Shown here: positions 1-64,000 of the stretch, one piece after another
Position numbering within the stretch: position 1 is the first letter of the stretch
Layout: each line of letters starts with the position of its first letter
Origin: Actinomycetospora lemnae
Lineage (GTDB): Bacteria > Actinomycetota > Actinomycetes > Mycobacteriales > Pseudonocardiaceae
DNA: 64,000 nt
Assembly (NCBI RefSeq): GCF_028737315.1
Contig: NZ_JAQZAO010000001.1
Coordinates: forward strand, 310,001-374,000
Direction of reading: 5' to 3'
The notes under the pieces: model-generated
The model's input: the letters and a program-made list of their open reading frames with translations, nothing else
Databases searched by the model: none
What the model was told of the DNA's origin: nothing
Made by a program: the position numbers and the translations under genes

Positions 1-887
1 CCGAACCGCGTCGCGTTGGTGAACCCCCAGCGCAGCGCGATCGCCGACACCGGGGTGCGGACCTCGGCCGGGTCGGCGAGGTCGGCCAGGCAGCGGCCCA
101 GCCTCCGCTCGCGGATGGTGCCCGCCACGGTCCGGCCGTCCTCTGCGAGCAGCGCGTGCAGGTGGCGGGGCGAGATGAACATCGCGGCGGCGACGGCGCG
201 CGGCGACAGGCCCGGGTCGGCGAGGTGCTCGTCGATGTGCCGGTCGATGCGTCCGCGCAGCTCCTCGTGCGGGTCCGGGGCGGCCAGCAGCCCCCGGCGG
301 GCGAGCTCGTCGTCGAACAGGGTGCGCGCGAGCTCGGTGGCGTGCCGCGCGGCGGCGAGCGCGGCGTCGGGGCGGGCCCCGGGACGCTCCAGGCTCTGGT
401 GCAGGCCGGTGAGCAGGCCCGCGACGGCCGGGGCGATCCCGTGGGCGGCGCCGAGCGTCGTCGCGGTCAGCGCCTCGGCCTGCCGGTGGGCGCCGAGACC
501 GTCGGCGGGGAAGCGGAAGCAGAGGCTGCGGTAGCCCTCGCCGCTGACGATCTCGACGGGGCGGGCGGAGTCGTAGAAGACCATGTCCCCGGGGCCCACG
601 CGGGCCAGCCGGCCGTCCTGCCGGAACTGCGCGGTGCCCGCGAGCTGCAGCGAGAGCAGGTAGTCCGCGGGGGCGTCGTCGATGTGCTCGGCCGCGCGCT
701 CCGCGCGGTGGGGCCGCGACGACATGGCGATCATCGACGCGGCACCCAGACGTCGGCGGCCGATGCTGCCGCGGAAGCGCTCGGGTGCCGAGTACTCGAC
801 GTGGAAGGGCAGCAGCGCCCCCGTGACGGCCCCCCGCCAGGCCTCGACGCTCCCGACGTCCTGGACCTCACCGACCACGTCGTCCAT
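1..887 (-). CDS. AraC-family transcriptional regulator (partial, C-terminus outside window)
   Basis: A DNA-binding activator or repressor, cut by the left edge after about 295 residues. An N-terminal AraC-binding-like sensor region is followed, from about residue 210, by the two-helix AraC HTH domain; the residues SPRAVAAAMFISPRHLHALL mark its first helix pair. The ATG start is supported by GGAGGT eight bases upstream. It is divergent from the hydroquinone dioxygenase gene across 159 bp, so it probably controls that gene and itself. The family call is firm; the effector, probably an aromatic compound, is inferred from position only. Confidence 0.85.
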   Translation of the reverse strand, partial: MDDVVGEVQDVGSVEAWRGAVTGALLPFHVEYSAPERFRGSIGRRRLGAASMIAMSSRPHRAERAAEHIDDAPADYLLSLQLAGTAQFRQDGRLARVGPGDMVFYDSARPVEIVSGEGYRSLCFRFPADGLGAHRQAEALTATTLGAAHGIAPAVAGLLTGLHQSLERPGARPDAALAAARHATELARTLFDDELARRGLLAAPDPHEELRGRIDRHIDEHLADPGLSPRAVAAAMFISPRHLHALLAEDGRTVAGTIRERRLGRCLADLADPAEVRTPVSAIALRWGFTNATRF

Positions 888-899
888 CTCCGAGCACCT

Positions 900-924
900 C
901 CGGCGCGCCGGACGACCGGTCGTC
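900..924. promoter_or_regulatory. Two abutting perfect palindromes between divergent AraC and dioxygenase genes
   Basis: CCGGCGCGCCGG (900-911) shares one base with the 14-bp palindrome GACGACCGGTCGTC (911-924). They lie just upstream of the AraC ribosome binding site and about 120 bp upstream of the dioxygenase start. This suits an operator controlling the divergent pair, but GC-rich palindromes arise easily in such genomes. Confidence 0.3.
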
Positions 925-1046
925 GGCCGCCGACCCCCGCACCGTGCCGCGGGCGGAGATGTCCGTGCACTGTAGTGAGAGGCACGAGACGCAGACCACA
1001 CCTAGCGTCGCCGGTCGAGCTCCGGCCCCGCCCTCCAGGAGGTCCC

Positions 1047-2027
1047 GTGTCCCACATCCGCGGTTCCCACCACACGACGCTGTCCGTGGCCGGCGCCCAG
1101 GAGGACGTCGACTTCCACGTCGACACGCTGGGCATGCGCTTCATCAAGCGCACGGTGCTCTTCGACGGCTCGCTGCCGATCTACCACCTGTACTACTCGA
1201 ACGCGGCCGGCGACCCGTCCGCGGTGCTCACGACCTTCCCGTGGCGCCAGGCCGGGCTCGTCGGGCGGCGGGGCACCAACCAGGCCCGCGAGGTGCTGCT
1301 CGCCGCACCGGCCGACTCGCTGGACTTCTGGGAGCGGCGGCTCACGGAGCACGGGGTCGAGGTGACGAGCACCGAGGTGTTCGACCGGCGCCGCCTGGAG
1401 TTCCGCCACCCCTGCGGCATCGAGTACGCCCTCGTGCCCGCCGACGACGACCCGCGCGTCGGCCACCCCGGGCAGGGCGTGCCCCCGGAGTACGCGATCC
1501 ACGGCATCCACGGCACCGGCATCCACGTCGCCACCCCGGAGCGCATGGTCGAGTTCTCCGAGGAGGTCTTCCACTCCCAGGGCAAGCTCGTCGAGGACGG
1601 CGACCGCGCCGCGTACCAGGTCGGGCAGGACAGCCACGGCAACCACGTGGAGCTGATCGCCGACAACGCCGACGACCAGGGCACCTGGCGCTACGGCGCC
1701 GGCACCTTCCACCACGTCGCGTGGAACCTCGAGACCCTCGAGAACCAGGACGACCTCAAGTTCGAGATCGAGGGCAACGGCTACACCGACATCTCCGAGC
1801 TCAAGGACCGCAAGTACTTCAAGTCGGTCTACGTGCGCACCCCGGGCGGGGCGCTGTTCGAGCTGGCCGTGACCCACGCCGAGGGCGGCTGGACCTGCGA
1901 CGAGTCGCCCCACGAGCTCGGGCAGCGCTTCCAGCTGCCCGAGCAGTTCGAGCACCGCCGCGAGGAGATCTTCTCGAAGCTCGAGCCGATCGAGACCCCG
2001 GTGTCGCCCGACGAGGAGGAGTCCTGA
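1047..2027 (+). CDS. PcpA/LinE-type hydroquinone 1,2-dioxygenase (VOC family, Fe(II) extradiol)
   Basis: Predicted to open the ring of para-hydroquinones between C1 and C2, giving hydroxymuconic semialdehyde-type products. The 326-residue chain has two vicinal-oxygen-chelate halves. It aligns by eye with Sphingobium PcpA through the YVRTPGG segment near residues 262-268. The PcpA iron ligands His11, His227 and Glu276 correspond to His9, His223 and Glu272 here. GTG start with AGGAGG five bases upstream. It stops 4 bp before the convergent IclR gene. The ring-cleavage family is firm; whether the substrate is plain, chloro- or alkyl-hydroquinone cannot be told. Confidence 0.85.
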   Translation: MSHIRGSHHTTLSVAGAQEDVDFHVDTLGMRFIKRTVLFDGSLPIYHLYYSNAAGDPSAVLTTFPWRQAGLVGRRGTNQAREVLLAAPADSLDFWERRLTEHGVEVTSTEVFDRRRLEFRHPCGIEYALVPADDDPRVGHPGQGVPPEYAIHGIHGTGIHVATPERMVEFSEEVFHSQGKLVEDGDRAAYQVGQDSHGNHVELIADNADDQGTWRYGAGTFHHVAWNLETLENQDDLKFEIEGNGYTDISELKDRKYFKSVYVRTPGGALFELAVTHAEGGWTCDESPHELGQRFQLPEQFEHRREEIFSKLEPIETPVSPDEEES

Positions 2028-2031
2028 ACGC

Positions 2032-2838
2032 TCAGGACGCCGGCAGCGTGCGCCGCGGGAGGGCGGCGCGGCGGGCGAAGTCGGCCGAGATGTCGCCCGC
2101 GGCCTGGAGCAGCAGCGGGAGGTGGTGCTCGAGGAGGTGCGCCACCGACGTCTCCGCGGCGTGGCAGTTGACGTTGACGCCGGCGATCACGCGCCCCTCG
2201 CCGTCGCGCAGGGGCGCCGCCACCGAGCGGATGCCGGCGGCCAGCTGCTCGTCGGTGAGGGCCCACCCGCGGGCCCGCACCTCGCGCAGCACCGCGTCGC
2301 GCTCCTCGGGGTCGGGCCGCCAGCGCGGGGTCAGGCCCGACCGCGTCGGCTCGGCGAGCACCCGCTCGAGCTCGTCGGGCGGGAGCGCGGCGAGCTGGAC
2401 CTTGCCCAGCGATGTCGCCAGTGCCGGGAACCGCGTCCCGATCTGCACGCTCAGCGCGACGATCTTCGGCACGGCGACGCGGGCGACGTAGACGATGTCC
2501 GAGCCGTCGAGCTGGGCGATCGAGCACGACTCGCCGGTGCGCTCGACGAGGCGTTCGAGGTGCGGGCGCGCCACCTCCCACAGGCCCAGCGCGTCGACGT
2601 AGGCCACGCCGAGGTCGAGCACGCGCGGGGTGAGCACGAACCCGCGCTCGACCGCGCGGACGTACCCGAGCTCGGCGAGCGTGAGCAGGATGCGTCGCGC
2701 CGTGGGGCGGGCGAGCCCGGTCGCGGTCGCCACCTCGGCCAGCGTCATCACGGGCCGTGCGGCGCCGAAGGCGGTGATGACGTCCAGCCCGCGCGCCAGG
2801 GCCTCGATGAAGTCGGGCCCCGCTCCGTCTCGCGGCAC
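2032..2838 (-). CDS. IclR-family transcriptional regulator (PcaR/PobR-like)
   Basis: A 268-residue regulator with an N-terminal winged HTH (about residues 10-70, helix LAEVATATGLARPTARRIL) and a C-terminal effector domain (about 85-260). This subgroup commonly controls beta-ketoadipate pathway genes such as pca and pob. The start is the GTG preceded by GAGGGAGGGAG; upstream in-frame codons lack such a site. It diverges from the amidohydrolase gene and converges on the dioxygenase gene. An aromatic acid effector is likely from family and neighbours, not shown. Confidence 0.85.
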   Translation of the reverse strand: MPRDGAGPDFIEALARGLDVITAFGAARPVMTLAEVATATGLARPTARRILLTLAELGYVRAVERGFVLTPRVLDLGVAYVDALGLWEVARPHLERLVERTGESCSIAQLDGSDIVYVARVAVPKIVALSVQIGTRFPALATSLGKVQLAALPPDELERVLAEPTRSGLTPRWRPDPEERDAVLREVRARGWALTDEQLAAGIRSVAAPLRDGEGRVIAGVNVNCHAAETSVAHLLEHHLPLLLQAAGDISADFARRAALPRRTLPAS

Positions 2839-2947
2839 GGCGACTCCCTCCCTCGCGACGCGGCTGGGCCGGACTGTAGCCGCTGCGACCGCTGGGCGGA
2901 CAGCACGACCACGACCGCCCTCCGGGCACCCCTCCCGGCGGATCGTT

Positions 2948-2956
2948 GACAACTCG
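2948..2956. promoter_or_regulatory. Possible -35 or operator (near-palindrome around TTGACA) between IclR and amidohydrolase genes
   Basis: The near-palindrome GTTGACAAC contains a consensus -35 hexamer facing the amidohydrolase gene, but no convincing -10 follows at 16-18 bp. It could be an IclR operator half site. Weak evidence. Confidence 0.2.
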
Positions 2957-3037
2957 ACCATCGGCGGACGAAGGTGACCCACATCATCCGACCGCCTGTC
3001 GGACGCCTGTCCGCCCGCGCCCACCGAGGAGCGCCCC

Positions 3038-4474
3038 ATGAGCCAGCCCGCCGCCGAGCGGCGTCCCGTCGTCCTGCGGGGCGGCACGGTGCTCACCGTC
3101 GACGCCGCGCACACCGTGCTCGAGGGCCACGACGTGCTGGTGGTCGACGACCGCGTCGCCGCGATCGGGGTCGACCTCGAGGTCCCGGCGGGCACCGAGG
3201 AGATCGACGCGCGCGGCGGGATCGTCATGCCGGGCATGGTCGACACGCACCGGCACATGTGGCAGACGGCGATGCGCGGCTACGGCGCCGACTGGACGCT
3301 CACGCAGTACTTCGTCTGGTACTACCTCGACTGGGGCTGGCGCTTCCGCCCGCAGGACGTGCACGCGGGCAACCTGCTGGCGGCGATCGAGGCCGTCGAC
3401 GCCGGCGTCACCACGTGCGTCGACTGGTCACACGGGCTGCAGACCACCGAGCACGCCGACGCCGCGGTCGACGCGCTCGCCGCGGTCCCCGGCCGCTTCG
3501 TGCTCGCCTACGGCAACATCCAGGACGCGCCCCAGAACTGGACCGCCGCCCCGGAGCTGCGCGACTTCCTCGACCGCCGGCGCGGCGACGTCGACGGCTT
3601 CCAGCTCGCCTTCGACGTCACCGGCGACCCGTCGTTCCCGGAGAAGCCCGCCTTCGAGGTCGCCCGCGACCTGGGCCTGCCCGTCACCACCCACGCCGGC
3701 GTGTGGGGCGCGACGAACGACGACGGCATCCGCCTCATGCACGAGCACGGCTTCACGCGCCCGGACACGGTCTACGTGCACGCGGCCACGCTGTCCGCCG
3801 ACTCCTACCAGCGGATCGCGGCCACCGGCGGCTCGGTGTCGGTGTCCACCGAGAGCGAGCAGAGCGCCGGCCAGGGCTACCCGCCCACTTGGGTGCTGCG
3901 CAGCCACGACATCCCGGTCTCGCTGTCGATGGACACCTCGGTGTGGTGGAGCGGCGACCTGTTCACGGCCATGCGCACCACGCTCGGCGCCGACCGCTCG
4001 CGCGAGCACCTCGAGGCCCACGCCAAGGGCGAGACGGTCACGCACGCCGCCCTGCGCGCCGAGCACGTCGTCGACATGGCCACCCGCGGCGGTGCGCGCG
4101 CCCTGGGCCGCGAGGACGACCTCGGCAGCGTCGAGGTGGGCAAGAAGGCCGACCTGGTGCTGATCCGCAACGAGCACTCGCCGGTCATGTTCCCGCTGCT
4201 GCACCCCCACGGCCACGTCGCGTTCCAGGCGCAGCGCGGTGACGTCGAGGCGGTGCTCGTCGACGGGCGGGTCGTCAAGCGCGACCACCGCCTCGTCGGG
4301 GTCGACCTGGCCGCGGCCCGGCGCGCGGTGGAGCAGACCGTCGACCACCTGCGCGGCGAGCTCGGCGAGGACACCTGGCGCCAGGGGATGAACCCGGACA
4401 TCCCGGAGACGACCATCCTCGACAACCCGTACCAGTACACGGACTACCACTCGGGGGCGACGCACGGCGCCTGA
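3038..4474 (+). CDS. Amidohydrolase of the ATZ/TRZ (chlorohydrolase/deaminase) family
   Basis: A metal-dependent hydrolase or deaminase of 478 residues. It has an N-terminal beta-sandwich part (about 1-65), the HxH metal motif at His71/His73 (VDTHRHMWQ), later histidines in THAG and VHAA, the SMDTS segment holding the likely catalytic aspartate, and a C-terminal strand region closing the sandwich. The family includes S-adenosylhomocysteine, guanine and melamine/atrazine-type deaminases; the substrate here cannot be assigned. ATG start with GAGGAG upstream. It diverges from the IclR gene, its likely regulator, and is followed by a strong stem-loop. Confidence 0.8.
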   Translation: MSQPAAERRPVVLRGGTVLTVDAAHTVLEGHDVLVVDDRVAAIGVDLEVPAGTEEIDARGGIVMPGMVDTHRHMWQTAMRGYGADWTLTQYFVWYYLDWGWRFRPQDVHAGNLLAAIEAVDAGVTTCVDWSHGLQTTEHADAAVDALAAVPGRFVLAYGNIQDAPQNWTAAPELRDFLDRRRGDVDGFQLAFDVTGDPSFPEKPAFEVARDLGLPVTTHAGVWGATNDDGIRLMHEHGFTRPDTVYVHAATLSADSYQRIAATGGSVSVSTESEQSAGQGYPPTWVLRSHDIPVSLSMDTSVWWSGDLFTAMRTTLGADRSREHLEAHAKGETVTHAALRAEHVVDMATRGGARALGREDDLGSVEVGKKADLVLIRNEHSPVMFPLLHPHGHVAFQAQRGDVEAVLVDGRVVKRDHRLVGVDLAAARRAVEQTVDHLRGELGEDTWRQGMNPDIPETTILDNPYQYTDYHSGATHGA

Positions 4475-4532
4475 GAGCCGTCCGCCACCTCCGGGTGTCG
4501 TTCACCGCCTGGTCCGACACGCCTGGTCTGAC

Positions 4533-4576
4533 ACGCGTCGGCCCCCGTCCCGGATGCGGGACGGGGGCCGACGCGT
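4533..4576. terminator. Bidirectional stem-loop terminator
   Basis: A perfect 19-bp inverted repeat (arms 4533-4551 and 4558-4576) with a 6-base loop lies between the convergent amidohydrolase and membrane protein genes. There is no U-tract, as is usual in GC-rich actinobacteria. Confidence 0.85.
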
Positions 4577-4589
4577 CGTGCGGGGTGAC

Positions 4590-5201
4590 TCAGTGCTGCG
4601 CGGCACCGGACCCGCGCGCGCCGACGATCGAGCCCGCGATCGCGGCGACCGCCGCGACGCCGAGCCACAGCGCCGCCCAGCCGGCGGCGCTCTGGACGGC
4701 GTCCACCGTCACGGCACCGCCCAGCGACCCGACCGTCCCGAGGCTGCCGGCCAGCACTCCGCCGCCGACGGCGCCGAGGACGAGCAGGCCCACGACGGCC
4801 AGCGCCCAGGTCATGGCGCCCTGCAGGGCGGCGTCCGCGGAGACGGCGTGCGAGCCGGACGCGGTGCCGCCGGCGAGTCCGCCGACGAACAGCGCGATGA
4901 TCGCCAGCACCGCGCTGACGATGCTGGCCGCGGCGCCCGAACCGGGCCCGTCCACGCCGACCGACAGCCAGCCGAGCGCCGTGAAGAGCAGCTGGAGGAC
5001 GACGAACACCGGCACCGCCACGAGGGCGCCGGTCCACGCCGGGCCCCACCGGGTCGGGCGGCCGCTGTCGGCGCCGCGGCTCCGGTGGTCGCCGCCACGG
5101 GCGGGCTGCTGGGCGGACTCCGGGTACGCACCCGGGGCGTGCACCGTGGTCGGCGTGCCGTCGCCGCTCATCTCACGGGTCTGCATGTCGTGCGCAGTCA
5201 T
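4590..5201 (-). CDS. Four-helix membrane protein of unknown function
   Basis: A 203-residue protein not recognised as any family. Residues 1-60 are polar and probably disordered, with many Gly, Asp and Arg. Four hydrophobic segments rich in Ala, Val and Gly follow. The ATG start has GAGGAGG five bases upstream. It stands alone between the stem-loop and the pobA region. The low-complexity helices suggest an integral inner-membrane protein; no catalytic motif is visible. Confidence 0.7.
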   Translation of the reverse strand: MTAHDMQTREMSGDGTPTTVHAPGAYPESAQQPARGGDHRSRGADSGRPTRWGPAWTGALVAVPVFVVLQLLFTALGWLSVGVDGPGSGAAASIVSAVLAIIALFVGGLAGGTASGSHAVSADAALQGAMTWALAVVGLLVLGAVGGGVLAGSLGTVGSLGGAVTVDAVQSAAGWAALWLGVAAVAAIAGSIVGARGSGAAQH

Positions 5202-5395
5202 CGGACCTCCTCGTGCACAGGGGTGGCCGCCGCACGCGTCGGCGACCGGGGAGCCGGGCCGGCTCGGGAGCGGGTCGGACGGTGTCCGACCGGCGCCCCA
5301 CCGGCCCCACGGCTGCACGCGTCAACCGACGAGACCGGATCCCCGAGGCGCCGTGGCCCCACACGCCACACGAGATCCGCGCGGCGTTCGCTGCG

Positions 5396-6568
5396 TCACT
5401 CGGGGTCCACGCCCGCGTAGGCGTGGGCGAACCACCGGCGCAGCAGCGGGTCGCGCTGCAGCGACGACACCCAGCCCTCGCGCAGGCCGAGTCCGAAGCC
5501 GTCGCGCTCGTCACCCGCGCCGGGCGGCGCCGTCATGATGCGCAGGAACCAGTCGGAGAACGCCTGGGTGCGCCAGATCGCACGCAACCGCGTCGCGCTG
5601 TAGCGCTCGCTGCGGGTGGGGTCGCCCTGCGGGCCGAACCGCTCGACCAGGCCGTGGGCGAGCTCGACGGCGTCGAAGATCGCGAGGTTCATGCCCTTGC
5701 CCCCGGCCGGCGTGATGAGGTGCGCCGCGTCACCGACCAGGAAGACCCGCCCGTGCTGCATCGGCGTCGTCACCCGGGTCCGCAGGTCGAGGACGTCGAC
5801 CTCGGGGAGCTCGACGCCGCCGAGGTCGGCGCCGAGGCGCCGGCCGACCTCGTCGCGGATGCGGTCGTGCGGCCAGTCCGCGGGGCCCTGATCGCCGGGG
5901 ACCTCCAGGTAGAGGCGCGTGACCTCGGGCAGCCGGCGCATGTGGGCGGCGTAACCGCGCGGGTGGGCCGCGTAGATCGTGTGGCCGACCAGCGGCGGCA
6001 TGGCCGCGCTGATGACGAGGAAGCGCTGCGGGTGCCGACGGTCGTGCGAGGTGACGTGCCCTGCGAGTGACCGGGCCACGGCGCTGCCCGCGCCGTCGCA
6101 GCCGACGACCACCCCTGCGTGGAGCTCCTGCGGCCCGTCCGGTCCGGCGGCCGTCACCCGGGCCCCGTCGGCGTCCTGCTCGACGCCGGTGACGCGGTGC
6201 TCGAACAGCACCCGGCCGCCCTCGTCGAGGAACGACGTCGCGACCCGGGCCACGAGCTCGTGCTGCGGGAAGACGTAGTGGGGTCGCCCACCGGTGAGCG
6301 CGCCGTAGTCGACGAGGACCGACTCGTCGGCGGTGCGGAACTCGCAGCGGTGGTTCTCGGCCGCGAAGTCGAGGACCGCGCCGCCCAGGCCCTCGGCGGT
6401 CAGCAGCTGCACGGTGCGGTACTCGACGATGCCCGCCTTGGGGAGCTTCCCGAGCTGGTCGTGCGCCTGGGCCTCCACGACGGTCGTCGCCACCCCCGCC
6501 CGCTGCAGCAGCCACGCGAGGACCAGCCCCGCCGGCCCGGCGCCCACGACGACCACGTCCGTCCGCAC
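5396..6568 (-). CDS. pobA: 4-hydroxybenzoate 3-monooxygenase
   Basis: A flavoprotein hydroxylase converting 4-hydroxybenzoate to protocatechuate with NAD(P)H and oxygen. The 390-residue length matches the family. It has the FAD-binding GAGPAG at residues 9-14, a DG-type motif (GCDGAG) near 165, and the second FAD motif GDAAHLITPAGGKGMNLA near 285. The tail SATRLRAIWRTQAFSDW is typical of PobA. GTG start with a weak AGGGTGG site. No pca ring-cleavage genes are adjacent, so protocatechuate must be processed elsewhere. A possible feeder is the CYP199-like P450 at 51-52 kb. Confidence 0.92.
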   Translation of the reverse strand: MRTDVVVVGAGPAGLVLAWLLQRAGVATTVVEAQAHDQLGKLPKAGIVEYRTVQLLTAEGLGGAVLDFAAENHRCEFRTADESVLVDYGALTGGRPHYVFPQHELVARVATSFLDEGGRVLFEHRVTGVEQDADGARVTAAGPDGPQELHAGVVVGCDGAGSAVARSLAGHVTSHDRRHPQRFLVISAAMPPLVGHTIYAAHPRGYAAHMRRLPEVTRLYLEVPGDQGPADWPHDRIRDEVGRRLGADLGGVELPEVDVLDLRTRVTTPMQHGRVFLVGDAAHLITPAGGKGMNLAIFDAVELAHGLVERFGPQGDPTRSERYSATRLRAIWRTQAFSDWFLRIMTAPPGAGDERDGFGLGLREGWVSSLQRDPLLRRWFAHAYAGVDPE

Positions 6569-6648
6569 CCCGCCACCCTGGTCGGTGGGACGCCCGACCC
6601 GCAGCGCGACTCCCGCGGAGCGGGAAGGTGATCGCCCGCGCAGCGGGC

Positions 6649-8493
6649 TCAGACGGCACGACGTCGCCAGGGATCGCCGGATCGTGGCTGAGCTTCGCGA
6701 CGCCGCCAGGAGTCGATCTCGGCCGGCCAGCCGTCGACCTCGTCCCGGCGCTGCCCGCTCTCGTGCCCGGGTCGCGCCGCGCCGCGCTTGAGCGTGCTCA
6801 GGTCCGCGCCTCGATCACGACGCGAGTCGTCGGGTTCGGCGTCGCGTTCCCCGAGCGATGGGTCTTCCCCGAGCGGTGGGTCTTCCCCGAGCGGTGGGTC
6901 GAGCGCGGGCGAGCGCACCGACCAGCGGTGCCCGGACGGCGAGGTCCAGACGATCACCGGGGCGCTGCCCCCGTCCGGGTCGGGGGCGAGGGCCGCCGAC
7001 CACTCCCCGTGCGTCTTGATCCGGTGATGTCGCCGGCACGCGGGCTTGAGCGTGTCGGCGCGGGTGCGCCCGGCGCCGCCGCCCGGCCGGGCGTGCTCGT
7101 AGCGCACGACGTGGTCGAGGTCGCACCGCGAGGCCGGCACCCGGCACCCGGGCGCCGCGCACGTCATGTCCCGCGCCCGGACGAGATCCTGCATCGACGC
7201 GGGTGGTCGGTAGCGGCGGGCGTCGAGGTGGGCGGCGGTGCCCGTGACCGGATCGGTGAGGAGCCTCCGCCACCACGCGTCCGGGCCGCTCGCCAGGCGC
7301 CGGGCCATCGCGGCGGGGAGCGGGCCGTGGCCCTCGAGCTCGCCGGGCCGGTCGGAGAAGCCGGCCAGGACGTCCCAGCCGACCGTCACCCGCACCTCGG
7401 TGCGCACCGGCGAACGCGACCTCCGCCGGAGGCCGCGCACCGGGTCCCGCGCGTCAGCAGCCTCTGCGTCGCCGCCCGCTTCGTCCTCGATGCGGTCGTC
7501 ATCGGCGTGCTCGTCCCCGGCGTGGTCGCCCAGGTCGCGGCCCGGTGCGGGGTCGACGGTGCCGCCGCCCGCCGTCGCGTCACCCGCCGTCGCGTCACCC
7601 GCCGTCCCGTCGCCTGCCACGCCGTCGGCGCCCGTGCCGTCACCCGCGGTGCCGCCGCCACAGCAGCAGCCCCCGGCGTCGGCGGTGGCGCCGTCGAGGA
7701 TCAGGTCGCGGGCGCTGTCGGCGCGCTTCTGCGCCAGGGTGCGCTGCTCGCCGTCCGGCGCGTCGCCGGCGGCGCGGGCGAGCGCGTCGATGATCGAGTA
7801 CACACCCCGCGCCTCGTCGCCGGGGAGACGCAGCTGGACCACGCCGGTGGCCCCGTGGTCCTCCGACCAGTAGCGCAGCTCGCGGGACTTCCGGGCCTGC
7901 TCGGGCCGCCGGCGGACCATGTCGGGATCCAGGCGCGCCACGATGCGGCGGACGACGTCGCGCAGCTGGCTCGGCGTGCGCTCACGCGCCGGCCGTGACC
8001 ACAGCTCGGCGTCCACGGCCCGGGCGGTCCCCGAGTCGCACAGCTCGGTCTGCTCGAGCACCACCCGCGCGTGGCTCAGCGAGATGCGCCCCTCCTCGAG
8101 CGCCACCAGCGTGAGCGGCAGGCAGTCGAGCAGGGTCTCGGCCTGGAGGACGCGGATCTCGCCGGTGCGCGGGGCGACGCGTGCCATGGCGGCGACCTCC
8201 ATCGCCACCGACTCGGACGCCAGCTCGCCCCGCCCGGCGCCGCGAGCCCGGGCCTGGCGCGCCTGCAGGTAGTGGGCGGTCTCGCGGTAGAGCCGACCGG
8301 TCGCCCAGTTGACGATCGCCTCCCACCCGGCGAGCCGCTCGGCCGAGTCGTGGCCCTCGTCGTCGACGAGGTCGACGGGTCGGGAGGCCTCCAGCCCGGC
8401 CGCGAGCTCCGGCCCCGGCACCCACTGCGACCACGGAGGCGCGGCGGACGGACGTGGCTCCCCGGCCACCGCCGCCCATCCGTTATCGAACAC
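6649..8493 (-). CDS. 13E12-repeat (DUF222) protein with degenerate HNH nuclease motif
   Basis: A 614-residue protein of the multicopy actinobacterial 13E12 family: an N-terminal DUF222 helical domain, a variable acidic Gly/Asp/Thr linker with short repeats (residues about 290-360), and a C-terminal HNH region with paired cysteines (CAAPGC) and DLDHV...CRRHHRIKTH. The Asn usual in the middle of the motif is replaced (ADTL instead of xxNL), so cutting activity is doubtful. The GTG start lies inside a perfect LexA box and no ribosome binding site is visible, so translation may be leaderless; an in-frame GTG 21 bases further upstream is an alternative. C-terminal PPLGED repeats also occur. Confidence 0.8.
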   Translation of the reverse strand: MFDNGWAAVAGEPRPSAAPPWSQWVPGPELAAGLEASRPVDLVDDEGHDSAERLAGWEAIVNWATGRLYRETAHYLQARQARARGAGRGELASESVAMEVAAMARVAPRTGEIRVLQAETLLDCLPLTLVALEEGRISLSHARVVLEQTELCDSGTARAVDAELWSRPARERTPSQLRDVVRRIVARLDPDMVRRRPEQARKSRELRYWSEDHGATGVVQLRLPGDEARGVYSIIDALARAAGDAPDGEQRTLAQKRADSARDLILDGATADAGGCCCGGGTAGDGTGADGVAGDGTAGDATAGDATAGGGTVDPAPGRDLGDHAGDEHADDDRIEDEAGGDAEAADARDPVRGLRRRSRSPVRTEVRVTVGWDVLAGFSDRPGELEGHGPLPAAMARRLASGPDAWWRRLLTDPVTGTAAHLDARRYRPPASMQDLVRARDMTCAAPGCRVPASRCDLDHVVRYEHARPGGGAGRTRADTLKPACRRHHRIKTHGEWSAALAPDPDGGSAPVIVWTSPSGHRWSVRSPALDPPLGEDPPLGEDPSLGERDAEPDDSRRDRGADLSTLKRGAARPGHESGQRRDEVDGWPAEIDSWRRREAQPRSGDPWRRRAV

Positions 8494-8502
8494 GTGTTCG
8501 AT
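8485..8502. promoter_or_regulatory. LexA (SOS) box overlapping the start of the 13E12 gene
   Basis: ATCGAACACGTGTTCGAT is a perfect 18-bp palindrome and matches the actinobacterial LexA consensus TCGAAC-N4-GTTCGA without mismatch. The GTG start of the minus-strand 13E12 gene lies within it. Several Mycobacterium tuberculosis 13E12 genes are LexA-controlled, which supports the reading. Confidence 0.85.
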
Positions 8503-8761
8503 GATACCAGTCACACCGGCGGTGCGGGTGGCGACGGCGAGAGCTACGGTCCGTCCCCAGCACGTGGTTGCGCCTAGGGTTCCGCCCGCCTCCCGCCGCC
8601 CAGCCCACAACCAGGGACGGCCGGGGTCTGGACCGAGCGGCGCCACGGCCGCCCCCGACCCACGGTCCGGGCCGGTCGACACCTGACGGGAGAGAAGCCC
8701 CGAGGGCTCCTGTTCGACGTGCCCGCTCCACAGCGGGCAGCGACACCAGGGAGCCTCCTCG

Positions 8762-9595
8762 GTGACACCCGCCATCACGATCCTGACCCTGCTCGCCGCC
8801 TTCCTGCACGCGGCGTGGAACGCCGTCGCGCACGGCGTCCCCGACCGCCTCGTCGGCTTCGCCCTCATCGGAACGACGTACGTCGTGGTCGGCGGCGGCG
8901 CGGCGCTGGCGCTGGGCCTCCCGCCGGCGGCGACCTGGCCCGCGATCCTCGCCTCGGCGGCGATCCACGTCGTCTACGTCCTGCTGCTGTGGTGGAGCTA
9001 CCAGCTCGGCGAGTTCAGCCAGGTCTACCCGGTCGCCCGGGGCACCGCGCCCTGGGTCGTCGCGCTCGTCGAGCTCGCGCGCGGCGAGCACGTGCCCGCG
9101 CTCCAGCTGGTCGGCATCGCCGTGATCTCACTGGGCCTGCTCAGCCTCGCCCTGGACGGCGGACGCCTCTCCCGCGGCTCCCTGCCCGCCCTGGGCGCCG
9201 CACTGGCGACCGGCCTCTGCATCGCCGCCTACACGGTCGTCGACGCCACCGCCGTCGCCACCACCCCGGTCGCGGTCTACGCGGCGTGGATGTTCCTGCT
9301 GCAGGGTCCGGTGATGCCGGTGATCGCCCTGGCCCGCCGGGGGCGCGGCCTCCTGGCACAGCGACGCCCCGTCGTCCTCGCCGGCCTCGGCGGCGGCCTG
9401 GTCTCCCTGGCCGCCTACGGGCTGGTGCTCGTCGCGCAGACCAGCGGGGCCACGGCCGCGGTCGCCGCGCTGCGCGAGACGAGCATCGTCATGGGGGCCC
9501 TGATGGGCACGGTGTTCCTCGGCGAGCGCTTCGGCCGGGGCCGGGTGGTCGCGGCCGCGGTGGTGACGGTCGGGATCGTGCTGGTCGACCTCTGA
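8762..9595 (+). CDS. EamA/DMT-superfamily permease
   Basis: A 277-residue integral membrane protein with about ten hydrophobic helices arranged as two EamA repeats (roughly 1-130 and 140-277), the standard drug/metabolite transporter architecture. Such proteins usually export amino acids, sugars or drugs. GTG start with GGGAG upstream. It stands alone: a 268-bp gap separates it from the divergent 13E12 gene, and it converges on an AraC gene 15 bp downstream. The substrate is unknown. Confidence 0.85.
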   Translation: MTPAITILTLLAAFLHAAWNAVAHGVPDRLVGFALIGTTYVVVGGGAALALGLPPAATWPAILASAAIHVVYVLLLWWSYQLGEFSQVYPVARGTAPWVVALVELARGEHVPALQLVGIAVISLGLLSLALDGGRLSRGSLPALGAALATGLCIAAYTVVDATAVATTPVAVYAAWMFLLQGPVMPVIALARRGRGLLAQRRPVVLAGLGGGLVSLAAYGLVLVAQTSGATAAVAALRETSIVMGALMGTVFLGERFGRGRVVAAAVVTVGIVLVDL

Positions 9596-9610
9596 GCCCC
9601 GGCACCGGCC

Positions 9611-10609
9611 TCACCGCCGCAGGGTCGTCGACGGCGCCTCCCCGAACCGCGCCCGGTAGGCCGCGGCGAACCGCCCGAGGTGCGCGAACCCGTGCCGCAT
9701 CGCGATCGCCGCGACGCCCTCGCCCGGTTCCGCGGTGAGCAGGTCCTCGCGCGCGGCCTCCAGCCGTTGCCCTCGCAGGTAGGCCATGGGCGTGGTGCCG
9801 AGCTCGCGGCGGAAGGCCGCGTGCAGCGCCCGCTCGCTGGTCCCGGCGTGCGCCGCCAGGTCGGCGACGGTGAGCGTCCGGTCGTGGGCGGACTCGACCA
9901 GCTCGAGCACCCGGCGCAGCACCCGCGGCGGCGCGGGCGGCGACCGGCGGAAGATCCGTTCTCGGTGGTTGTGCCGGGTGCCGAGCAGCAGTGCCGTCAC
10001 CACGGCGTGCTCGACCTCACCCGTCAGGACCGCGGGCGGCGGACCGGACGAGTGCGCGAGCAGGGCCCGCAGGCTCGCCACCGCCCCGACCACCGCGTGT
10101 CCCGCTCCGTCGACCTCGAGCCCCGGCTCGAACACCAGCGGCGCGTCCGGGACGTCCTCGACGAGCGTGCGCAGCCCGCGCTCGAGCCGGTCGCGCCCCA
10201 CCGCGACCATGAACTGCTCGGTGGCCGGACCCCAGCGCATGTCGACGCGCTCGCCGTAGTCGAGGACGACGCCGCGGCCGCGGTCGCCGGTGGTGCTCCG
10301 GCCCGCGGCCGCGAACGACACCGCCCCGCGCGGGACGAAGCTGATCGTCACCCACGGGATCGGGGGCGTGCAGGTGACGGTGACGGGCGCGCGGTAGCGC
10401 GAGCGCAGCACCCCGACCTCGCCGACCCGCCGCCACGACACCGCGGCGTCGAAGTCCTCCGCGTCGCCGTCGACGGTCATCGCGTGCCCGCAGCCGAGGA
10501 ACTCGATCGTCCGCGAGCGGGCCAGCGACGGGTGCGACGTCCGGATGTCGACGGCGTCCGACTCGCCGAGGTCCGGGCGCGCCAGGTCCTCGGTGAAGGC
10601 GACTGACAT
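9611..10609 (-). CDS. AraC-family transcriptional regulator
   Basis: A 332-residue regulator with an N-terminal AraC-binding-like sensor domain and a C-terminal double HTH (about residues 225-330; LTVADLAAHAGTSERALHAA and the second helix near MRHGFAHLGRFAAAYRARFG). ATG start with GAGGAGG nine bases upstream. It is divergent from the alpha/beta-hydrolase and LLM monooxygenase operon across 172 bp and is its likely regulator. The inducer is unknown. Confidence 0.88.
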   Translation of the reverse strand: MSVAFTEDLARPDLGESDAVDIRTSHPSLARSRTIEFLGCGHAMTVDGDAEDFDAAVSWRRVGEVGVLRSRYRAPVTVTCTPPIPWVTISFVPRGAVSFAAAGRSTTGDRGRGVVLDYGERVDMRWGPATEQFMVAVGRDRLERGLRTLVEDVPDAPLVFEPGLEVDGAGHAVVGAVASLRALLAHSSGPPPAVLTGEVEHAVVTALLLGTRHNHRERIFRRSPPAPPRVLRRVLELVESAHDRTLTVADLAAHAGTSERALHAAFRRELGTTPMAYLRGQRLEAAREDLLTAEPGEGVAAIAMRHGFAHLGRFAAAYRARFGEAPSTTLRR

Positions 10610-10781
10610 CGACGTCCTCCTCGTCCCCGGAGATCCGCTGCAGGAACCGGCCGACGGCGGCGGTCGACGGATCGTGCGGAGCGCGGTGCTCTTCGTAGTG
10701 TCCGCCATCACATCCTGACCAGGCCCGCGCCGACAAGGCCAGCAGCAGTGACCGAGCCCCGAGAAGGGACAGGGAGGCTCC

Positions 10782-11585
10782 ATGACCGTCACCGACGCCG
10801 ACCCGGCCACGCCGGCGATCCAGCGGAGGGACGCCGGCAGCGGCGAGATCGCCTACCGCCGCGCCGGGCAGGGACACCCGGTGCTCCTCCTGCACTCCGC
10901 CGGGGGCGCGAACGAGTGGGGCCCGCTGCAGCTCGGGCTCGTCGCCACCGGCGACCTCATCGCCCCCGACCACCCCGGCTTCGGCCTCTCCGACGACCTG
11001 CCCGAGATCCACACCGTGGACGACCTCGTCTACCACTACCTCGACCTGCTCGACGGTCTCGGCCTCGCGCAGGTCGACGTCGTGGGCATGTCGTTCGGCG
11101 GCTGGGTCGCCGCGGAGCTCGCGGTGCACTCCCCGGAGCGCGTGCGCCGCCTCGTGCTCGGGGCGGCGGTCGGGCTCCGGATCCCCGAGGCGCCGGTGGC
11201 GGACCTGTTCCTCATGAACCCTCCGCAGCTGATGCGCGCGCTGTTCCACGACGAGGCCCTGGTGTCGGCCGCCCTCTCGGTCCCGCCGACCACCGACCAG
11301 ATCCTCGCGACCTACCGCGACCTCGGCGCCCTGGCCCGCTTCGGCTGGCACCCGTTCCTCAACGACCCGAAGCTCGAGCGCCGCCTGCACCGCATCAGCG
11401 CGCCGACGCTCGTGCTCGCCGCGGGCGAGGACCGGCTGGTGCCCCGCGCGCACGCCGAGCGCTACGCCGCCCGCCTCCCCGACGCCGAGCTCCAGGTCGT
11501 CCCGGACTGCGGGCACGCCCTGCACGGGGAGAGACCCGCCGAGGTCACCGCCGCCGTCGTGGAGTTCCTGGGGAGGTCGTCGTGA
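10782..11585 (+). CDS. Alpha/beta-hydrolase
   Basis: A 267-residue serine hydrolase with nucleophile elbow GMSFGG (Ser104), acid Asp near residue 218 (AAGEDRLVP) and His near 244 (DCGHALHGE), a complete triad. The HSAGG segment near 38-42 forms the oxyanion hole. It resembles C-C bond hydrolases and esterases of catabolic pathways. Its GTGA junction overlaps the LLM monooxygenase start, so the two are translationally coupled. A monooxygenase-plus-hydrolase pair suits oxygen insertion followed by ester or ring hydrolysis, but the substrate is not known. Confidence 0.88.
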   Translation: MTVTDADPATPAIQRRDAGSGEIAYRRAGQGHPVLLLHSAGGANEWGPLQLGLVATGDLIAPDHPGFGLSDDLPEIHTVDDLVYHYLDLLDGLGLAQVDVVGMSFGGWVAAELAVHSPERVRRLVLGAAVGLRIPEAPVADLFLMNPPQLMRALFHDEALVSAALSVPPTTDQILATYRDLGALARFGWHPFLNDPKLERRLHRISAPTLVLAAGEDRLVPRAHAERYAARLPDAELQVVPDCGHALHGERPAEVTAAVVEFLGRSS

Positions 11586-12739
11586 AGGTCAACTTCTTCC
11601 ACCTGATGCCGTACCCGTACCTGCCCGACGACTTCGACGACGTCGAGAAGTACCCCTCGCCGTCGCTGACGTTCTCGAACGCCCACTTCGACCCCGCGAT
11701 CGGCGTCGACCTCTACCACCGCTACCTCGACGAGCTCGAGTACGCGGAGGCGGTGGGCTTCGACGGCATCGTCGTCAACGAGCACCACCAGTCGGCCTAC
11801 GGGACGATGCCGTCGCCCAACATCATGGCCGCGGCGCTGGCCCGCCGGACGAGCCGGGCGACGATCATGGTGCTGGGCAACGCGATCCCGCTGCGCGGCA
11901 ACCCGCTGCGGGTGGCCGAGGAGATCGCGATGCTCGACCACCTGACGAAGGGCCGGCTGCTCTCGGGCTTCGTGCGCGGGATCGGCTGGGAGCACTTCGG
12001 CCACAGCATCAACCCCGCCGACTCGCGGACGCGCTTCAACGAGGCCCACGACCTGATCAAGAAGGCGTGGACCGAGCCGGGCCCGTTCAGCTGGTACGGC
12101 GAGCACTACGAGTACCGCTACGTCAACATCTGGCCGCGCCCGCTGCAGCAGCCGCACCCGCCGATCGCGGTCCCCGGCGCCGGGAGCCCGGAGACGATGC
12201 GCTGGGTCGCCGAGAACCACTACACCTACGTGTCGGTGTACGCCCCGACGAAGGTCGTGAAGACCTGGTTCGACGGCTACCGCAGCGCCGCCGCCGACCT
12301 CGGCTACGTCCCGGAGCCCGAGAAGATCGGGATGGCGCTGCCGGTGTTCGTCGGCGAGGACGACGCGTCGGCCCACCGCGAGGCCCGCCCGTACGTCGAG
12401 TGGCTCTTCCACCGGGGTCTGCGGCAGGGCCTCGAGATCGTCTTCCCGCCCGGCTACATGAGCCCGGCCGCGATGCGGGGCCTGCTCAAGGCGAACCTCA
12501 AGGCCTACCCGGAGCTGTCGTACGAGGAGCTGCTCGAGCACGGCTACGTCGTCGTCGGCGGTCCCGAGCAGGTCCGCAACCGCCTCGGCGAGCTGCGCGA
12601 CGAGCTCGGGTTCGGCCAGCTCATGGCGATGCTGACGATCGGCGCCATGCCGGCGGACATGGTCCGGCGCAACACCGAGATCTTCGCCCGCGAGGTGATC
12701 CCGGAGCTCAGGAAGGCGCCGGTGCCGGTCTCGTCCTGA
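11582..12739 (+). CDS. LLM-class flavin-dependent oxidoreductase
   Basis: A 385-residue luciferase-like monooxygenase using reduced FMN from a separate reductase. Family marks are the N-terminal strand (KVNFFHLMPYPYLP), the NEHHQS segment near residues 69-74, LGNAIPLRGNPLRVAEE near 100-116 and a TIM-barrel length. GTG start overlapping the stop of the hydrolase gene. The class includes alkanesulfonate monooxygenases and type II Baeyer-Villiger enzymes; the partner hydrolase favours an ester-forming oxidation but does not prove it. No dedicated flavin reductase gene is next to it. Confidence 0.85.
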   Translation: MKVNFFHLMPYPYLPDDFDDVEKYPSPSLTFSNAHFDPAIGVDLYHRYLDELEYAEAVGFDGIVVNEHHQSAYGTMPSPNIMAAALARRTSRATIMVLGNAIPLRGNPLRVAEEIAMLDHLTKGRLLSGFVRGIGWEHFGHSINPADSRTRFNEAHDLIKKAWTEPGPFSWYGEHYEYRYVNIWPRPLQQPHPPIAVPGAGSPETMRWVAENHYTYVSVYAPTKVVKTWFDGYRSAAADLGYVPEPEKIGMALPVFVGEDDASAHREARPYVEWLFHRGLRQGLEIVFPPGYMSPAAMRGLLKANLKAYPELSYEELLEHGYVVVGGPEQVRNRLGELRDELGFGQLMAMLTIGAMPADMVRRNTEIFAREVIPELRKAPVPVSS

Positions 12740-12838
12740 CCCGTTACACGCGGCAACCCCGGCGCAGTCCGGAGGCAATCACCCCGCAATCGACCCCACC
12801 GATCGTGAGGAGGAAGCCGAGCGACGCGGGGAGCGATC

Positions 12839-14131
12839 ATGGAGTTGTCGGGCGGGCACTGGCCGGTCGTCGTCGTGGGGGGCGGCCAGGCCGGGCTGTC
12901 GATGAGCCGGTGCCTGGGTCGTCGCGGCATCGACCACCTCGTGCTCGAACGGGCCGAGGTGGCGCACTCCTGGAAGACGTACCGCTGGGACACGTTCTGC
13001 CTGGTCACGCCCAACTGGCAGTGCCAGCTGCCCGACTTCCCCTATGCCGGCGACGACCCGCACGGCTTCATGGTGCGCGACCAGATCGTCGACTACCTCG
13101 AGGCGTACCGGGCGTTCGTCGACCCGCCGATCGTCGAGGGCGTCGAGGTCACCCGGGTGTCCCGTGACCCCCGCGGCACCTACCACCTGACGACCAGCGC
13201 CGGCGACCTCACCGCCGACCAGGTCGTCGTCGCCACCGGCGGCTACCACACGCCGATCACCCCGCCGCTGTCGCAGCCGCTGCCCGCGGGGATCACGCAG
13301 GTCCAGTCGCACCACTACCGCAACGGCGCGCAGCTGCCGCCCGGCGAGGTCCTCGTCGTCGGCAGCGGTCAGTCCGGGGCGCAGATCGCCGAGGACCTGC
13401 ACCTCGAGGGCCGGCAGGTCCACCTCGTCGTCGGCGACGCGCCGCGGGTCGCGCGCTTCTACCGCGGCCGCGACGTCACCGACTGGCTCGCCGAGATGGG
13501 CTACTACGACATGCCCGTCACCGAGCACCCGCGCCGTGAGGCGGTCCGCGCCCAGGCCAACCACTACGTGACCGGGCGCGACGGCGGCCGCGACATCGAC
13601 CTGCGCGCGCACGCCCGCGACGGCATGCGCCTCTACGGCCTGCTCACCGACCACCGCGACGGCGTGCTGCACTTCGACGCCGACCTCACCGCGCGCCTCG
13701 ACCACGCCGACGAGGTCTCCGAGTCGATCAAGGACACGATCGACAAGTACATCGCCGAGCAGCAGGTCGACGCGCCCGTCGAGGAGCGCTACACGCCCGT
13801 GTGGCGACCGCAGGGCGAGACGACCGAGCTGCGCCTGGCCGACACCGGCATCAGCTCGGTGGTGTGGTGCATCGGCTTCCGCCAGGACTTCCGCTGGGTC
13901 GACGTGCCGGTGTTCACCGGCCGCGGCGCCCCGTCGCACACCCGCGGCGTGACGAGCTCGCCGGGCCTGTACTTCCTCGGCCTGCCCTGGCTGTGGACCT
14001 GGGGCTCGGGCCGCTTCTCGGGCGTCGGGCGCGACGCCGAGTACCTCGCCGAGCGCATCCGCTCCCAGCGCGGCCTCACCGGCACCGGCCCGCGCGGCGA
14101 CGTCTGCAACGTCCTGGCGCTGGGCTCCTGA
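12839..14131 (+). CDS. FMO-type flavin monooxygenase (MSMEG_0569-like)
   Basis: A 430-residue FAD/NADPH monooxygenase. FAD-binding GGGQAG lies near residues 14-19 and a second Rossmann motif [13 protein letters not shown] near 178-190. The segment [20 protein letters not shown] is typical of the MSMEG_0569 subgroup as I remember it; that subgroup call is tentative. ATG start. It lies 99 bp downstream of the LLM gene in the same direction and may be cotranscribed with it. It ends before a stem-loop shared with the convergent desaturase gene. Confidence 0.82.
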
Positions 14132-14146
14132 GGACGCGTCAGCGGA

Positions 14147-14167
14147 GCGCCACCGCACCGGTGGCGC
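14147..14167. terminator. Stem-loop terminator between convergent genes
   Basis: Perfect 9-bp arms (GCGCCACCG / CGGTGGCGC) with a 3-base loop, placed 15 bp after the FMO stop and 22 bp from the stop of the desaturase gene. Confidence 0.7.
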
Positions 14168-14189
14168 CCCGCCGACTCGCCGGGGAGCC

Positions 14190-15425
14190 TCAGGCCGAGG
14201 TCGAGCCGGTCGGGTTCGGGTGGCCCGGGGTGTTGGCCGGCGCCGGCGGGGTCTGGCCCGCCTGCGGCGTCTGGTCACCCGTCGAGGGCACGGCGCCGGC
14301 GCTGCGGGGCAGGCCGAGCGACTGGCGCTGCTGCGAGGCCTCGCGCATCTTCTTCGCGGGCAGGGACAGCCGCCAGATCGAGCGCGTGGCCTGCCAGAAC
14401 TGCTTCGGGAACGAGCCCGTCGTGTAGGGCAGGTCGTACTTCTCGCACAGCGCGCGGACGCGCTCCTGGATCTCCGGGTACCGGTTGGACGGCAGGTCCG
14501 GGTACAGGTGGTGCTCGATCTGGTAGCCGAGGCTGCCGGACATGATGTGCATCAGCCGGTTGCCGGTGAAGTTCGCCGACGCGAGCAGCTGGCGCAGGTA
14601 CCACTCGCCCTGCGTCTCCTTCTCCAGCTCCTCCTCGGTGAACACCTCGGCGCCGTCGGGGAAGTGCCCGCAGAAGATGATCGCGTAGGACCAGATGTTG
14701 CGGATGAGGTTGGCCGTGAGGTTGGCCGTGGCCGTCGGCCGGAAGTTCTTGCCGGTGAGCGCCGGGAAGAGGATGTAGTCCTTGCCGATCTGGCGCGCCT
14801 GCTTGACCAGGATCCCCTTGAACTTCTTCTTGAACTCCTCGGGGTCCTCGAGCTGCCACTTGACCAGGCCGTCGATGTCGAGGTCGTGGAGCGAGACGCC
14901 GTACTCGAACGCCAGCATCAGCATGGCGTTCACGACCGGCTGGGTCAGGTAGTACGGGTGCCACGGCTGGTCGGACCGGACGCGGAGGATCTCGTACCCG
15001 ACGTCCTTGTCCTTGCCGATCACGTTCGTGTACGTGTGGTGCAGGTAGTTGTGGGAGTGCTTCCACTGGTCCGCGGGGCAGACGTTGTCCCATTCCCACG
15101 TCGACGAGTGGACCTCCGGATCGTTCATCCAGTCCCACTGGCCGTGCATGACGTTGTGGCCGATCTCCATGTTCTCGAGGATCTTGGCCACGGCCAGCGT
15201 CAGCGCGCCGGCCCACCACAGCTCCCGGCGGTGGCTGCCGAACAGCATGGCCCGGGAGGCCACGTTGAGGCGGCGCTGGATGGTGATGAGACGCCGGATG
15301 TAGGTGGCGTCCTCCTCGCCGAGCTTCTCCTCGAAGTCGGCGCGGATCTGGTCGAACTCGCGTCCGAGCGCCTCCACGTCCGCCTCGCTGAGGTGGGCGA
15401 ACTCCTTGACGTCGGCGATGGCCAT
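14190..15425 (-). CDS. Acyl-CoA/fatty acid desaturase, DesA3-like
   Basis: A membrane di-iron desaturase introducing a double bond into acyl chains; the mycobacterial homologue DesA3 makes oleoyl from stearoyl-CoA. The 411 residues hold all three histidine boxes: HNVMH (90-94), HSHNYLHH (123-130) and QIEHHLYPD (302-310). The last 45 residues are a Gln/Pro/Thr-rich tail. The gene lies 60 bp downstream of its ferredoxin-type reductase, the same order as Rv3230c-Rv3229c. Expression is probably governed by the GGTAC-N5-GTACC site before the reductase gene. Confidence 0.92.
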   Translation of the reverse strand: MAIADVKEFAHLSEADVEALGREFDQIRADFEEKLGEEDATYIRRLITIQRRLNVASRAMLFGSHRRELWWAGALTLAVAKILENMEIGHNVMHGQWDWMNDPEVHSSTWEWDNVCPADQWKHSHNYLHHTYTNVIGKDKDVGYEILRVRSDQPWHPYYLTQPVVNAMLMLAFEYGVSLHDLDIDGLVKWQLEDPEEFKKKFKGILVKQARQIGKDYILFPALTGKNFRPTATANLTANLIRNIWSYAIIFCGHFPDGAEVFTEEELEKETQGEWYLRQLLASANFTGNRLMHIMSGSLGYQIEHHLYPDLPSNRYPEIQERVRALCEKYDLPYTTGSFPKQFWQATRSIWRLSLPAKKMREASQQRQSLGLPRSAGAVPSTGDQTPQAGQTPPAPANTPGHPNPTGSTSA

Positions 15426-15485
15426 GTCTCGGTTCCTCTCGAGCGGGGACTTGACCGTGCTGGCGTTGACTGCGGGTGGACGGGA

Positions 15486-16604
15486 CTAGACGTCGAGGAT
15501 GACGTCGCCGGCCGCGGCACCGATGCAGGTCTGCACCTTCACCGCGTCCCAGTCGGCGCCGCCGGACCCGTCGGCCCGGTGCTCGGTGCCGTCGCGCAGG
15601 TCGCGGACGACGCCCTGGCGCAGCGGGACGACGCAGGTGTGGCAGATGCCCATGCGGCAGCCGAACGGGAGCTGGAGGCCGGCCTGCTCGCCGGCCTCGA
15701 GCAGCGTGGTGGCGCCGTCGATCTCGATCTCCTTGCCGGACTGGGTGAACGTCACCGTGCCGCCCTCGGCCTCGCCGCCGGTGAGGTCGACCGAGAAGCG
15801 CTCGAGGTGCAGCTGCTCGTCGAGCCCGGCCTCGGTCCACACGCGCTCGGCCTCGTCGAGCAGTGCGTTCGGCCCGCACACCCACGCCTGGCGCTCCTGC
15901 CAGTCGGGGCACAGGTCGGCGAGGTTGTCGAGGTCGAGGTGGCCGTCGCTGCGCGTGTACTGCTTGTGCAGGCGCAGGTTCTCGTGCTTCCCGGCGAGCT
16001 GGTCGAGCTCGTCGGAGAAGATCAGGCTGTCCTCGTCCGGGGCCGAGTGCGCGACGAGGACGTCCGGCATCGTGCCGCGGCGGTCGAGGGTGCGCAGCAT
16101 CGCGATGATCGGGGTGACGCCGCTGCCGCCGGTGAGGAACAGGATCTTCTTCGGCGGCGGGTCGGGGAGGACGAACTCGCCCTTCGGTGGGGCCAGGCGC
16201 ACGATGGTGCCGGGCTCGAGGCCCTCCACGAGGTGCTTCGAGAGGAAGCCCTCGGGCATGGCCTTGACCGTGACCGACAGGTGGCCCTTGTCCTTCTTCG
16301 GCGGCGAGGTCAGGGAGTAGGACCGCCAGTGGAAGCGCCCCTCGACCTGCACCGCGATGCCCACGTACTGGCCCGCCTGGTGGTCGAACGACCATCCCCA
16401 ACCGGGCTTGATGACGAGGGTGACCGCGTCCTCGGTCTCGGGCACCACCTTGACGACCTTCCCGCGGAGCTCGCGGGCCGACCACAAGGGATTGACCAGG
16501 GAGAGGTAGTCGTCGGGGAGCAGCGGGGTGGTGAAGCGGGAGGCCACCTTGCGCAGACGGCGCACACCGCTCGGGAGTCGGCCGGGGGTCTGCCCTTCGC
16601 TCAC
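15486..16604 (-). CDS. Flavodoxin reductase-ferredoxin fusion, electron donor to the desaturase (Rv3230c-like)
   Basis: A 372-residue NAD(P)H oxidoreductase. An FAD domain (RSYSLTSPP near residues 95-103) and NAD domain (LTGGSGVTPIIAML near 157-170) are followed by a C-terminal plant-type 2Fe-2S ferredoxin domain with CRMGICHTC and a distal QTC. The start chosen is the GTG preceded by GGAGGTGA at eight bases; upstream in-frame GTG codons lie within that site. Its partner gene encodes the desaturase, matching the Rv3230c/DesA3 pair of mycobacteria. Confidence 0.9.
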   Translation of the reverse strand: MSEGQTPGRLPSGVRRLRKVASRFTTPLLPDDYLSLVNPLWSARELRGKVVKVVPETEDAVTLVIKPGWGWSFDHQAGQYVGIAVQVEGRFHWRSYSLTSPPKKDKGHLSVTVKAMPEGFLSKHLVEGLEPGTIVRLAPPKGEFVLPDPPPKKILFLTGGSGVTPIIAMLRTLDRRGTMPDVLVAHSAPDEDSLIFSDELDQLAGKHENLRLHKQYTRSDGHLDLDNLADLCPDWQERQAWVCGPNALLDEAERVWTEAGLDEQLHLERFSVDLTGGEAEGGTVTFTQSGKEIEIDGATTLLEAGEQAGLQLPFGCRMGICHTCVVPLRQGVVRDLRDGTEHRADGSGGADWDAVKVQTCIGAAAGDVILDV

Positions 16605-16629
16605 GTCGCTCACCTCCACAACGCTACAC

Positions 16630-16644
16630 GGTACCGGTAGTACC
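16630..16644. promoter_or_regulatory. Operator GGTAC-N5-GTACC upstream of the reductase-desaturase operon
   Basis: GGTACCGGTAGTACC is a perfect 5-5-5 inverted repeat, 26 bp upstream of the reductase start and facing the MerR gene on the other side. The same motif occurs at 22606-22620 and, with one mismatch, at 22622-22636. The regulator is unknown; the adjacent MerR-family protein or an unlinked TetR protein are candidates. Confidence 0.55.
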
Positions 16645-16771
16645 AGGAACCGGCCGTCACAGTTACTCTGGCGTTGCCCTTGTATGACCCGTGACGGGCG
16701 TCATGAAACACGATCACGTGTCATATGTCGTCTCGAGGTGTCACGAAGGGCGATCAGTAGCGTGGAGGGCG

Positions 16772-17566
16772 GTGGACACCGGGGACGACGGGCGGTCAGC
16801 GCAGGACATGACGGTCGACGTGCTCGCCGTACGGGCGGGCATGACGATCCGCAACGTCCGGGCGCACGCCGCCCGCGGCCTGCTCCCGCCGCCGCGCCTC
16901 CAGGGTCGCACCGGCTACTACGGGCCGGAGCACCTCGCCCGCCTCGAGCTCATCACCCAGCTCCAGGAGCAGGGCTTCTCGCTGTCGGCGATCGAACGGC
17001 TCGTGGCGGCCACCCCGCGCCAGTCCGCCGAGGAGGCGCTCTCCCAGTACCTGCACATGCTCGCGCCGTGGGCCCCCGAGCCCGCGCTGGAGATGGCTGC
17101 CGCGGAGCTGCCCGGCTGGCTCGGCGTCGAGGTCGGGGACGAGACGTGGCGGGCGCTCCTCGATGCCGGGCTGGTCGTGGAGCTCGAGGGCGGGCGCGCC
17201 CGCGTCCCCAACCCCGGCCTCGTCCGCGCCGGCGCCGAGGCCGTGCGCCTCGGGATGCCCGCCACCGACCTCATCGTCATGCGCGAGGAGCTGACCACCC
17301 ACGTCGGGGCGGTGACGGCGCGCTTCGTCGACCTGTTCCGGCGCACGGTGTGGGCCGAGTACGTCGACGAGGGACTGCCCGCCGACCGGACGCAGCACGT
17401 GCGCGACGTCGTCGGCGCGCTGCAGCCGGTGGCCGCGCAGGCGCTGCTCGCGACGTTCCGGGAGTCGATGCCCGCGGCGATCTCGCTGTTCCTCGACGAG
17501 GCCTCGAGCGACTTCGAGCGGGGACGGGACCCCGAGGGCACTGCTGCGGCAGACTCGGAGGAGTGA
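16772..17566 (+). CDS. MerR-family transcriptional regulator
   Basis: About 264 residues with an N-terminal winged HTH (RAGMTIRNVRAHAARGLLPP, followed by GYYGPEHLARLELI) and a long C-terminal region of unknown ligand specificity. The start is uncertain: a GTG at 16772 with GGAGG close by is used here, and an ATG at 16808 would give 252 residues starting just before the HTH. It is divergent from the reductase-desaturase operon and overlaps the ECF sigma gene by a GTGA junction. Several short inverted repeats lie in its upstream region (16680-16720). Confidence 0.8.
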   Translation: MDTGDDGRSAQDMTVDVLAVRAGMTIRNVRAHAARGLLPPPRLQGRTGYYGPEHLARLELITQLQEQGFSLSAIERLVAATPRQSAEEALSQYLHMLAPWAPEPALEMAAAELPGWLGVEVGDETWRALLDAGLVVELEGGRARVPNPGLVRAGAEAVRLGMPATDLIVMREELTTHVGAVTARFVDLFRRTVWAEYVDEGLPADRTQHVRDVVGALQPVAAQALLATFRESMPAAISLFLDEASSDFERGRDPEGTAAADSEE

Positions 17567-18585
17567 GCGAGACCACGGTCCTCGACGTCGACGGCGACGG
17601 CGACCTCGCGCTGGCGCGGGACGGGGACGACGCCGCCTTCGGCCGCCTGGTCGCGCCGCTGCGCCGCGAGCTGCACGCTCACTGCTACCGGATGCTCGGG
17701 TCCGCCCACGACGCCGACGACGCCCTGCAGGACGCGCTGGTCAAGGCGTGGCGCGGGCTCGGCGGCTTCGAGGGACGCAGCTCGGTGCGCACGTGGCTCT
17801 ACACCGTGGCCACCCGCGTGTGCCTCGACCTCGTCGACGCGCGCGGTCGCCGGGCGCTGCCGATGGACCTCGGCCCGGCGAGCGACCGGACGGTGACGGG
17901 CGACGTGCCGCTCACCGAGGTCGCGTGGCTGGGCCCCTACCCCGACGAGCCGGGCGCACGGGCCGAGGAGCGCGAGGCGGTGGAGCTCGCGTTCGTCGCC
18001 GCCCTGCAGCACCTGCCGGGCAACCAGCGGGCGGCGCTCGTGCTGTTCGAGGTGCTCGGGTTCTCGGCCGCCGAGATCGCCGCGACCATGGACACCTCGA
18101 CCGCGTCGGTGAACTCGGCGCTGCAGCGGGCGCGCCGCCTCGTCGCCGAGAAGGTCCCCGACCTCACCCAGCAGCGCACGCTGCGCGAGCTCGACGACGC
18201 CCGGCTGCGCGCCGTCGTCGCCGGCTACTCCTCCGCGCTCGAGCGGGGCGACGCCGACGCGCTGATCGCGCTGCTCACCGAGGACGTCACGTGGTCGATG
18301 CCGCCGATGGCGCACTGGTACGCCGGGATCGGGCCGGTGGAGGCCTTCGCCCGCGCCGTCCCGCTCGGCGGCGGCTGCGGGTCGTGGCGCCACTTCGAGG
18401 TCACGGCGAACGGGCAGGTGGCGGTGGCGTCGTACCTCCGTCCCCCCGGGGCGCCCGCCGACGCGCCGCACCTCCCGTGGTCCATCGACGTGCTGACCCT
18501 GCGCGGCGAGCGGATCGCCGCGGTCACCACGTTCATCGGGGCCGAGCACCACGCGCGGTTCGGGCTGCCGGGGGCGCTGCCGTGA
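17563..18585 (+). CDS. ECF sigma factor with SnoaL-like C-terminal domain (SigG type)
   Basis: A 340-residue extracytoplasmic-function sigma factor. Region 2 lies at about 20-90 (YRMLGSAHDADDALQDALVK), region 4 at about 145-200 (LPGNQRAALVLFEVLGFSAAEI), and a C-terminal NTF2/SnoaL-like domain at about 215-335. Such long ECF factors usually lack a classical anti-sigma protein and are thought to be controlled by the added domain. The GTG start overlaps the MerR stop, and the methyltransferase gene follows 36 bp on. Confidence 0.88.
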   Translation: MSETTVLDVDGDGDLALARDGDDAAFGRLVAPLRRELHAHCYRMLGSAHDADDALQDALVKAWRGLGGFEGRSSVRTWLYTVATRVCLDLVDARGRRALPMDLGPASDRTVTGDVPLTEVAWLGPYPDEPGARAEEREAVELAFVAALQHLPGNQRAALVLFEVLGFSAAEIAATMDTSTASVNSALQRARRLVAEKVPDLTQQRTLRELDDARLRAVVAGYSSALERGDADALIALLTEDVTWSMPPMAHWYAGIGPVEAFARAVPLGGGCGSWRHFEVTANGQVAVASYLRPPGAPADAPHLPWSIDVLTLRGERIAAVTTFIGAEHHARFGLPGALP

Positions 18586-18594
18586 GGGTCGTGA

Positions 18595-18622
18595 TGAGGA
18601 GGCCGTCGTGAGGAGGCCGCCG
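18595..18622. repeat. 14-bp tandem duplication at the sigma/methyltransferase junction
   Basis: TGAGGAGGCCGTCG followed by TGAGGAGGCCGCCG, 13 of 14 bases identical. Each copy carries a Shine-Dalgarno-like GAGGAGG; the second serves the methyltransferase GTG start. Consistent with slippage that duplicated a ribosome binding site. Confidence 0.6.
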
Positions 18623-19464
18623 TGACCGAGGTGGCCGCGGGCAACGCGGCCATGCGCGACGCCTGGGACGGCGAGACCGGGGCGTTCTGGGCCGAGCACG
18701 CCGACCGGTTCGACGCCGCCGTCGCCGCGCACCGCCTGCCCTTCCTCGAGGCGGCGGCGGTGCGCAGCGGCGAGTCGGTGCTCGACATCGGCTGTGGCGC
18801 GGGGCAGACGACGCTCGACCTCGCTCCCCGCGCGGCGCCCGCGTCCGTCACGGGCATCGACCTCTCGACACGCCTGCTCGCGATCGCGTCCCGGCGAGCC
18901 TCGGCGGCCGGGCTCACCAACGCGGTGTTCGAGCGCGGCGACGCCCAGGTGCACCCGTTCCCGACCGGCGGCACCGACGTCGTCGTCAGCCGGCACGGCA
19001 CGATGTTCTTCGCCGACAAGCCCGCGGCCTTCGCCAACCTCGCCCGCGCCCTGCGCCCCGGCGGCCGCATGGTCCTGCTGACCTGGCAGGGCGTCCAGTA
19101 CCAGGAGTGGCTCAAGTCCTTCCTGACGATCCTCGCCGCCGGGCGCGACGTCGCGTTCCCGCCGCCGGAGGGGCCGAGCCCGCTCTCGCTCGGCGACCCC
19201 GACGGCGTGCGCGCGCTGCTCGAGGGCGCCGGCCTCGTCGACGTGGAGCTGGAGGGGCACCGGGCGCCGATGACGTTCGGCCGCGACCCCGACGACGCGG
19301 TCGACTACGTCACCGGGCAGCAGGCGGGGCTGCTCGCCGACCTCTCCCCCGCCGCGCGCGAGGACGCCGTCGCGGCCCTGCGCGCCGACCTCGCCGCGCA
19401 CCACGACGAGCTCGGCGTGCGCTACGACTCCGCCACGTGGATCGTGCGGGCCCGCCGGCCCTGA
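18622..19464 (+). CDS. Class I SAM-dependent methyltransferase
   Basis: A 280-residue Rossmann methyltransferase. The SAM-binding motif I is VLDIGCGAGQTT near residues 53-64, with motif II acidic residue in GIDLS near 79-83. It matches UbiE/type 11 methyltransferases; the methyl acceptor is unknown. GTG start with GAGGAGG seven bases upstream, inside a duplicated 14-bp unit. It is the third gene of a MerR-sigma-methyltransferase set and may be a target of that regulation. Confidence 0.85.
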   Translation: MTEVAAGNAAMRDAWDGETGAFWAEHADRFDAAVAAHRLPFLEAAAVRSGESVLDIGCGAGQTTLDLAPRAAPASVTGIDLSTRLLAIASRRASAAGLTNAVFERGDAQVHPFPTGGTDVVVSRHGTMFFADKPAAFANLARALRPGGRMVLLTWQGVQYQEWLKSFLTILAAGRDVAFPPPEGPSPLSLGDPDGVRALLEGAGLVDVELEGHRAPMTFGRDPDDAVDYVTGQQAGLLADLSPAAREDAVAALRADLAAHHDELGVRYDSATWIVRARRP

Positions 19465-19522
19465 TCGGGGCGGACACCCCCGCGGCCGTTGCGCACGAGC
19501 AGGGCCCCGACGACCCGCCGCG

Positions 19523-20245
19523 TCAGCGCACCGTCGTCCCGGTGCGGGCCAGCTTCTGCGACAGCGGCGTGTCCGGGAACGAGCGCAGGGTGCGCTTGAG
19601 CTCGGCGAAGCCGCCCCACTCGGCGAGTGTCTGCACCGCGTCCCACAGCCGCAGGGCGTCGTCACCCTCCGGCGGCGCGTCGATGACGGGACCGAACAGC
19701 GCCGGGCCCGGCTCGTCACCGTCCTGGTCGGGCGGGCTGAACGACAGGATCGGCGTGCCCACCCCGCCGCCGCACCGCTGTGCCGCCTCCTCGGTCTCGG
19801 CGCGCAGGTCGTCGTCACGGGTGGTGTCGTCGGCGGCGTCGGCGAGGTCGGTGGGAAGGCCGACCTGCTCCAGGGCCGGCCGCAGGTCGCGCCGGCGCGC
19901 CATCTCGTGCATGACGGCGTGGAAGTCGTCGCCCTCGGGCGGGTCCTGGTCCCACACCAGCCCGCCGAGCGCGGTGTAGAGGTCACCCACCACCTCCGGC
20001 CCGTGCGCCTCGCGCGCGGCGTGGACCACGCGGAGCATCTCCAGGCCGCGCACGTGGCTGTCGGGGTAGTCGGGCGAGGCCTTCCTGCGCTCCTCGTAGC
20101 TGATCTCCTCGTTGAGGATCGCCAGCGACACCGGGCGCCACGTCACCTCCAGCGGGCGCTGCCGCGCGACCTCCACGACCCACCGCGACGTCACCCAGCA
20201 GAACGGGCAGATCGGGTCGAAGAAGAACTCGAGTCGATCGCTCAT
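19523..20245 (-). CDS. DsbA-fold oxidoreductase of the mycothiol-dependent nitroreductase (Rv2466c) family
   Basis: A 240-residue thioredoxin-fold protein with active site CPFC (Cys13, Cys16). It aligns by eye with Mycobacterium tuberculosis Rv2466c through TSRWVVEVA (19-27) and SLAILNE (40-46); that enzyme uses mycothiol and can reduce nitro compounds. Rv2466c has CPWC where this protein has CPFC. It overlaps the upstream reductase-like gene by an ATGA junction, so they form an operon. A role in thiol redox stress or xenobiotic reduction is inferred. Confidence 0.85.
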   Translation of the reverse strand: MSDRLEFFFDPICPFCWVTSRWVVEVARQRPLEVTWRPVSLAILNEEISYEERRKASPDYPDSHVRGLEMLRVVHAAREAHGPEVVGDLYTALGGLVWDQDPPEGDDFHAVMHEMARRRDLRPALEQVGLPTDLADAADDTTRDDDLRAETEEAAQRCGGGVGTPILSFSPPDQDGDEPGPALFGPVIDAPPEGDDALRLWDAVQTLAEWGGFAELKRTLRSFPDTPLSQKLARTGTTVR

Positions 20246-20856
20246 GGGTGTCGGCTACCCGCGGGTGCGCGCCGCACGCGGTAGCGCAGGTGCGTGACCC
20301 GGCGACCGGGCACGACCAGGTACGGGTCCTCCAGCACGGTCTCCGGGGCGTCCTCGCCGAAGAACCGCTTGCCGCGCCCCAGGACGACGGGCGCCAGGTC
20401 GATCTCCACCTCGTCCACCAGCCCGGCCGCCAGCGCCTGCCCGCCGACGTCGCCCGCGGTCACGGAGACGTCGGCGTCCCCGGCCAGCTCCATCGCCGTG
20501 GCCACCGCGGCCTCGATCCCCTCGGTGACGAAGGTGAAGGGCGCGGTGCCGTAGTGGGGCCAGTCGGTGGGCACGGTGTGGGTGAGGACGACGACGTGCT
20601 CGCCCGCGGGCGGCCGGCCCTCCCAGCCTCCTGTGTGGTCGAAGAGGTGGCGCCCGATCACCCCCGCCCGGATGCGGCCCCACTGCTCGCGCATCCAGTC
20701 CGCGCTCTCCGGCCCCGTGCGGAAGGGACGCTGCTCGTCGCCGGCGTGCACGTCGACCCCGCCGGCCGAGAACCAGTCGAAGATCGGGCCCACCGAGTCG
20801 TCGGGACGGGCGATGAACCCGTCCAGCGACATCGTCGCCACCAGCACCACGGCCAT
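20242..20856 (-). CDS. Dihydrofolate reductase/RibD C-terminal-like protein
   Basis: A 204-residue protein with the RibD_C/DHFR fold: N-terminal VATMSLDGFIARPDD, central GRHLFDHTGGW and C-terminal APVVLGRGKRFF. Members are NADPH-dependent reductases, many uncharacterised; canonical folate reduction should not be assumed. First gene of a two-gene operon with the Rv2466c-like protein. A perfect inverted repeat about 60 bp upstream (20919-20936) may be its operator. Confidence 0.85.
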   Translation of the reverse strand: MAVVLVATMSLDGFIARPDDSVGPIFDWFSAGGVDVHAGDEQRPFRTGPESADWMREQWGRIRAGVIGRHLFDHTGGWEGRPPAGEHVVVLTHTVPTDWPHYGTAPFTFVTEGIEAAVATAMELAGDADVSVTAGDVGGQALAAGLVDEVEIDLAPVVLGRGKRFFGEDAPETVLEDPYLVVPGRRVTHLRYRVRRAPAGSRHP

Positions 20857-20918
20857 GACGGCCTCCCACCTGCGTTGTTCGTGGTCAGGACATCACGGTA
20901 TCGGCGCAGGACCTTTTA

Positions 20919-20936
20919 TTCAACTCAGAAGTTGAA
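20919..20936. promoter_or_regulatory. Inverted repeat upstream of the RibD-like gene
   Basis: TTCAACT-CAGA-AGTTGAA, a perfect 7-4-7 repeat in a locally AT-rich stretch between the RibD-like operon and alaA. Its form suits MarR/HxlR-type redox-responsive regulators; no such gene is adjacent. Confidence 0.45.
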
Positions 20937-21026
20937 CAACCGGGTGCTCGGTCCGCGCGTCCTCGTTTGGTAGACCGTGGGCACGGCCCCCGCGCCGTGC
21001 CCGTCGACGTGCGAGAGGTAGTGCAG

Positions 21027-22238
21027 GTGGAGTTCCGGCAGTCGAACAAGCTCCGCGACGTCTGTTACGAGATCCGCGGCCCGGTGGTCGAGCAGGCGAA
21101 CCTGCTGGAGGAGGCGGGGCACAGCGTCCTGCGGCTCAACACCGGCAACCCCGCGCTCTTCGACTTCGAGGCGCCCGAGGAGATCGTCCAGGACATGATC
21201 CGGATGCTCCCGCAGGCGCACGGCTACACCGACTCGCGCGGCGTGCTGCCGGCCCGGCGGGCGGTGGCGCAGCGCTACCAGGCGCGCGGGCTGGAGGTGG
21301 ACGTCGACGACGTGTTCCTCGGCAACGGCGTCTCCGAGCTCATCTCCATGGCCGTGCAGGCGCTGGTGGAGGACGGCGACGAAGTGCTCGTGCCCGCGCC
21401 CGACTATCCGCTCTGGACGGCCGTGGCGACGCTCGCGGGCGGGCGCGCCGTGCACTACCGGTGCGACGAGCAGGCCGACTGGATGCCCGACCTCGCCGAC
21501 GTCGAGAAGAAGATCAGCGACCGCACCAAGGCGCTGGTCATCATCAACCCGAACAACCCGACCGGCGCGGTGTACTCGAAGGAGGTCCTCGAGGGCCTGC
21601 TCGACCTCGCCCGGCGCCACGGGCTGATGGTGATGGCCGACGAGATCTACGACCAGGTGCTCTACGACGACGCCGTGCACCACGACGTCGCGTCGCTCGC
21701 GCCGGATCTCGTCGTGCTGACGTTCTCGGGGCTGTCGAAGACCCACCGCGTCGCCGGCTTCCGCTCGGGGTGGCTCGTCGTCACCGGCCCGCGCCAGCAC
21801 GCCCGCGACTACCTCGAGGGCCTGGCGATGCTGGCCTCGATGCGCCTGTGCGCGAACACGCCCGCGCAGTACGCGATCCAGGCCGCGCTCGGCGGGCGCC
21901 AGAGCATCAGCGAGCTCACGGCGCCGGGCGGCCGGCTGCGCGAGCAGCGCGACCGGGCGTACGAGAAGCTCAACGCGATCCCGGGCGTGAGCTGCGTGAA
22001 GCCGCGCGGGGCGCTCTACGCCTTCCCGCGTCTCGACCCGGACGTCTACCCGATCAAGGACGACGAGCAGTTCGTGCTCGACCTCCTGCGCGAGGAGAAG
22101 ATCCAGGTCGTGCAGGGCACGGGCTTCAACTGGCCCACGCCCGACCACTTCCGGATCCTGACGCTCCCCCACGCCGCGACCCTCGACGACGCGATCACGC
22201 GCATCGGCGGGTTCCTGGAGACCTACCGGCAGGACTGA
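21027..22238 (+). CDS. alaA: Alanine aminotransferase (class I/II PLP enzyme)
   Basis: Transfers the amino group between glutamate/2-oxoglutarate and pyruvate/alanine. The 403-residue chain closely resembles M. tuberculosis Rv0337c throughout, for example FRQSNKLRDVCYEIRGPV (3-20) and NPNNPTGAVY (174-183). The PLP lysine is Lys238 in SGLSK. The GTG start is chosen because AGAGG lies eight bases upstream. Expected housekeeping role in alanine supply. The decayed epimerase gene follows 8 bp downstream. Confidence 0.9.
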   Translation: MEFRQSNKLRDVCYEIRGPVVEQANLLEEAGHSVLRLNTGNPALFDFEAPEEIVQDMIRMLPQAHGYTDSRGVLPARRAVAQRYQARGLEVDVDDVFLGNGVSELISMAVQALVEDGDEVLVPAPDYPLWTAVATLAGGRAVHYRCDEQADWMPDLADVEKKISDRTKALVIINPNNPTGAVYSKEVLEGLLDLARRHGLMVMADEIYDQVLYDDAVHHDVASLAPDLVVLTFSGLSKTHRVAGFRSGWLVVTGPRQHARDYLEGLAMLASMRLCANTPAQYAIQAALGGRQSISELTAPGGRLREQRDRAYEKLNAIPGVSCVKPRGALYAFPRLDPDVYPIKDDEQFVLDLLREEKIQVVQGTGFNWPTPDHFRILTLPHAATLDDAITRIGGFLETYRQD

Positions 22239-22245
22239 GCGACAC

Positions 22246-22623
22246 GTGCACGAGCGGTTCCTCGTCACCGGCTCGAGCGGGCACCTCGGGGAGGCGCTCG
22301 TGCGCACCCTGCGCGACCAGGGGACCGCGGTGACCGGCCTCGACGTCCTGCCCTCGCCGTGGACCGACGTCGTCGGCTCGGTCGCGGACCCCGACGTCGT
22401 CGCCCGGCCCGTGCGGGACGTCACGCACGTCCTGCACACCGCCACGCTGCACAAGCCGCACGTCGGCACGCACAGCCGGCGCGCGTTCGTCGAGGGCAAC
22501 GTCACCGGCACCCAGGCGGTGCTCGACGTCGCGGCGACGGTCGGGGCGCCGGTGGTCGTGACAACGCCCGCCGAGCCGAGCGGGGTGTACACCTCACCAA
22601 CGTCCGGTACCGTCAGTACCTAG
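22246..22623 (+). pseudogene. Truncated NAD-dependent epimerase/dehydratase (N-terminal fragment)
   Basis: The first 105 or so codons read as the Rossmann start of an NAD(P)-dependent sugar epimerase/dehydratase: VTGSSGHLGEALVRTL (TGxxGxxG motif) and LHTATLHKPHVGTHS. Full members are over 300 residues; this one stops after 125 codons, and resemblance ends near position 22560. No remainder (YxxxK motif, sugar-binding domain) follows in any frame before the next gene. GTG start 8 bp after alaA. A deletion probably joined it to the promoter region of the small gene downstream. Confidence 0.7.
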
Positions 22624-22636
22624 TACTTTCGGTACC
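22606..22636. promoter_or_regulatory. Paired GGTAC-type operators before the 58-residue gene
   Basis: GGTACCGTCAGTACC (22606-22620, perfect 5-5-5 repeat) and AGTACTTTCGGTACC (22622-22636, one arm mismatch) stand side by side, ending just before the GAGGAGG ribosome binding site. The first has the same arms as the site before the desaturase operon. Position suggests repression by blocking the promoter. Confidence 0.55.
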
Positions 22637-22655
22637 GCAACGAGGAGGACACCCC

Positions 22656-22832
22656 ATGCTGGGCGACATCGCCGGGACCGCGCCGCTGCGCGAGGCCCTC
22701 GAGACCACGAACACGCTGCTCACGCAGGTGCTGGAGGAGCTCCGGCGCGTCAACGCCGACGGCCTCGTCACCGTGGCGCAGGAGCTGCGCGCGATCCAGG
22801 ACGCGCTGCCGAGCACCGAGAACGCCGCCTGA
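22656..22832 (+). CDS. Small conserved-looking protein of unknown function (58 aa)
   Basis: [20 protein letters not shown] begins a 58-residue acidic protein that is probably one long amphipathic helix: leucines recur with heptad-like spacing from residue 11 to 50, suggesting a coiled coil. No Cys, no transmembrane segment. The GAGGAGG eight bases before the ATG and a double operator directly upstream argue that this is a real, regulated gene. No family recognised. It could be a helper of lipid desaturation, since the operator motif is shared with that operon. Confidence 0.6.
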
Positions 22833-22948
22833 CCCGCCTGACCCGCGTGCTCCGCGATCAGTGCGGACGGCGTGGCGCGCGACGGTTCACCCGCTGCCGG
22901 GGCGGGCACCACGGACCCACCGGCCGCGACGTCGACACCCCGGCGTCG

Positions 22949-22990
22949 CACGGCGCATCACACGGCGCATCACACGGCGCATCCCACGGC
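22949..22990 (+). repeat. 12-bp tandem repeat upstream of sodA
   Basis: Three copies of CACGGCGCATCA (the third ends in CC) plus a half copy. Non-coding; no interspaced unique sequence, so not CRISPR. Probable slippage repeat in the 253-bp gap before sodA. Confidence 0.8.
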
Positions 22991-23015
22991 CCGTTCCACG
23001 GCCAGGACCTCGCGG

Positions 23016-23032
23016 TTGCGAATCATCTGCAA
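23016..23032. promoter_or_regulatory. Candidate Nur (nickel-responsive) box upstream of sodA
   Basis: TTGCGA-ATCAT-CTGCAA fits the Streptomyces Nur box tTGCaa-N5-ttGCAA, with all four core TGC/GCA positions kept, 53 bp before the sodA ATG. In Streptomyces coelicolor Nur represses sodF in the presence of nickel. Inference from a single site. Confidence 0.4.
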
Positions 23033-23085
23033 CAGCAGCAGGCTGGCCCCTCAGGCCCGCAGCAGCCCACCGACAGGAGATCCCG

Positions 23086-23700
23086 ATGGCGGAGTACACG
23101 CTCCCCGACCTGCCCTACGACTACGGCGCCCTCGAGCCCCACATCTCGGGCAGGATCATGGAGCTCCACCACGACAAGCACCACAACACCTACGTGACCG
23201 GGCTGAACGCCGCGATCGACGCGCTCGCCGAGGCCCGGGAGCAGGACACGATCGGCACGACGGCCCTGCTGTGGGAGAAGAACCTCGCCTTCAACTACGG
23301 CGGGCACATCAACCACTCGATCTTCTGGAAGAACCTCAGCCCGGACGGCGGCGACAAGCCCACCGGTGAGCTGGCCTCGGCGATCGACCGCGACTTCGGG
23401 TCGTTCGACCTGTTCCAGAAGCACTTCACCGCGGTCGCCACGTCCATCCAGGGCTCCGGGTGGGCGATCCTCGGCGTCGACTCCCTCACCGGGAAGCTGC
23501 GCATCTTCCAGCTCTACGACCAGCAGGCGAACGTGCCGCTGGGCATCGTGCCGGTGGTCATGCTCGACATGTGGGAGCACGCCTTCTACCTCGACTACCA
23601 GAACGTCAAGCCGGACTACGTGAAGGCCTGGTGGAACGTCGTCAACTGGACCGACGCCGCCGAGCGCTTCGACCACGCGAACGGCCTCACCCTGGCCTGA
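23086..23700 (+). CDS. sodA: Superoxide dismutase, Fe/Mn family (Mn-type signature)
   Basis: Converts superoxide to oxygen and peroxide in the cytoplasm. The 204 residues carry the four metal ligands His28, His77, Asp161 and His165. The position equal to His145 of the M. tuberculosis iron enzyme is Gln146 (YDQQAN), the residue found in manganese enzymes, so Mn is the likelier cofactor. ATG start with AGGAGA upstream. It stands alone, with a Nur-like box and a 12-bp tandem repeat upstream. A Mn-type repressor gene lies 1.2 kb downstream. Confidence 0.92.
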
Positions 23701-23756
23701 GCCCCCGGAACTCGCGCGGTGATCGTTCCGACAAGCGTCCACTGCGCGGTGCGCGG

Positions 23757-23787
23757 CGACCCCTCGACCTCCTCGGCCGGGGGGTCG
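23757..23787. terminator. Weak stem-loop between sodA and acyl-CoA dehydrogenase genes
   Basis: CGACCCC and GGGGTCG arms (7 bp) separated by 17 bases that can pair partly, between convergent genes. Plausible terminator, low certainty. Confidence 0.35.
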
Positions 23788-23794
23788 TCGTGCG

Positions 23795-24844
23795 TCAGGA
23801 GCCGGGCAGGACGTCCAGCAGCGCGCTGCGGATCTCCGGCCGGCCGGCGGCGACGAGCGTGAACGCCGCCTCGCGGGCGAGCCGGCGGGCCGGGTGCCGG
23901 CCGATGATCGCGCGGCTGCCGACGGCGACGGTCAGCGTCGCGGCCGACCGGACGGCGAGGGCCGAGGCCGCGGCGCGGGCCGCGGGCATCGCATCCGGGT
24001 CCGCGAGGGCGGCGTCGAGGTCGTCGCGGGCGGCGTCGAGGGCCTTCCGCAGCGTCGCCGCGACCCCGGCCTCGCCCGCCTCCTCGACGAGCGCGGCGCA
24101 GCGTCCCGTGACCCCGAGGGCGAGGCAGCCGTTGATCCGCGCGCTCGCGTGCTGGCCCGCGAGGAACTGCGCGCGCGAGGGCGTCGCGACCACGGCGTCG
24201 TCGCCGACGACCCAGCCGTCGACCTCCAGGCGCACGGTCCGGCTGGCGTCGGCCGCCGCGAGGTCGAGCGGGTGCACGGTCACCGCGGACGGGTCGGCGG
24301 GCACGGCGGCGGGCACGAGCACCGTGACGATGCGGGCGTCCGCGTCGTCGGCGTCCGCCGTCGCCGCGTCGCGCGCCGAGATCTGCAGCAGGTCGACCAG
24401 GCCCCACCCCGTGACGAGCGGCGCCGTGCCGTCGAGGCGCCAGCCGCCGTCGACCCGGGTCGCCCACAGCAGCGGCGGCTGCGGGATGGCGCCGGCGTAG
24501 GCGACGCCGCAGCGGGTGGTGCCCCGGACGGCGGCGGCGAGGTGACGCTCGCGCAGCGCGTCGTTCCCGGTCGCGACGAGGGCCCGCACCGAGCCGTGGT
24601 GCTGCATCCACGTGAAGGTGGTGGCGAGGCACGCGCCGGCGAGGGTCTCGACGACGCCGAGGAAGTCGTCGAACGACACGTCGGGGCCGCCGTGCTCCGG
24701 TGGCGCGGCGAGGCCGTGGAGCCCGGCGTCGGCGAGCGCACGGAAGTGCTCCTCGGGGATGGTCGCGGTCGCGTCGACCTCGTCCGCGGCGGGCAGCAGC
24801 ACGCGGGCGGCGACCTCCCGCGCCCGGTCCAGCACGTCGCCCAT
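23795..24844 (-). CDS. Acyl-CoA dehydrogenase-like flavoprotein
   Basis: A 349-residue protein with acyl-CoA dehydrogenase layout: N-terminal helical domain (about 1-110), middle beta domain with the flavin segment LVTGWGLVDLLQISARD (142-158) and a C-terminal helical bundle from about 215. It is shorter than the typical 380 residues and I cannot place a clear catalytic glutamate, so it may be a DszC/HpaB-like or noncanonical oxidoreductase. ATG start; it ends against the sodA terminator. Divergent from the DtxR-family gene 80 bp away. Confidence 0.75.
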   Translation of the reverse strand: MGDVLDRAREVAARVLLPAADEVDATATIPEEHFRALADAGLHGLAAPPEHGGPDVSFDDFLGVVETLAGACLATTFTWMQHHGSVRALVATGNDALRERHLAAAVRGTTRCGVAYAGAIPQPPLLWATRVDGGWRLDGTAPLVTGWGLVDLLQISARDAATADADDADARIVTVLVPAAVPADPSAVTVHPLDLAAADASRTVRLEVDGWVVGDDAVVATPSRAQFLAGQHASARINGCLALGVTGRCAALVEEAGEAGVAATLRKALDAARDDLDAALADPDAMPAARAAASALAVRSAATLTVAVGSRAIIGRHPARRLAREAAFTLVAAGRPEIRSALLDVLPGS

Positions 24845-24924
24845 GCCAGGGACGGTAGCCCCGCAGGCCGGGCCGTCCTGCGCACCCGGTCCCGGGACCG
24901 GACCCCGGCGCTACCCTGACGGGC

Positions 24925-25644
24925 ATGTCCGGGACCGCCGCGCCGCGCACCGCGGCGGTCGACGACTACATCAAGGCCATCTACGCCGTCTACGAGCGCG
25001 GTGAGGGCCCGGCGTCGACGACCGCGCTGGCCAAGCGCCTGGGCGTCGGCGCGTCGTCGGTGTCGGGGATGCTGCGCAAGCTCACCGACCAGGGCCTCGT
25101 CGAGCACCGCCCCTACGGCGGCGTGCGGCTCACCGATGCCGGCACCCGCGCCGCGCTCGACGTGCTGCGCCGCCACCGGCTGCTCGAGACCTACCTCGTG
25201 CGCGAGCTCGGCTACGGCTGGGACGAGGTGCACGACGAGGCCGAGGTGCTCGAGCACCACGTCTCGCCGACCCTGCTCGACCGCATGGACGAGCGCCTCG
25301 GCCACCCGCGCTACGACCCGCACGGCGACCCGATCCCCGCCGCCGACGGCACGGTGGCGGAGTTCACCGCCCGCCGCTTCGCGACCCTCGAGCCCGGCGA
25401 CCGCGGCCGCCTCGTGCGTGTCGACGACACCGAGCCGGCGATGCTGACCTGGCTGCGCGACCAGGCCATCGAGCTGGGCGTGGGTCTCGAGCTCGTCGCG
25501 CGCCGCCCCTTCGGCGGGCCGTTCCAGGTGCGGGTGGGCGCGGCCGACGGGGACCGCGACCTCGACCTCGGTCCGGAGCTGGCGGACGCGCTGTGGGTCG
25601 ACGATGTGGTCGAAGGGGTGTTCCACCGGGGCTCGGCGTCGTAG
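24925..25644 (+). CDS. DtxR-family metal-dependent repressor with MntR-like ligand set
   Basis: A 239-residue regulator: winged HTH (about 10-75), dimerisation and metal domain (80-150) and a C-terminal SH3/FeoA-like domain (165-235). Ligand positions by alignment: Asp14 where DtxR has Met10 and MntR has Asp8; His84, Glu88, His103; Glu107 where DtxR has Cys102 and MntR has Glu99; Glu110 and His111. The Asp/Glu pair is the manganese-type combination, although MntR Glu11 is Lys17 here. It precedes feoA by 73 bp, with an 18-bp palindrome between them. Confidence 0.85.
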   Translation: MSGTAAPRTAAVDDYIKAIYAVYERGEGPASTTALAKRLGVGASSVSGMLRKLTDQGLVEHRPYGGVRLTDAGTRAALDVLRRHRLLETYLVRELGYGWDEVHDEAEVLEHHVSPTLLDRMDERLGHPRYDPHGDPIPAADGTVAEFTARRFATLEPGDRGRLVRVDDTEPAMLTWLRDQAIELGVGLELVARRPFGGPFQVRVGAADGDRDLDLGPELADALWVDDVVEGVFHRGSAS

Positions 25645-25662
25645 AGTTCGGCCAGCCGAACT
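25645..25662. promoter_or_regulatory. Palindromic operator between the DtxR-family gene and feoA
   Basis: AGTTCGGC-CA-GCCGAACT, 8-bp perfect arms with a 2-bp centre, starting right after the regulator stop codon and 56 bp before feoA. It does not match the IdeR box TTAGGTTAGGCTAACCTAA but has the size and symmetry of a DtxR/MntR-family site. Confidence 0.6.
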
Positions 25663-25717
25663 TTCCGTGACGGGCCGGACGAAACCAGGTCCCCGAGCAG
25701 GACGGGGGTGGTCAGTG

Positions 25718-25957
25718 ATGACCCTCGACGAACTGCCCCGTGGCCAGCGGGCCGTCGTCACCGCGCTCGACCTCCGTGGCGGCGAGCGCCGTCGCCTCAT
25801 GGACCTGGGCCTGCTGCCCGGCGCGGCGATCCGCGCCGACATGACCAGCCCGCTGGGCGACCCGACCGCGTACGAGGTGCGCGGCGCGCTGGTCGTGCTG
25901 CGGCGCGGGCAGGCGCGCACGGTCCACGTCGAGCAGGCCGGCACCGGGGAGGGCTGA
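25718..25957 (+). CDS. feoA: FeoA, ferrous transport accessory SH3-like protein
   Basis: A 79-residue cytosolic protein of the FeoA fold, required for FeoB-mediated Fe(II) uptake in enteric bacteria. Typical features are LDELPRGQRAVV at the start, the RRRLMDLGLLPGAAI segment (26-40) and the final beta hairpin (YEVRGALVVLRRGQARTV). An ATG at 25718 or the GTG one codon earlier can serve as start. It is 3 bp from the feoB GTPase gene, so the three genes form one operon under the upstream palindrome. Confidence 0.85.
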   Translation: MTLDELPRGQRAVVTALDLRGGERRRLMDLGLLPGAAIRADMTSPLGDPTAYEVRGALVVLRRGQARTVHVEQAGTGEG

Positions 25958-25960
25958 CCC

Positions 25961-26821
25961 GTGGGGACCCCGCTCCCGACGCCGGGCGTCGGACCGTCCC
26001 CCGACCACAGCGGCGGCGCGTGCGCCTCGTGCGCGCTCTCGCCGGCATCGTCCCGGCTCGGCCTGGACCCCGGCCGCTACGACCACGTCGTCGCGCTCGC
26101 CGGCAACCCGAACACCGGCAAGAGCACCGTCTTCAACGCGCTGACCGGGCTGCGCCAGCACGTGGGCAACTGGGCGGGCAAGACCGTCGCGCGTGCCGAG
26201 GGCGGGTTCTCCTACGGCGGCGCGGGCTACCGGATCGTCGACCTGCCCGGCACCTACTCGCTGCTGTCCACCAGCACCGACGAGGACGTCGCCCGCGACG
26301 TGCTGCTCTTCGGGCGTCCCGACGTCGTCGTGGTGGTGGTCGACGCGACGCGCCTGGAGCGCAACCTGCCGCTGGTGCTGCAGATCCGCCAGATCACCGG
26401 GCGGGTGGTCGTCGCGCTCAACCTCGTCGACGAGGCCCGGCGCCACGGCATCACCGTCGACACCCGCCACCTGACCCGCGAGCTGGGCGTCCCCGTCGTC
26501 GCCACCGCCGCCCGCCGCGGCGAGGGGCTGCCCGACCTGCTCGCGGCGATCGCGCAGGTGGCGACGGCCGACGACCCGCCCGCGCCCCTGCGGCTCGTGC
26601 ACCGCGACCCCGCCCTCGAGCGGGCCGTCGCCGAGCTCGCCGCGCAGGTCGAGGCCCGCTTCCCCGGCGTCCCCAACAGCCGCTGGGTGGCGCTGCGCCT
26701 GCTCGAGGGCGACGCGGGCATCGAGGAGGCGGTGCGCACCGGCACCCTGGGCGACCTGGCCGAGGTCGACGGTACGGCTCCGCTGCACGCCGTGTCCGAC
26801 CCCCAGGAGCGGTCCGCATGA
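25961..26821 (+). CDS. FeoB G-domain as a separate protein (split FeoB, part 1)
   Basis: A 286-residue GTPase equal to the N-terminal part of FeoB. G1 is GNPNTGKST (48-56), G3 DLPG (94-97), G4 NLVD (154-157), followed by a helical GDI-like region (about 205-275). The first 30 residues hold a Cys-x2-Cys (C21, C24) not usual in FeoB. The chain ends with a stop codon overlapping the permease start (ATGA), so GTPase and channel are made as two polypeptides. Partner of the downstream membrane subunit. Confidence 0.85.
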   Translation: MGTPLPTPGVGPSPDHSGGACASCALSPASSRLGLDPGRYDHVVALAGNPNTGKSTVFNALTGLRQHVGNWAGKTVARAEGGFSYGGAGYRIVDLPGTYSLLSTSTDEDVARDVLLFGRPDVVVVVVDATRLERNLPLVLQIRQITGRVVVALNLVDEARRHGITVDTRHLTRELGVPVVATAARRGEGLPDLLAAIAQVATADDPPAPLRLVHRDPALERAVAELAAQVEARFPGVPNSRWVALRLLEGDAGIEEAVRTGTLGDLAEVDGTAPLHAVSDPQERSA

Positions 26822-28236
26822 CCGACCTCCTCGACGAGGCCGCACGCCTGCGCCGCGGCCTGTCCGGCGACGCTTCCCACGATCTCGGCGACCGCATCGT
26901 CGAGTCGCTCTACACCGACGCCGCGCGCATCGCCGCCACGAGCGTCGACCGCGACGACGCCCGGGCGAAGCTCACCGTCGACCGCGCGCTCGACCGCGTC
27001 CTGACCCACCGCGTGTGGGGCTTCGTCGCGATGGGCGTGCTGTTCTTCGGGGTCTTCTGGTTCACGATCGCCGGGGCCGCGGTGCCGTCGGACCTGCTCT
27101 ACCAGCTGCTCGTGGAGAACGGGCACGGCTGGCTGCGCGGGCTGTTCGAGGCCGTCGGGGCGCCGTGGTGGGTCACCGGCCTGCTCGTCGACGGCGTCTA
27201 CCTGGCGACGGCGTGGGTGATCGCCGTGATGCTGCCGCCGATGGCGATCTTCTTCCCGCTGTTCACCCTGCTCGAGGACTTCGGCTACCTGCCGCGGGTG
27301 GCGTTCAACCTCGACCGGCTCTTCGCCCGCTCCGGCGCCCACGGCAAGCAGGCGCTGACGATGATGATGGGCTACGGCTGCAACGCGGCGGGCGTGACGG
27401 CCACGCGGATCATCGACAGCCGCCGCGAGCGGCTGATCGCGATCATCACGAACAACTTCAGCATCTGCAACGGCCGCTGGCCGACGCTGATCCTCATGGG
27501 GACGATCTTCGTCGGGGCCGTGGTGCCGCCGGCGCTGGCCGGGGTGGTCGCCGCCGGGAGCGTCGTCGCGGTGGTGATCGTCGGGATCGGGGTGACGCTC
27601 GCGGTGTCGTGGCTGCTCTCGCGCACCGTGCTGCGCGGCGAGAGCTCGGTGTACACGCTCGAGCTGCCGCCCTACCGGCCGCCGCAGGTGCTGCGCACGC
27701 TCTACACCTCGATCATCGACCGCACCCTCAAGGTGCTGCGGCGCGCGGTGCTCATGGCGGCGCCGGCGGGTGCGGTGATCTGGCTGGTCGGCAACGTGCA
27801 CCTCGGGGACGCGAGCGTGGCGGCGCACCTCGTGACGGCGTTGAATCCGGTCGGCTGGGTGATCGGCCTGAACGGCGTCATCCTGCTCGCCTACCTCGTG
27901 GCGGTGCCGGCGAACGAGATCATCATCCCGACGATCGTCATGCTCACCCTGACCCTCGGCGCCAACACGCTCGGCGCCGCGCCCGGCGTGATGCTGGAGC
28001 TGGGGGACGACGCGCAGATCGGCTCGGTGCTCGTCGGCGTGGGCGGTTGGACCCTGCTCACCGCGGTGAACCTCATGCTGTTCACGCTGCTGCACAACCC
28101 GTGCAGCACGACCGTGCTGACGATCTGGCACGAGACGCGCAGCGTGCGCTGGACGACCGTCGCCACGCTGCTGCCCCTGGGGCTCGGGTTCGCGGTGTGC
28201 GCGCTGACCGCCCTGATCTGGCGGCTCGTGGTCTGA
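26818..28236 (+). CDS. FeoB membrane domain as a separate protein (split FeoB, part 2)
   Basis: A 472-residue transporter core with two Gate-type halves and about eight to ten helices. FeoB-like signatures are GYGCNAAGVTATR with RERLIAIITN behind it, SICNGRWP (replacing the usual SCxARLP), and the C-terminal HNPCSTTVLTIWHET. A soluble N-terminal stretch of about 65 residues precedes the first helix. ATG overlaps the GTPase gene stop. The divergent Gate motifs and the Mn-type repressor leave open Fe(II), Mn(II) or both as substrate. Confidence 0.82.
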   Translation: MTDLLDEAARLRRGLSGDASHDLGDRIVESLYTDAARIAATSVDRDDARAKLTVDRALDRVLTHRVWGFVAMGVLFFGVFWFTIAGAAVPSDLLYQLLVENGHGWLRGLFEAVGAPWWVTGLLVDGVYLATAWVIAVMLPPMAIFFPLFTLLEDFGYLPRVAFNLDRLFARSGAHGKQALTMMMGYGCNAAGVTATRIIDSRRERLIAIITNNFSICNGRWPTLILMGTIFVGAVVPPALAGVVAAGSVVAVVIVGIGVTLAVSWLLSRTVLRGESSVYTLELPPYRPPQVLRTLYTSIIDRTLKVLRRAVLMAAPAGAVIWLVGNVHLGDASVAAHLVTALNPVGWVIGLNGVILLAYLVAVPANEIIIPTIVMLTLTLGANTLGAAPGVMLELGDDAQIGSVLVGVGGWTLLTAVNLMLFTLLHNPCSTTVLTIWHETRSVRWTTVATLLPLGLGFAVCALTALIWRLVV

Positions 28237-28258
28237 TCTCGTTGGTCTGATCTCGTTG
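28231..28258. repeat. Perfect 14-bp tandem duplication across the feoB stop codon
   Basis: GTCTGATCTCGTTG repeated exactly; the first copy contains the TGA stop of the permease gene. A recent slippage product. Confidence 0.7.
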
Positions 28259-28259
28259 A

Positions 28260-28304
28260 CGAAGGGCACCCCTCGCCCGTCTACCCGAGCGAAGGTGCCC
28301 TTCG
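28260..28304. terminator. Stem-loop terminator between feoB and cbtA
   Basis: 11-bp perfect arms CGAAGGGCACC / GGTGCCCTTCG, with a further CTCG/CGAG pairing inside the loop, placed between convergent operons. Confidence 0.8.
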
Positions 28305-28310
28305 CTCGGA

Positions 28311-29168
28311 TCAGGCGGCCGAGGCCTCGGGCGTGCGCTCGCCGACCTCGCCCTTCGCGAGCCGGCGCTCGACCAGCGCGCCGAACACCAGCCCGAGCAC
28401 GCCCCAGAGCAGGGCCTGCGCGGCGAAGGACGCGACGCGGAAGTGGTAGAGCACGTCGGCGTCGAAGCCCGGGTAGATGATCGTCCCCGCGGCGTCGCGC
28501 AGGGGCAGCGGCGTCTCGCTGACCCGCGGCCCGTTCTCCACGGCGTTGATCGTCAGCTCCCCCAGGCCGGGCAGCACGCTCATGAGGACCGCCGACAGGG
28601 CGACGTACACGACGCCCCCGACGAGCACGGCGTTCCACGTGCCGATCCGCCCGCGGACCTGCCGGGCCACCGCGACCGCGGCCGCGAGGAACAGCAACGA
28701 CCCGATGACCATCACCAGGTACAGCGCGGTGCGGTCGCCGATGGTCTCGTCGCTGCCCACCGCGGGCGGGCTCGCCGGGTACTCCACGAACGGGGTCGCG
28801 TAGATCGTCAGGAACCCGGCGCCGGCCACGACCAGCGCGAGCACCCGCGGGCGCAGCGCCACCCGGCCGTGCAGCAGCGTGTAGGCCACCGCGACCAGCA
28901 GGCCCAGCGCGATCCCGATGGCGACCATGCCGACGCCGAGGCCGATCGTGGCCTGCACGCCCCGGCTGACGACCTCCTCCTCGGCGCCGCCCGCCGGGAC
29001 CGCCCCGGCCGCGGTGGCCAGGGCCTCCTCGGCCTCGCCGCGGCCCTCCTCGTAGGCGATCGCGGCCTCGACCTGCGGCTCGGCGAACAGGAGCGCGAAC
29101 ACCCACGCGACCAGCCCGGCCACCGCACCCGCGATCACGCCCCGGAGCACGAACGAGCGTGCCTCCAT
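28311..29168 (-). CDS. cbtA: CbtA-family predicted cobalt transporter subunit
   Basis: A 285-residue membrane protein with about six hydrophobic segments, the first directly at the N-terminus (VLRGVIAGAVAGLVAWVFAL). A Glu/Ala-rich stretch follows the first helix, and ATPFVEYPASPPAVG near residues 126-140 is characteristic of CbtA. The family was defined through comparative genomics next to B12 genes and riboswitches, and direct transport data are scarce. ATG start with GGAGGAG. It follows cbtB by 28 bp. Confidence 0.88.
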   Translation of the reverse strand: MEARSFVLRGVIAGAVAGLVAWVFALLFAEPQVEAAIAYEEGRGEAEEALATAAGAVPAGGAEEEVVSRGVQATIGLGVGMVAIGIALGLLVAVAYTLLHGRVALRPRVLALVVAGAGFLTIYATPFVEYPASPPAVGSDETIGDRTALYLVMVIGSLLFLAAAVAVARQVRGRIGTWNAVLVGGVVYVALSAVLMSVLPGLGELTINAVENGPRVSETPLPLRDAAGTIIYPGFDADVLYHFRVASFAAQALLWGVLGLVFGALVERRLAKGEVGERTPEASAA

Positions 29169-29196
29169 CTGCAGCTCCTCCTCCGGCGGATCGGGC

Positions 29197-29409
29197 CTAG
29201 TGGCAGGGGAAGCCGAGGAAGTGGCGAGCGTCGTGGACGAGCTCGTGCAGGACGGTGGTGTCGCCGAACACGGAGACGGCGCCCTGGTCGATCCCGACGA
29301 CGTAGTAGAGCGCCAGCCCGACGAGGACGGCGCTGATGAGCCAGGGCAGGGTCTCCGACGCGGGGACCGCGGTGGCCTTGGCGCGGGCGACGGCACCAGC
29401 AGTGGTCAC
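29197..29409 (-). CDS. cbtB: CbtB-family small subunit with C-terminal histidine motif
   Basis: A 70-residue protein with one transmembrane helix (about 24-43) and a periplasmic tail HELVHDARHFLGFPCH, whose His residues are thought to capture Co(II). The GTG start at 29409 is preferred because AGGAG lies six bases upstream; an in-frame ATG six bases earlier sits on that site. First gene of the cbtBA operon. A sigma-70-like promoter is visible upstream. Confidence 0.88.
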   Translation of the reverse strand: MTTAGAVARAKATAVPASETLPWLISAVLVGLALYYVVGIDQGAVSVFGDTTVLHELVHDARHFLGFPCH

Positions 29410-29468
29410 GGGCATCTCCTGTTCGGGCGCACGGCGAGCGACCGCCCCGGCGGTGGCGGTCGTCCGAG

Positions 29469-29498
29469 ACGCTAGGGGCCCGGGGATCACGGCGTCAA
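29469..29498 (-). promoter_or_regulatory. Predicted promoter of cbtBA
   Basis: On the minus strand TTGACG (29498-29493), an 18-bp spacer and TAGCGT (29474-29469), about 60 bp upstream of the cbtB start. It lies in the 273-bp divergent region shared with the ABC operon. I found no conserved B12-box (GCCACTG) here. Confidence 0.5.
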
Positions 29499-29595
29499 CG
29501 CCTCAGCATGTGATGAGCTATGGGCGTTGAACTGGACGTTCGGGGTCGCGAGACCAGCGGCGGGCGCCCCCATTGCTGCCACCGACTGGCAACTC

Positions 29596-29643
29596 ATGCA
29601 CGTGTGCGCCTGCGACCAGTGCGTTGCAGAGCACGTGGGGTAG
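29596..29643 (+). CDS. Possible Cys/His-rich leader peptide (15 codons)
   Basis: A short frame starting at ATG encodes MHVCACDQCVAEHVG, with three Cys and two His in 15 residues, ending 39 bp before the ABC operon start. No ribosome binding site is clear before the ATG; the frame is open for some distance upstream without a good start. It could be a metal- or cysteine-sensing leader, or chance. Low confidence. Confidence 0.25.
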   Translation: MHVCACDQCVAEHVG

Positions 29644-29682
29644 CCACCCGTTCGCGGCGGGAAGGCCCTAGGGTCCCGGCCC

Positions 29683-30465
29683 GTGTCCCCCGTCGCCGAG
29701 GTCCGCGACCTCACCGTCACCGCGGGCGGGGCGACGTGCGTCGACGGGGTCACGCTCGGCGTCGCGCCGGGCGAGCGGTGGGGCGTCGTCGGACCGTCGG
29801 GGGCGGGCAAGTCGCTGACCGCCGCCGCGGTGGCGGGCCTCCTGCCGCCCGGGACGACGGCGGGCGGGAGCGTCCGGGTCGACGGCACCGAGCTCGTCGG
29901 CGTGCCGGAGACGACGCTCGCCGAGGTGCGTGGCTGCGGGGTCGCCCTCGTCGCCCAGGACTCCGCGACGGCCCTCCACCCGCTGCTCGCCGTGGGCCGC
30001 CAGCTCGCGATGCCGCTGCGACGCCACCAGCGTCTCGACCGCGCCACCGCCCGCGCCCGCGTGGTCGAGGCGCTCGCCGAGGTCGACCTGCCCGCCGAGC
30101 TCGCCCGCGCCCGCCCGTCGCAGCTCTCGGGCGGGCAGCGCCAGCGCGTCGCGCTCGCCGCGGCCCTGGCGTGCCGCCCGCGCCTGCTCGTCGCCGACGA
30201 GCCGACCGCCGCTCTCGACGGACCCGTCGCCCGGGCCCTGCTCGACCGCCTCGACCGGGCGCTGGCGGCGTCCGGGACGGCGCTGGTGCTGGTCACCCAC
30301 GACCTCGGGGTGCTCGCGGCCGTGTGCGAGCAGGTCGTCGTCCTCGCCGGGGGCCGGGTGGTCGAGCACGGCGCGGTGCGCGAGGTCCTCGCCGCGCCGG
30401 CGCACGCGGTCACGCGCGAGCTCGTGGACGCGGCCCGCCTGTCGGTGCCGGAGGTGCGGGCGTGA
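29683..30465 (+). CDS. ABC transporter ATPase, peptide/nickel family (DppD/NikD-like)
   Basis: A 260-residue ATPase with Walker A GPSGAGKS (37-44), signature LSGGQRQR near 147-154, Walker B LLVADEPT near 167-174 and switch His in LVTHDLG. It powers import by the family-5 binding protein system encoded downstream. The GTG start follows the divergent region shared with cbtB. The GTGA overlap with the second ATPase gene indicates one operon. Confidence 0.9.
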   Translation: MSPVAEVRDLTVTAGGATCVDGVTLGVAPGERWGVVGPSGAGKSLTAAAVAGLLPPGTTAGGSVRVDGTELVGVPETTLAEVRGCGVALVAQDSATALHPLLAVGRQLAMPLRRHQRLDRATARARVVEALAEVDLPAELARARPSQLSGGQRQRVALAAALACRPRLLVADEPTAALDGPVARALLDRLDRALAASGTALVLVTHDLGVLAAVCEQVVVLAGGRVVEHGAVREVLAAPAHAVTRELVDAARLSVPEVRA

Positions 30466-31232
30466 GCTTCAGCCTCGCCGGCGTCACCCGCCGCTACACC
30501 GTGCCCGGCGACCGGCCGTGGCGGCGCGTCGTACGGACCGCCCTCGACGGGCTCGACCTGGAGGTCCCCGCCCGCGGCGACCTCGCCGTCGTGGGGGCGT
30601 CGGGGTCGGGGAAGTCGACGCTGCTGCGGATGCTGCTCGCGCTCGAGGCCCCGGACGCGGGCACGGTGCGGTTCCGCGGCGAGGTCGTCACCCCGCGACG
30701 CCCCGGCGAGGTGCGCCGGGCCGTCGGCGTCGTCGCCCAGGACCCCGGCAGCTCGCTCGACCCACGTCTGCCGGTCGGTGCGAGCATCCGCGAGCCCCTG
30801 GAGTGCGCGCGCGTGCCCGGCGACCACGGGGACCGGGTCGCCGAGCTGCTCGACGCCGTCGGGCTCGACCCGGCCGTCGCCGACCGCCGCCCGGCGGGGT
30901 TCTCCGGCGGCGAGCGCCAGCGGATCGCGCTGGCCCGGGCGCTCGCGACCCGCCCGGCGGTGCTCGTCGCCGACGAGCCGTTCAGCGCCGTCGACCCCAC
31001 GACCCGGCGGCGTCTCGTCACCCTCGTCGGCGATCTGACCCGCGCGTCGGGGACCCGGCTGCTGCTCGTCAGCCACGACCTCGGCGTCGCCCAGCGGCTC
31101 TGCTCCGACGTCGCCGTCCTGGCCTCGGGGCGGGTCGTCGAGACCGGCCCCATCGACGACGTCCTCGCGCGCCCGTCCGCGGACGCCACCCGCGCGCTGC
31201 TCGACGCCGTGCTGGGCGTGGAGGTGGCGTGA
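30462..31232 (+). CDS. ABC transporter ATPase, peptide/nickel family (DppF/NikE-like)
   Basis: A 256-residue second ATPase with Walker A GASGSGKST near 46-54, signature FSGGERQR, Walker B VLVADEPF and switch histidine in LVSHDLG. It pairs with the preceding ATPase under the fused permease. GTG start overlaps the stop of the first ATPase gene, and its own stop overlaps the MFS gene start, so all three are coupled. Confidence 0.9.
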   Translation: MSFSLAGVTRRYTVPGDRPWRRVVRTALDGLDLEVPARGDLAVVGASGSGKSTLLRMLLALEAPDAGTVRFRGEVVTPRRPGEVRRAVGVVAQDPGSSLDPRLPVGASIREPLECARVPGDHGDRVAELLDAVGLDPAVADRRPAGFSGGERQRIALARALATRPAVLVADEPFSAVDPTTRRRLVTLVGDLTRASGTRLLLVSHDLGVAQRLCSDVAVLASGRVVETGPIDDVLARPSADATRALLDAVLGVEVA

Positions 31233-32491
31233 GCGACCTGCTGCGCCGGTGGTCGATCCTCGGGCGCCTGGGCGAGCTGCCCCGCCCGATGCGCCTCATC
31301 GTGCTCGGCCAGCTCGCCTTCAACACCGGCTTCTACCTGGTGCTGCCGTTCTTCGCGCTGCACCTCACGCGCGACCTCGGGCTCGGCGGCGCGCTGGTCG
31401 GGCTGCTGCTGGGGCTGCGGACGTTCAGCCAGCAGGGGCTGTTCTTCCTGGGCGGGGCGCTGGCCGACCGGTTCGGTACCCGGCCGGTGGCGCTCACCGG
31501 GTTCGTGGTGCGGATCGTCGGGCTCCTGCTCCTCGCGGGCGCGGACGGCCCCGTTCTGCTGGTCGCGGGGACGGTGGCGACGGGCTTCGCGGCGGCGCTG
31601 TTCTCGCCGGCGGTGGAGGCGGAGCTGGCGCGGCGGGCGGGGGCGCTGGAGCGGACCGACGGCCCCACGCGCAGCGAGGCGTTCGCGATGTTCGGGGTCG
31701 CCGGGGAGGTCGGCGTCGTCGTCGGCCCGGTGCTGGGCTCGCTGCTGCTGACCGTCGACTTCGCGGTGACGGCCCTCGCGGCGGCGGGCGTGTTCGTCGT
31801 CGTCCTCGTCGCCTTCGCCCGCGGGATGCCGCGCGAACCCGCCGCGCACGCCGGGGAGCCGGTGCTCGCGGGGTGGGGCGAGGTGCTGCGCAACCCCGCC
31901 TTCCTGGCGTTCGCCGCGGCGTACTCGTCGTGGCTGCTGAGCTACAACCAGCTCTACCTCGCGCTGCCGGTGGAGCTCGCCCGCGTCGGGTCCGCCGGGC
32001 TGCTCGGGGCACTGTTCGTGCTGTCGGCGGTGATCGTGGTGGTCGGGCAGGTCCCGCTGGCCGAGGTGGTCCGCCGGCGGCTCGGGACGCGCGCGCTGCC
32101 CGTGGGGTTCGCGGTGCTCGCGCTGTCGTTCCTGGCGACGGCGGTGCTCGTCGGCCTCGGGGCGCCCGGGCCGGTGCCGGCGGTCGTGTTCGTCGTGACG
32201 CTGACGCTCGGGCAGATGACGGTCGTGCCGATCGCGCAGGACGCGGTCGGGCGGCTCGCGGGCGAGCGGCGCCTCGGCGCGCACTTCGGCGTCCTCGCCT
32301 CCGCCGGCGGCCTCGCCGTGCTGGGCGGGAGCGCGCTGCTCGGCGCCCTGCTCGACGCCGGCGGCCCGCCCGCCCTGCCCTGGGCCGTCACCGCGGCCCT
32401 GCCCCTGACCAGCGCGCTCGTCATGGGCGTCCTCGTCCGCCGCGTGCCCGCGCTGCACGCCGACACCCTCGCCGCCGGGAGGCCGTCGTGA
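31229..32491 (+). CDS. MFS transporter inside the ABC operon
   Basis: A 420-residue major facilitator protein with about twelve helices. Loop 2-3 carries GGALADRFGTRPV, the family motif A. It is translationally coupled on both sides (GTGA overlaps), placing it inside a binding-protein-dependent uptake operon. In opine-metallophore loci such as staphylopine cnt, an MFS exporter (CntE) is encoded with a family-5 ABC importer; a similar export-import arrangement is possible here, though no synthesis genes are present. Direction and substrate are not known. Confidence 0.88.
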   Translation: MSDLLRRWSILGRLGELPRPMRLIVLGQLAFNTGFYLVLPFFALHLTRDLGLGGALVGLLLGLRTFSQQGLFFLGGALADRFGTRPVALTGFVVRIVGLLLLAGADGPVLLVAGTVATGFAAALFSPAVEAELARRAGALERTDGPTRSEAFAMFGVAGEVGVVVGPVLGSLLLTVDFAVTALAAAGVFVVVLVAFARGMPREPAAHAGEPVLAGWGEVLRNPAFLAFAAAYSSWLLSYNQLYLALPVELARVGSAGLLGALFVLSAVIVVVGQVPLAEVVRRRLGTRALPVGFAVLALSFLATAVLVGLGAPGPVPAVVFVVTLTLGQMTVVPIAQDAVGRLAGERRLGAHFGVLASAGGLAVLGGSALLGALLDAGGPPALPWAVTAALPLTSALVMGVLVRRVPALHADTLAAGRPS

Positions 32492-34002
32492 AGCCCGTTG
32501 GACCAGCCCGCCGCTCGTCCCGCCGCCTGGGGGTCCTCCTGGCCGTCCTCGGCCTCGCCCTCACCGGGTGCTTCAGCACGTCGGGGGGCGACGGCGGTGA
32601 CGGGCGGCTGCGGGTCGGGCTGTCGTTCCCGCCCACGTCGGGCCTGTCGCCCTACGGCAACGAGGCGACGCTCGCGACGCGCCTCGGGGTCACCGAGCCG
32701 CTCGTGGTCCTCACCGGCGGCACCCCGACCCCGGCGCTGGCGACGGCGTGGACCCAGGTCTCGCCGACGAGCTGGCGGTTCACGCTGCGCTCCGGCGTCA
32801 CCTTCCACGACGGCACGCCGCTCAACCCGGAGGCCGTCGCCGGCAGCCTCACCCGCGCCGCCGCGGCCACGCCGACGCCGCGGGCGCTGGCCTCGCTGGC
32901 CGCCACCGGACCCGCGCTCACGGCCGTGCCGGACGGCGCCGGTGGCGTCCTCGTCACCACGCCCGCGCCCGACCCGGTGCTCCCCCAGCGCCTGGCCTCG
33001 CCGGAGCTGGTGATCCTCGCCCCGTCCGCCTACGCCGACCCGTCCCGGCCGAGCCCGGTGCGGGCGGGCACCGGGCCGTTCGTGCTCACCCGCGTCGACG
33101 GGTCCACCGGCGCGACGCTCGACGCCAACCCCTCGTCGTGGCGGGGACCGGTGGGTGCGCCCGGGATCGACGCGCGGTTCCTCGCCGACGGCGCGGCGCG
33201 CGCCAACGCCCTGCGCGCCGGCGAGCTCGACGTCGCCGAGGCGATCCCGGCCTCGCAGGTGGCGTCGATCGCGCCGCCGCAGCGGGTCTCCGGCGTCCCG
33301 CTGCCGCGCAGCGTCGCGGTGTACCTCGACCAGCGCTCGCCGGTGCTCGCCGACCCCGGCGTCCGGGCCGCGGTCCGCACCGCGCTCGCGCCGGTCGACG
33401 TCGCCGGCGCGATCTACGAGGGCCGCGCCGACCCGGCCGCCGGCCTGTTCGGGCCCGCGACGCCCTGGGCCGCCGCCCGTCCCCCGCACCCGGTGACCCC
33501 GCCGGCGCCCGTCGCGGGACAGCGCCTCCGCCTGGCAACGTACTCCGACCGCGCCGAGCTCCCCGAGATCGCCGCCGCGGACGCCGATGCGCTGCGCCGC
33601 GCCGGGTTCACCGTCGACGTCACCGTGCTCGAGAGCTCGGCGTTCGAGGCGCAGCTGGGCACCGGGGCGTTCGACGCGGTGATCATCAGCCGGTCGCAGC
33701 AGCTCGACACCGGCGACCCCGTCGGCTACCTGGCCAGCGACTTCTCCTGCGCCGGCAGCTACAACCAGGCGCGCTACTGCGACCCGGCGACCGACGCGAT
33801 CCTCGCCGCCGCCGCCGCGACCAGCGACGTCGAGGCCCGCCGACGCGCCGCGCTCGCGGTGGAGGCGCGCGTGCTCGCCGCCGACGCCGTGGTCCCGCAC
33901 GTCACCGAGCGCGCGCGGGTGGGCCTCGGCGCGGGCGTCACCGGCGTGGTCGAGGACCCGAACGAGCAGTTCCTGGTCACCGCCGCGACCCACCGGGGCT
34001 GA
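32488..34002 (+). CDS. Family-5 extracellular solute-binding lipoprotein
   Basis: A 504-residue substrate-binding protein, exported and lipid-anchored at Cys28 (lipobox LTGC). Family-5 marks include LRSGVTFHDGTPLNPEAV (residues about 103-120) and the C-terminal SDFSCAGSYNQARYCDPATD. The family binds peptides, Ni(II)-chelates, opines and metallophores. GTG start overlaps the MFS gene stop. A 13-bp stem-loop follows it before the permease gene, a common way to raise binding-protein mRNA over permease mRNA. Confidence 0.9.
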   Translation: MKPVGPARRSSRRLGVLLAVLGLALTGCFSTSGGDGGDGRLRVGLSFPPTSGLSPYGNEATLATRLGVTEPLVVLTGGTPTPALATAWTQVSPTSWRFTLRSGVTFHDGTPLNPEAVAGSLTRAAAATPTPRALASLAATGPALTAVPDGAGGVLVTTPAPDPVLPQRLASPELVILAPSAYADPSRPSPVRAGTGPFVLTRVDGSTGATLDANPSSWRGPVGAPGIDARFLADGAARANALRAGELDVAEAIPASQVASIAPPQRVSGVPLPRSVAVYLDQRSPVLADPGVRAAVRTALAPVDVAGAIYEGRADPAAGLFGPATPWAAARPPHPVTPPAPVAGQRLRLATYSDRAELPEIAAADADALRRAGFTVDVTVLESSAFEAQLGTGAFDAVIISRSQQLDTGDPVGYLASDFSCAGSYNQARYCDPATDAILAAAAATSDVEARRRAALAVEARVLAADAVVPHVTERARVGLGAGVTGVVEDPNEQFLVTAATHRG

Positions 34003-34022
34003 GCGGGGTGTGCGGGCTCGCG

Positions 34023-34051
34023 AGTGTCAGCGTGGCGTCCACGCTGGCACT
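34023..34051. repeat. Intercistronic stem-loop between binding protein and permease genes
   Basis: Arms AGTGTCAGCGTGG (34023-34035) and CCACGCTGGCACT (34039-34051), 12 of 13 pairs, 3-base loop. Likely an mRNA-stabilising or attenuating hairpin inside the operon. Confidence 0.6.
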
Positions 34052-34102
34052 GGACGCCAGGATCGCCACCACCTCGCGCGCGCGACACGCCGGGACGGGC
34101 GG

Positions 34103-35830
34103 ATGACCACCGCGCGCCGGCTCCTCCCGCTGCTCACCGCCGGGGTCGCGGTCGTGGTGCTGGCGCTGGTCGTCGCCGCGCTGCCCTGGCTCTGGGACGA
34201 CGACCCCGCCGCCGCGGTGCTGCGCGTGCGCTACCCCGAGCGCGGGTTCTCCGCCGCCGCCCTCGACGCGCTGCGCGCCGAGCTCGATCTCCCGGCCGAC
34301 CCCGTGGCCGGCGCCCTCGGCTGGCTGGGCGGGGTGCTCACCGGCGACCTCGGCGTCTCGTGGGTGTCTCGAGCCCCGGTCGCGCCGTCCGTGCTCGCCG
34401 CGCTCGGGGTGTCGCTGACGCTGGCCCTGGCCGCCGCGGTCGTCGCCGCGGTGACCGCGACCGCACTGCTCGCCCCGGGAGTGTGGCGCGCCGCGCACCG
34501 GGGCGCCCCGGCCGGGCGCGGCAGCGCGGTGGCGGCGTCCGTGCTGGGCGCGGTGCCCGAGATCGTGCTCGGGGCGGTGCTCGTCGCCGTGGTGGCGGTC
34601 GCGTGGGGGCTGCTGCCGAGCACCGGGTTCGCCGGCCCGTCCTACCTCGTCCTGCCGGCCCTCGCCCTCGGCCTCCCGGCGGGCGGGCTGCTCGCGCGGA
34701 TGCTGTCGTCGGCGACGGAGTCGGCGCTCGCCGAGCCGTGGGTGCGCACCTGGCGCTCGTGGGGCACGCCGCCGGCCACGGTCTCGCTCGGCGTCGCCCG
34801 GCGGGCCGTGGCCACCGCGGTGCCGCAGGTCGCGCTGCTCGTCGTGGGCCTGCTCGGGAGCGCGGTGGCGGTCGAGCAGCTCTTCGGCATCCCCGGGATC
34901 GGCTCGCTGGCCCTGGACGCCGTGCTCGCGCAAGACCTGCCGCTGGCCCAGGCGGCGGTGACGGTGCTCGTGCTGCTCGGGCTGGTGCTCGGCGGGGTCG
35001 GGGTGCTCGCGCACCGCGCGCTGCTGGGGCCGGCGCGCTCGGGAGCGGAGGTGTCGGTGGGGGTGCCCGACACCTCGGGACGAGCGCGGTCGTGGGCGCC
35101 CTGGGCCGCGGCCGGGGTGCTCGCGCTCGTGGTCGTCACGGGCCTGCCGCGCGCCCCCTCGACGACCGTCACCGAGCGCCGCCTCGCCCCGCCGTCGTGG
35201 TCGGTGCCGCTGGGTGCCGACGCGCTGGGCCGCGACCTGTGGGCGCGCGTGGCGCACGGCGCGCTGCTGACGGTCGGGACCGCGGTCGCGGTGACCGTGG
35301 TGTGCGTGGTCGTCGGGCTCGCGGTCGGGGTGGGCGCGCGGTCGGCGCGGGCGGGCGTCGCGGACGTGCTCAACGCGGTGCCCCCGATCGTCGTCGGGCT
35401 GGTCGTGGCCGCGATCGCGGGTCCCGGCCTGCTCGGCGCCGCGATCGCCGTCGCCGCCGTCGGGTGGGTGCCGCTGGCGGTGCACGCCCGGACGCTCGCG
35501 ACCGAGGCACGCGCGTCGGGGTACGTGCGGGCGGCGGTGCTGGTCGGGGCGGCGCCGGGCCGGATCGCGGGACGCCACGTCGTGCCCGCGGTGGTGGGAC
35601 CGGTGGTGCGCCACGGGCTCGCGCGGGTCCCGCACGCCGCGCTCGGGATCGCCGCGCTGAGCTTCCTCGGGCTCGGCGCGCCCCCGGACTCGCCGGAGTG
35701 GGGCGCGGTGCTCGCCGACTCGCTCGCCTACGTCGACCGCGCGCCCTGGACGATCGCCGCGCCCGCGCTCGGCCTGGCACTGCTCGCGGTCGTCGTGGCC
35801 CTCGTGCGCGAGACGCGGACGAGCAGCTGA
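34103..35830 (+). CDS. Fused ABC permease (DppB-like + DppC-like in one chain)
   Basis: A 575-residue membrane protein. Residues 1-310 read as a DppB/NikB-type permease (EAA-like loop around RTWRSWGTPPATVSLGVARR; GIPGIGSLALDAVLAQD) and residues 330-575 as a DppC/NikC-type one (PLGADALGRDLWARVAHGA, EAA loop around EARASGYVRAAVLVGAAPGR, LSFLGLGAPPDSPEWG). These are normally two genes; here they are in one frame without an internal stop. ATG start. About 100 bp after the binding-protein gene and 10 bp before the phosphatase-like gene. Confidence 0.88.
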   Translation: MTTARRLLPLLTAGVAVVVLALVVAALPWLWDDDPAAAVLRVRYPERGFSAAALDALRAELDLPADPVAGALGWLGGVLTGDLGVSWVSRAPVAPSVLAALGVSLTLALAAAVVAAVTATALLAPGVWRAAHRGAPAGRGSAVAASVLGAVPEIVLGAVLVAVVAVAWGLLPSTGFAGPSYLVLPALALGLPAGGLLARMLSSATESALAEPWVRTWRSWGTPPATVSLGVARRAVATAVPQVALLVVGLLGSAVAVEQLFGIPGIGSLALDAVLAQDLPLAQAAVTVLVLLGLVLGGVGVLAHRALLGPARSGAEVSVGVPDTSGRARSWAPWAAAGVLALVVVTGLPRAPSTTVTERRLAPPSWSVPLGADALGRDLWARVAHGALLTVGTAVAVTVVCVVVGLAVGVGARSARAGVADVLNAVPPIVVGLVVAAIAGPGLLGAAIAVAAVGWVPLAVHARTLATEARASGYVRAAVLVGAAPGRIAGRHVVPAVVGPVVRHGLARVPHAALGIAALSFLGLGAPPDSPEWGAVLADSLAYVDRAPWTIAAPALGLALLAVVVALVRETRTSS

Positions 35831-35840
35831 GAATCCCCCG

Positions 35841-36410
35841 GTGCGTCTGCACCTGCTCGCCCACGCCGCGACCGCCGCCGCCCGGGAGGCCCGCTTCCCC
35901 GACGACGAGCCGCTCGACACCGGCGGGCGCCGCGCCGCCGCGGAGCTCGCGGGACGGCTCCCCGAGCCCGCCCACGTGTGGTGCGCGCCGTCCGCCCGGT
36001 GCCGGGGTACCGCGGCGCTGGTGCTGCCGGGGCGGTCGGTCGACGGCGAGGCGCCTGCCGGCCCCGACCCGGGCGCGTGGGCCGGCCGCGCGCCCGCCGA
36101 CCTCGCCGTCGAGGACCCCGCGGCGCTGCAGTCCTGGCTCACCGACCCCGACGCGGCGCCGCCCGGGGGTGAGTCGCTGGCGGCGCTCGTCGCGCGCGTC
36201 GGGGCCTGGATGGACGACCTGCCCCGCGAGGACCGCACGGTGGGCCTCGCCGTCGTCGACCCGCCCGTGGTGCGCGCCGCGGTGGCCCACGCGATGGGCG
36301 CCGGGCCCGCCGCCGCGTGGCGCGTCGACGTCGCGCCGCTGACCCTCGCCGTGCTCACCGGGGGCTCGGGGCGGTGGAACCTGCGGTCGCTGGGCGCGGT
36401 CGGGGGCTGA
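35841..36410 (+). CDS. Histidine-phosphatase-fold protein lacking canonical catalytic residues
   Basis: A 189-residue protein with the overall phosphoglycerate-mutase/histidine-phosphatase layout. The RHG motif is LAHAAT, so its Arg and Gly are gone while the His stays; a later SARCRGTA resembles the second Arg region. The second catalytic His, normally in SHGGVIR, is replaced in VVDPPVVR. It may be inactive or a binding protein. GTG start 10 bp after the permease gene, so part of the metal/peptide operon. Similar proteins occur near cobalamin genes in actinobacteria, from memory. Confidence 0.7.
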   Translation: MRLHLLAHAATAAAREARFPDDEPLDTGGRRAAAELAGRLPEPAHVWCAPSARCRGTAALVLPGRSVDGEAPAGPDPGAWAGRAPADLAVEDPAALQSWLTDPDAAPPGGESLAALVARVGAWMDDLPREDRTVGLAVVDPPVVRAAVAHAMGAGPAAAWRVDVAPLTLAVLTGGSGRWNLRSLGAVGG

Positions 36411-36451
36411 TCGAGTAGCACGACCGATGGTGCGCAACCACACTGCCTCCC

Positions 36452-36787
36452 GTGGGGGACGTCGAGGACGCCGTGACCGCCCGGGACGTGGTGGTGGGCC
36501 TGGTCGACGCGGCGTCGAGGGGTCTCGACGACGCGGTCACCGCGCTGCTGCACGTCTCGCCCTCGCCCGGGTGGGACGAGGTGGACCTCGCCTTCTGGAG
36601 CGCCTGCCGCGGCGGGCACCTGAGCACGGTGGAGATCCTGTTCCGGCACGGGGCGCAGCTGAACCGGTGCCAGCACCACCTCGGACAGACGCCGCTCGAC
36701 GCGGCCATCGCGTCCGGCGACGAGGACCTCGTGCGCTGGCTGCGCGTCCGCGGGGGGTCGACGGCGGCGGGGCTGCGACGGCCGTGA
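36452..36787 (+). CDS. Ankyrin-repeat protein
   Basis: A 111-residue protein with two to three ankyrin repeats: AFWSACRGGHLSTVEILFRHGAQ-like residues 48-70 and QTPLDAAIASGDEDLVRWL (79-97) carry the TPLxxA and helix pattern. Such small proteins mediate protein contacts; partner unknown. GTG start. No operon partner: a 54-bp gap leads to the second 13E12 gene. Confidence 0.75.
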   Translation: MGDVEDAVTARDVVVGLVDAASRGLDDAVTALLHVSPSPGWDEVDLAFWSACRGGHLSTVEILFRHGAQLNRCQHHLGQTPLDAAIASGDEDLVRWLRVRGGSTAAGLRRP

Positions 36788-36841
36788 CCTGCTGTCCATG
36801 ATCGTCGGGGAGTGTCGGGGGTCGGGGCTAGCGTGCTGGTC

Positions 36842-39178
36842 ATGGGCATCGCGGACCTCGACGCCGGTGGGTTGCCGGTCGAGGTCCTCGACGCGATCGA
36901 CCCGGCCGGGCTGGCCGGCGCCGAGGTCGTGAACTTCGCCCGCGACTGCTTCCGGGCCCGCAATCGCGCCACCGCCCGCTTGCTGACTGCGCTGCACGAG
37001 GCCGGCCGCACCGAGGAAGGGCAGAAGGGTCGCCGGGCGCTGCTCGACGAGTTCTCCGGCGACGAGGCCGCCGCCGCCCTGGGCTGGTCGCGGGCGATGG
37101 CCTGCCGCTGGCTGGGCCTGGCCGACGACCTGCTGCGCCGCCTGCCCGAGGTCCACGCCGCCATGCGTGCCGGTGAGCTCGAGGACACCAAGGCCCGGGT
37201 GCTCTCGGACTGGACCCGCGACCTGGCCGACGACCACGCCCACCACGTCTGCGGTGAGGTCCTGCCCGAGGCCCCGCGGCTGCCGGTCGGGGCGCTGATC
37301 GAACGCATCCAGCAGCTCGCCGCCGCCCTCGACCCCGACTGGGCGGCGCGCCGCGAGCAGGCCGCGGAGAAACGCGCCCGCGTGCTGGCCTCGCGCAACC
37401 CGACCGGCACGGCGAACCTGGCCGGCTACGACCTGCCCGTGGAGCGGGCCGCGGTCAGCATGGCCCGCCTGGAGGCCCTCGCCGCCGCGCTACGCCGCCG
37501 CGGGGTACCGGTGCGGGTCGAGGCCCTGCGCGCCGAGGTCTACCTGACCCTGCTCGACGGCACCGCCGCCGGCCTCGACGACGACACCCTGCTCGACCTG
37601 CTGGTCACCCACCTCACCCCACCCGACGCCGACGGCCGGGGCGAAGGCCCCAGCGACGACGGCCCCGACGACCAGGGACCCGGCGACGGCGGGCCGAGCG
37701 AGGGCGGGCCGAGCGATGGCGGGCCGGTCGATGGCGGGCCGAGCGATGGCGGGCCGAGCGAGCCGGGCGGCGGTGGTGGCTCCGACGACGACGGCGGTCG
37801 GGGTGATAGCGGCACCGAGGCTCGCCGAGGTCGCGACGACGAGGGGCCGGACGAGCCCGCATCCGACGTGGGCGCGGACGAGCGTGACGGCAGCCCAAGC
37901 GGGTCGAGTCCCTCGCCCGACGAGTCACGCGGCGCGCGAGCCTCGGCCGATGACGCCACCACTGACCACACCCCGCACGACGACGACTCGCACGACAACG
38001 ACTCGGGCCATGCGCTCACCGACGGTGGGCCAGGCGACGACGAGCCAGGCGACGACGACGTGGACCAGGCCCCGAGCGGCGAAGCCCCGACAGGGCAGGC
38101 CCCGCAGGGTCCGGTGGTGCGGGACGGCACCGTCGAGGTGCGGCTGCGGCTGAGCACCGCCCTCGGGCTCGACGAGCTACCCGCCCAGATCCCCCGCTGG
38201 GGCACCGCCCTCGCCCCCACCGCCCGCTGCCTGCTCCAGCGCTACCACCACGGCCAATGGCGCATCGCGCTCACCGACGACACCGGCCACCTCCAGCACC
38301 TCCTGCTCACCCGCCACCGCCCCGACCCGCCGAGCGAGGCCCCCGCAGGCCCCGGGCGACCACCCCGCCCCCGCCGCGACCGGCGGCGGGGGCGCCACGG
38401 ACCAGCCATCGTCGAACTCCAGGTCCCGACGACGCTGCTCGCTGCCCTCGACCCCGCCGACCACCCCACCTGGCACGCCCTGCTCACCGACCTCCACCGC
38501 CACCTGCCCCGGCCCACCGCAGACGGTGAACCACGCGCGCCCGACGACCACCTCGACCCCGCCGCCGCCACCCACCGCCGACCCACCGCCGAGATCGACC
38601 GCTGGGTCCGCGCCCGCGACCGCCACTGCATCGCCCCGTCCTGCCGCGAGCCCGCCCACGCCACCGACCTCGACCACACCACCGACCACGCCCACGGCGG
38701 GCCCACCCTCACCAGCAACCTCGGCGCCCTGTGCCGCCACCACCACCGCGCCAAACACCACGGCCGCTGGCGCCTCACCCAACCGAGCCCCGGCCACTTC
38801 CAGATCACCACCCGCGCCGGCGCCACCTACGACACCCACCCACCCCGCATCACCGACCCCCTCCCGGCACCCCGCCCCGCCACCACCCCACGACCCCTGC
38901 CAGCGGACCTCCACCACCTCGACCACACCCACGACCACACCCACGACGACACCGCCGACGACGAACCCGCCGACGTCACCGCCCGGCTGTTCAGCCGCCG
39001 CCTCATGTCGCCCACGGCCGTCACGCCCGACGGCCCACACCGCAGGCCCGCCCGCCACGCCCGACCGCCCCGCACCCCCGGCCTCTACGACCTGCTGCGC
39101 CAGGCCCACCGCGACGCCCAGAACCCGCAACGGGCCGCCACACGGATCGACCCCGACCCCGACCCGCCGCCCTTCTGA
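36842..39178 (+). CDS. 13E12-repeat (DUF222) HNH endonuclease family protein
   Basis: A 778-residue member of the same family as the gene at 6649-8493. The N-terminal DUF222 part covers about 1-250. A very acidic linker (about 260-425) rich in Asp, Gly, Pro and Ser includes five in-frame GGPS(D/E)-type repeats. The C-terminal HNH region has paired Cys (CIAPSC), DLDHTTDHAHGGP, TSNLGALCRHHH, so the central Asn missing from the first copy is present. ATG start. No LexA box is seen upstream. Function is unproven; the family is linked to DNA damage response and repeats in genomes. Confidence 0.82.
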   Translation: MGIADLDAGGLPVEVLDAIDPAGLAGAEVVNFARDCFRARNRATARLLTALHEAGRTEEGQKGRRALLDEFSGDEAAAALGWSRAMACRWLGLADDLLRRLPEVHAAMRAGELEDTKARVLSDWTRDLADDHAHHVCGEVLPEAPRLPVGALIERIQQLAAALDPDWAARREQAAEKRARVLASRNPTGTANLAGYDLPVERAAVSMARLEALAAALRRRGVPVRVEALRAEVYLTLLDGTAAGLDDDTLLDLLVTHLTPPDADGRGEGPSDDGPDDQGPGDGGPSEGGPSDGGPVDGGPSDGGPSEPGGGGGSDDDGGRGDSGTEARRGRDDEGPDEPASDVGADERDGSPSGSSPSPDESRGARASADDATTDHTPHDDDSHDNDSGHALTDGGPGDDEPGDDDVDQAPSGEAPTGQAPQGPVVRDGTVEVRLRLSTALGLDELPAQIPRWGTALAPTARCLLQRYHHGQWRIALTDDTGHLQHLLLTRHRPDPPSEAPAGPGRPPRPRRDRRRGRHGPAIVELQVPTTLLAALDPADHPTWHALLTDLHRHLPRPTADGEPRAPDDHLDPAAATHRRPTAEIDRWVRARDRHCIAPSCREPAHATDLDHTTDHAHGGPTLTSNLGALCRHHHRAKHHGRWRLTQPSPGHFQITTRAGATYDTHPPRITDPLPAPRPATTPRPLPADLHHLDHTHDHTHDDTADDEPADVTARLFSRRLMSPTAVTPDGPHRRPARHARPPRTPGLYDLLRQAHRDAQNPQRAATRIDPDPDPPPF
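37688..37762 (+). repeat. Five 15-bp in-frame tandem repeats in the 13E12 linker
   Basis: Unit GGCGGGCCGAGCGAT with one or two changes per copy, exactly 5 x 15 bp, coding for repeated Gly-Gly-Pro-Ser/Val-Asp/Glu. The length is a multiple of three, so copy-number change keeps the frame. Confidence 0.9.
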
Positions 39179-39320
39179 GGGACCACGCCGATCCAGTTCG
39201 CCGGCCGCTCGGGTGGACGCCCGCAACTCGGGCGACGCACGGTCGGCAGCCCGCTGCGGCACTCCTGGGAGGGGCCGGTCCGGCACCGGATCCGCCAACC
39301 ACTGCTCGGAGCCACCGCCT

Positions 39321-39378
39321 CGGAGCGCGGCACCCCGGAGCGCGGCCTCGGAGCGCGGCACCCCGGAGCGCGGCACCC
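39321..39378. repeat. Tandem repeat CGGAGCGCGGCACCC after the second 13E12 gene
   Basis: Four copies (15, 13, 15, 15 bp) plus a partial fifth, in the 271-bp gap 39179-39449 that otherwise shows no gene. GC-rich slippage repeat. Confidence 0.85.
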
Positions 39379-39449
39379 CGGAGCCGTCACCCCCCGAGCC
39401 GCCGACCCAGGGCCCGCCGTGACGCGAGGGCAGCCAGCCGACCCTCGCC

Positions 39450-40070
39450 TCAGAGCAGCACGTCGTCGACGTGCACGAGCACCGCCACCGGCTCGAGGCC
39501 CGTCGAGTTCCGGATCCCGTCCGCCACCACCGCGCGGATCCGCGTCCCGAGCGCGACGAGGTCCGCGCCGTACTCCGCGGCCAGGGTGATCGCGACGACC
39601 GTCGAGGACCCGGCCACGCCGGCCGTCACCTCCGGCCCGCCGTCCAGGCTCGTCTCCGGACCCCCGCCGGCGGCCACGAGGTGACTCAGCGCCACCCGCA
39701 CGCCCGGCACCCGCGAAGCCAGGTGGCGGGCGAGGGCGACGACCACCCGCGCGCTGACCCGCGTCCGTCCCCGCGGCTCCTCGATGCGCCCGAACTCCGG
39801 GTCGGCGGCCACCCCGCGGATGCGGCGCAACGCCTCGTCGAGCAGGCCGTCGGGGGCCTGCGGACGGTGGTCGGCGACGGCGCGGACGGGCGCCCAGAGC
39901 CGGTCGAACTCGGCCAGGGCGGCCTGGCAGTAGGGGCAGTCGCGCTGGTGGGCGTCCCGGCGGTCGGCCGCGCCGTCGGCGACCTGCGCGACGAGCGCCG
40001 CCGCGTCGCGCCCGCAGGCCAGGCGGCCCTCGAGCGGCGCGGTGGCCGAGGGGGTGCGCTCCTGGGTCAT
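39450..40070 (-). CDS. Asp23/Gls24-family protein with N-terminal zinc-finger-like anti-sigma motif
   Basis: A 206-residue protein. Residues 10-70 contain HQRDCPYCQAALAEF, the H-x3-C-x2-C pattern of zinc-binding anti-sigma factors, and residues 95-206 form an Asp23/Gls24 alkaline-shock domain. Its ATG overlaps the stop of the ECF sigma gene (ATGA). By position it is the likely anti-sigma or envelope-stress partner of that sigma factor. No transmembrane helix is visible, so it is a soluble sensor. Confidence 0.75.
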   Translation of the reverse strand: MTQERTPSATAPLEGRLACGRDAAALVAQVADGAADRRDAHQRDCPYCQAALAEFDRLWAPVRAVADHRPQAPDGLLDEALRRIRGVAADPEFGRIEEPRGRTRVSARVVVALARHLASRVPGVRVALSHLVAAGGGPETSLDGGPEVTAGVAGSSTVVAITLAAEYGADLVALGTRIRAVVADGIRNSTGLEPVAVLVHVDDVLL

Positions 40071-40654
40071 GTCCAGTCCTTCATCTCGGACATCAGGGTG
40101 GCGCGGGCGCGGGCCAGTCGCCCGCGCACCGTGGCCTCGCTGGTCTTGGTGACGGCCGCCGCGTCGCGGTACGACAGGCCCTCGAGCTGCACCAGCACGA
40201 GCGGCACCCGCTGATCTTCGGGCAGGCGGCTGATCGCGGCGAGCCCGGCCTGCAGCTCCTCGCCCGCCAGCACCCGGCTCTCCGGGCCCGCGACCCGGGG
40301 GTGGTCGGCGTCGGCGAGCTGGTCGTGGGGCCGCTGGCCGCGGCGGTGGTTCAGGCACCGGTTGACGACGACGCGGTAGAGCCAGGTGGTGAACGCCGAC
40401 GTCCCGGCGAAGCCGGACAGCGCCGTCCAGAGCTGGATGACGACCTCCTGCGCGACGTCGTCGGCGTCGGCGGGACTGCCGAGCATGCGCAGCGCGATCC
40501 GGTAGATCCGGTCGCGGTGCCGGCGGACCAGCTCCTCGTAGGCGCCCTGGTCGCCGGACCGGGCCCTGCCCACCAGCCAGCGGTCGGCCTCGTCGTCGAG
40601 GCCGGCCGAGGCCCGGGTGCCGCCCGGGCCGGGGTCACGCCCCGGCACGCTCAC
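40067..40654 (-). CDS. ECF sigma factor
   Basis: A 195-residue sigma-70-family factor with region 2 (about 30-100; YRIALRMLGSPADADDVAQE) and region 4 (about 135-190; LPEDQRVPLVLVQLEGLSYRDAAA). GTG start at 40654; a short Gly/Pro-rich leader precedes region 2. Cotranscribed with the zinc-motif Asp23 gene. No target promoter motif could be extracted from one copy. Confidence 0.88.
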   Translation of the reverse strand: MSVPGRDPGPGGTRASAGLDDEADRWLVGRARSGDQGAYEELVRRHRDRIYRIALRMLGSPADADDVAQEVVIQLWTALSGFAGTSAFTTWLYRVVVNRCLNHRRGQRPHDQLADADHPRVAGPESRVLAGEELQAGLAAISRLPEDQRVPLVLVQLEGLSYRDAAAVTKTSEATVRGRLARARATLMSEMKDWT

Positions 40655-40733
40655 GCGCGGAAGCTTCCCACGTCCGGCCGTGGGCAACCGATCATCGTTG
40701 CCCGCGTGGGGGAACGCACGCGAGCATGCACCC

Positions 40734-41075
40734 GTGACCCCCGGAACCAGCGGCCTGGGCGTCGTCCGACGCCTCGCCGCGCGCGGACACCCCGTCGTCC
40801 TCGGCGCCCGCGACCCCGACGACCTCCTGCGCCTCGGCGCCCGCGTCGTCATGGTCTCCAGCGGCGCCGGGTCGTCCGGCGAGATGCAGGGCGGGAGCGG
40901 CGTGCCCGCGTACGCGGTGAGCGAGGCCGCGCTGGACATGGTCACCGTCACGCTCGCCGCCGACCTGCGACCGCGCGGCGTGCTCGTCGACGCCGTGTGC
41001 CCCGGCCGGGTCGCCACCGACATGGGCGGCCGTGGCCGGCGATCGGCGCCCGCCCCGCGCGCCGGCCGCCCGTGA
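40734..41075 (+). pseudogene. Short-chain dehydrogenase remnant with internal deletion
   Basis: 113 codons. The start (GTSGLGVVRRLAARGHPVVLGAR) is the Rossmann segment of an SDR, but it jumps from about codon 33 directly to VVMVSSGAGSSG and the YxxxS remnant of the catalytic region (AYAVSEAALDM), skipping roughly 90 residues including NAG. The active-site YxxxK reads YAVSE, so Lys is lost too. The tail becomes Arg/Pro-rich. Clearly non-functional as an SDR. Its stop overlaps the DUF427 start. Confidence 0.75.
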
Positions 41076-41761
41076 CGCGCCCGGCGGGCCCGCCCGCGCC
41101 CGCCGTCCCGGTCGGTCACGTCGAGCCGTGCCCGCGCCGCATCCGGGCACGGCTCGGCGGCCGGGTCGTCGTCGACACCCTCGCCGCGCGCTACGTGTGG
41201 GAGCACCCCTGGTACCCGCGCTGGGCCGTCCCCGTCGACGACGTGGACCCCGCGGCGCTGGCCGCGGACCCCGGGCACCGGCGCCTCGACGGTGAGCTCG
41301 CGGGCACGGTCGCCCTGACGTGGTCGGCGTTCGACGCCTGGTTCGAGGAGGACGAGGAGGTCGCCGTCCACCCGCGCAGCCCCTACGTGCGGGTGGACGC
41401 CCTGCGCTCGCGACGCCACGTGCGGGTCGAGCTCGACGGGGTCGTGCTCGCGGAGTCCGACGCCCCGGTCCTGCTCTTCGAGACCGGCCTGCCGACCCGC
41501 GCCTACCTCGACCCCACCGCCGTCGACCACACCCGCCTCGAGCCGTCGACGACCCGCACCGCCTGCCCCTACAAAGGCGTGACCAGCCGCTACTGGTCGG
41601 TGCGCACCCCGACCGGGCGCCACGACGACCTCGCGTGGAGCTACGAGCACCCGGCCCCGGCCGTCGCGCGCATCGCGGGGCTGGTGGCGTTCTACGACGA
41701 GCGCGTGGACATGGTCGTCGACGGCGTGGCCCAGCCCCGGCCCCGGACGCACCTGGCCTGA
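41072..41761 (+). CDS. DUF427 domain protein
   Basis: A 229-residue protein with two copies of the DUF427 fold, about 20-95 (RRIRARLGGRVVVDT, YVWEHPWYPRWAVP) and 110-215 (VRVELDGVVLAESDAPVLLFETGLPTRAY, CPYKGVTSRYWS). The family has no known reaction; structures show small beta barrels. GTG start overlapping the SDR remnant. Convergent with the HAD gene 7 bp away. Confidence 0.85.
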   Translation: MTRPAGPPAPAVPVGHVEPCPRRIRARLGGRVVVDTLAARYVWEHPWYPRWAVPVDDVDPAALAADPGHRRLDGELAGTVALTWSAFDAWFEEDEEVAVHPRSPYVRVDALRSRRHVRVELDGVVLAESDAPVLLFETGLPTRAYLDPTAVDHTRLEPSTTRTACPYKGVTSRYWSVRTPTGRHDDLAWSYEHPAPAVARIAGLVAFYDERVDMVVDGVAQPRPRTHLA

Positions 41762-41768
41762 GCGTCCC

Positions 41769-42569
41769 TCAGACCTCGGTCTGCGCCAGCAACCAGGCCG
41801 CGATCTCCTCCCCCGCCGCGAGGCCCGTGGTGGTGGTGACCGCGACGTGGGCGAAGCCCCGGCCCGCGGTGTGGAGTCGGCCGTCGACCGGCTGGATGCC
41901 CGCGTCGGCGGCCTCCAGCATGTCGGCGTCGAGCGGGGAGTCCCCCGCCGCGACGACGCGCCGTGCCCCGGTCCGCCGGCGGACCTCCTCGACCGCGGCG
42001 CCCTTGGTCAGCGCGGCGGGCAGCACGTGGACCTTCTCCCCGTGGGCCACGACCCGCCAGCCGCGGACGTCGCACTCCGCCGCGAGCTCCTCGAGCCACC
42101 CCGCCGGCCACCGGACCCGGACCACGAGGAAGCAGCCGTCGGCGTCGCGCACGGGGCCCGCCACGTCGAGCCGGGCGAGGTGCCGGACCAGCACGTCCGC
42201 GACCTCGCCGATCGGCGCCACGCCCGCGAGCCGGTCCCGCACCACCGCCGACCAGTCACCGTCGAGCTCGCCCCCGGTGAGCAGCACCCCGCCGCCCGCG
42301 CACACCACGAAGGGCGGCGCCACGCCCAGCCGACCCTCGAGGTCGAGGCGCCGGTACTCGGCGACCGACCGGGTGGTGGCCGGCAACCAGAGCGCACGAC
42401 GGTCGAGCTCGCCGAGCCGGGCGGCGCAGCGGCGGGTCAGCTGGGCGGTCACCACGCCCCGGACCCGTTCCAGGCCGAGGACCGGCCCCGCGACCTGCGG
42501 CCCGGCGGCGCGGGCGGAGTGCACGAGGGTCCGGTCGAGGTCGGTGGCGGCCAGCAGCGACGTGATCAA
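41769..42569 (-). CDS. HAD-family phosphatase of the Ter-associated pathway
   Basis: A 266-residue HAD hydrolase. Motif I is DLDRTL (Asp10, Asp12), and motifs III/IV are the Lys in ALTKGAAV near 200 and AGDSPLDADML near 218-228. It resembles sucrose-phosphatase/Cof-type HADs. The TTG start overlaps the stop of the PRTase-TRSP-StiP gene (TTGA), so they are made together. In tellurium-associated operons such a HAD removes a phosphate in a predicted nucleoside-like biosynthesis. Confidence 0.8.
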   Translation of the reverse strand: MITSLLAATDLDRTLVHSARAAGPQVAGPVLGLERVRGVVTAQLTRRCAARLGELDRRALWLPATTRSVAEYRRLDLEGRLGVAPPFVVCAGGGVLLTGGELDGDWSAVVRDRLAGVAPIGEVADVLVRHLARLDVAGPVRDADGCFLVVRVRWPAGWLEELAAECDVRGWRVVAHGEKVHVLPAALTKGAAVEEVRRRTGARRVVAAGDSPLDADMLEAADAGIQPVDGRLHTAGRGFAHVAVTTTTGLAAGEEIAAWLLAQTEV

Positions 42570-44959
42570 CGCCCCGCCCGGAGCACGGCCACGGACCGGT
42601 AGGGCGAGGGGATCCCGCCCGCGCGGTCCGGGAGCGGCCGGGTCGGGACGCGGCGCTCGGCGCACAGCCGCCGGACGGGCTCGAGCTCGGCCCCGGCGTC
42701 GCGGGCGACGAGCACCGCGATGGGATCGCGGCGCAGCAGGGTCCGCAACGTCTCCCCCACCCCGGCGCGCAGGCGGCGCTCGCCCGCCACGTCCAGGTCG
42801 CGGGCGAGGGCCGCGAGGTAGCGGGGGCCGCGACCGTCGGGCCCGGCGACGGGAGCGATGCCGGGAGACGCGCCGAAGCAGCCGGTGATCGCGTCGAGGA
42901 CGACGGCCGTCCGGTCACCGGCCGCGAGCTCCCCGTAGACCTTGGCGCCGTGGTGGGCGCCGGCGACGGTCAGGTCGTGCCGGTCGACCGTGCGCGAGAC
43001 CAGCCCGGACGCCGTGGCGTTGAGGCACGCGTGCGGCACCAGCAGGTCCTCGCGGGTGCCGCACAGCGGGGTCCGGTGGGCGGGGTCGGCCAGCACCGCG
43101 ACGGTCGGGTCGACGACGACGCCGGTCTCCCGCGCGTGGCGGTCGAGGTCGGCGCCCACCTCGTCGACGATGCCACCGGCACCGGTCCACCCGTCGACGA
43201 GCACGAGCGAGGAGGGGTCGTGGGCGGCGACGAGCGCGCCGAGCGCCGCGCGGTCCAGCCCCCGGCCGCGGACGACGCTGATCGCGTAGTGCGGTAGCGC
43301 CACGCCCCGGACCCGCGCCGCCCACCGGCGCATCAGCACCCCGACCGGCGTGCCCGCCCGCGCCAGCGACACGAGCACGGCCCCCGGGCCCCGCTGCGCG
43401 AGCACCTGGTCGGTGAGGACGCCGACCGCCGCCGCCACCCCCGGCGCCGACCGCTCGACGGCCCGGTCGACCACCCGCGCGTAGGCCGGGCTCGGGGCCG
43501 GCTCCCGCGGGAGGGCGTCCGCGTAGTGCGCGCCGGTGGCGAGGGCGGCCTCCCGCTCGGCGACCCCGACCTCGAGGGCGTGGCACGACAGGTCGCTGAG
43601 CAGCCAGCCCACCTCGGCGGGCGCGAACGTCCCGAACGCGGGTCCGCGGCGCGCGGCGACGACGGGACGTCGCGTCACGGGCCGCGGCGCCCGGCACGGC
43701 ACCACCGCCTCGACCACCCGCGGCACGACCGCGCCGAGGCGGGCGAGCAGGCCGTCGGGTGCCCGCAGGGCGGCGGTGCGCGCCGCGGCGTCCACCACGA
43801 GGACGACGGCGTCGTACCGGCCGGTGCCGAGGCCGTACACGTAGCGCTCCGGCGCGTGGGCCAGCGCCTGGTCGTGCGCCGCGAACGCCCGGGCCTCGCG
43901 CACCGCGTAGCCGGCGACGTCCCGGGCGACCAGCGGGGACCGGCTGGTCGCCGCGACCTCGACGTCCAGGCCACGGGCCTCGAGGGCCTCGGCGAGCCGG
44001 ACCGGCAGGTAGTGGAGCTCCTCGCACCCGAGGACGAGCACGCGCCCGGCGCCGCGCCCGAGCGCCTCGACCAGCACGTCCGCGGCACCGGGGACGGCGG
44101 CGTCCAGCGCGGCGCGTCCGGGCCGGTCGAGGCCGTGCCGCGCGCCCTCCGCGGCACCGTCGAGCGGCAGGGACACCGAGGACAGCGGGACCGCCGCGGC
44201 GACCGGGCACGCGGTCGTGTCCGGCTGCGCGGTCGTGTCCGGCTGCGCGGCGAGCAGGGCGGCCGCCCGCGCGAGCACGTCGTCGGGTCCCGTGAGCGCC
44301 GCCCGGGCGAGGGCCACCACGTCGACCCGGACGTCCAGGTCGGCGGCGGCGCAGGCGATCGCGTCCTCGGCGGGCTCCCGCAGGTCGGCCAGCGTCGCGA
44401 CGACGTATCGACGGCGCGGCAGCCGCCGCTGCAGCCGGCGCAGGGCCGCGGCGACGGTGCGACCGGTGGTGAGCTCGTCGTCGACGAGCACGAGCGGGCG
44501 GTCCGGCGTCCAGCTGCCCGGGTCGTCGGGGACGAGGACGTGGCGCGGGGCGTGGCTGTGCTCCTCGTCGAACGCGGCCAGCACGGAGGCCCCCGCGACG
44601 ACCCGCCGCGTCGTGTGGACGACGTGCTCGGCGTCCAGCGCGTCCGCGACGAGGTGGGCGAGCGCCGTCGCGTTCTCGGCGAACCCGATCACCACCGGCG
44701 CGGCGGCGACGTCGGGCAGCCGGCGCGCAGCCCGGTCCGCGAGCGCCGCGGCCGCCGCCCGCACCCGGGCGGGGGCGACGGGGACGTGCTTGCCGAGGAC
44801 GCGGGACACCGGCAGGTGCGCCCGCCGGGGGTTGCGGCGCAGGGCGAGGCCGACGACGTCGCGCACCGGCACGCTCTCCTCGTCCGGCCCGAGCGCGAGG
44901 CCGAGGGCCTCCGCGACGACCTCACCGGGCCACGTCCCGTCCGTCGCCACGTCACCCAC
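42566..44959 (-). CDS. Fusion of phosphoribosyltransferase, TRSP domain and StiP-type (PELOTA/PRTase) protein
   Basis: A 797-residue protein joining two genes that are usually separate in Ter operons. Residues 1-230 are a PRTase with the PRPP loop VLVDDELTTGRT (157-168); residues 260-430 are the TRSP domain with the motif TSRSP (338-342); residues 442-797 match StiP (LLSDL, HYADALPRE, VSLARAGTPVG at 530-540, PHYAIS, VDGWTGAG at 588-595). A QPDTTAQPDTTA repeat forms part of the linker near 239-250. GTG start with AAGGA. The pathway is predicted to make a nucleoside-like metabolite; TerD, ATP-grasp and CitE partners are not in this window. Confidence 0.82.
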   Translation of the reverse strand: MGDVATDGTWPGEVVAEALGLALGPDEESVPVRDVVGLALRRNPRRAHLPVSRVLGKHVPVAPARVRAAAAALADRAARRLPDVAAAPVVIGFAENATALAHLVADALDAEHVVHTTRRVVAGASVLAAFDEEHSHAPRHVLVPDDPGSWTPDRPLVLVDDELTTGRTVAAALRRLQRRLPRRRYVVATLADLREPAEDAIACAAADLDVRVDVVALARAALTGPDDVLARAAALLAAQPDTTAQPDTTACPVAAAVPLSSVSLPLDGAAEGARHGLDRPGRAALDAAVPGAADVLVEALGRGAGRVLVLGCEELHYLPVRLAEALEARGLDVEVAATSRSPLVARDVAGYAVREARAFAAHDQALAHAPERYVYGLGTGRYDAVVLVVDAAARTAALRAPDGLLARLGAVVPRVVEAVVPCRAPRPVTRRPVVAARRGPAFGTFAPAEVGWLLSDLSCHALEVGVAEREAALATGAHYADALPREPAPSPAYARVVDRAVERSAPGVAAAVGVLTDQVLAQRGPGAVLVSLARAGTPVGVLMRRWAARVRGVALPHYAISVVRGRGLDRAALGALVAAHDPSSLVLVDGWTGAGGIVDEVGADLDRHARETGVVVDPTVAVLADPAHRTPLCGTREDLLVPHACLNATASGLVSRTVDRHDLTVAGAHHGAKVYGELAAGDRTAVVLDAITGCFGASPGIAPVAGPDGRGPRYLAALARDLDVAGERRLRAGVGETLRTLLRRDPIAVLVARDAGAELEPVRRLCAERRVPTRPLPDRAGGIPSPYRSVAVLRAGR

Positions 44960-45031
44960 GGGTGTCCTTGATGCCAGACGCACCCGTCGGGCACCACCGA
45001 CGTGACCCGACCGGGGCGAGGATGGACGGTG

Positions 45032-45703
45032 ATGGCTCCCGACCCCGCCGACCCGGTCCGGCACTGGCCGCTGGCCGGGCTCGTCCTGCGGACGCCGCGG
45101 CTCGAGCTGCGTCCCGACGACGACGTCGGCCTCGCCGCGCTCGCCGACCGGGCCCTCGACGGCGTCCACCCCGCCGAGGAGATGCCGTTCCTCGAGCCGT
45201 GGACCGACGGCGCCGCCGACCCGGGCTTCGCCCGCGGGGTCATGCAGTACGCCTGGCGGTGCCGCGCCGAGGTCTCCCCGGCGCGGTGGTCGGTGAACTT
45301 CCTGGTCCGCGAGGGCGGGCGGGTGCTCGGGATGCAGACGCTGACGGCGACCGAGTTCGGCGTCCTGGGCGAGGTCAGCACGGGCTCGTGGCTGACCCGC
45401 GCCGCGCAGGGCCGGGGCCTCGGCACGGAGATGCGCCAGGCCGTCGTCACGCTCGCGTTCGAGCACCTCGGGGCCCGCGCGGCCCGGACCAGCGCGTTCG
45501 CCGACAACGTCGCCTCCCGGCGCGTGTCCGACCGGCTCGGCTACACCCCGGACGGCGTCGAGCGCCACGTCCGCCGCGGTCGCTCCGCGCTCCTGCTCCG
45601 CAACCGGCTCACCCCGGACGCGTGGCGACGGCCGGAGTGGACGCTCGGCGTCGCCGGAGTCGGGCCCTGCCGCGAGCTGCTGGGGGTGCCCGACCCCGGC
45701 TGA
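45032..45703 (+). CDS. GNAT N-acetyltransferase (RimJ/RimL-like)
   Basis: A 223-residue acetyltransferase. The acetyl-CoA pyrophosphate loop is AAQGRGLGTEMRQAV near residues 131-145, and the ending GRSALLLRNRLTPDAW is typical of RimJ/L-type enzymes. Acceptor unknown. ATG at 45032 is used; a GTG one codon earlier is possible. It diverges from the StiP fusion gene across 72 bp. Confidence 0.88.
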   Translation: MAPDPADPVRHWPLAGLVLRTPRLELRPDDDVGLAALADRALDGVHPAEEMPFLEPWTDGAADPGFARGVMQYAWRCRAEVSPARWSVNFLVREGGRVLGMQTLTATEFGVLGEVSTGSWLTRAAQGRGLGTEMRQAVVTLAFEHLGARAARTSAFADNVASRRVSDRLGYTPDGVERHVRRGRSALLLRNRLTPDAWRRPEWTLGVAGVGPCRELLGVPDPG

Positions 45704-45779
45704 CCGGTGCCGGCCACGCCCGGGACGTCCAGCACGACACGCCGCCGTTCGGCGACACCATCGGGGAAAGACCGACGCT

Positions 45780-45793
45780 CGGGGGATCCCCCG
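45780..45793. promoter_or_regulatory. Perfect 14-bp palindrome upstream of the repeat-rich membrane protein
   Basis: CGGGGGATCCCCCG, 50 bp before the ATG and just upstream of a TTGACG hexamer (45797-45802). Possible operator; GC-rich chance palindrome also possible. Confidence 0.25.
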
Positions 45794-45843
45794 GGCTTGA
45801 CGACGGGGTAGACCTCGATCACCGATGCCGACCGGGGGGACCG

Positions 45844-47019
45844 ATGTCGCACGCCGCGCCGACCGCCGCACCGACCGATGCGTGGGTCGACGCTGCGCGC
45901 CCCCGGACCGCGACCCGCCGCGAACGGCCCCGCCACAGCCCCCGCCACAGCCCCCGCCACAGCCCCCGTCACACCCCCCGTCACACCCCCCGCCACGACC
46001 TCCCGACCGCGGCCCGCAGCGAACGCCGGCGCCGCGCCGCGCGCGTGCGTCGCCGGCCGCTGCGGGTGCTGATGATGGTGCTCGTCGCCGGACTGTGCGC
46101 CGGGGTGTTCCTCGTCGTCCTCGAGACCGCGCTCGCCGACCCCGGGGCCCGGCGCTCGGCGCTGTCCGCCGTCGACCCCGACGAGGCGGTCGCCCCCGGC
46201 CCGCTGCCCTACGGAGGGCAGCTCGACCGCCCCGACCCCTCCGACCTCGTCGACCCCGGCAGCCTGCTGGGGCTCGGGCTGCTGACGCTCGGGCTGCTCA
46301 ACGGCCTCGTGTTCCTCGGGACGGCGACGTGGGACGGGATGGTCGCCCCCTCGGCGGCCGAGACCCGGCGGCGGCTGCGCACCCGCTCGGGACGCGGGGC
46401 CGTGCCCGGCGGCCGGCGGGAGGTGCGGCGGACGGTCGCCGCCCCGTCCGCGGCCCCGGCCGCCTCCTCGGGCCCGGCGGTCGTCGACGTCCCCGCCCGC
46501 CGCAGCGTGCCCGGCCGCCCGGCCGCGGGGACCACCTACGCGCCGCTGCCCGAGGCCGTGCCCGTGCGGGCGGCCCGGCGCACGGTCGTCGCGCCGGGGC
46601 CGGTCGGGGATCCGGACGTCCCGGTCGTGCCGCCGAGCCGGTTCGCGGAGCCGAAGCGGCTCATGGAGCCGGCCACGGTGCCGGCGAGCACCCCGGTGCC
46701 GGTGCCCGCCGCCGAGCCCGTCCCCGAGCCCGTCCCCGAGCCGGTCGTCGAGCCCGTCCCCGAGCCCGTCCCCGAGCCCGTCCCCGAGCCGGTCGCCGAG
46801 CCCGCGCCGACCCCGGAACCGGCGGGCGCCGAGCCGGACCCCGAGCCCGAGCCCGTCCCGTCGCTCATCCCCACGCCCCGGCGCCCCTCCCCCGTGCCCC
46901 GGGACGGCGGCGACGGGACCCCGGCGCGCGCCACGCGGCGCGGCTCCGGGCCCTGGGGCTGGCGCCCGGCCCGCCCGGACCCGGTGCCCTGGCGCAACCC
47001 GGTCCCGGCGTTCTCCTGA
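45844..47019 (+). CDS. Membrane protein with basic HSPR/HTPR and acidic PEPV repeats
   Basis: A 391-residue protein of unknown function. Residues 30-51 repeat H(S/T)PR six times, giving a very basic tail; two hydrophobic helices follow (about 75-94 and 140-158); the rest is Pro-rich with tandem Glu-Pro-Val-Pro repeats (about 285-320). The layout suggests both repeat regions on the cytoplasmic side or a surface stalk, depending on topology. ATG start. No family recognised. Its stop and that of the next gene are linked by a 15-bp tandem duplication. Confidence 0.6.
   Translation: MSHAAPTAAPTDAWVDAARPRTATRRERPRHSPRHSPRHSPRHTPRHTPRHDLPTAARSERRRRAARVRRRPLRVLMMVLVAGLCAGVFLVVLETALADPGARRSALSAVDPDEAVAPGPLPYGGQLDRPDPSDLVDPGSLLGLGLLTLGLLNGLVFLGTATWDGMVAPSAAETRRRLRTRSGRGAVPGGRREVRRTVAAPSAAPAASSGPAVVDVPARRSVPGRPAAGTTYAPLPEAVPVRAARRTVVAPGPVGDPDVPVVPPSRFAEPKRLMEPATVPASTPVPVPAAEPVPEPVPEPVVEPVPEPVPEPVPEPVAEPAPTPEPAGAEPDPEPEPVPSLIPTPRRPSPVPRDGGDGTPARATRRGSGPWGWRPARPDPVPWRNPVPAFS
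45926..45998 (+). repeat. 12-bp tandem repeats coding for H(S/T)PR
   Basis: Six copies of a CGCCACAGCCCC-like unit, the last ones with ACC for AGC. In frame, so copy number can vary without disrupting the gene. No unique spacers, so not CRISPR. Confidence 0.85.
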
Positions 47020-47043
47020 TCAGCGGCCTCCTGATCAGCGGCC
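47015..47043. repeat. 15-bp tandem duplication across two convergent stop codons
   Basis: CCTGATCAGCGGCCT followed by CCTGATCAGCGGCC. The first copy holds the stop of the membrane protein gene, the second the stop of the serine hydrolase gene on the other strand. Confidence 0.7.
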
Positions 47044-48165
47044 GAGCGCGTCCTCGACGGCGCGGGTGAAGGCCCCGAACACCGACGCGGTCGGCGGCAG
47101 CACCTGGGTCACGAGCACCGCCGCGAGGTCGTGCCCGGGCCAGGAGTACCAGAGCGTCCCCAGCCCGCCGGCCCACCCGTAGCGGGGCCCGACCGGCGAG
47201 GACACGACCCCGACCCCGTACCCCCAGCCGCCCCCGTCCAGGAACGGTGCGGCACCAGGGGCGGCGCGCTGCTCCGGCGTGAGGTGGTCGGTCGTCATCA
47301 GCGTGACCGCGGCGGGATCGAGCACCTCGCCGCCGTCGTCGAGCAGCATCCCGGCGAAGCGCAGCAGGTCCGCCGCGGTCCCGACCAGGCCGCCCCGGCC
47401 GTCGGGGAACGTCGGCGGGGCGAGCCACCGGCTGTCGGCGACGCCGTCGAGCACCGCGAGCCCACGGTCCTCCCCGCGCACGAACGCGGGCACCAGGCGC
47501 TCCGGGCCGGCGACGAACCCGGTGTCGGTCATGCCGAGCGGGGCGAGCAGCCGGTCCGCGAGCACCTCGGGCAGCGGACGCCCGGCGGCCCGCGCGAGCA
47601 GGAGCCCGAGCACGGCGAAGGACAGCTCGTAGCGCCAGGCCGTGCCGGGCTGCTCGAGCAGCGGCAGCGTCGCGAGGCGGGCGAGCCAGGTCTCGGGCTC
47701 CGGGAGGCCCTGCGGGTCCGGCGGCCCGAAGCCGAGCCCGAGCTCGGCGGCGCGGTCGACCGTCGGGCACGGGCCCTCGGGGACGAAGCCGAGGCCCATG
47801 CGCATGGTGAGCAGGTCCTCGACCGCGAGGGGCCGACGGGCGGGGACGGTCTCGCCGTCGGGGTCCGCCGACGGTCGCGGCAGCACCCGCCGCTGCGCCA
47901 GCTCGGGCAGCAGGCGGTCGACGGGCTCGTCGAGCGCGAGGAGCCCGTCGGCGGCCAGGCGCAGCGTCAGCGCCGCGATCAGCGGCTTGGTGTTCGAGCT
48001 GAGCCGGACGACGGCGTCGGGCCGCAGCGGTTCGTCGCCGCCGGGCGCGCTGACGCCCGTCGCCGCGAGGCTCGTCGTCCCACGGTGCCGGACGCCCGCG
48101 AGGGCGCCCGGCACGTCGGCGGCCGGGAGTGCCGCGAGGATCTCCTCGGCGTCCACCCCGGCCAC
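47035..48165 (-). CDS. Serine hydrolase, beta-lactamase/class C-like fold
   Basis: A 376-residue penicillin-binding-protein-like hydrolase. The active-site SxxK is Ser57-Asn-Thr-Lys60 (RLSSNTK); the second motif is YEL near residue 178 (YxS rather than YxN), and a GWAGG stretch near 330 stands for the KTG-like third motif. No signal peptide is seen, so it is probably cytoplasmic and an esterase or peptidase rather than a beta-lactamase. GTG start. The PASTA gene lies 9 bp upstream in the same direction. Confidence 0.85.
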   Translation of the reverse strand: MAGVDAEEILAALPAADVPGALAGVRHRGTTSLAATGVSAPGGDEPLRPDAVVRLSSNTKPLIAALTLRLAADGLLALDEPVDRLLPELAQRRVLPRPSADPDGETVPARRPLAVEDLLTMRMGLGFVPEGPCPTVDRAAELGLGFGPPDPQGLPEPETWLARLATLPLLEQPGTAWRYELSFAVLGLLLARAAGRPLPEVLADRLLAPLGMTDTGFVAGPERLVPAFVRGEDRGLAVLDGVADSRWLAPPTFPDGRGGLVGTAADLLRFAGMLLDDGGEVLDPAAVTLMTTDHLTPEQRAAPGAAPFLDGGGWGYGVGVVSSPVGPRYGWAGGLGTLWYSWPGHDLAAVLVTQVLPPTASVFGAFTRAVEDALGR

Positions 48166-48174
48166 CGTCGGTCG

Positions 48175-48570
48175 TCAGCCGTTGAAGCCGCCGCCGGCCG
48201 GTCCGATCGGGCTCGGCTCGGGACGCACGCCCCCGCCGCCACCGCCGGAGCCGTCCTCGTCGTCCGGGTCGGGCCCGGTGGGGGTGCGGGCGGCCCCGCC
48301 CTGGATCCAGATGCCGACCTCGGCGCCGCGCTCGCGCTTCTCGCCGGCGGCGGGCTCCTGGTCCTCCACGTGGCCCCGTCCGGCCCCGGTGTGCACGGCG
48401 TTGCGGCCCACGGCCATCACGCCGGCGTCGAGGGCACGGTCGTGCGCCTCGGCGGCGGGCAGGCCCACGAGCTCGGGCACCGTGGTCATCCCCTCGGGCA
48501 GGTCCTGGGTCGTGTCCTGGGCCATGTCCTCGGTCGTCCCCTCGGTCTCGCGCATCTCGTCGGTGTGCAT
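48175..48570 (-). CDS. PASTA-domain protein
   Basis: A 131-residue protein. After an acidic Thr/Glu/Met-rich head (1-28), residues 29-90 form one PASTA domain (TVPELVGLPAAEAHDRALDAG), then a Gly/Pro-rich tail. PASTA domains bind peptidoglycan or beta-lactams in Ser/Thr kinases, but single-domain versions without signal or membrane helix, as here, have no defined role. ATG at 48570 with AAGGGA; an ATG 27 bases upstream is an alternative start. Confidence 0.8.
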   Translation of the reverse strand: MHTDEMRETEGTTEDMAQDTTQDLPEGMTTVPELVGLPAAEAHDRALDAGVMAVGRNAVHTGAGRGHVEDQEPAAGEKRERGAEVGIWIQGGAARTPTGPDPDDEDGSGGGGGGVRPEPSPIGPAGGGFNG

Positions 48571-48908
48571 CGTCGTCCCTTCCGGCGTACCGGCCATGAC
48601 CGACGCATACCCATCATGCCGGTGCCGTGATGCTGCGTCGGGGGTCACCCCGGGTCCCCGGGGTCCGTCCGGCCTCCTCCGAGGTCCTCGCACCCCCGCG
48701 CCGCGACGTCCTGCAGCCGGCGCCGGACGGTGTCGCAGGCGTCGTCCACCCCGGCCGTGACACCGACCGCCCCCTGCTGGGCCGCCCCGCGGACTGATCC
48801 GCACCAGGGCGTGAGCGCCCGCGCACGGTCCGAAGTGTGCCTTGACCTGCCCGTTCGTCCTGCGCTTTGGTCGGTCTACCAAACACGGCGCGGCGCGAGG
48901 GGCAGGCC
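48571..48908. other. 338-bp intergenic region between PASTA and FAD-monooxygenase genes
   Basis: Divergent promoter region. It holds the TTTGGT...ACCAAA palindrome at 48866 and a TTGACC hexamer at 48842. On the minus strand one frame has coding-like composition (an Asp/Val/Arg helix around 48690-48760) but no start with a ribosome binding site, so I do not call a gene. Confidence 0.5.
48866..48883. promoter_or_regulatory. TetR-type operator before the FAD monooxygenase gene
   Basis: TTTGGT-CGGTCT-ACCAAA, perfect 6-bp arms, 25 bp before the ATG. Size and position suit the TetR regulator encoded two genes on in the same operon. Confidence 0.55.
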
Positions 48909-50459
48909 ATGGAGACCGACGGGGTGCTGGTGGTCGGAGCCGGACCGGTGGGGTTGACGGCGGCGTGCGGGCTCGCGCGCCTCGGCGTCCCGGTGCGGGT
49001 GGTCGACGCCCTGGAGACGCCGACGACCCAGTCGCGCGCCGTCGCGATCCACGCCCGCAGCCTGGAGACGCTGGCGTCGCTGGAGGTGCTGCCCGCGCTG
49101 GAGGGCCGGGGCCGCCGGATCGCCGGGCTCGCGATGGTCGACGGCCGCACGGGCGAGCCGCGGGCGGACGTCGACTTCACCGGCATCCCCAGCCGGCACC
49201 CCTACATCCTCGACATCGCCCAGCCCGACACCGAGGCGGTGCTCGCCGAGCGGGCCGCCGCCCTCGGCATCGTCGTGGAGCGGGGCGTCACGCTGACCGC
49301 GCTGCGCCAGGACGACGATGGCGTCGAGGTCACCCTGCGCACCGGCGGCGAGGAGCACACGGCCCGCGTGGGCTGGGTCGTCGGCGCCGACGGCGGCCAC
49401 AGCACCACGCGCCACCTCGTCGGCACCCACCTCGAGGGCGCGTTCCACGGCCAGCACTTCGCCATGGCCGACGTCGACGTCGCGACCGACCTCTCCCCGG
49501 ACGTCCTGCGGATGTTCACCCACCCCGACGGACTCGCGATGCTCTTCCCCCTCGCCGGGAGCCGCGCCCGGGTCATGTTCCTCGTCGAGGACCCCGGCAC
49601 CGACGCCCCGGACCCCACGCTCGAGCAGGTCCAGGCCCTCGCCGACGCGCGGATGGGCGGGCGCGTGCAGCTCTCCGACCCCCGCTGGGTGACGTACTTC
49701 GAGGTCCACCACGCCCAGGTCCCGCAGTACCGCCACGGACGGGTCCTGCTCGCCGGCGACGCCGCGCACATCCACAGCCCGGCCGGCGCGCAGGGCATGA
49801 ACACCGGCATCCAGGACGCGGCGAACCTCGCGTGGAAGCTCGGGCTGGTCGCCACCGGCCGGGCGGACGCGGGTCTGCTCGACAGCTACCACGACGAGCG
49901 CCACCCGGTCGGCGCCGCGGTCGTGAAGCTGACGACGGTGATGACCGACGTCGCGGCCCTCTCGGGCGTCGCGGCCGCCTGCCGCAACGCCGCCCTGTTC
50001 GTCGCGGGCCACGTCCACCGGCTCACCGACACCCTCGCCACGACCGCGGCCGAGCTGACGATCGCCTACACCGACAGCGCGTTGTCCGTGCAGAGCGGCT
50101 CTCGCGGCACCGCCCGCGCCGGCGACCACGCCCCCGACCCGGACGGGCTGCGCCGCCCCGACGGCACCCCGGTGGCCGTCGAGGACCTGCTGGCCCGGCC
50201 CGGGTTCCTGCTGCTGGTCCGGGGCGCCGGAGAGGGCCTGGCCGAGGTGCTCGGGGACCTCGGCACGGTCGTCCGGGTCGGGGAGGACGTGCTCGACCCC
50301 GATGACGCCCTCGCCGCGGCGTACGGGTGGCGCGACGGGGGCATGGCGCTCGTCCGCCCCGACGGTTACCTGGGGCTCGTCGCGGACACGACCGACCCCG
50401 CCGTCCTGCGCCGCTACCTCGCGAGGACGCTGCACGTCGCGACACCGACCCCGGCCTGA
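48909..50459 (+). CDS. FAD-dependent aromatic monooxygenase (PheA/TetX-like)
   Basis: A 516-residue group A flavoprotein hydroxylase. FAD motif GAGPVG lies at residues 10-15, the DG motif in GADGGHS near 158-164, and the GD motif GDAAHIHSPAGAQGMNTGI near 285-303. A C-terminal thioredoxin-like domain (from about 400) lacks an obvious CxxC. The family hydroxylates phenols, polyketides and drugs; the substrate is open. ATG start; the TetR gene follows 16 bp on. Confidence 0.88.
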   Translation: METDGVLVVGAGPVGLTAACGLARLGVPVRVVDALETPTTQSRAVAIHARSLETLASLEVLPALEGRGRRIAGLAMVDGRTGEPRADVDFTGIPSRHPYILDIAQPDTEAVLAERAAALGIVVERGVTLTALRQDDDGVEVTLRTGGEEHTARVGWVVGADGGHSTTRHLVGTHLEGAFHGQHFAMADVDVATDLSPDVLRMFTHPDGLAMLFPLAGSRARVMFLVEDPGTDAPDPTLEQVQALADARMGGRVQLSDPRWVTYFEVHHAQVPQYRHGRVLLAGDAAHIHSPAGAQGMNTGIQDAANLAWKLGLVATGRADAGLLDSYHDERHPVGAAVVKLTTVMTDVAALSGVAAACRNAALFVAGHVHRLTDTLATTAAELTIAYTDSALSVQSGSRGTARAGDHAPDPDGLRRPDGTPVAVEDLLARPGFLLLVRGAGEGLAEVLGDLGTVVRVGEDVLDPDDALAAAYGWRDGGMALVRPDGYLGLVADTTDPAVLRRYLARTLHVATPTPA

Positions 50460-50475
50460 GCGCGGCCCGACCGAC

Positions 50476-51030
50476 ATGGCCGACCGACGCGCCGCGATCG
50501 TCGACGCCGCCCTCGCGGTGATCGGCGAGAGCGGGCTGGGCGGGTTCACCCAGCCCCGCGTCGCGGCCCGGGCCGGCATGCGCCAGAGCCACCTCACCTA
50601 CTACTTCCCGACACGCGACGACCTGCTCGTCGCCGTCGCCGACGAGGCGGTGCGCCGCCGGGTCGCCGTGCTGGAGGCGGCCCAGGCCGGGGCCGAGGGC
50701 TGGCGGGAGCAGGTCGCCGCGCTCGCCCGGGTCCTCACCTCACCCGAGGAGACCCGCATCCTGCTGGCCCTGACCCAGGCCGCCGACCAGCACGAGGCCG
50801 TGCGCGCGTCGTTCGGCGCCCTGGCCGCGGGCGTCGCCCCGCTCAGCGCGGACCTGCTCCGCACCGCGGGCGCGGAGGCCGACCCGGCCGCGCTCGGCCT
50901 GCTGCAGGCCACCTCCACCGGCCTCGCGGTCCTGACCCTCGCCCGGGGCAGCGAGGCCACCGCTCTCGCCGAGCAGCTGCTCGGCACCCTCCTCGACCGC
51001 CTCGCCGCCGCCCGGTCGAGCCCGGGCTGA
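50476..51030 (+). CDS. TetR-family transcriptional regulator
   Basis: A 184-residue repressor. N-terminal HTH (ALAVIGESGLGGFTQPRVAA, then SHLTYYFPTRDDLL) with a divergent helical ligand domain behind it. Cotranscribed with the FAD monooxygenase, so autoregulation through the palindrome at 48866 is likely; the ligand is probably a phenolic substrate. Converges on the P450 gene 8 bp away. Confidence 0.88.
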   Translation: MADRRAAIVDAALAVIGESGLGGFTQPRVAARAGMRQSHLTYYFPTRDDLLVAVADEAVRRRVAVLEAAQAGAEGWREQVAALARVLTSPEETRILLALTQAADQHEAVRASFGALAAGVAPLSADLLRTAGAEADPAALGLLQATSTGLAVLTLARGSEATALAEQLLGTLLDRLAAARSSPG

Positions 51031-51038
51031 CCGCCGGG

Positions 51039-52253
51039 TCAGCCCGCGAGGTGCAACCGCAGCGGCAGCGACGCGAAGGCGCGCATCGTGTTGTTGTGGT
51101 GGCGGATCGGGGAGGCGGCGGGCTCGATCCGCTCCACCCGCCGCGCCAGCGCCGTGAGCAGCGCGGCGCCCTCGAGGCGGGCCACGTGCTGGCCGACGCA
51201 CTGGTGGATGCCCATGCCGTAGCCGACGTGCCCCGAGGGGTCGCGGTCGAGGTCGAAGCGGTCGGGGTCGGTCCAGTGGCGCGGGTCGCGGTTGGCCGCC
51301 CCGAGGAACATCAGGATCTTGCGGTCGGCCGGCACCACGGTGCCGCCGATCGGGGTGTCCACCTCGGCGGTGCGGAAGAACGTCTGCACCGGCGACTGCC
51401 AGCGCACCGCCTCGTCGAACGCCACCCGCGCCCGCTCCGGGCGGGCGCGCAGGGTCGCCCACGCGTCGGGGTGGGTCGCGAGGCCGTGCAGGACGGCGCC
51501 GAGCCCGTGGACGGTGGTGTCGACGCCCGCGGTCAGCAGCGAGCGCACGATCAGCGGGGCCTGGGCCGGGGTGATGTCGCCCCGGTCGGAGGCCGCCCAG
51601 ATCGCCGCGCCGAACCCGTCGTCGGCCAGCACCTCGCGGGCGCACCGCGAGCCCACCCACGCCGAGAGCTCGGCCACCCGCGGCGCGCCCTTGGCGACCA
51701 GGTCGTTCGACGGGCCGAAGGCGTTGAAGGCGTGGTCGCCGTAGGGCAGCAGGTTCTCCCGGCCCTCGCGCGGCAGGCCGACCGCGTCGGGGAAGACGCG
51801 CAGCGGGAACGCCTCGGCGAGCGCGGCCATCCCGTCGAGCTCGACGACCGGCCCGGCGCCGTCGAGGAGCCCGGCGACGAGGTCCTCGGCGTCGGCGAAC
51901 CAGCGGTCGCGCAGCCGCCGCAGCGCGCGCGGCCCGAGGATCGCCGAGAGGACCGCCCGCGGGGCGTCGTGGTGCGGCGGGTCGGCCTCGAGCAGCAGGC
52001 TCGGCGGGCGCCAGGGCGTCTCGCGACGGAAGTCCGACATGCCGACCCCGGCGCTCGACGGGAAGCGCTGCCAGTCGGCGAGGGCGGCCCGGACCTCGGC
52101 GTAGCGGGCGACGGCGACGAGGTCGTAGCGCGGCAGGACCACGACCGGGCCGGCCTCGCGCAGCGCGGCCTGCATCGGCAGCGGGTCCTCGAGCACCTCG
52201 TGCGAGAAGGGGTCGACGTCGACGACCGGGACGCTCTCGAGGGTGATGGTCAC
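51039..52253 (-). CDS. Cytochrome P450, CYP199-like
   Basis: A 404-residue P450. Heme-binding GMGIHQCVGQ with Cys352, oxygen-activating LLTAGVDTT near residues 240-248, and ExxR in FDEAVRW near 279-285. It resembles CYP199A4 across ETPWRPPSLLLEADPPHHD (77-95) and FPLRVFPDAVGLPREGRENL (148-167). CYP199 enzymes oxidise para-substituted benzoates such as 4-methoxybenzoate, yielding 4-hydroxybenzoate. The reductase gene lies 10 bp upstream; no separate ferredoxin gene is present. Confidence 0.88.
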   Translation of the reverse strand: MTITLESVPVVDVDPFSHEVLEDPLPMQAALREAGPVVVLPRYDLVAVARYAEVRAALADWQRFPSSAGVGMSDFRRETPWRPPSLLLEADPPHHDAPRAVLSAILGPRALRRLRDRWFADAEDLVAGLLDGAGPVVELDGMAALAEAFPLRVFPDAVGLPREGRENLLPYGDHAFNAFGPSNDLVAKGAPRVAELSAWVGSRCAREVLADDGFGAAIWAASDRGDITPAQAPLIVRSLLTAGVDTTVHGLGAVLHGLATHPDAWATLRARPERARVAFDEAVRWQSPVQTFFRTAEVDTPIGGTVVPADRKILMFLGAANRDPRHWTDPDRFDLDRDPSGHVGYGMGIHQCVGQHVARLEGAALLTALARRVERIEPAASPIRHHNNTMRAFASLPLRLHLAG

Positions 52254-52263
52254 GCGAGCTCCT

Positions 52264-53226
52264 CTACAGGTCGAGCACGAGGCGGTCGGTGCAGGAGCGC
52301 GAGACGCACGGGAACAGGCAGTCGCCCGCGGCGCGCTCGTGGTCGGCGAGGACCGAGTCGCGGTGGTCGGGGACGCCGGCGAGCACCGCGGTCTCGCAGG
52401 TGCCGCACGTGCCCTGCTCGCACGAGGACAGCGCCGTCGCCCCGACCCGGCGCGCGGCCTCGAGGACCGAGAGCTCCGGGCCCACGGTGACCGTCACCCC
52501 GGTGCGCGCGAGCTCGACGACGAACGGCTCGTCGCGCACCGGCGCGCCGAGCTCGGCGTCGGTGAAGCGCTCGGTGCGCAGCAGGTGGGGCGGGCGGTGG
52601 GCCGTCGCGTCCTCGATCGCGCCGAGCAGCGGCCCGGGCCCGCAGCAGTAGACGACGGTGCCCTCGTCCGCCTCGCCGACGAACGACGCGAGCGGCAGCA
52701 GCCCCGCCTCGTCCTGCGGGTGCAGGCGGACCCGGTCGCCGAAGCGGGCGAGCTCGTCGCGGAAGGCCATGCTGTCCCGGGAGCGCCCGCCGTAGAGCAG
52801 CGCCCAGTCCGCGTCCACCAGCTCGGCCTGCCCGACCATCGGCAGCAGCGGCGTGATCCCGATGCCGCCGGCGACGAACAGGTAGCGCGCCGCGGGCACC
52901 ATCGGGAAGTGGTTGCGCGGGCCGCCGAAGCCGACGGTGTCGCCGACGGCGAGCTCGTCGTGGACGTAGGCCGAGCCGCCGCGGCCGCCGACGTCCACCG
53001 CCTCCCGCAGCACCGCGACCCGGTAGGTGTGCGCGTCCCACCGATCGCCGCACAGCGAGTACTGGCGGGTCGCCCCGGACGCGAGCGTGAGGTCCACGTG
53101 GGCGCCGGGCGCCCAGTCGGGCAGGCGGCCACCGTCCGGGCGCGCGAGCGTCAGCGCGACGACCCCGTCGGCCACCCGGTCCTTCGCGCGCACCACCAGC
53201 CGGTCGGTCCCGCCCGTGCCTGCCAT
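52264..53226 (-). CDS. VanB/phthalate-dioxygenase-reductase-type oxidoreductase with C-terminal 2Fe-2S
   Basis: A 320-residue electron-transfer protein. A flavin domain (RQYSLCGD near residues 54-61) and NAD domain (VAGGIGITPLLPMVG near 118-132) are followed by a plant-type 2Fe-2S domain (SSCEQGTCGTCETAVL near 273-288 and a distal Cys in CLFPC). It can supply electrons to the P450 without a separate ferredoxin. ATG start; first gene of the reductase-P450 operon. The same domains are fused to the P450 in CYP116B enzymes. Confidence 0.9.
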   Translation of the reverse strand: MAGTGGTDRLVVRAKDRVADGVVALTLARPDGGRLPDWAPGAHVDLTLASGATRQYSLCGDRWDAHTYRVAVLREAVDVGGRGGSAYVHDELAVGDTVGFGGPRNHFPMVPAARYLFVAGGIGITPLLPMVGQAELVDADWALLYGGRSRDSMAFRDELARFGDRVRLHPQDEAGLLPLASFVGEADEGTVVYCCGPGPLLGAIEDATAHRPPHLLRTERFTDAELGAPVRDEPFVVELARTGVTVTVGPELSVLEAARRVGATALSSCEQGTCGTCETAVLAGVPDHRDSVLADHERAAGDCLFPCVSRSCTDRLVLDL

Positions 53227-53288
53227 GCCGGGAGGATGCGGAGCGGCGGGCCCCGCCGGGAACGGCGTTCCCGTTCAACGGGCGAGCT

Positions 53289-54038
53289 TCAGGACGCGGC
53301 GAGCCGCTGCTCGATCCGCCGCGCCGCCGCCGCGAGCCCGGGCACGTGGTCGCGGGCCCGGTCGTCGTTCGGGACGATGACCGACACCGCCGCGGCGACC
53401 CGCCGGTGCTCGTCGCGCACCGGGACCGCGATGCCCGTCGCCTCGGGGTGCAGGTAGCCGGGGCAGACGACGAAGCCGTCGCGCCGGACGTCGGCGAGGC
53501 GGCGCCGCAGCTCGCCGGGATCGGTCGGCGTCGCCGGGGTGAGGCGCGCCAGCGGGCCCGCCAGCACCCGCTCCTGCAGCTCGGCGGGCGCGTGGGCGAG
53601 CAGCACGAGACCCGACGACGACATGTGCAGCGGCAGGCGCGCGGCGATGCGCGTGTAGTTGACGACCGCCTGGTCGGCCGACAGGCGCTCGACGAACAGC
53701 ACCTGCTCGCCGTCGAGCACCCCGAGCTGGGCGTGGTGGCCGACCGCGCGGTGCAGCTCCTCGAGCACCGGCATCGCGAGCTCGCGCAGCGAGACCGTCG
53801 GCGACGCCCGCGACGCCAGCTCCCAGAGCCTCGTGCCGACCCGGACGCGGCGGTCGTCGTCCCGGGTGAGCAGGCCGTGCTCGACCATGTCCGCGACCAT
53901 CCGCGACCCCGTCGTGGTCGGCAGCCCGGCCCGCCGCGAGACCTCGCCGACCGTGAGCGCCCTGTCGGTGGGCGTGAACGCCTCGAGGATGCGCACGACG
54001 CGTTCGAGCACGGATTCACCGGACGACGAGTGCGCCAC
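53289..54038 (-). CDS. IclR-family transcriptional regulator
   Basis: A 249-residue IclR regulator with winged HTH (ALTVGEVSRRAGLPTTTGSRM) and effector domain. GTG start with GAGGAGG nine bases upstream. It lies 62 bp upstream of the reductase-P450 operon on the same strand and divergently from the MetE-like gene, so it may control both. The promoter of the MetE-like gene with its Crp-type site sits in the shared 94-bp gap. Confidence 0.88.
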   Translation of the reverse strand: MAHSSSGESVLERVVRILEAFTPTDRALTVGEVSRRAGLPTTTGSRMVADMVEHGLLTRDDDRRVRVGTRLWELASRASPTVSLRELAMPVLEELHRAVGHHAQLGVLDGEQVLFVERLSADQAVVNYTRIAARLPLHMSSSGLVLLAHAPAELQERVLAGPLARLTPATPTDPGELRRRLADVRRDGFVVCPGYLHPEATGIAVPVRDEHRRVAAAVSVIVPNDDRARDHVPGLAAAARRIEQRLAAS

Positions 54039-54054
54039 GTGTCCATCCTCCTCG

Positions 54055-54083
54055 TTGACGTGATGTAGATCACGCCATAGCGT
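54055..54083 (+). promoter_or_regulatory. Promoter of the MetE-like gene
   Basis: TTGACG (54055-54060), 17-bp spacer, TAGCGT (54078-54083), about 50 bp upstream of the ATG. Good sigma-70 spacing. Confidence 0.6.
54059..54074. promoter_or_regulatory. Crp/GlxR-type site inside the promoter spacer
   Basis: CGTGATGTAGATCACG has perfect 6-bp arms and fits the core GTGA-N6-TCAC. Lying between -35 and -10, it would repress the MetE-like gene or act on the divergent IclR gene. Confidence 0.55.
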
Positions 54084-54132
54084 CGGTTGCTCCGAGCGCT
54101 CCCCGCTGTGTCGACGAGTTGGAGCCCGTGCC

Positions 54133-55305
54133 ATGACCGACTACGACCCTCGCACCGCCACGGGGATCCCGACCGAGCCGGTGGGCTCGATGCCGCGACC
54201 CCAGAAGCTCCAGGACGCCTACGCCGCCTACGACGAGGGGAAGATCGACAAGGCCGCGCTCGAGCAGGAGCAGGACGCCGCGGTCCAGGACACCATCGAC
54301 CGGTACGAGGCCACGGGCGCGCCCATCATCTCCGACGGCGAGCAGCGCTGGTCGTCGTTCGCCACCTACCCGATCACCGACACCCTCGCCGGCACCGGCC
54401 TCGCACCGTCGCTGGCCCCGGGCGGGCAGTTCTTCGCGATCTTCGCCGACGGCCACGGCCGCCAGCTGCCCAAGCTCGTCAAGGGGCCCTTCGAGTACGT
54501 CAACCACGCGGCGGACTCGTTGCGCAAGTCGATCGGCAAGGCCACGAAGCCGATGAAGCAGGCCGTGATCTCGCCCTCGATGCTCGCGCTGCTCTACCCG
54601 CTGCGGGACCCGGTGGACGGCTACAGCCGCGAGGACTTCGAGGCGACGCTGATCGACGAGTGCGAGAAGGACATCCGCCAGTCGTTCGACGCCGGCGCCG
54701 CGCGGGTGTCGGTGGACTTCACCGAGGGCCGCCTCGCCACCCGCGAGGACCCGCGCAACCCGTGGACCGGCGCGGGCCTCCTCCCCCACTTCATCGAGCT
54801 GATCAACCGCGTGATGGCGCGGTTCTCCGCCGAGGAGCGCACGAGGATCGGCGTCCACACCTGCCCGGGCGGCGACCGGGACTCGGTGCACTCCGCGGAC
54901 GTCCCCTACAACAACCTGCTGCCGGAGATGTTCACGATCAACGCCGGCTACTTCCTCATCCAGCTCGCCAGCGAGCGGGAGAAGGACCCGGTGTACGAGT
55001 CCATCGGGCGCCACCTGCGCACCGACGCCGACGGCGTGACGCAGATGGCCTACATCGGCGTGATCAACCCCGGCAACCCGCGGGTGGAGAGCGCGGGGGA
55101 GGTCGCCGACCGCCTCGTCCGCGCCGCCGACTTCATCCCCAAGGAACAGCTCGGATCCACCGACGACTGCGGCTTCTCGCCCTTCTCCATCGACGAGAAG
55201 CCGAACCACGGCTCGCCCGACTTCGCCCGCGAGGTCGCGTTCCAGAAGATCACCAACCGCGTGGCGGGCACGCGGATGGCCGCCGAGCGGCTCGGGGTGT
55301 CCTGA
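54133..55305 (+). CDS. Cobalamin-independent methionine synthase (MetE C-domain) family protein
   Basis: A 390-residue TIM-barrel protein with zinc-ligand pattern His242-x-Cys244 (VHTCPGG) and a third Cys346 in TDDCGFSPF, as in the MetE catalytic domain and coenzyme M transferases. It lacks the MetE N-terminal half, so it is likely a specialised methyl or alkyl transferase. Residue runs PVGSMPRPQ (16-24) and INPGNPRVES (311-320) are typical of this subgroup. ATG start. Alone in its direction next to the P450 regulator; its methyl donor is not known. Confidence 0.82.
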   Translation: MTDYDPRTATGIPTEPVGSMPRPQKLQDAYAAYDEGKIDKAALEQEQDAAVQDTIDRYEATGAPIISDGEQRWSSFATYPITDTLAGTGLAPSLAPGGQFFAIFADGHGRQLPKLVKGPFEYVNHAADSLRKSIGKATKPMKQAVISPSMLALLYPLRDPVDGYSREDFEATLIDECEKDIRQSFDAGAARVSVDFTEGRLATREDPRNPWTGAGLLPHFIELINRVMARFSAEERTRIGVHTCPGGDRDSVHSADVPYNNLLPEMFTINAGYFLIQLASEREKDPVYESIGRHLRTDADGVTQMAYIGVINPGNPRVESAGEVADRLVRAADFIPKEQLGSTDDCGFSPFSIDEKPNHGSPDFAREVAFQKITNRVAGTRMAAERLGVS

Positions 55306-55320
55306 GCCCGTGCGCCGTCC

Positions 55321-55797
55321 GTGAGCCCGGAGTTCCGGCCCGGGCGCTCCGACGAGGCGCCCGGGCGGGAGCTCCTCGCCGAGCTCAACGCCCTGCTCGA
55401 CGCCCAGTACCCCGGGCGCGCCGCGCGCCCGGGGTCGGTGACGACGCCCGACGAGATGGCGCCGCCGCGGGGCGCCTTCCTCGTCGGGTACCTCGACGGG
55501 CGGGCGGTCGCGATCGGCGGGGTGCGGCCGCTGGGCCCCGCGGGCACCGACGTCGCCGAGATCAAGCGCCTGTACGTCGTGCCGGACGCGCGCTCGCGCG
55601 GCGTCGGCCGGGCCCTGCTCGCCGCCCTGGAGGACGCCGCCCGCGAGCTGGGCTACGCCCGGGTCCGCCTCGACGCGGGCGCCGAGCAGCGCCACAGCCG
55701 GGCGCTCTTCGCCGACGTGGGCTACCGGGCGATCCCGCCGTACAACGCCAACCACATCGCCGTGTTCTTCGGGGAGAAGGACCTCGCGGCGCCGTAG
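55321..55797 (+). CDS. GNAT N-acetyltransferase
   Basis: A 158-residue acetyltransferase with the CoA loop SRGVGRALLAALE near residues 96-108 after IKRLYVVPDAR. Acceptor not known. GTG start 15 bp after the MetE-like gene, possibly cotranscribed. Confidence 0.88.
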   Translation: MSPEFRPGRSDEAPGRELLAELNALLDAQYPGRAARPGSVTTPDEMAPPRGAFLVGYLDGRAVAIGGVRPLGPAGTDVAEIKRLYVVPDARSRGVGRALLAALEDAARELGYARVRLDAGAEQRHSRALFADVGYRAIPPYNANHIAVFFGEKDLAAP

Positions 55798-55863
55798 GTC
55801 CGACCCACGAGGGCGATGGCAAGATCGGGGTCCTCGGTGACGCGATCGACCCCGGGAGGCGTC

Positions 55864-56724
55864 TTGACCGAGGGTTCGCGGGAGCGGGACCGTCTCCGGC
55901 GTCCGGCCGTGACGTGGCTGGAGCCCGAGCGAGCGCTGGAGGCCGGCATCGACTTCGACCGCGCCAACGCCGCCCGGATCTACGACTACCTGCTCGGTGG
56001 GGCCTGCAACTTCGCCGTCGACCGCGAGCAGGCCGCGAAGATCCTCACCCAGAACCCGGACATGGCCTACGTCTGCCGGGCCAACCGCGACTTCCTGCGC
56101 CGCGCGGTGGAGTGGTGCCTGGCGGCGGGGATCACCCAGTTCCTCGACCTCGGCTCCGGGGTGCCGACGGTCGGCAACGTCCACGAGATCGCGCTCGCAC
56201 ACCGGCCCGACGCCCGTGTCGCCTACGTCGACTTCGAGCCCGTCGCGGTGGCCCACGCCCACGAGGTCGTCGACGGGCTCGCGGGGGTCAGCGTCACCCG
56301 CGCCGACATGCGCGACCCCGACCGCGTCCTCGGCGCCCCGGGCGTGCGGGACCTGCTCGACCCGGCCCTCCCGACGGCCCTGCTCACGGTGGCCGTCCTG
56401 CACTTCGTGCCCGACCCCGAACTGCCCGCGATCCTCGCCCGCTACCGGGACGCCCTGGCCCCCGGCAGCGTCCACGTCATCAGCCACGGCAGCGCCGACC
56501 ACGACGACCCCGACCTCGCCGCCCGCACCCGCGCGATCCAGGACGGGTACCGCGGCAGCGCGACCGAGGTCGTCCTGCGCTCGCGCGAGGAGATCCGCGA
56601 CTGCCTCGGCGGGCTCGAGCTGGTCGCGCCGCCCGGGCACCTCGTCGACATCGTCGACTGGCCGACGACCAGTCCGGGCGTGCGGCCCACCGGCGGCTAC
56701 GCCGCCATCGCCCGCATCCCCTGA
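55864..56724 (+). CDS. SAM-dependent methyltransferase, Methyltransf_19 family
   Basis: A 286-residue methyltransferase of a family expanded in actinobacteria. Marks are the N-terminal ANAARIYDYLLGGACNFAVD (residues 33-52), SAM motif FLDLGSGVPT (95-104) and a GYAAI end. Substrate unknown. The start chosen is TTG with GGGAGG four bases upstream; no ATG or GTG with a site lies nearby. Convergent with the lipoprotein gene 8 bp on. Confidence 0.82.
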   Translation: MTEGSRERDRLRRPAVTWLEPERALEAGIDFDRANAARIYDYLLGGACNFAVDREQAAKILTQNPDMAYVCRANRDFLRRAVEWCLAAGITQFLDLGSGVPTVGNVHEIALAHRPDARVAYVDFEPVAVAHAHEVVDGLAGVSVTRADMRDPDRVLGAPGVRDLLDPALPTALLTVAVLHFVPDPELPAILARYRDALAPGSVHVISHGSADHDDPDLAARTRAIQDGYRGSATEVVLRSREEIRDCLGGLELVAPPGHLVDIVDWPTTSPGVRPTGGYAAIARIP

Positions 56725-56732
56725 GGCGCTCG

Positions 56733-57785
56733 TCAGGGGTCGATCAGCTGGAGGACGCCCTCGGCCGTGCCGGTGACGACGACGCGGCCGGTCGCCGGGT
56801 CGGCGGCGACGGTGTTCGGCTGCCGCACGGTCGGGAACCGGGCCACCTCGCGGGGCTGCGGGCCGCTCGTGTCGAACCCGACCACCTCGTTGGTCGCGGT
56901 GAGCGTCACCCACAGCCGGTCGCGGGTCGCGTCGTAGCCCAGGCCGTACGGGGAGCCGGGCAACGGCAGGTCGGCCAGCTGCCGCGGGGTGCCCGCCGGG
57001 TCGAACACCAGCAGCCGGTTCCCGCGGGTGTCGGCGACGAGGAGGCGGCCGTTGCGGTCGGCGATGAGGTGGGTCGGGCCGGCGCCGGCGGGCAGCTCGG
57101 CGAGCGGGGTCAGGGTCGCCGGGTCGTAGACCGACAGCGTGTTCTCGCGGACGTCGATGGCCCCGACCCGGCCGGCTGCCGCCGCGAGCCCGCCGGGCTG
57201 GGTGACGTCGGTGAAGGTGCGCACGACCTGGTCGCCGCGCACGACGGTCAGCGATCCCCCGCCCTCGTCGGCGACGAACACCGTGTCCGGGGAGGCCTGC
57301 GTCGCGTCGTGGGGGCTGGCGCCGGTGGTCACCCGGGACTCGATCCGGCCGCCGGGCAGGGCCACGCGCAGGAAGGCGTTGGCGCTCTCGTCGGGCACGA
57401 GGACCGGTCCGCCGGGTCCGGCGAGCTGGAGGTGGCGGACGACGCCGGGCAGCGGCACCCGGCCGGTCACGGCACCGCTGTCCACGTTCACCAGCGCGAG
57501 CTCGTCGGGCGCGCGCACGCCGACCGCCGCCGTGCGCGACGGCCCGTCGGCCACGACGCCCTCGGGCGCGGGTCCGACCGGCACCACGCGACCGGCCGGG
57601 GTGGTCGCGGCGGGCGGGGCGACGGCCGGCTCGGCCGGCCCGGGCAGCGGCTCGGGCAGGCGCCGCGGGACCGGGGGCGGCGGCGCGGCCGCGTCCGGGG
57701 CGCCGCCCCCGGAGCAGGCCGTGAGGAGGGCGAGCAGCAGGGTCACGGCGACCACGAGGACACGGGAGCGCGGGCGGGTCGACAT
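56733..57785 (-). CDS. Beta-propeller lipoprotein (YncE/NHL-like)
   Basis: A 350-residue exported lipoprotein anchored at Cys24 (lipobox LTAC), with a Pro-rich linker to about 65 and then six to seven repeated four-stranded blades (for example PDTVFVADEGGGSL, NGRLLVADTRGNRLLVFD). Such propellers bind ligands or proteins at the cell surface. ATG with AGGAGG. Last gene of the methyltransferase-DUF2064-GT2 direction; it lies 1 bp after the methyltransferase stop. Confidence 0.85.
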   Translation of the reverse strand: MSTRPRSRVLVVAVTLLLALLTACSGGGAPDAAAPPPPVPRRLPEPLPGPAEPAVAPPAATTPAGRVVPVGPAPEGVVADGPSRTAAVGVRAPDELALVNVDSGAVTGRVPLPGVVRHLQLAGPGGPVLVPDESANAFLRVALPGGRIESRVTTGASPHDATQASPDTVFVADEGGGSLTVVRGDQVVRTFTDVTQPGGLAAAAGRVGAIDVRENTLSVYDPATLTPLAELPAGAGPTHLIADRNGRLLVADTRGNRLLVFDPAGTPRQLADLPLPGSPYGLGYDATRDRLWVTLTATNEVVGFDTSGPQPREVARFPTVRQPNTVAADPATGRVVVTGTAEGVLQLIDP

Positions 57786-57786
57786 C

Positions 57787-58542
57787 TCAGACCTCCTGGC
57801 GGGTCGCCGGGTGTGACCCGGCGACGGAGAGCTCGGCGAAGCTGCGGGCGCCGTCGCGGCGGGCGGTGACCTCCAGGCCGGCGCGGGCGGCGACGGCGTC
57901 GACGGCCGACGCGCCGAGCACCGCCCACGGGAACCACGGTCCGCACCGGGTGGGCGGGGGCACGTCGCCGGCGACCGCGTCGAGGTCGTCCGCGTCGGTG
58001 TCGGCGTCGGTGTCGGCGTCGGTGTCGAGGTGCGCCACGCCCTGCCACCACGACCCGGCGGTGGGCTCGAGCTCGACGAGCACGGTGCCGAACGGGCGGA
58101 GCAGGGAGCGGCAGCGCCGGAGGAGACCGACCGGGTCGCCGCCGATGCCGATGTTCCCGTCGGCGAGCAGCACGTGGGCCCACCGGCCCGGCCCGGGCAG
58201 GTCGTCGAGCGCGTCGCGGTGCAGCACCGTGGCACCGCGGGCCTCGCAGTAGCGGATCGCCTCCGGGGACACGTCGACCCCGAGCGCGGGGACGGCACGG
58301 GCGGCGAGCGCCACGAGCAGGCGCCCCGGACCGCAGCCGACGTCGAGGGTCGGGCCCGTGCAGCGGTCGACCAGCCAGTGGTCCTCGGGATCCGCCTCGC
58401 CGTGCCAGCGGTCGGGGTCGAGCGCCACGACCACCCCGTCCGCCCGCACGAGCCGGTGGGCGCGCCTCGTGAGGGCCGCGTCGAACGCCCCGGCGGCCGC
58501 CGGGGCGTCCGCGTGCGGCGGCGCCCAGGACAGCCCGGTCAC
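57787..58542 (-). CDS. Class I SAM-dependent methyltransferase
   Basis: A 251-residue methyltransferase with motif I LDVGCGPGRLLVAL near residues 66-79, a GVDVS acidic motif and DGNIGIGGDP. A DTDA repeat (about 172-185) arises from a short tandem DNA repeat. Its start overlaps the stop of the DUF2064 gene (4 bp). Substrate unknown; likely acts in the same pathway as the neighbouring glycosyltransferases. Confidence 0.85.
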   Translation of the reverse strand: MTGLSWAPPHADAPAAAGAFDAALTRRAHRLVRADGVVVALDPDRWHGEADPEDHWLVDRCTGPTLDVGCGPGRLLVALAARAVPALGVDVSPEAIRYCEARGATVLHRDALDDLPGPGRWAHVLLADGNIGIGGDPVGLLRRCRSLLRPFGTVLVELEPTAGSWWQGVAHLDTDADTDADTDADDLDAVAGDVPPPTRCGPWFPWAVLGASAVDAVAARAGLEVTARRDGARSFAELSVAGSHPATRQEV

Positions 58543-59273
58543 CGGGCCTGCCGCTCGGGCACGGGGAGGAGCTCGCGGACGGCGCGGGCGAACCGCCCGT
58601 CGGGGACCAGCTCGGCGACGACGGCGGCGTCGGCGGCGGTGTCGACGTCGGCGAGCGTAGGCAGCTCGCGGACCTCGCCGGACAGCCCGCCCCGCAGCAC
58701 GGCGAGGGTGCGCTCGCCGGTGTCGTCACGCGAGGTCGGCACGGGGGTGACGACGGCGGCGCCGCGCGGGTGGCGCAGGGCGAGGGCCCACCACCCGCCG
58801 TCGACGGCGAGGCCGAGGGCACCGGCCACGAGCGTCTCCGGGCCGTCGACCGCGCCGATCGTGTCGAACGCCGCGGCGAGCAGGCCCGCGTCGACCTGCG
58901 GGGTGTCCATCCCGATCTGCAGGCTCACGGCGTCCGGGAACCGCCGCGCGGCCTCCTCGTGGGCGGCGGCGATGCGCTCGCCCAGCGTGCCCTCGCCCTG
59001 CGGCACCACCGTCGTGCCCGCGAGCGCGGCGGTCACCTCGTCGGCGCGCACCCCGTCGCGGGGGTCCCCCGCCAGCGCGACCAGGACCGCGGCGTCCGGC
59101 ACCGCGCGGGCGGCGTCGAGGGTGTCGAGCAGGGCGGCGGCGGCGACCTCCGCGGCGCCGTCCGGGGTGGCCGGGGGGACGAGGCGGGTCTTGACACGTC
59201 CGGGCACGGGGGCCTTCGCGAGGATGATCACTACGCGCCGGACGCGGTCGGTCACTGATCGCACGAGCGGCAT
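58539..59273 (-). CDS. DUF2064 (rSAM/selenodomain-associated transferase 1) glycosyltransferase
   Basis: A 244-residue nucleotidyl/glycosyltransferase-A-fold protein of the TIGR04282 type: ILAKAPVPGRVKTRL (17-31) and the acidic QIGMDTPQV motif near 117-125. It is usually paired with a GT2 enzyme, as here, but the radical-SAM partner of other clusters is missing. ATG start at 59273; a GTG 18 bases further in is an alternative. Confidence 0.85.
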   Translation of the reverse strand: MPLVRSVTDRVRRVVIILAKAPVPGRVKTRLVPPATPDGAAEVAAAALLDTLDAARAVPDAAVLVALAGDPRDGVRADEVTAALAGTTVVPQGEGTLGERIAAAHEEAARRFPDAVSLQIGMDTPQVDAGLLAAAFDTIGAVDGPETLVAGALGLAVDGGWWALALRHPRGAAVVTPVPTSRDDTGERTLAVLRGGLSGEVRELPTLADVDTAADAAVVAELVPDGRFARAVRELLPVPERQAR

Positions 59274-59312
59274 CCGTACCGCGGCGCTGATCGGTTCGAC
59301 GTATGGCCGGAC

Positions 59313-59993
59313 TCATCGCCCCGATCGGGTGCGACCGCCGCGGACGAGCGCCGTCGACATGTCGCGCACGGCGCGGTACGTCCCGCGGACGGAGCCGGAC
59401 ACCTTCGAGCGCCCGCCGGCGCGCGGCCGGTAGTCGACGTCGACCTCGCGGATCCGCCAGCCCGCCGACCCCGCCCGGATCAGCAGCTCGAGCGGGTAGC
59501 CGAAGGCGCGGTCGGTGACGCCGAGGTCGAGCAGGGCGCGCCGGCGCCCGACCCGGACGGGGGCGATGTCGCGCACCGGCACGGCGCGGGCGCGCATGAC
59601 CCCGGAGAGCAGGAGGTTCGCCGCGCGGGCGTGCCACGGCCAGACGCCGCGCTCGGTGGGCACCCGGCGGCCGACGACGAGGTCGGTGGCGGTGTCGTCC
59701 AGCAGGCGCACCATCGCCGGCAGCGCGCCCGGGTCCAGCGACCCGTCGGCGTCGATCACCGCGACGACCTCGCTGCGCGCCGCCTCCAGCCCGGCGTGCA
59801 CCGCGGCGCCGTAGCCCCGGCGTGCCTCGTGCACGACGCGCGCGCCCAGCGCCGCGGCCACCTCGGGGGTGCCGTCGACCGAGCCGTTGTCGACGACGAG
59901 GGCGTCGAACCCCTCGGGCAGCGCCCGCAGCACCCCGGGCAGGGCGTCGGCCTCGTCGAGGCACGGCAGCACGACGTCCACGCGATCGCTCAC
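59313..59993 (-). CDS. Family 2 glycosyltransferase
   Basis: A 226-residue GT2 enzyme: N-terminal VDVVLPCLDEADALPGVLRA, DNGSVDG, and the nucleotide-sugar DxD in IDADGSLDPG (near residues 80-89). Conserved GRRVPTERG and the RAGGRSKVSG motif point to dolichol-phosphate-mannose-synthase-like enzymes that use polyprenyl phosphate. GTG start. Divergent from the multi-helix GT-C-like gene, which could use the polyprenyl sugar it makes. Confidence 0.88.
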   Translation of the reverse strand: MSDRVDVVLPCLDEADALPGVLRALPEGFDALVVDNGSVDGTPEVAAALGARVVHEARRGYGAAVHAGLEAARSEVVAVIDADGSLDPGALPAMVRLLDDTATDLVVGRRVPTERGVWPWHARAANLLLSGVMRARAVPVRDIAPVRVGRRRALLDLGVTDRAFGYPLELLIRAGSAGWRIREVDVDYRPRAGGRSKVSGSVRGTYRAVRDMSTALVRGGRTRSGR

Positions 59994-60066
59994 GGCGGGG
60001 GACGATAGGCCGTGCACGACCGGCCCCCCACAGCGGCCGAACGGCGCAGCCCGTACCGTCCGCCCG

Positions 60067-61458
60067 GTGCCCGCCCTGCGCACCCGCCCCCCACGGCTGC
60101 GGGGCGACCTCCTCGCCGTCGCGCTCGTCTCCGCCCTCGTCGCGACGGCCGCACTCGTCGGCTGGGCGCTGATCGACCGCGGGGTCGACGTCCTCGTCGG
60201 CTGGCCGCCGCTGCTCGCCGCCTGGCTGCCCCGCGTCGGCCCGGGCACCGTCCCGGCGCTGCTCGTGGGCGCGCTGGTGGTGGTCGCCGGCCCGACGGTG
60301 GCGCAGCGCTGGCGGTGGGGTCCGCTGCTCGGCGCGTCGTTCGTCGCGGCCTGGCTGTGGACGCTGACGCTCGCGCTCATCGACGGCTGGGCGATCGGCG
60401 TCGCGGAGCGCCTCGCCACCCCGAGCGAGTACCTCGTCGAGATCCCGATCCGCGGCACCGTCGGCGAGTTCCTGACGACCTTCGCCGACCGCATCCCGTC
60501 GTTCCAGCCCGGCGCGCTCGTCACCCACGCCAGCGGCCACCCGCCCGCGGCCACGCTCTTCTACGAGCTGCTCTCGCGCCTCGGGCTCGGCGGCCCCGAC
60601 TGGGCGGGGGCGATCACGCTGACGATCGGGGCGTCGGCCGTCGTCCCGGTCGCGCTCACCCTGGCCGCGGTCGCCGACCGGGACGTCGATCGGGACACTG
60701 CCCGCCGCTACCTGCCCTTCGGGGTGCTCTTCCCGGGCGCGGTGTGGGTGGGCGTGTCGGCCGACGGGATGTTCGCCGCGGTCTTCGCGTGGGGCGTGGC
60801 GTTCCTGGCCCTGGGCGCGGTGCGCCGCTCCCCCGCCGGCGCGGCGCTCGCCCTGCTCGGCGGGCTGGTGCTCGGCCTGTCGCTGTTCCTGTCCTACGGC
60901 CTCGCCGCGGCCGGGCTCGTCCCGGTGGCGGTCGCCGTGCTGACCCGGCGGGTCGCGCCGCTGGTGTGGGGCACGCTCGGCGTCGGCGTCGTGGTGGCGC
61001 TGTTCGCGTGGGGCGGGTTCTGGTGGTTCGACGGCTACGTCCAGGTCCAGGTGCGCTACTACCAGCCCGGCGAGTACGGGCTGCGCCGCCCGTACGCGTA
61101 CTGGGTGTGGGCGAACCTCGCCGCCGTGGCCTTCGCGGTCGGGCCCGCCGTCGTCGCCGGTGTGCGCCGCGTGGGGTGGTGGGCGTGCGGCTGGATCGGG
61201 CGCCGGCGCCCGGCGCCGGACTGGTGGGGACGCCCCCACACCGCCGTGGTGCTCCTCGTCGCCGCGGGGCTGGCGGCGGTCCTCGCCGCCGACCTCTCGG
61301 GCCTGAGCAAGGCCGAGGTGGAGCGCATCTGGCTGCCGTTCGCGGTGTGGCTCGTGCCCGCCACCACCCTGCTCGCCCGCACCGCGACGCGACCCTGGCT
61401 CGCGGCGCAGGCCGTGCTCGCCCTCGCGGTGAACACGCTGCTCGCGACGGTCTGGTAG
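60067..61458 (+). CDS. Multi-spanning membrane protein, GT-C glycosyltransferase-like
   Basis: A 463-residue protein with about eleven to twelve helices. The extracytoplasmic loop after the second or third helix carries the acidic and aromatic residues of GT-C enzymes (SGHPPAATLFYELLSR near 158-173), and a late loop holds GLSKAEVERIWLPF. These fit polyprenyl-sugar-dependent mannosyl- or arabinosyltransferases. GTG start; divergent from the GT2 gene and convergent with the epimerase gene 1 bp on. Confidence 0.7.
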   Translation: MPALRTRPPRLRGDLLAVALVSALVATAALVGWALIDRGVDVLVGWPPLLAAWLPRVGPGTVPALLVGALVVVAGPTVAQRWRWGPLLGASFVAAWLWTLTLALIDGWAIGVAERLATPSEYLVEIPIRGTVGEFLTTFADRIPSFQPGALVTHASGHPPAATLFYELLSRLGLGGPDWAGAITLTIGASAVVPVALTLAAVADRDVDRDTARRYLPFGVLFPGAVWVGVSADGMFAAVFAWGVAFLALGAVRRSPAGAALALLGGLVLGLSLFLSYGLAAAGLVPVAVAVLTRRVAPLVWGTLGVGVVVALFAWGGFWWFDGYVQVQVRYYQPGEYGLRRPYAYWVWANLAAVAFAVGPAVVAGVRRVGWWACGWIGRRRPAPDWWGRPHTAVVLLVAAGLAAVLAADLSGLSKAEVERIWLPFAVWLVPATTLLARTATRPWLAAQAVLALAVNTLLATVW

Positions 61459-61459
61459 C

Positions 61460-62536
61460 TCAGGACCTACCCATCGGCGCCCCGACCGGCGCCCGCAGCG
61501 GGTCGGTCGCGAACGCCCGCACGCCCTCGTCGAACCCCACCGACGCCCGGAACCCGAGCACCTCGGCGGCGCGGGCCGGGTCGGCGGTGATGTGCCGGAC
61601 GTCGCCGGGCCGGGCACCGCCGACGACCTCGGGCGCCGGGCCGCCCATCGCCGCCGCCAGGCGCTCCGCCAGGTCCCCGATCGTGCGGACCTCCCCCGAG
61701 CACACGTTCACGGGCACGCAGCTGCCCTCGCCCGCGTCGGACTCGAGCGCCGCGAGGTTGGCGGCCGCGACGTCGGTGACGTGGACGAAGTCGCGCCGCT
61801 GCGCGCCGTCCTCCATCACCCGCGGGCCCTCGCCCCGCTCCAGGGCCGAGCGGAAGATCGACGCGACGCCGGCGTACGGCGTGTTCTGCGGCATCCGCGG
61901 GCCGTACACGTTGTGGTAGCGCAGCGCCCACACCCGACCGCCGGTGGCGCGGGCCCAGGCCGCGGCCAGGTTCTCCTGCGCCAGCTTGGTCGCGGCGTAC
62001 GTGCTGCGCGGCTCGAGCGGCGCGTCCTCCGGGATCAGCTCGCCGACCAGCCCACGGCCGCACCGCGCGCACGCCGGGTCGAAGCGGCCGGCCTCGACGT
62101 CGGCCGGGCGCCGCGGCGGCGCGGGCACGACGCCGTGCTCCGGGCACGCGTACCGGCCCTCGCCGTAGACGACCATCGAGCTCGCCAGCACGAGCCGGCG
62201 GTGCCCGCTGCGGTACATCGCGGCGAGCAGGGCGGCGGTGGCGAGGTCGTTGTGCCGCACGTACTGCGGGGCGTCGTTCGGGTCGACGCCGTGCCCGACC
62301 ATCGCGGCCTGGTGGCACACCGTGTCGACGCGGGCGAGCAGGCCGTCGAGCACCGACGGGTCGCCGACGTCGCCGCGCACCAGCTCGTGGCGCCGCACCC
62401 ACTCGGGCGCCTCCGGCTCGCCGTGGGCCGCGGGCAGCAGGTCGTCGAGCAGCACCGGCTCGTGGCCCTTCTCGGCGAGCAGGTCGGCGACGTGGGATCC
62501 GATGAAGCCGGCACCGCCGGTGACGAGGACGCGCAC
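61460..62536 (-). CDS. NAD-dependent sugar epimerase/dehydratase with zinc-ribbon-like insert
   Basis: A 358-residue extended SDR: GGAGFIGS near residues 7-14, catalytic YAATK near 187-191 (YxxxK) and a C-terminal sugar domain. An insertion of about 40 residues contains two Cys pairs (YACPEHG and CARCGRG), a probable zinc-binding element. The start is a GTG without a clear ribosome binding site. Predicted substrate is a nucleotide sugar. It is divergent from the molybdoenzyme gene. Confidence 0.85.
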   Translation of the reverse strand: MRVLVTGGAGFIGSHVADLLAEKGHEPVLLDDLLPAAHGEPEAPEWVRRHELVRGDVGDPSVLDGLLARVDTVCHQAAMVGHGVDPNDAPQYVRHNDLATAALLAAMYRSGHRRLVLASSMVVYGEGRYACPEHGVVPAPPRRPADVEAGRFDPACARCGRGLVGELIPEDAPLEPRSTYAATKLAQENLAAAWARATGGRVWALRYHNVYGPRMPQNTPYAGVASIFRSALERGEGPRVMEDGAQRRDFVHVTDVAAANLAALESDAGEGSCVPVNVCSGEVRTIGDLAERLAAAMGGPAPEVVGGARPGDVRHITADPARAAEVLGFRASVGFDEGVRAFATDPLRAPVGAPMGRS

Positions 62537-62644
62537 GGCGCGCACCGTACGGTCACACCACCGCACCGCGCCGCGCGGCACACGCCGAACCGCTCCCCCC
62601 GCGCGCACGAACACGCCACGTCGACCTCGAGGGAGGAGAGCACC

Positions 62645-63895
62645 CTGCCGGTCCCCCCGCCCCTGAGCCCCCGGACCTGGCGCAGCCCCCTGCGCGGCCC
62701 GTGGCTCACCTCGGTGCTCGCCGCCGTGCTGCTCGTCGGGCTGCCGATCGTCGTCGTCACCGGGCTGCTGTCCTACATCGCCTACGGGCCGCAGTTCGGC
62801 CAGGCGTTCCCGGGCGACGTCGCCTGGTTCCGGCTGCCGTCCTTCGACTGGCCGACCCGCCCCTCCTGGCTCTACCGCCTCAGCCAGGGCCTGCACGTCG
62901 GCCTCGGGCTGGCGCTCGTCCCCGTGGTGCTGGCGAAGCTGTGGTCGGTCGTGCCCAAGTTCTTCGCCTGGCCGCCGGTGCGCTCGCCCGCCCAGGCCCT
63001 CGAGCGCCTGTCGCTGGTGGCGCTGGTCGGCGGGCTGCTGTTCGAGATCGTCACCGGGACGATGAACATCCAGTACGACTACGCCTGGGGCTTCGACTTC
63101 TACACCGCCCACTACTGGGGCGCGTGGGTGTTCATCGCCGGGTTCGTCGTCCACGTCGCGATCAAGCTCCCGACCATGGTCCGCTCGCTGCGCGGCGGGT
63201 CGCTACGGCGCTACCTCGCGCAGTCCGCCGCCGAGACCGAGCCCGAGCCACCGGACAGCCACGGGCTGGTCGCGGTCGCGCCGTCGCCGCCGACGACGAG
63301 CCGCCGCACGCTGCTCGGGGCCGTGGCCGGCGGCTCGGCGCTGCTCGGGATCACCGCCCTGGCCACGACCGTCGACGCCCTGCGCCCGCTGGCGGTCCTC
63401 TCCCCGCGCGGGCAGTCCTACGGCGACGGGCCGAACGACTTCCAGGTCAACCGCACCGCGTTCGGCGCCGGCATCCCGCCGGACATCGGTGACACCTGGA
63501 CGCTGCGCCTCACCGGTGGCGCCGCCCCGGTGACCCTGACCCGCGGCCAGCTCCTGGCGCTGCCCGGGCACACCGCGACGCTGCCGATCGCCTGCGTCGA
63601 GGGCTGGTCGACGACGCAGACCTGGACGGGCGTGCGGCTGCGCGACCTCGCCGCCCTGGCCGGCGTCCCGGTGCCCGCGACCGCCCTCGTGCAGTCCGCC
63701 GAGCGGGCCGGGCCGTTCGCGCGGGTGACGCTGACGCGGGGTCAGGTGCTCGACCCGGACGCCCTGCTCGCCCTGCGGGTCAACGGGGCGGACCTCTCGC
63801 TGGACCACGGCTTCCCGGCGCGCGTGATCGTCCCGGCGCTGCCCGGGGTGCACAACACCAAGTGGGTCGCCGCCGTCGACTTCCGGGTCGCGTGA
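62645..63895 (+). CDS. Membrane-bound sulfite-oxidase-like molybdoenzyme with Sec helices and internal Tat motif
   Basis: A 416-residue protein. Four N-terminal helices (about 22-45, 80-102, 120-140, 158-174) with His84 and His170 as possible heme ligands are followed by a loop carrying the twin-arginine motif SRRTLLG (219-225) and a fifth helix. The remainder (250-416) is a sulfite-oxidase-type Moco domain with Cys317 (PIACVEGWS). Streptomyces Sco3746 has this mixed Sec/Tat plan. No ATG/GTG fits the start; CTG at 62645 with GGAGGAG six bases upstream is used. Confidence 0.82.
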   Translation: MPVPPPLSPRTWRSPLRGPWLTSVLAAVLLVGLPIVVVTGLLSYIAYGPQFGQAFPGDVAWFRLPSFDWPTRPSWLYRLSQGLHVGLGLALVPVVLAKLWSVVPKFFAWPPVRSPAQALERLSLVALVGGLLFEIVTGTMNIQYDYAWGFDFYTAHYWGAWVFIAGFVVHVAIKLPTMVRSLRGGSLRRYLAQSAAETEPEPPDSHGLVAVAPSPPTTSRRTLLGAVAGGSALLGITALATTVDALRPLAVLSPRGQSYGDGPNDFQVNRTAFGAGIPPDIGDTWTLRLTGGAAPVTLTRGQLLALPGHTATLPIACVEGWSTTQTWTGVRLRDLAALAGVPVPATALVQSAERAGPFARVTLTRGQVLDPDALLALRVNGADLSLDHGFPARVIVPALPGVHNTKWVAAVDFRVA

Positions 63896-64000
63896 TGCGC
63901 CGCGCGCTCGCCGCCTGGGAGCGGTTCTACGGCGCCGACCCGCTGCACCTGCTCGCGCTGGTCGGCTGCTTCGCCCTGGTCGCGGCGGTGGTCCGGCAGG
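63895..64000 (+). CDS. Partial membrane protein gene at the right edge
   Basis: Starts with ATG overlapping the molybdoenzyme stop by one base (TGATG). The 35 visible codons give a short basic/aromatic head (MRRALAAWERFYGADPLHLL) and the beginning of a transmembrane helix. Coupled to the molybdoenzyme, so probably a partner subunit. No family call is possible from this fragment. Confidence 0.6.
   Translation, partial: MRRALAAWERFYGADPLHLLALVGCFALVAAVVRQ

Follow-up and report, generated by a model that had tools for sequence, protein, structure and literature searches.

In Actinomycetospora lemnae, a fused PRTase_2–TRSP–StiP–PELOTA_1 protein and the HAD phosphatase gene that overlaps it form a conserved unit that purifying selection maintains in a genus lacking TerD and Ter-type CitE. 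The unit lies in a stretch of 64,000 nucleotides (the window) from a 6.06-Mb genome in 30 contigs that is 99.72% complete; the nearest named relative is Actinomycetospora straminea (best segment 84%). We propose that the unit is the core of the predicted Ter nucleoside pathway, working independently of Ter: a PRPP-using enzyme and a phosphatase would yield a nucleoside-like product. We give this proposal about an even chance of being correct. The interest of the locus lies in its TerD-free, CitE-free state, which selection maintains and which goes with an altered StiP loop.

The Ter-associated nucleoside module reportedly goes back to Anantharaman, Iyer and Aravind in 2012. The window locus shares with it the PRTase_2–TRSP, StiP–PELOTA and HAD components, in the order found in actinobacterial Ter clusters, but TerC-like, CitE and ATP-grasp genes are missing from its surroundings, and its genome has no TerD. 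In the portions available of published work, Ter PRTases and HAD enzymes are described as making a nucleoside or nucleotide signal, possibly sensed by TerB and TerD (PMC7824862); a nucleoside-like metabolite is the predicted product of the biosynthetic Ter cluster, how that cluster connects to the TerC complex is unclear, and terZ–F is enough for tellurite resistance (PMC8115787); and TerD is mentioned solely for its possible binding of specialised nucleotides (PMC7159879). Our literature search, in the portions of sources available, turned up nothing on modules that are fused or free of Ter, although the founding 2012 paper may describe fused or stand-alone copies. In ordinary Ter clusters, the product of the nucleoside branch is difficult to disentangle from the many accompanying genes. 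Because the branch is here cut to two adjacent genes in a background without TerD and Ter-type CitE, the question of its product becomes directly testable, and the compact unit may be a route to a nucleoside-like molecule in bacteria that lack central Ter genes.

The fused gene occupies one uninterrupted frame with zero stops, and its GTG start at 44959, preceded by AAGGA, falls on the end coordinate given by a first-pass annotation of the same DNA (Table 1). The HAD gene probably begins at a TTG, which shares a TTGA overlap with the stop codon of the fused gene. A gap of 42 bp separates the start of the divergent GNAT gene from that of the fused gene, and 7 bp lie between the HAD stop and the end of the convergent gene; we therefore take the unit to consist of two genes. 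The GNAT flank is conserved in six other Actinomycetospora genomes, and the GNAT gene probably does not belong to the module. The convergent gene is presumably DUF427-like. Scanning for promoters and terminators, by a method little suited to such G+C-rich DNA, found none.

Table 1 Genes of the module, domains of the fused protein and flanking genes, in window positions
Feature	Coordinates	Strand	Basis
Fused gene PRTase_2–TRSP–StiP–PELOTA_1 (P0001), 797 aa	42566..44959	-	Pfam, translation, GTG start with upstream AAGGA
PRTase_2 domain, residues 36–220, PRPP-loop signature LVLVDDELTTGRT	44300..44854	-	Pfam; PyrR/APRT profile match at loop
TRSP domain, residues 271–406	43742..44149	-	Pfam
StiP domain, residues 443–691, loop DGWTGAGGI	42887..43633	-	Pfam, alignments
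PELOTA_1 domain, residues 713–793, L7Ae-like	42581..42823	-	Pfam; L7Ae profile match
HAD-IIB-like phosphatase gene, 266 aa	41769..42569	-	Putative TTG start, profile matches, motifs
GNAT acetyltransferase gene, divergent flank	45002..45703	+	Pfam; conserved flank
Convergent flanking gene, start approximate	41105..41761	+	Conserved flank; borders empty site

All four domains of the fused frame exceeded the curated Pfam cut-offs (StiP, E = 6.7e-76; PRTase_2, 6.7e-57; TRSP, 6.9e-28; PELOTA_1, 5.8e-9). The first-pass annotation had proposed that the first two enzymes of the branch are fused in one chain, and had named failure to detect TRSP or StiP as what would overturn it; both domains were detected, and in a single frame. 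The PELOTA domain was unnamed there. It had also spoken of two PRTase-like proteins and a HAD phosphatase: all three enzymes are present, but the PRTase likeness is borne out for PRTase_2 alone, as StiP has no significant PRTase match. The PRPP loop of PRTase_2 is intact, with V157–E162, G166 and T168 unvaried in eight Actinomycetospora copies, and at this loop the PRTase_2 profile matched PyrR chains (E = 1.9e-4) and APRT chains (E = 0.006). The StiP profile, compared with the PRTase_2 and TRSP profiles, gave an hhalign probability of <1% and had zero significant PRTase matches among PDB chains; Pfam Pribosyltran matched 1 of 19 diverse StiP members (E = 0.11). Beyond motif resemblance, these comparisons yielded nothing in support of StiP as a second PRTase. 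Among the module domains, sequence support for PRPP chemistry is confined to the PRTase_2 step.

The HAD protein matched HAD-IIB/MPGP-like profiles (best E = 7.6e-8), all under the family cut-offs. Its ATTRS/T, K and GDSPLDA motifs occur in 8/8 aligned Actinomycetospora copies and DLDRT in 7/8; the first motif is missing from the main frame of the G793 copy. In one Actinomycetospora module, distinct from the frame-split copy described below, the HAD gene begins in another reading frame. A defence or phage origin was rejected: PADLOC returned 0 families and PHROGs zero matches for the fused and HAD proteins, and a tblastn search of a phage collection gave three records, each covering solely the StiP–PELOTA part.

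The fusion, which had been put forward as the distinguishing mark of the locus, is common and recurs beside ordinary Ter genes. We called a gene fused when both halves lay within a single stop-free frame. In an order sample of 298 genomes, 68 carried StiP and 65 of these could be classed, 31 as fused and 34 as split; the other 3 were unclear (upstream half missing from the data). In genus g78 of family f18, probably Streptomyces, 11/11 genomes matching the fused protein had it fused. These genomes encode the same four-domain chain followed by HAD, with 47–49% identity in the 6 of 11 that matched in one piece, but their fused genes adjoin CitE, TerC-like and several TerD genes and keep the StiP loop lysine. 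On an 88-row tree, the fused and split states required at least 12 changes. On the counts for the order sample and g78, we rejected fusion as a novelty.

The fusion nonetheless supports a working link between the PRTase_2–TRSP and StiP halves. The gene order in annotated relatives is a gene in the ATP-grasp position, CitE, PRTase_2–TRSP, StiP and HAD, with TerD and TerC-like genes around them. Using tblastn, we found the order CitE–PRTase_2/TRSP–StiP–HAD on one strand in all 25 actinobacterial loci where CitE is adjacent; in 24 of them a TerD match lay within the stretch read. This collinear order indicates that the fusion joined neighbours. In a Deinococcus locus and other non-actinobacterial loci, HAD lies between PRTase_2–TRSP and StiP. 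The cassette on pUSDA94-1 of Bradyrhizobium elkanii resembles the window locus in having PRTase_2–TRSP, StiP and a gene in the HAD position and in lacking genes annotated as TerD or CitE across the 13 kb read, but it is unfused and its HAD-position gene sits between the other two.

Unlike the fusion, the orphan (TerD-less) state is the unusual part of the locus. TerD occurred in 73 genomes of the order sample, 66 of which also carried StiP (Fisher p = 2e-55, relatedness ignored); the StiP genomes without TerD were the host genome and G147 (88% complete, 670 contigs). A profile search found no TerD in the whole host genome, and none of TerD, TerC-like, CitE and ATP-grasp was found in 19.5 kb around the module (L084), in agreement with the earlier claim that TerD, ATP-grasp and CitE-like genes are missing nearby. 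Across the family, 16/249 genomes matched the fused protein: 9 Actinomycetospora, 1 g308, 2 g309 and 4 g11. TerD was present in 4/4 g11 genomes and was found in 0/18 Actinomycetospora and 0/3 g308/g309 genomes, both g309 genomes being 87% complete. TerD-less modules are thus spread over three genera (9 + 1 + 2 genomes). The g308/g309 cassette (G704, G826 and G770) comprises PRTase_2–TRSP, StiP–PELOTA and HAD in genomes without TerD or Ter-type CitE matches, but differs in encoding two separate proteins and in keeping the StiP loop lysine. The suggestion that the locus is a minimal form of the pathway fits this recurrence of the same set, unfused, in two other genera. Beyond the module, no accessory gene was clearly common to five orphan neighbourhoods. 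Exceptions in that comparison were reading frames antisense to the module and a weak match of 89 residues between the two g309 loci.

Every domain of the module is under purifying selection. In a simple NG86 analysis of six pairs among the eight Actinomycetospora copies, omega was 0.14–0.54 in every domain and pair tested. We defined strongly conserved positions by a threshold of 95% conservation or more across 77 other sequences, which are termed Ter-linked and include G147, where TerD was not found. Across the eight copies, 45/50 such positions were invariant in the first half and 75/118 in the second.

Our preference for a Ter-independent core draws on the domain matches, the PRPP-loop matches to PyrR and APRT and the retained HAD motifs; on the collinear gene order, the low omega values and the TerD-less modules of three genera; and on the bimodal CitE scores described below, the lack of a common extra gene in five neighbourhoods and the invariant positions in both halves. 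In such a core, PRTase_2 would use its PRPP loop to transfer ribose-5-phosphate to a base-like acceptor. The tethered nucleotide might be handled or altered further by TRSP and StiP, PELOTA could supply an RNA-linked or regulatory contact, and the HAD enzyme would strip phosphate to release a nucleoside-like product. Actinomycetospora probably makes use of this product with no TerD/TerC membrane complex involved, and a shift in substrate or ligand use is suggested by the change in the StiP loop. These results suggest that CitE is an elaboration step outside the core and that a core lacking the Ter membrane complex can still be useful. Against this proposal we counted the undetectable PRTase similarity of StiP, the loss of K594 in 9/9 copies, the long stem branch, the genomes without the module, the frame-split copy, the shifted HAD start in one copy and the incompleteness of the g309 genomes.

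The StiP loop reads DGWTGAGGI in the fused protein, as against DGWTGKGAI typical of relatives. K594 is replaced by A in the window protein and is kept in none of the nine Actinomycetospora copies: position 594 is A, G, T or S in the eight aligned copies, with A596 changed to G, and is A in the ninth (G814). The lysine is kept in 80/80 other aligned actinobacterial proteins (77/77 Ter-linked and 3/3 from g308/g309) and in 16/16 other rows of a diverse alignment; it is a conserved feature found in the present analysis and no published family criterion. It is possible, though we are doubtful, that after Ter loss the fused enzyme was repurposed, its two linked active-site domains and the phosphatase serving to make a different Ter-independent nucleoside-like metabolite (or to modify RNA), with the K594 change marking the switch. 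The matching position in type I PRTases varies, being Lys in HGPRT and Gly in APRT, and the change therefore need not abolish ligand binding.

The PELOTA domain could instead make the fused protein a PRPP-dependent RNA-modifying enzyme, docking on structured (kink-turn-like) RNA that PRTase_2 and StiP would modify, with HAD removing the phosphate left behind. Besides the match in the fused protein itself, PELOTA_1 was matched by 19/19 diverse StiP proteins at E up to 1 (best 2.5e-36), and its profile matched L7Ae/eL8 RNA-binding chains (best E = 0.0025) around the KPGVGETTR/KKGTNETTK motif. However, this motif is partly eroded in Actinomycetospora, with K731 changed to R in 8/8 copies and P732 varied; PELOTA had the highest dN among the fused-protein domains in 5/6 pairs; and the region 38000–49000 gave zero Rfam RNA matches. 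We consider an RNA modifier unlikely.

Several observations favour a rival reading in which the module is the decaying remnant of a Ter cluster, the rest of which was deleted. The stem of Actinomycetospora, several rows of which have a deviant letter make-up, is long, at 1.11 changes per column on the 88-row tree and 1.03 on a careful 34-row tree; K594 is lost; and a frame change splits the fused gene in A. straminea/G814. Scanned by protein, 9/16 Actinomycetospora genomes carried the module and 7/16 did not, indicating that it is dispensable. Two genomes without it, G851 and G874, stand beside the carrier G793 in the flanking-gene tree (98/98), which points to module loss. In G874 (83% complete), about 10 bp run from the stop of the convergent gene to the GNAT start, with the module missing between them and the GNAT match limited to its first ~55 residues; among the matches listed, the module region was unmatched in this genome and in G873 (59%), the two Actinomycetospora genomes outside the 16 scanned by protein. 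Both the module and the GNAT gene are missing from G851, and the GNAT match is likewise missing from G793; in G843, the module sits without the GNAT and convergent flanks. Decay is nevertheless quite unlikely, given that omega is well below 1 throughout, that the PRTase_2 and HAD catalytic motifs are kept, that 8/9 Actinomycetospora fused genes are in an unbroken frame and that the same reduced set occurs in two other genera. The TerD-less modules cluster together (SH-aLRT 87 on the 88-row tree and 92/88 on the 34-row tree), and the orphan state required one change on the 88-row tree. An alternative grouping of Actinomycetospora with g78 was not rejected (AU p = 0.379), so one or more Ter losses are possible, and we do not claim a single origin.

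We attach little probability to a scenario in which the module still works alongside an ATP-grasp, CitE or sensor, encoded elsewhere in the genome, that has diverged too far for the profiles to detect. The genome-wide search for partners advocated by the first-pass annotation found no TerD; for CitE-like and ATPgrasp_Ter, it gave weak matches on other contigs. The best Ter-type CitE (C-C_Bond_Lyase) match in the host genome, on another contig, scored 24.3 bits in a single stretch and 31.6 over the frame. Scores for this profile are sharply bimodal: 11/11 Ter-linked genomes searched reach 360–416 bits, whereas the highest value among the 12 orphan genomes is 53.5 bits (G834). Some generic CitE-like proteins of orphan genomes do exceed the family cut-off, but weak generic matches occur in Ter-linked genomes too, and TerD, found in 22/43 genomes searched, is missing throughout Actinomycetospora. 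In favour of a missed partner, PF15632 scored <28 bits in G060, G067 and G081 despite the adjacent Ter ATP-grasp seen by tblastn; it is a poor diagnostic for the actinobacterial enzyme, which leaves genome-wide absence of ATP-grasp unproven. No ATP-grasp was found in the orphan neighbourhoods read, some of them short (L141, 8.5 kb; L147, 9.4 kb).

A role for StiP as a cysteine protease in a proteolytic stress response, to which the Pfam family name points, is highly improbable: 19 diverse StiP members share zero invariant cysteines, and C629, conserved in 75/77 Ter-linked sequences, is lost in 8/8 Actinomycetospora copies. The ExHSH and TRR motifs are retained in the Actinomycetospora copies in the alignment.

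Outside the window's genus, StiP genes were also found on plasmids. Within the cassette carried by the Bradyrhizobium elkanii plasmid pUSDA94-1, a hypothetical protein occupies the position usually taken by the HAD phosphatase, and IS66 genes lie downstream. We found no annotated TerD or CitE, the usual Ter-cluster partners, in the 13 kb around this cassette, which may represent a further orphan cassette, in this case non-actinobacterial. The StiP gene of a Streptomyces plasmid is followed by an alcohol dehydrogenase-type gene, and no PRTase_2 match was detected in the 18 kb read around it.

Features on plasmids and near the module in the window
Feature	Location	Strand	Source
PRTase_2-TRSP, hypothetical protein and StiP, Bradyrhizobium elkanii plasmid	L188:4132-7065		
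StiP, Streptomyces plasmid	L091:8295-9425		
Asp23-family gene, near module	window 39450-40358	-	Pfam
Beta-lactamase family protein	window 47035-48165		Pfam

In six further genomes of the genus, the Asp23-family gene likewise occurs close to the flanking gene of the module. The Beta-lactamase family protein is more likely to be an esterase-type enzyme than the product of a drug-resistance gene, because its best NCBIfam match, which falls under the family cut-off, is AcmB-like.

Several copies appeared disrupted. In G033, a member of the order sample of StiP genomes, StiP is split across two frames (L186) and the best matches to TerD are truncated as well; its Ter cluster is possibly decaying or poorly assembled. 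Within the genus, the fused gene of A. straminea shifts reading frame near residue 197 (L068 ~8585-8591; G814:C31 ~2642-2669), which reflects either a true break or an assembly error. The start of the HAD gene in a second carrier, G793, appears to lie in two frames (L138 ~8104-8143), a possible frame change.

The Pfam StiP family, PF11202, is labelled a cysteine protease, yet 19 diverse members share 0 invariant cysteines; this label may mislead annotation.
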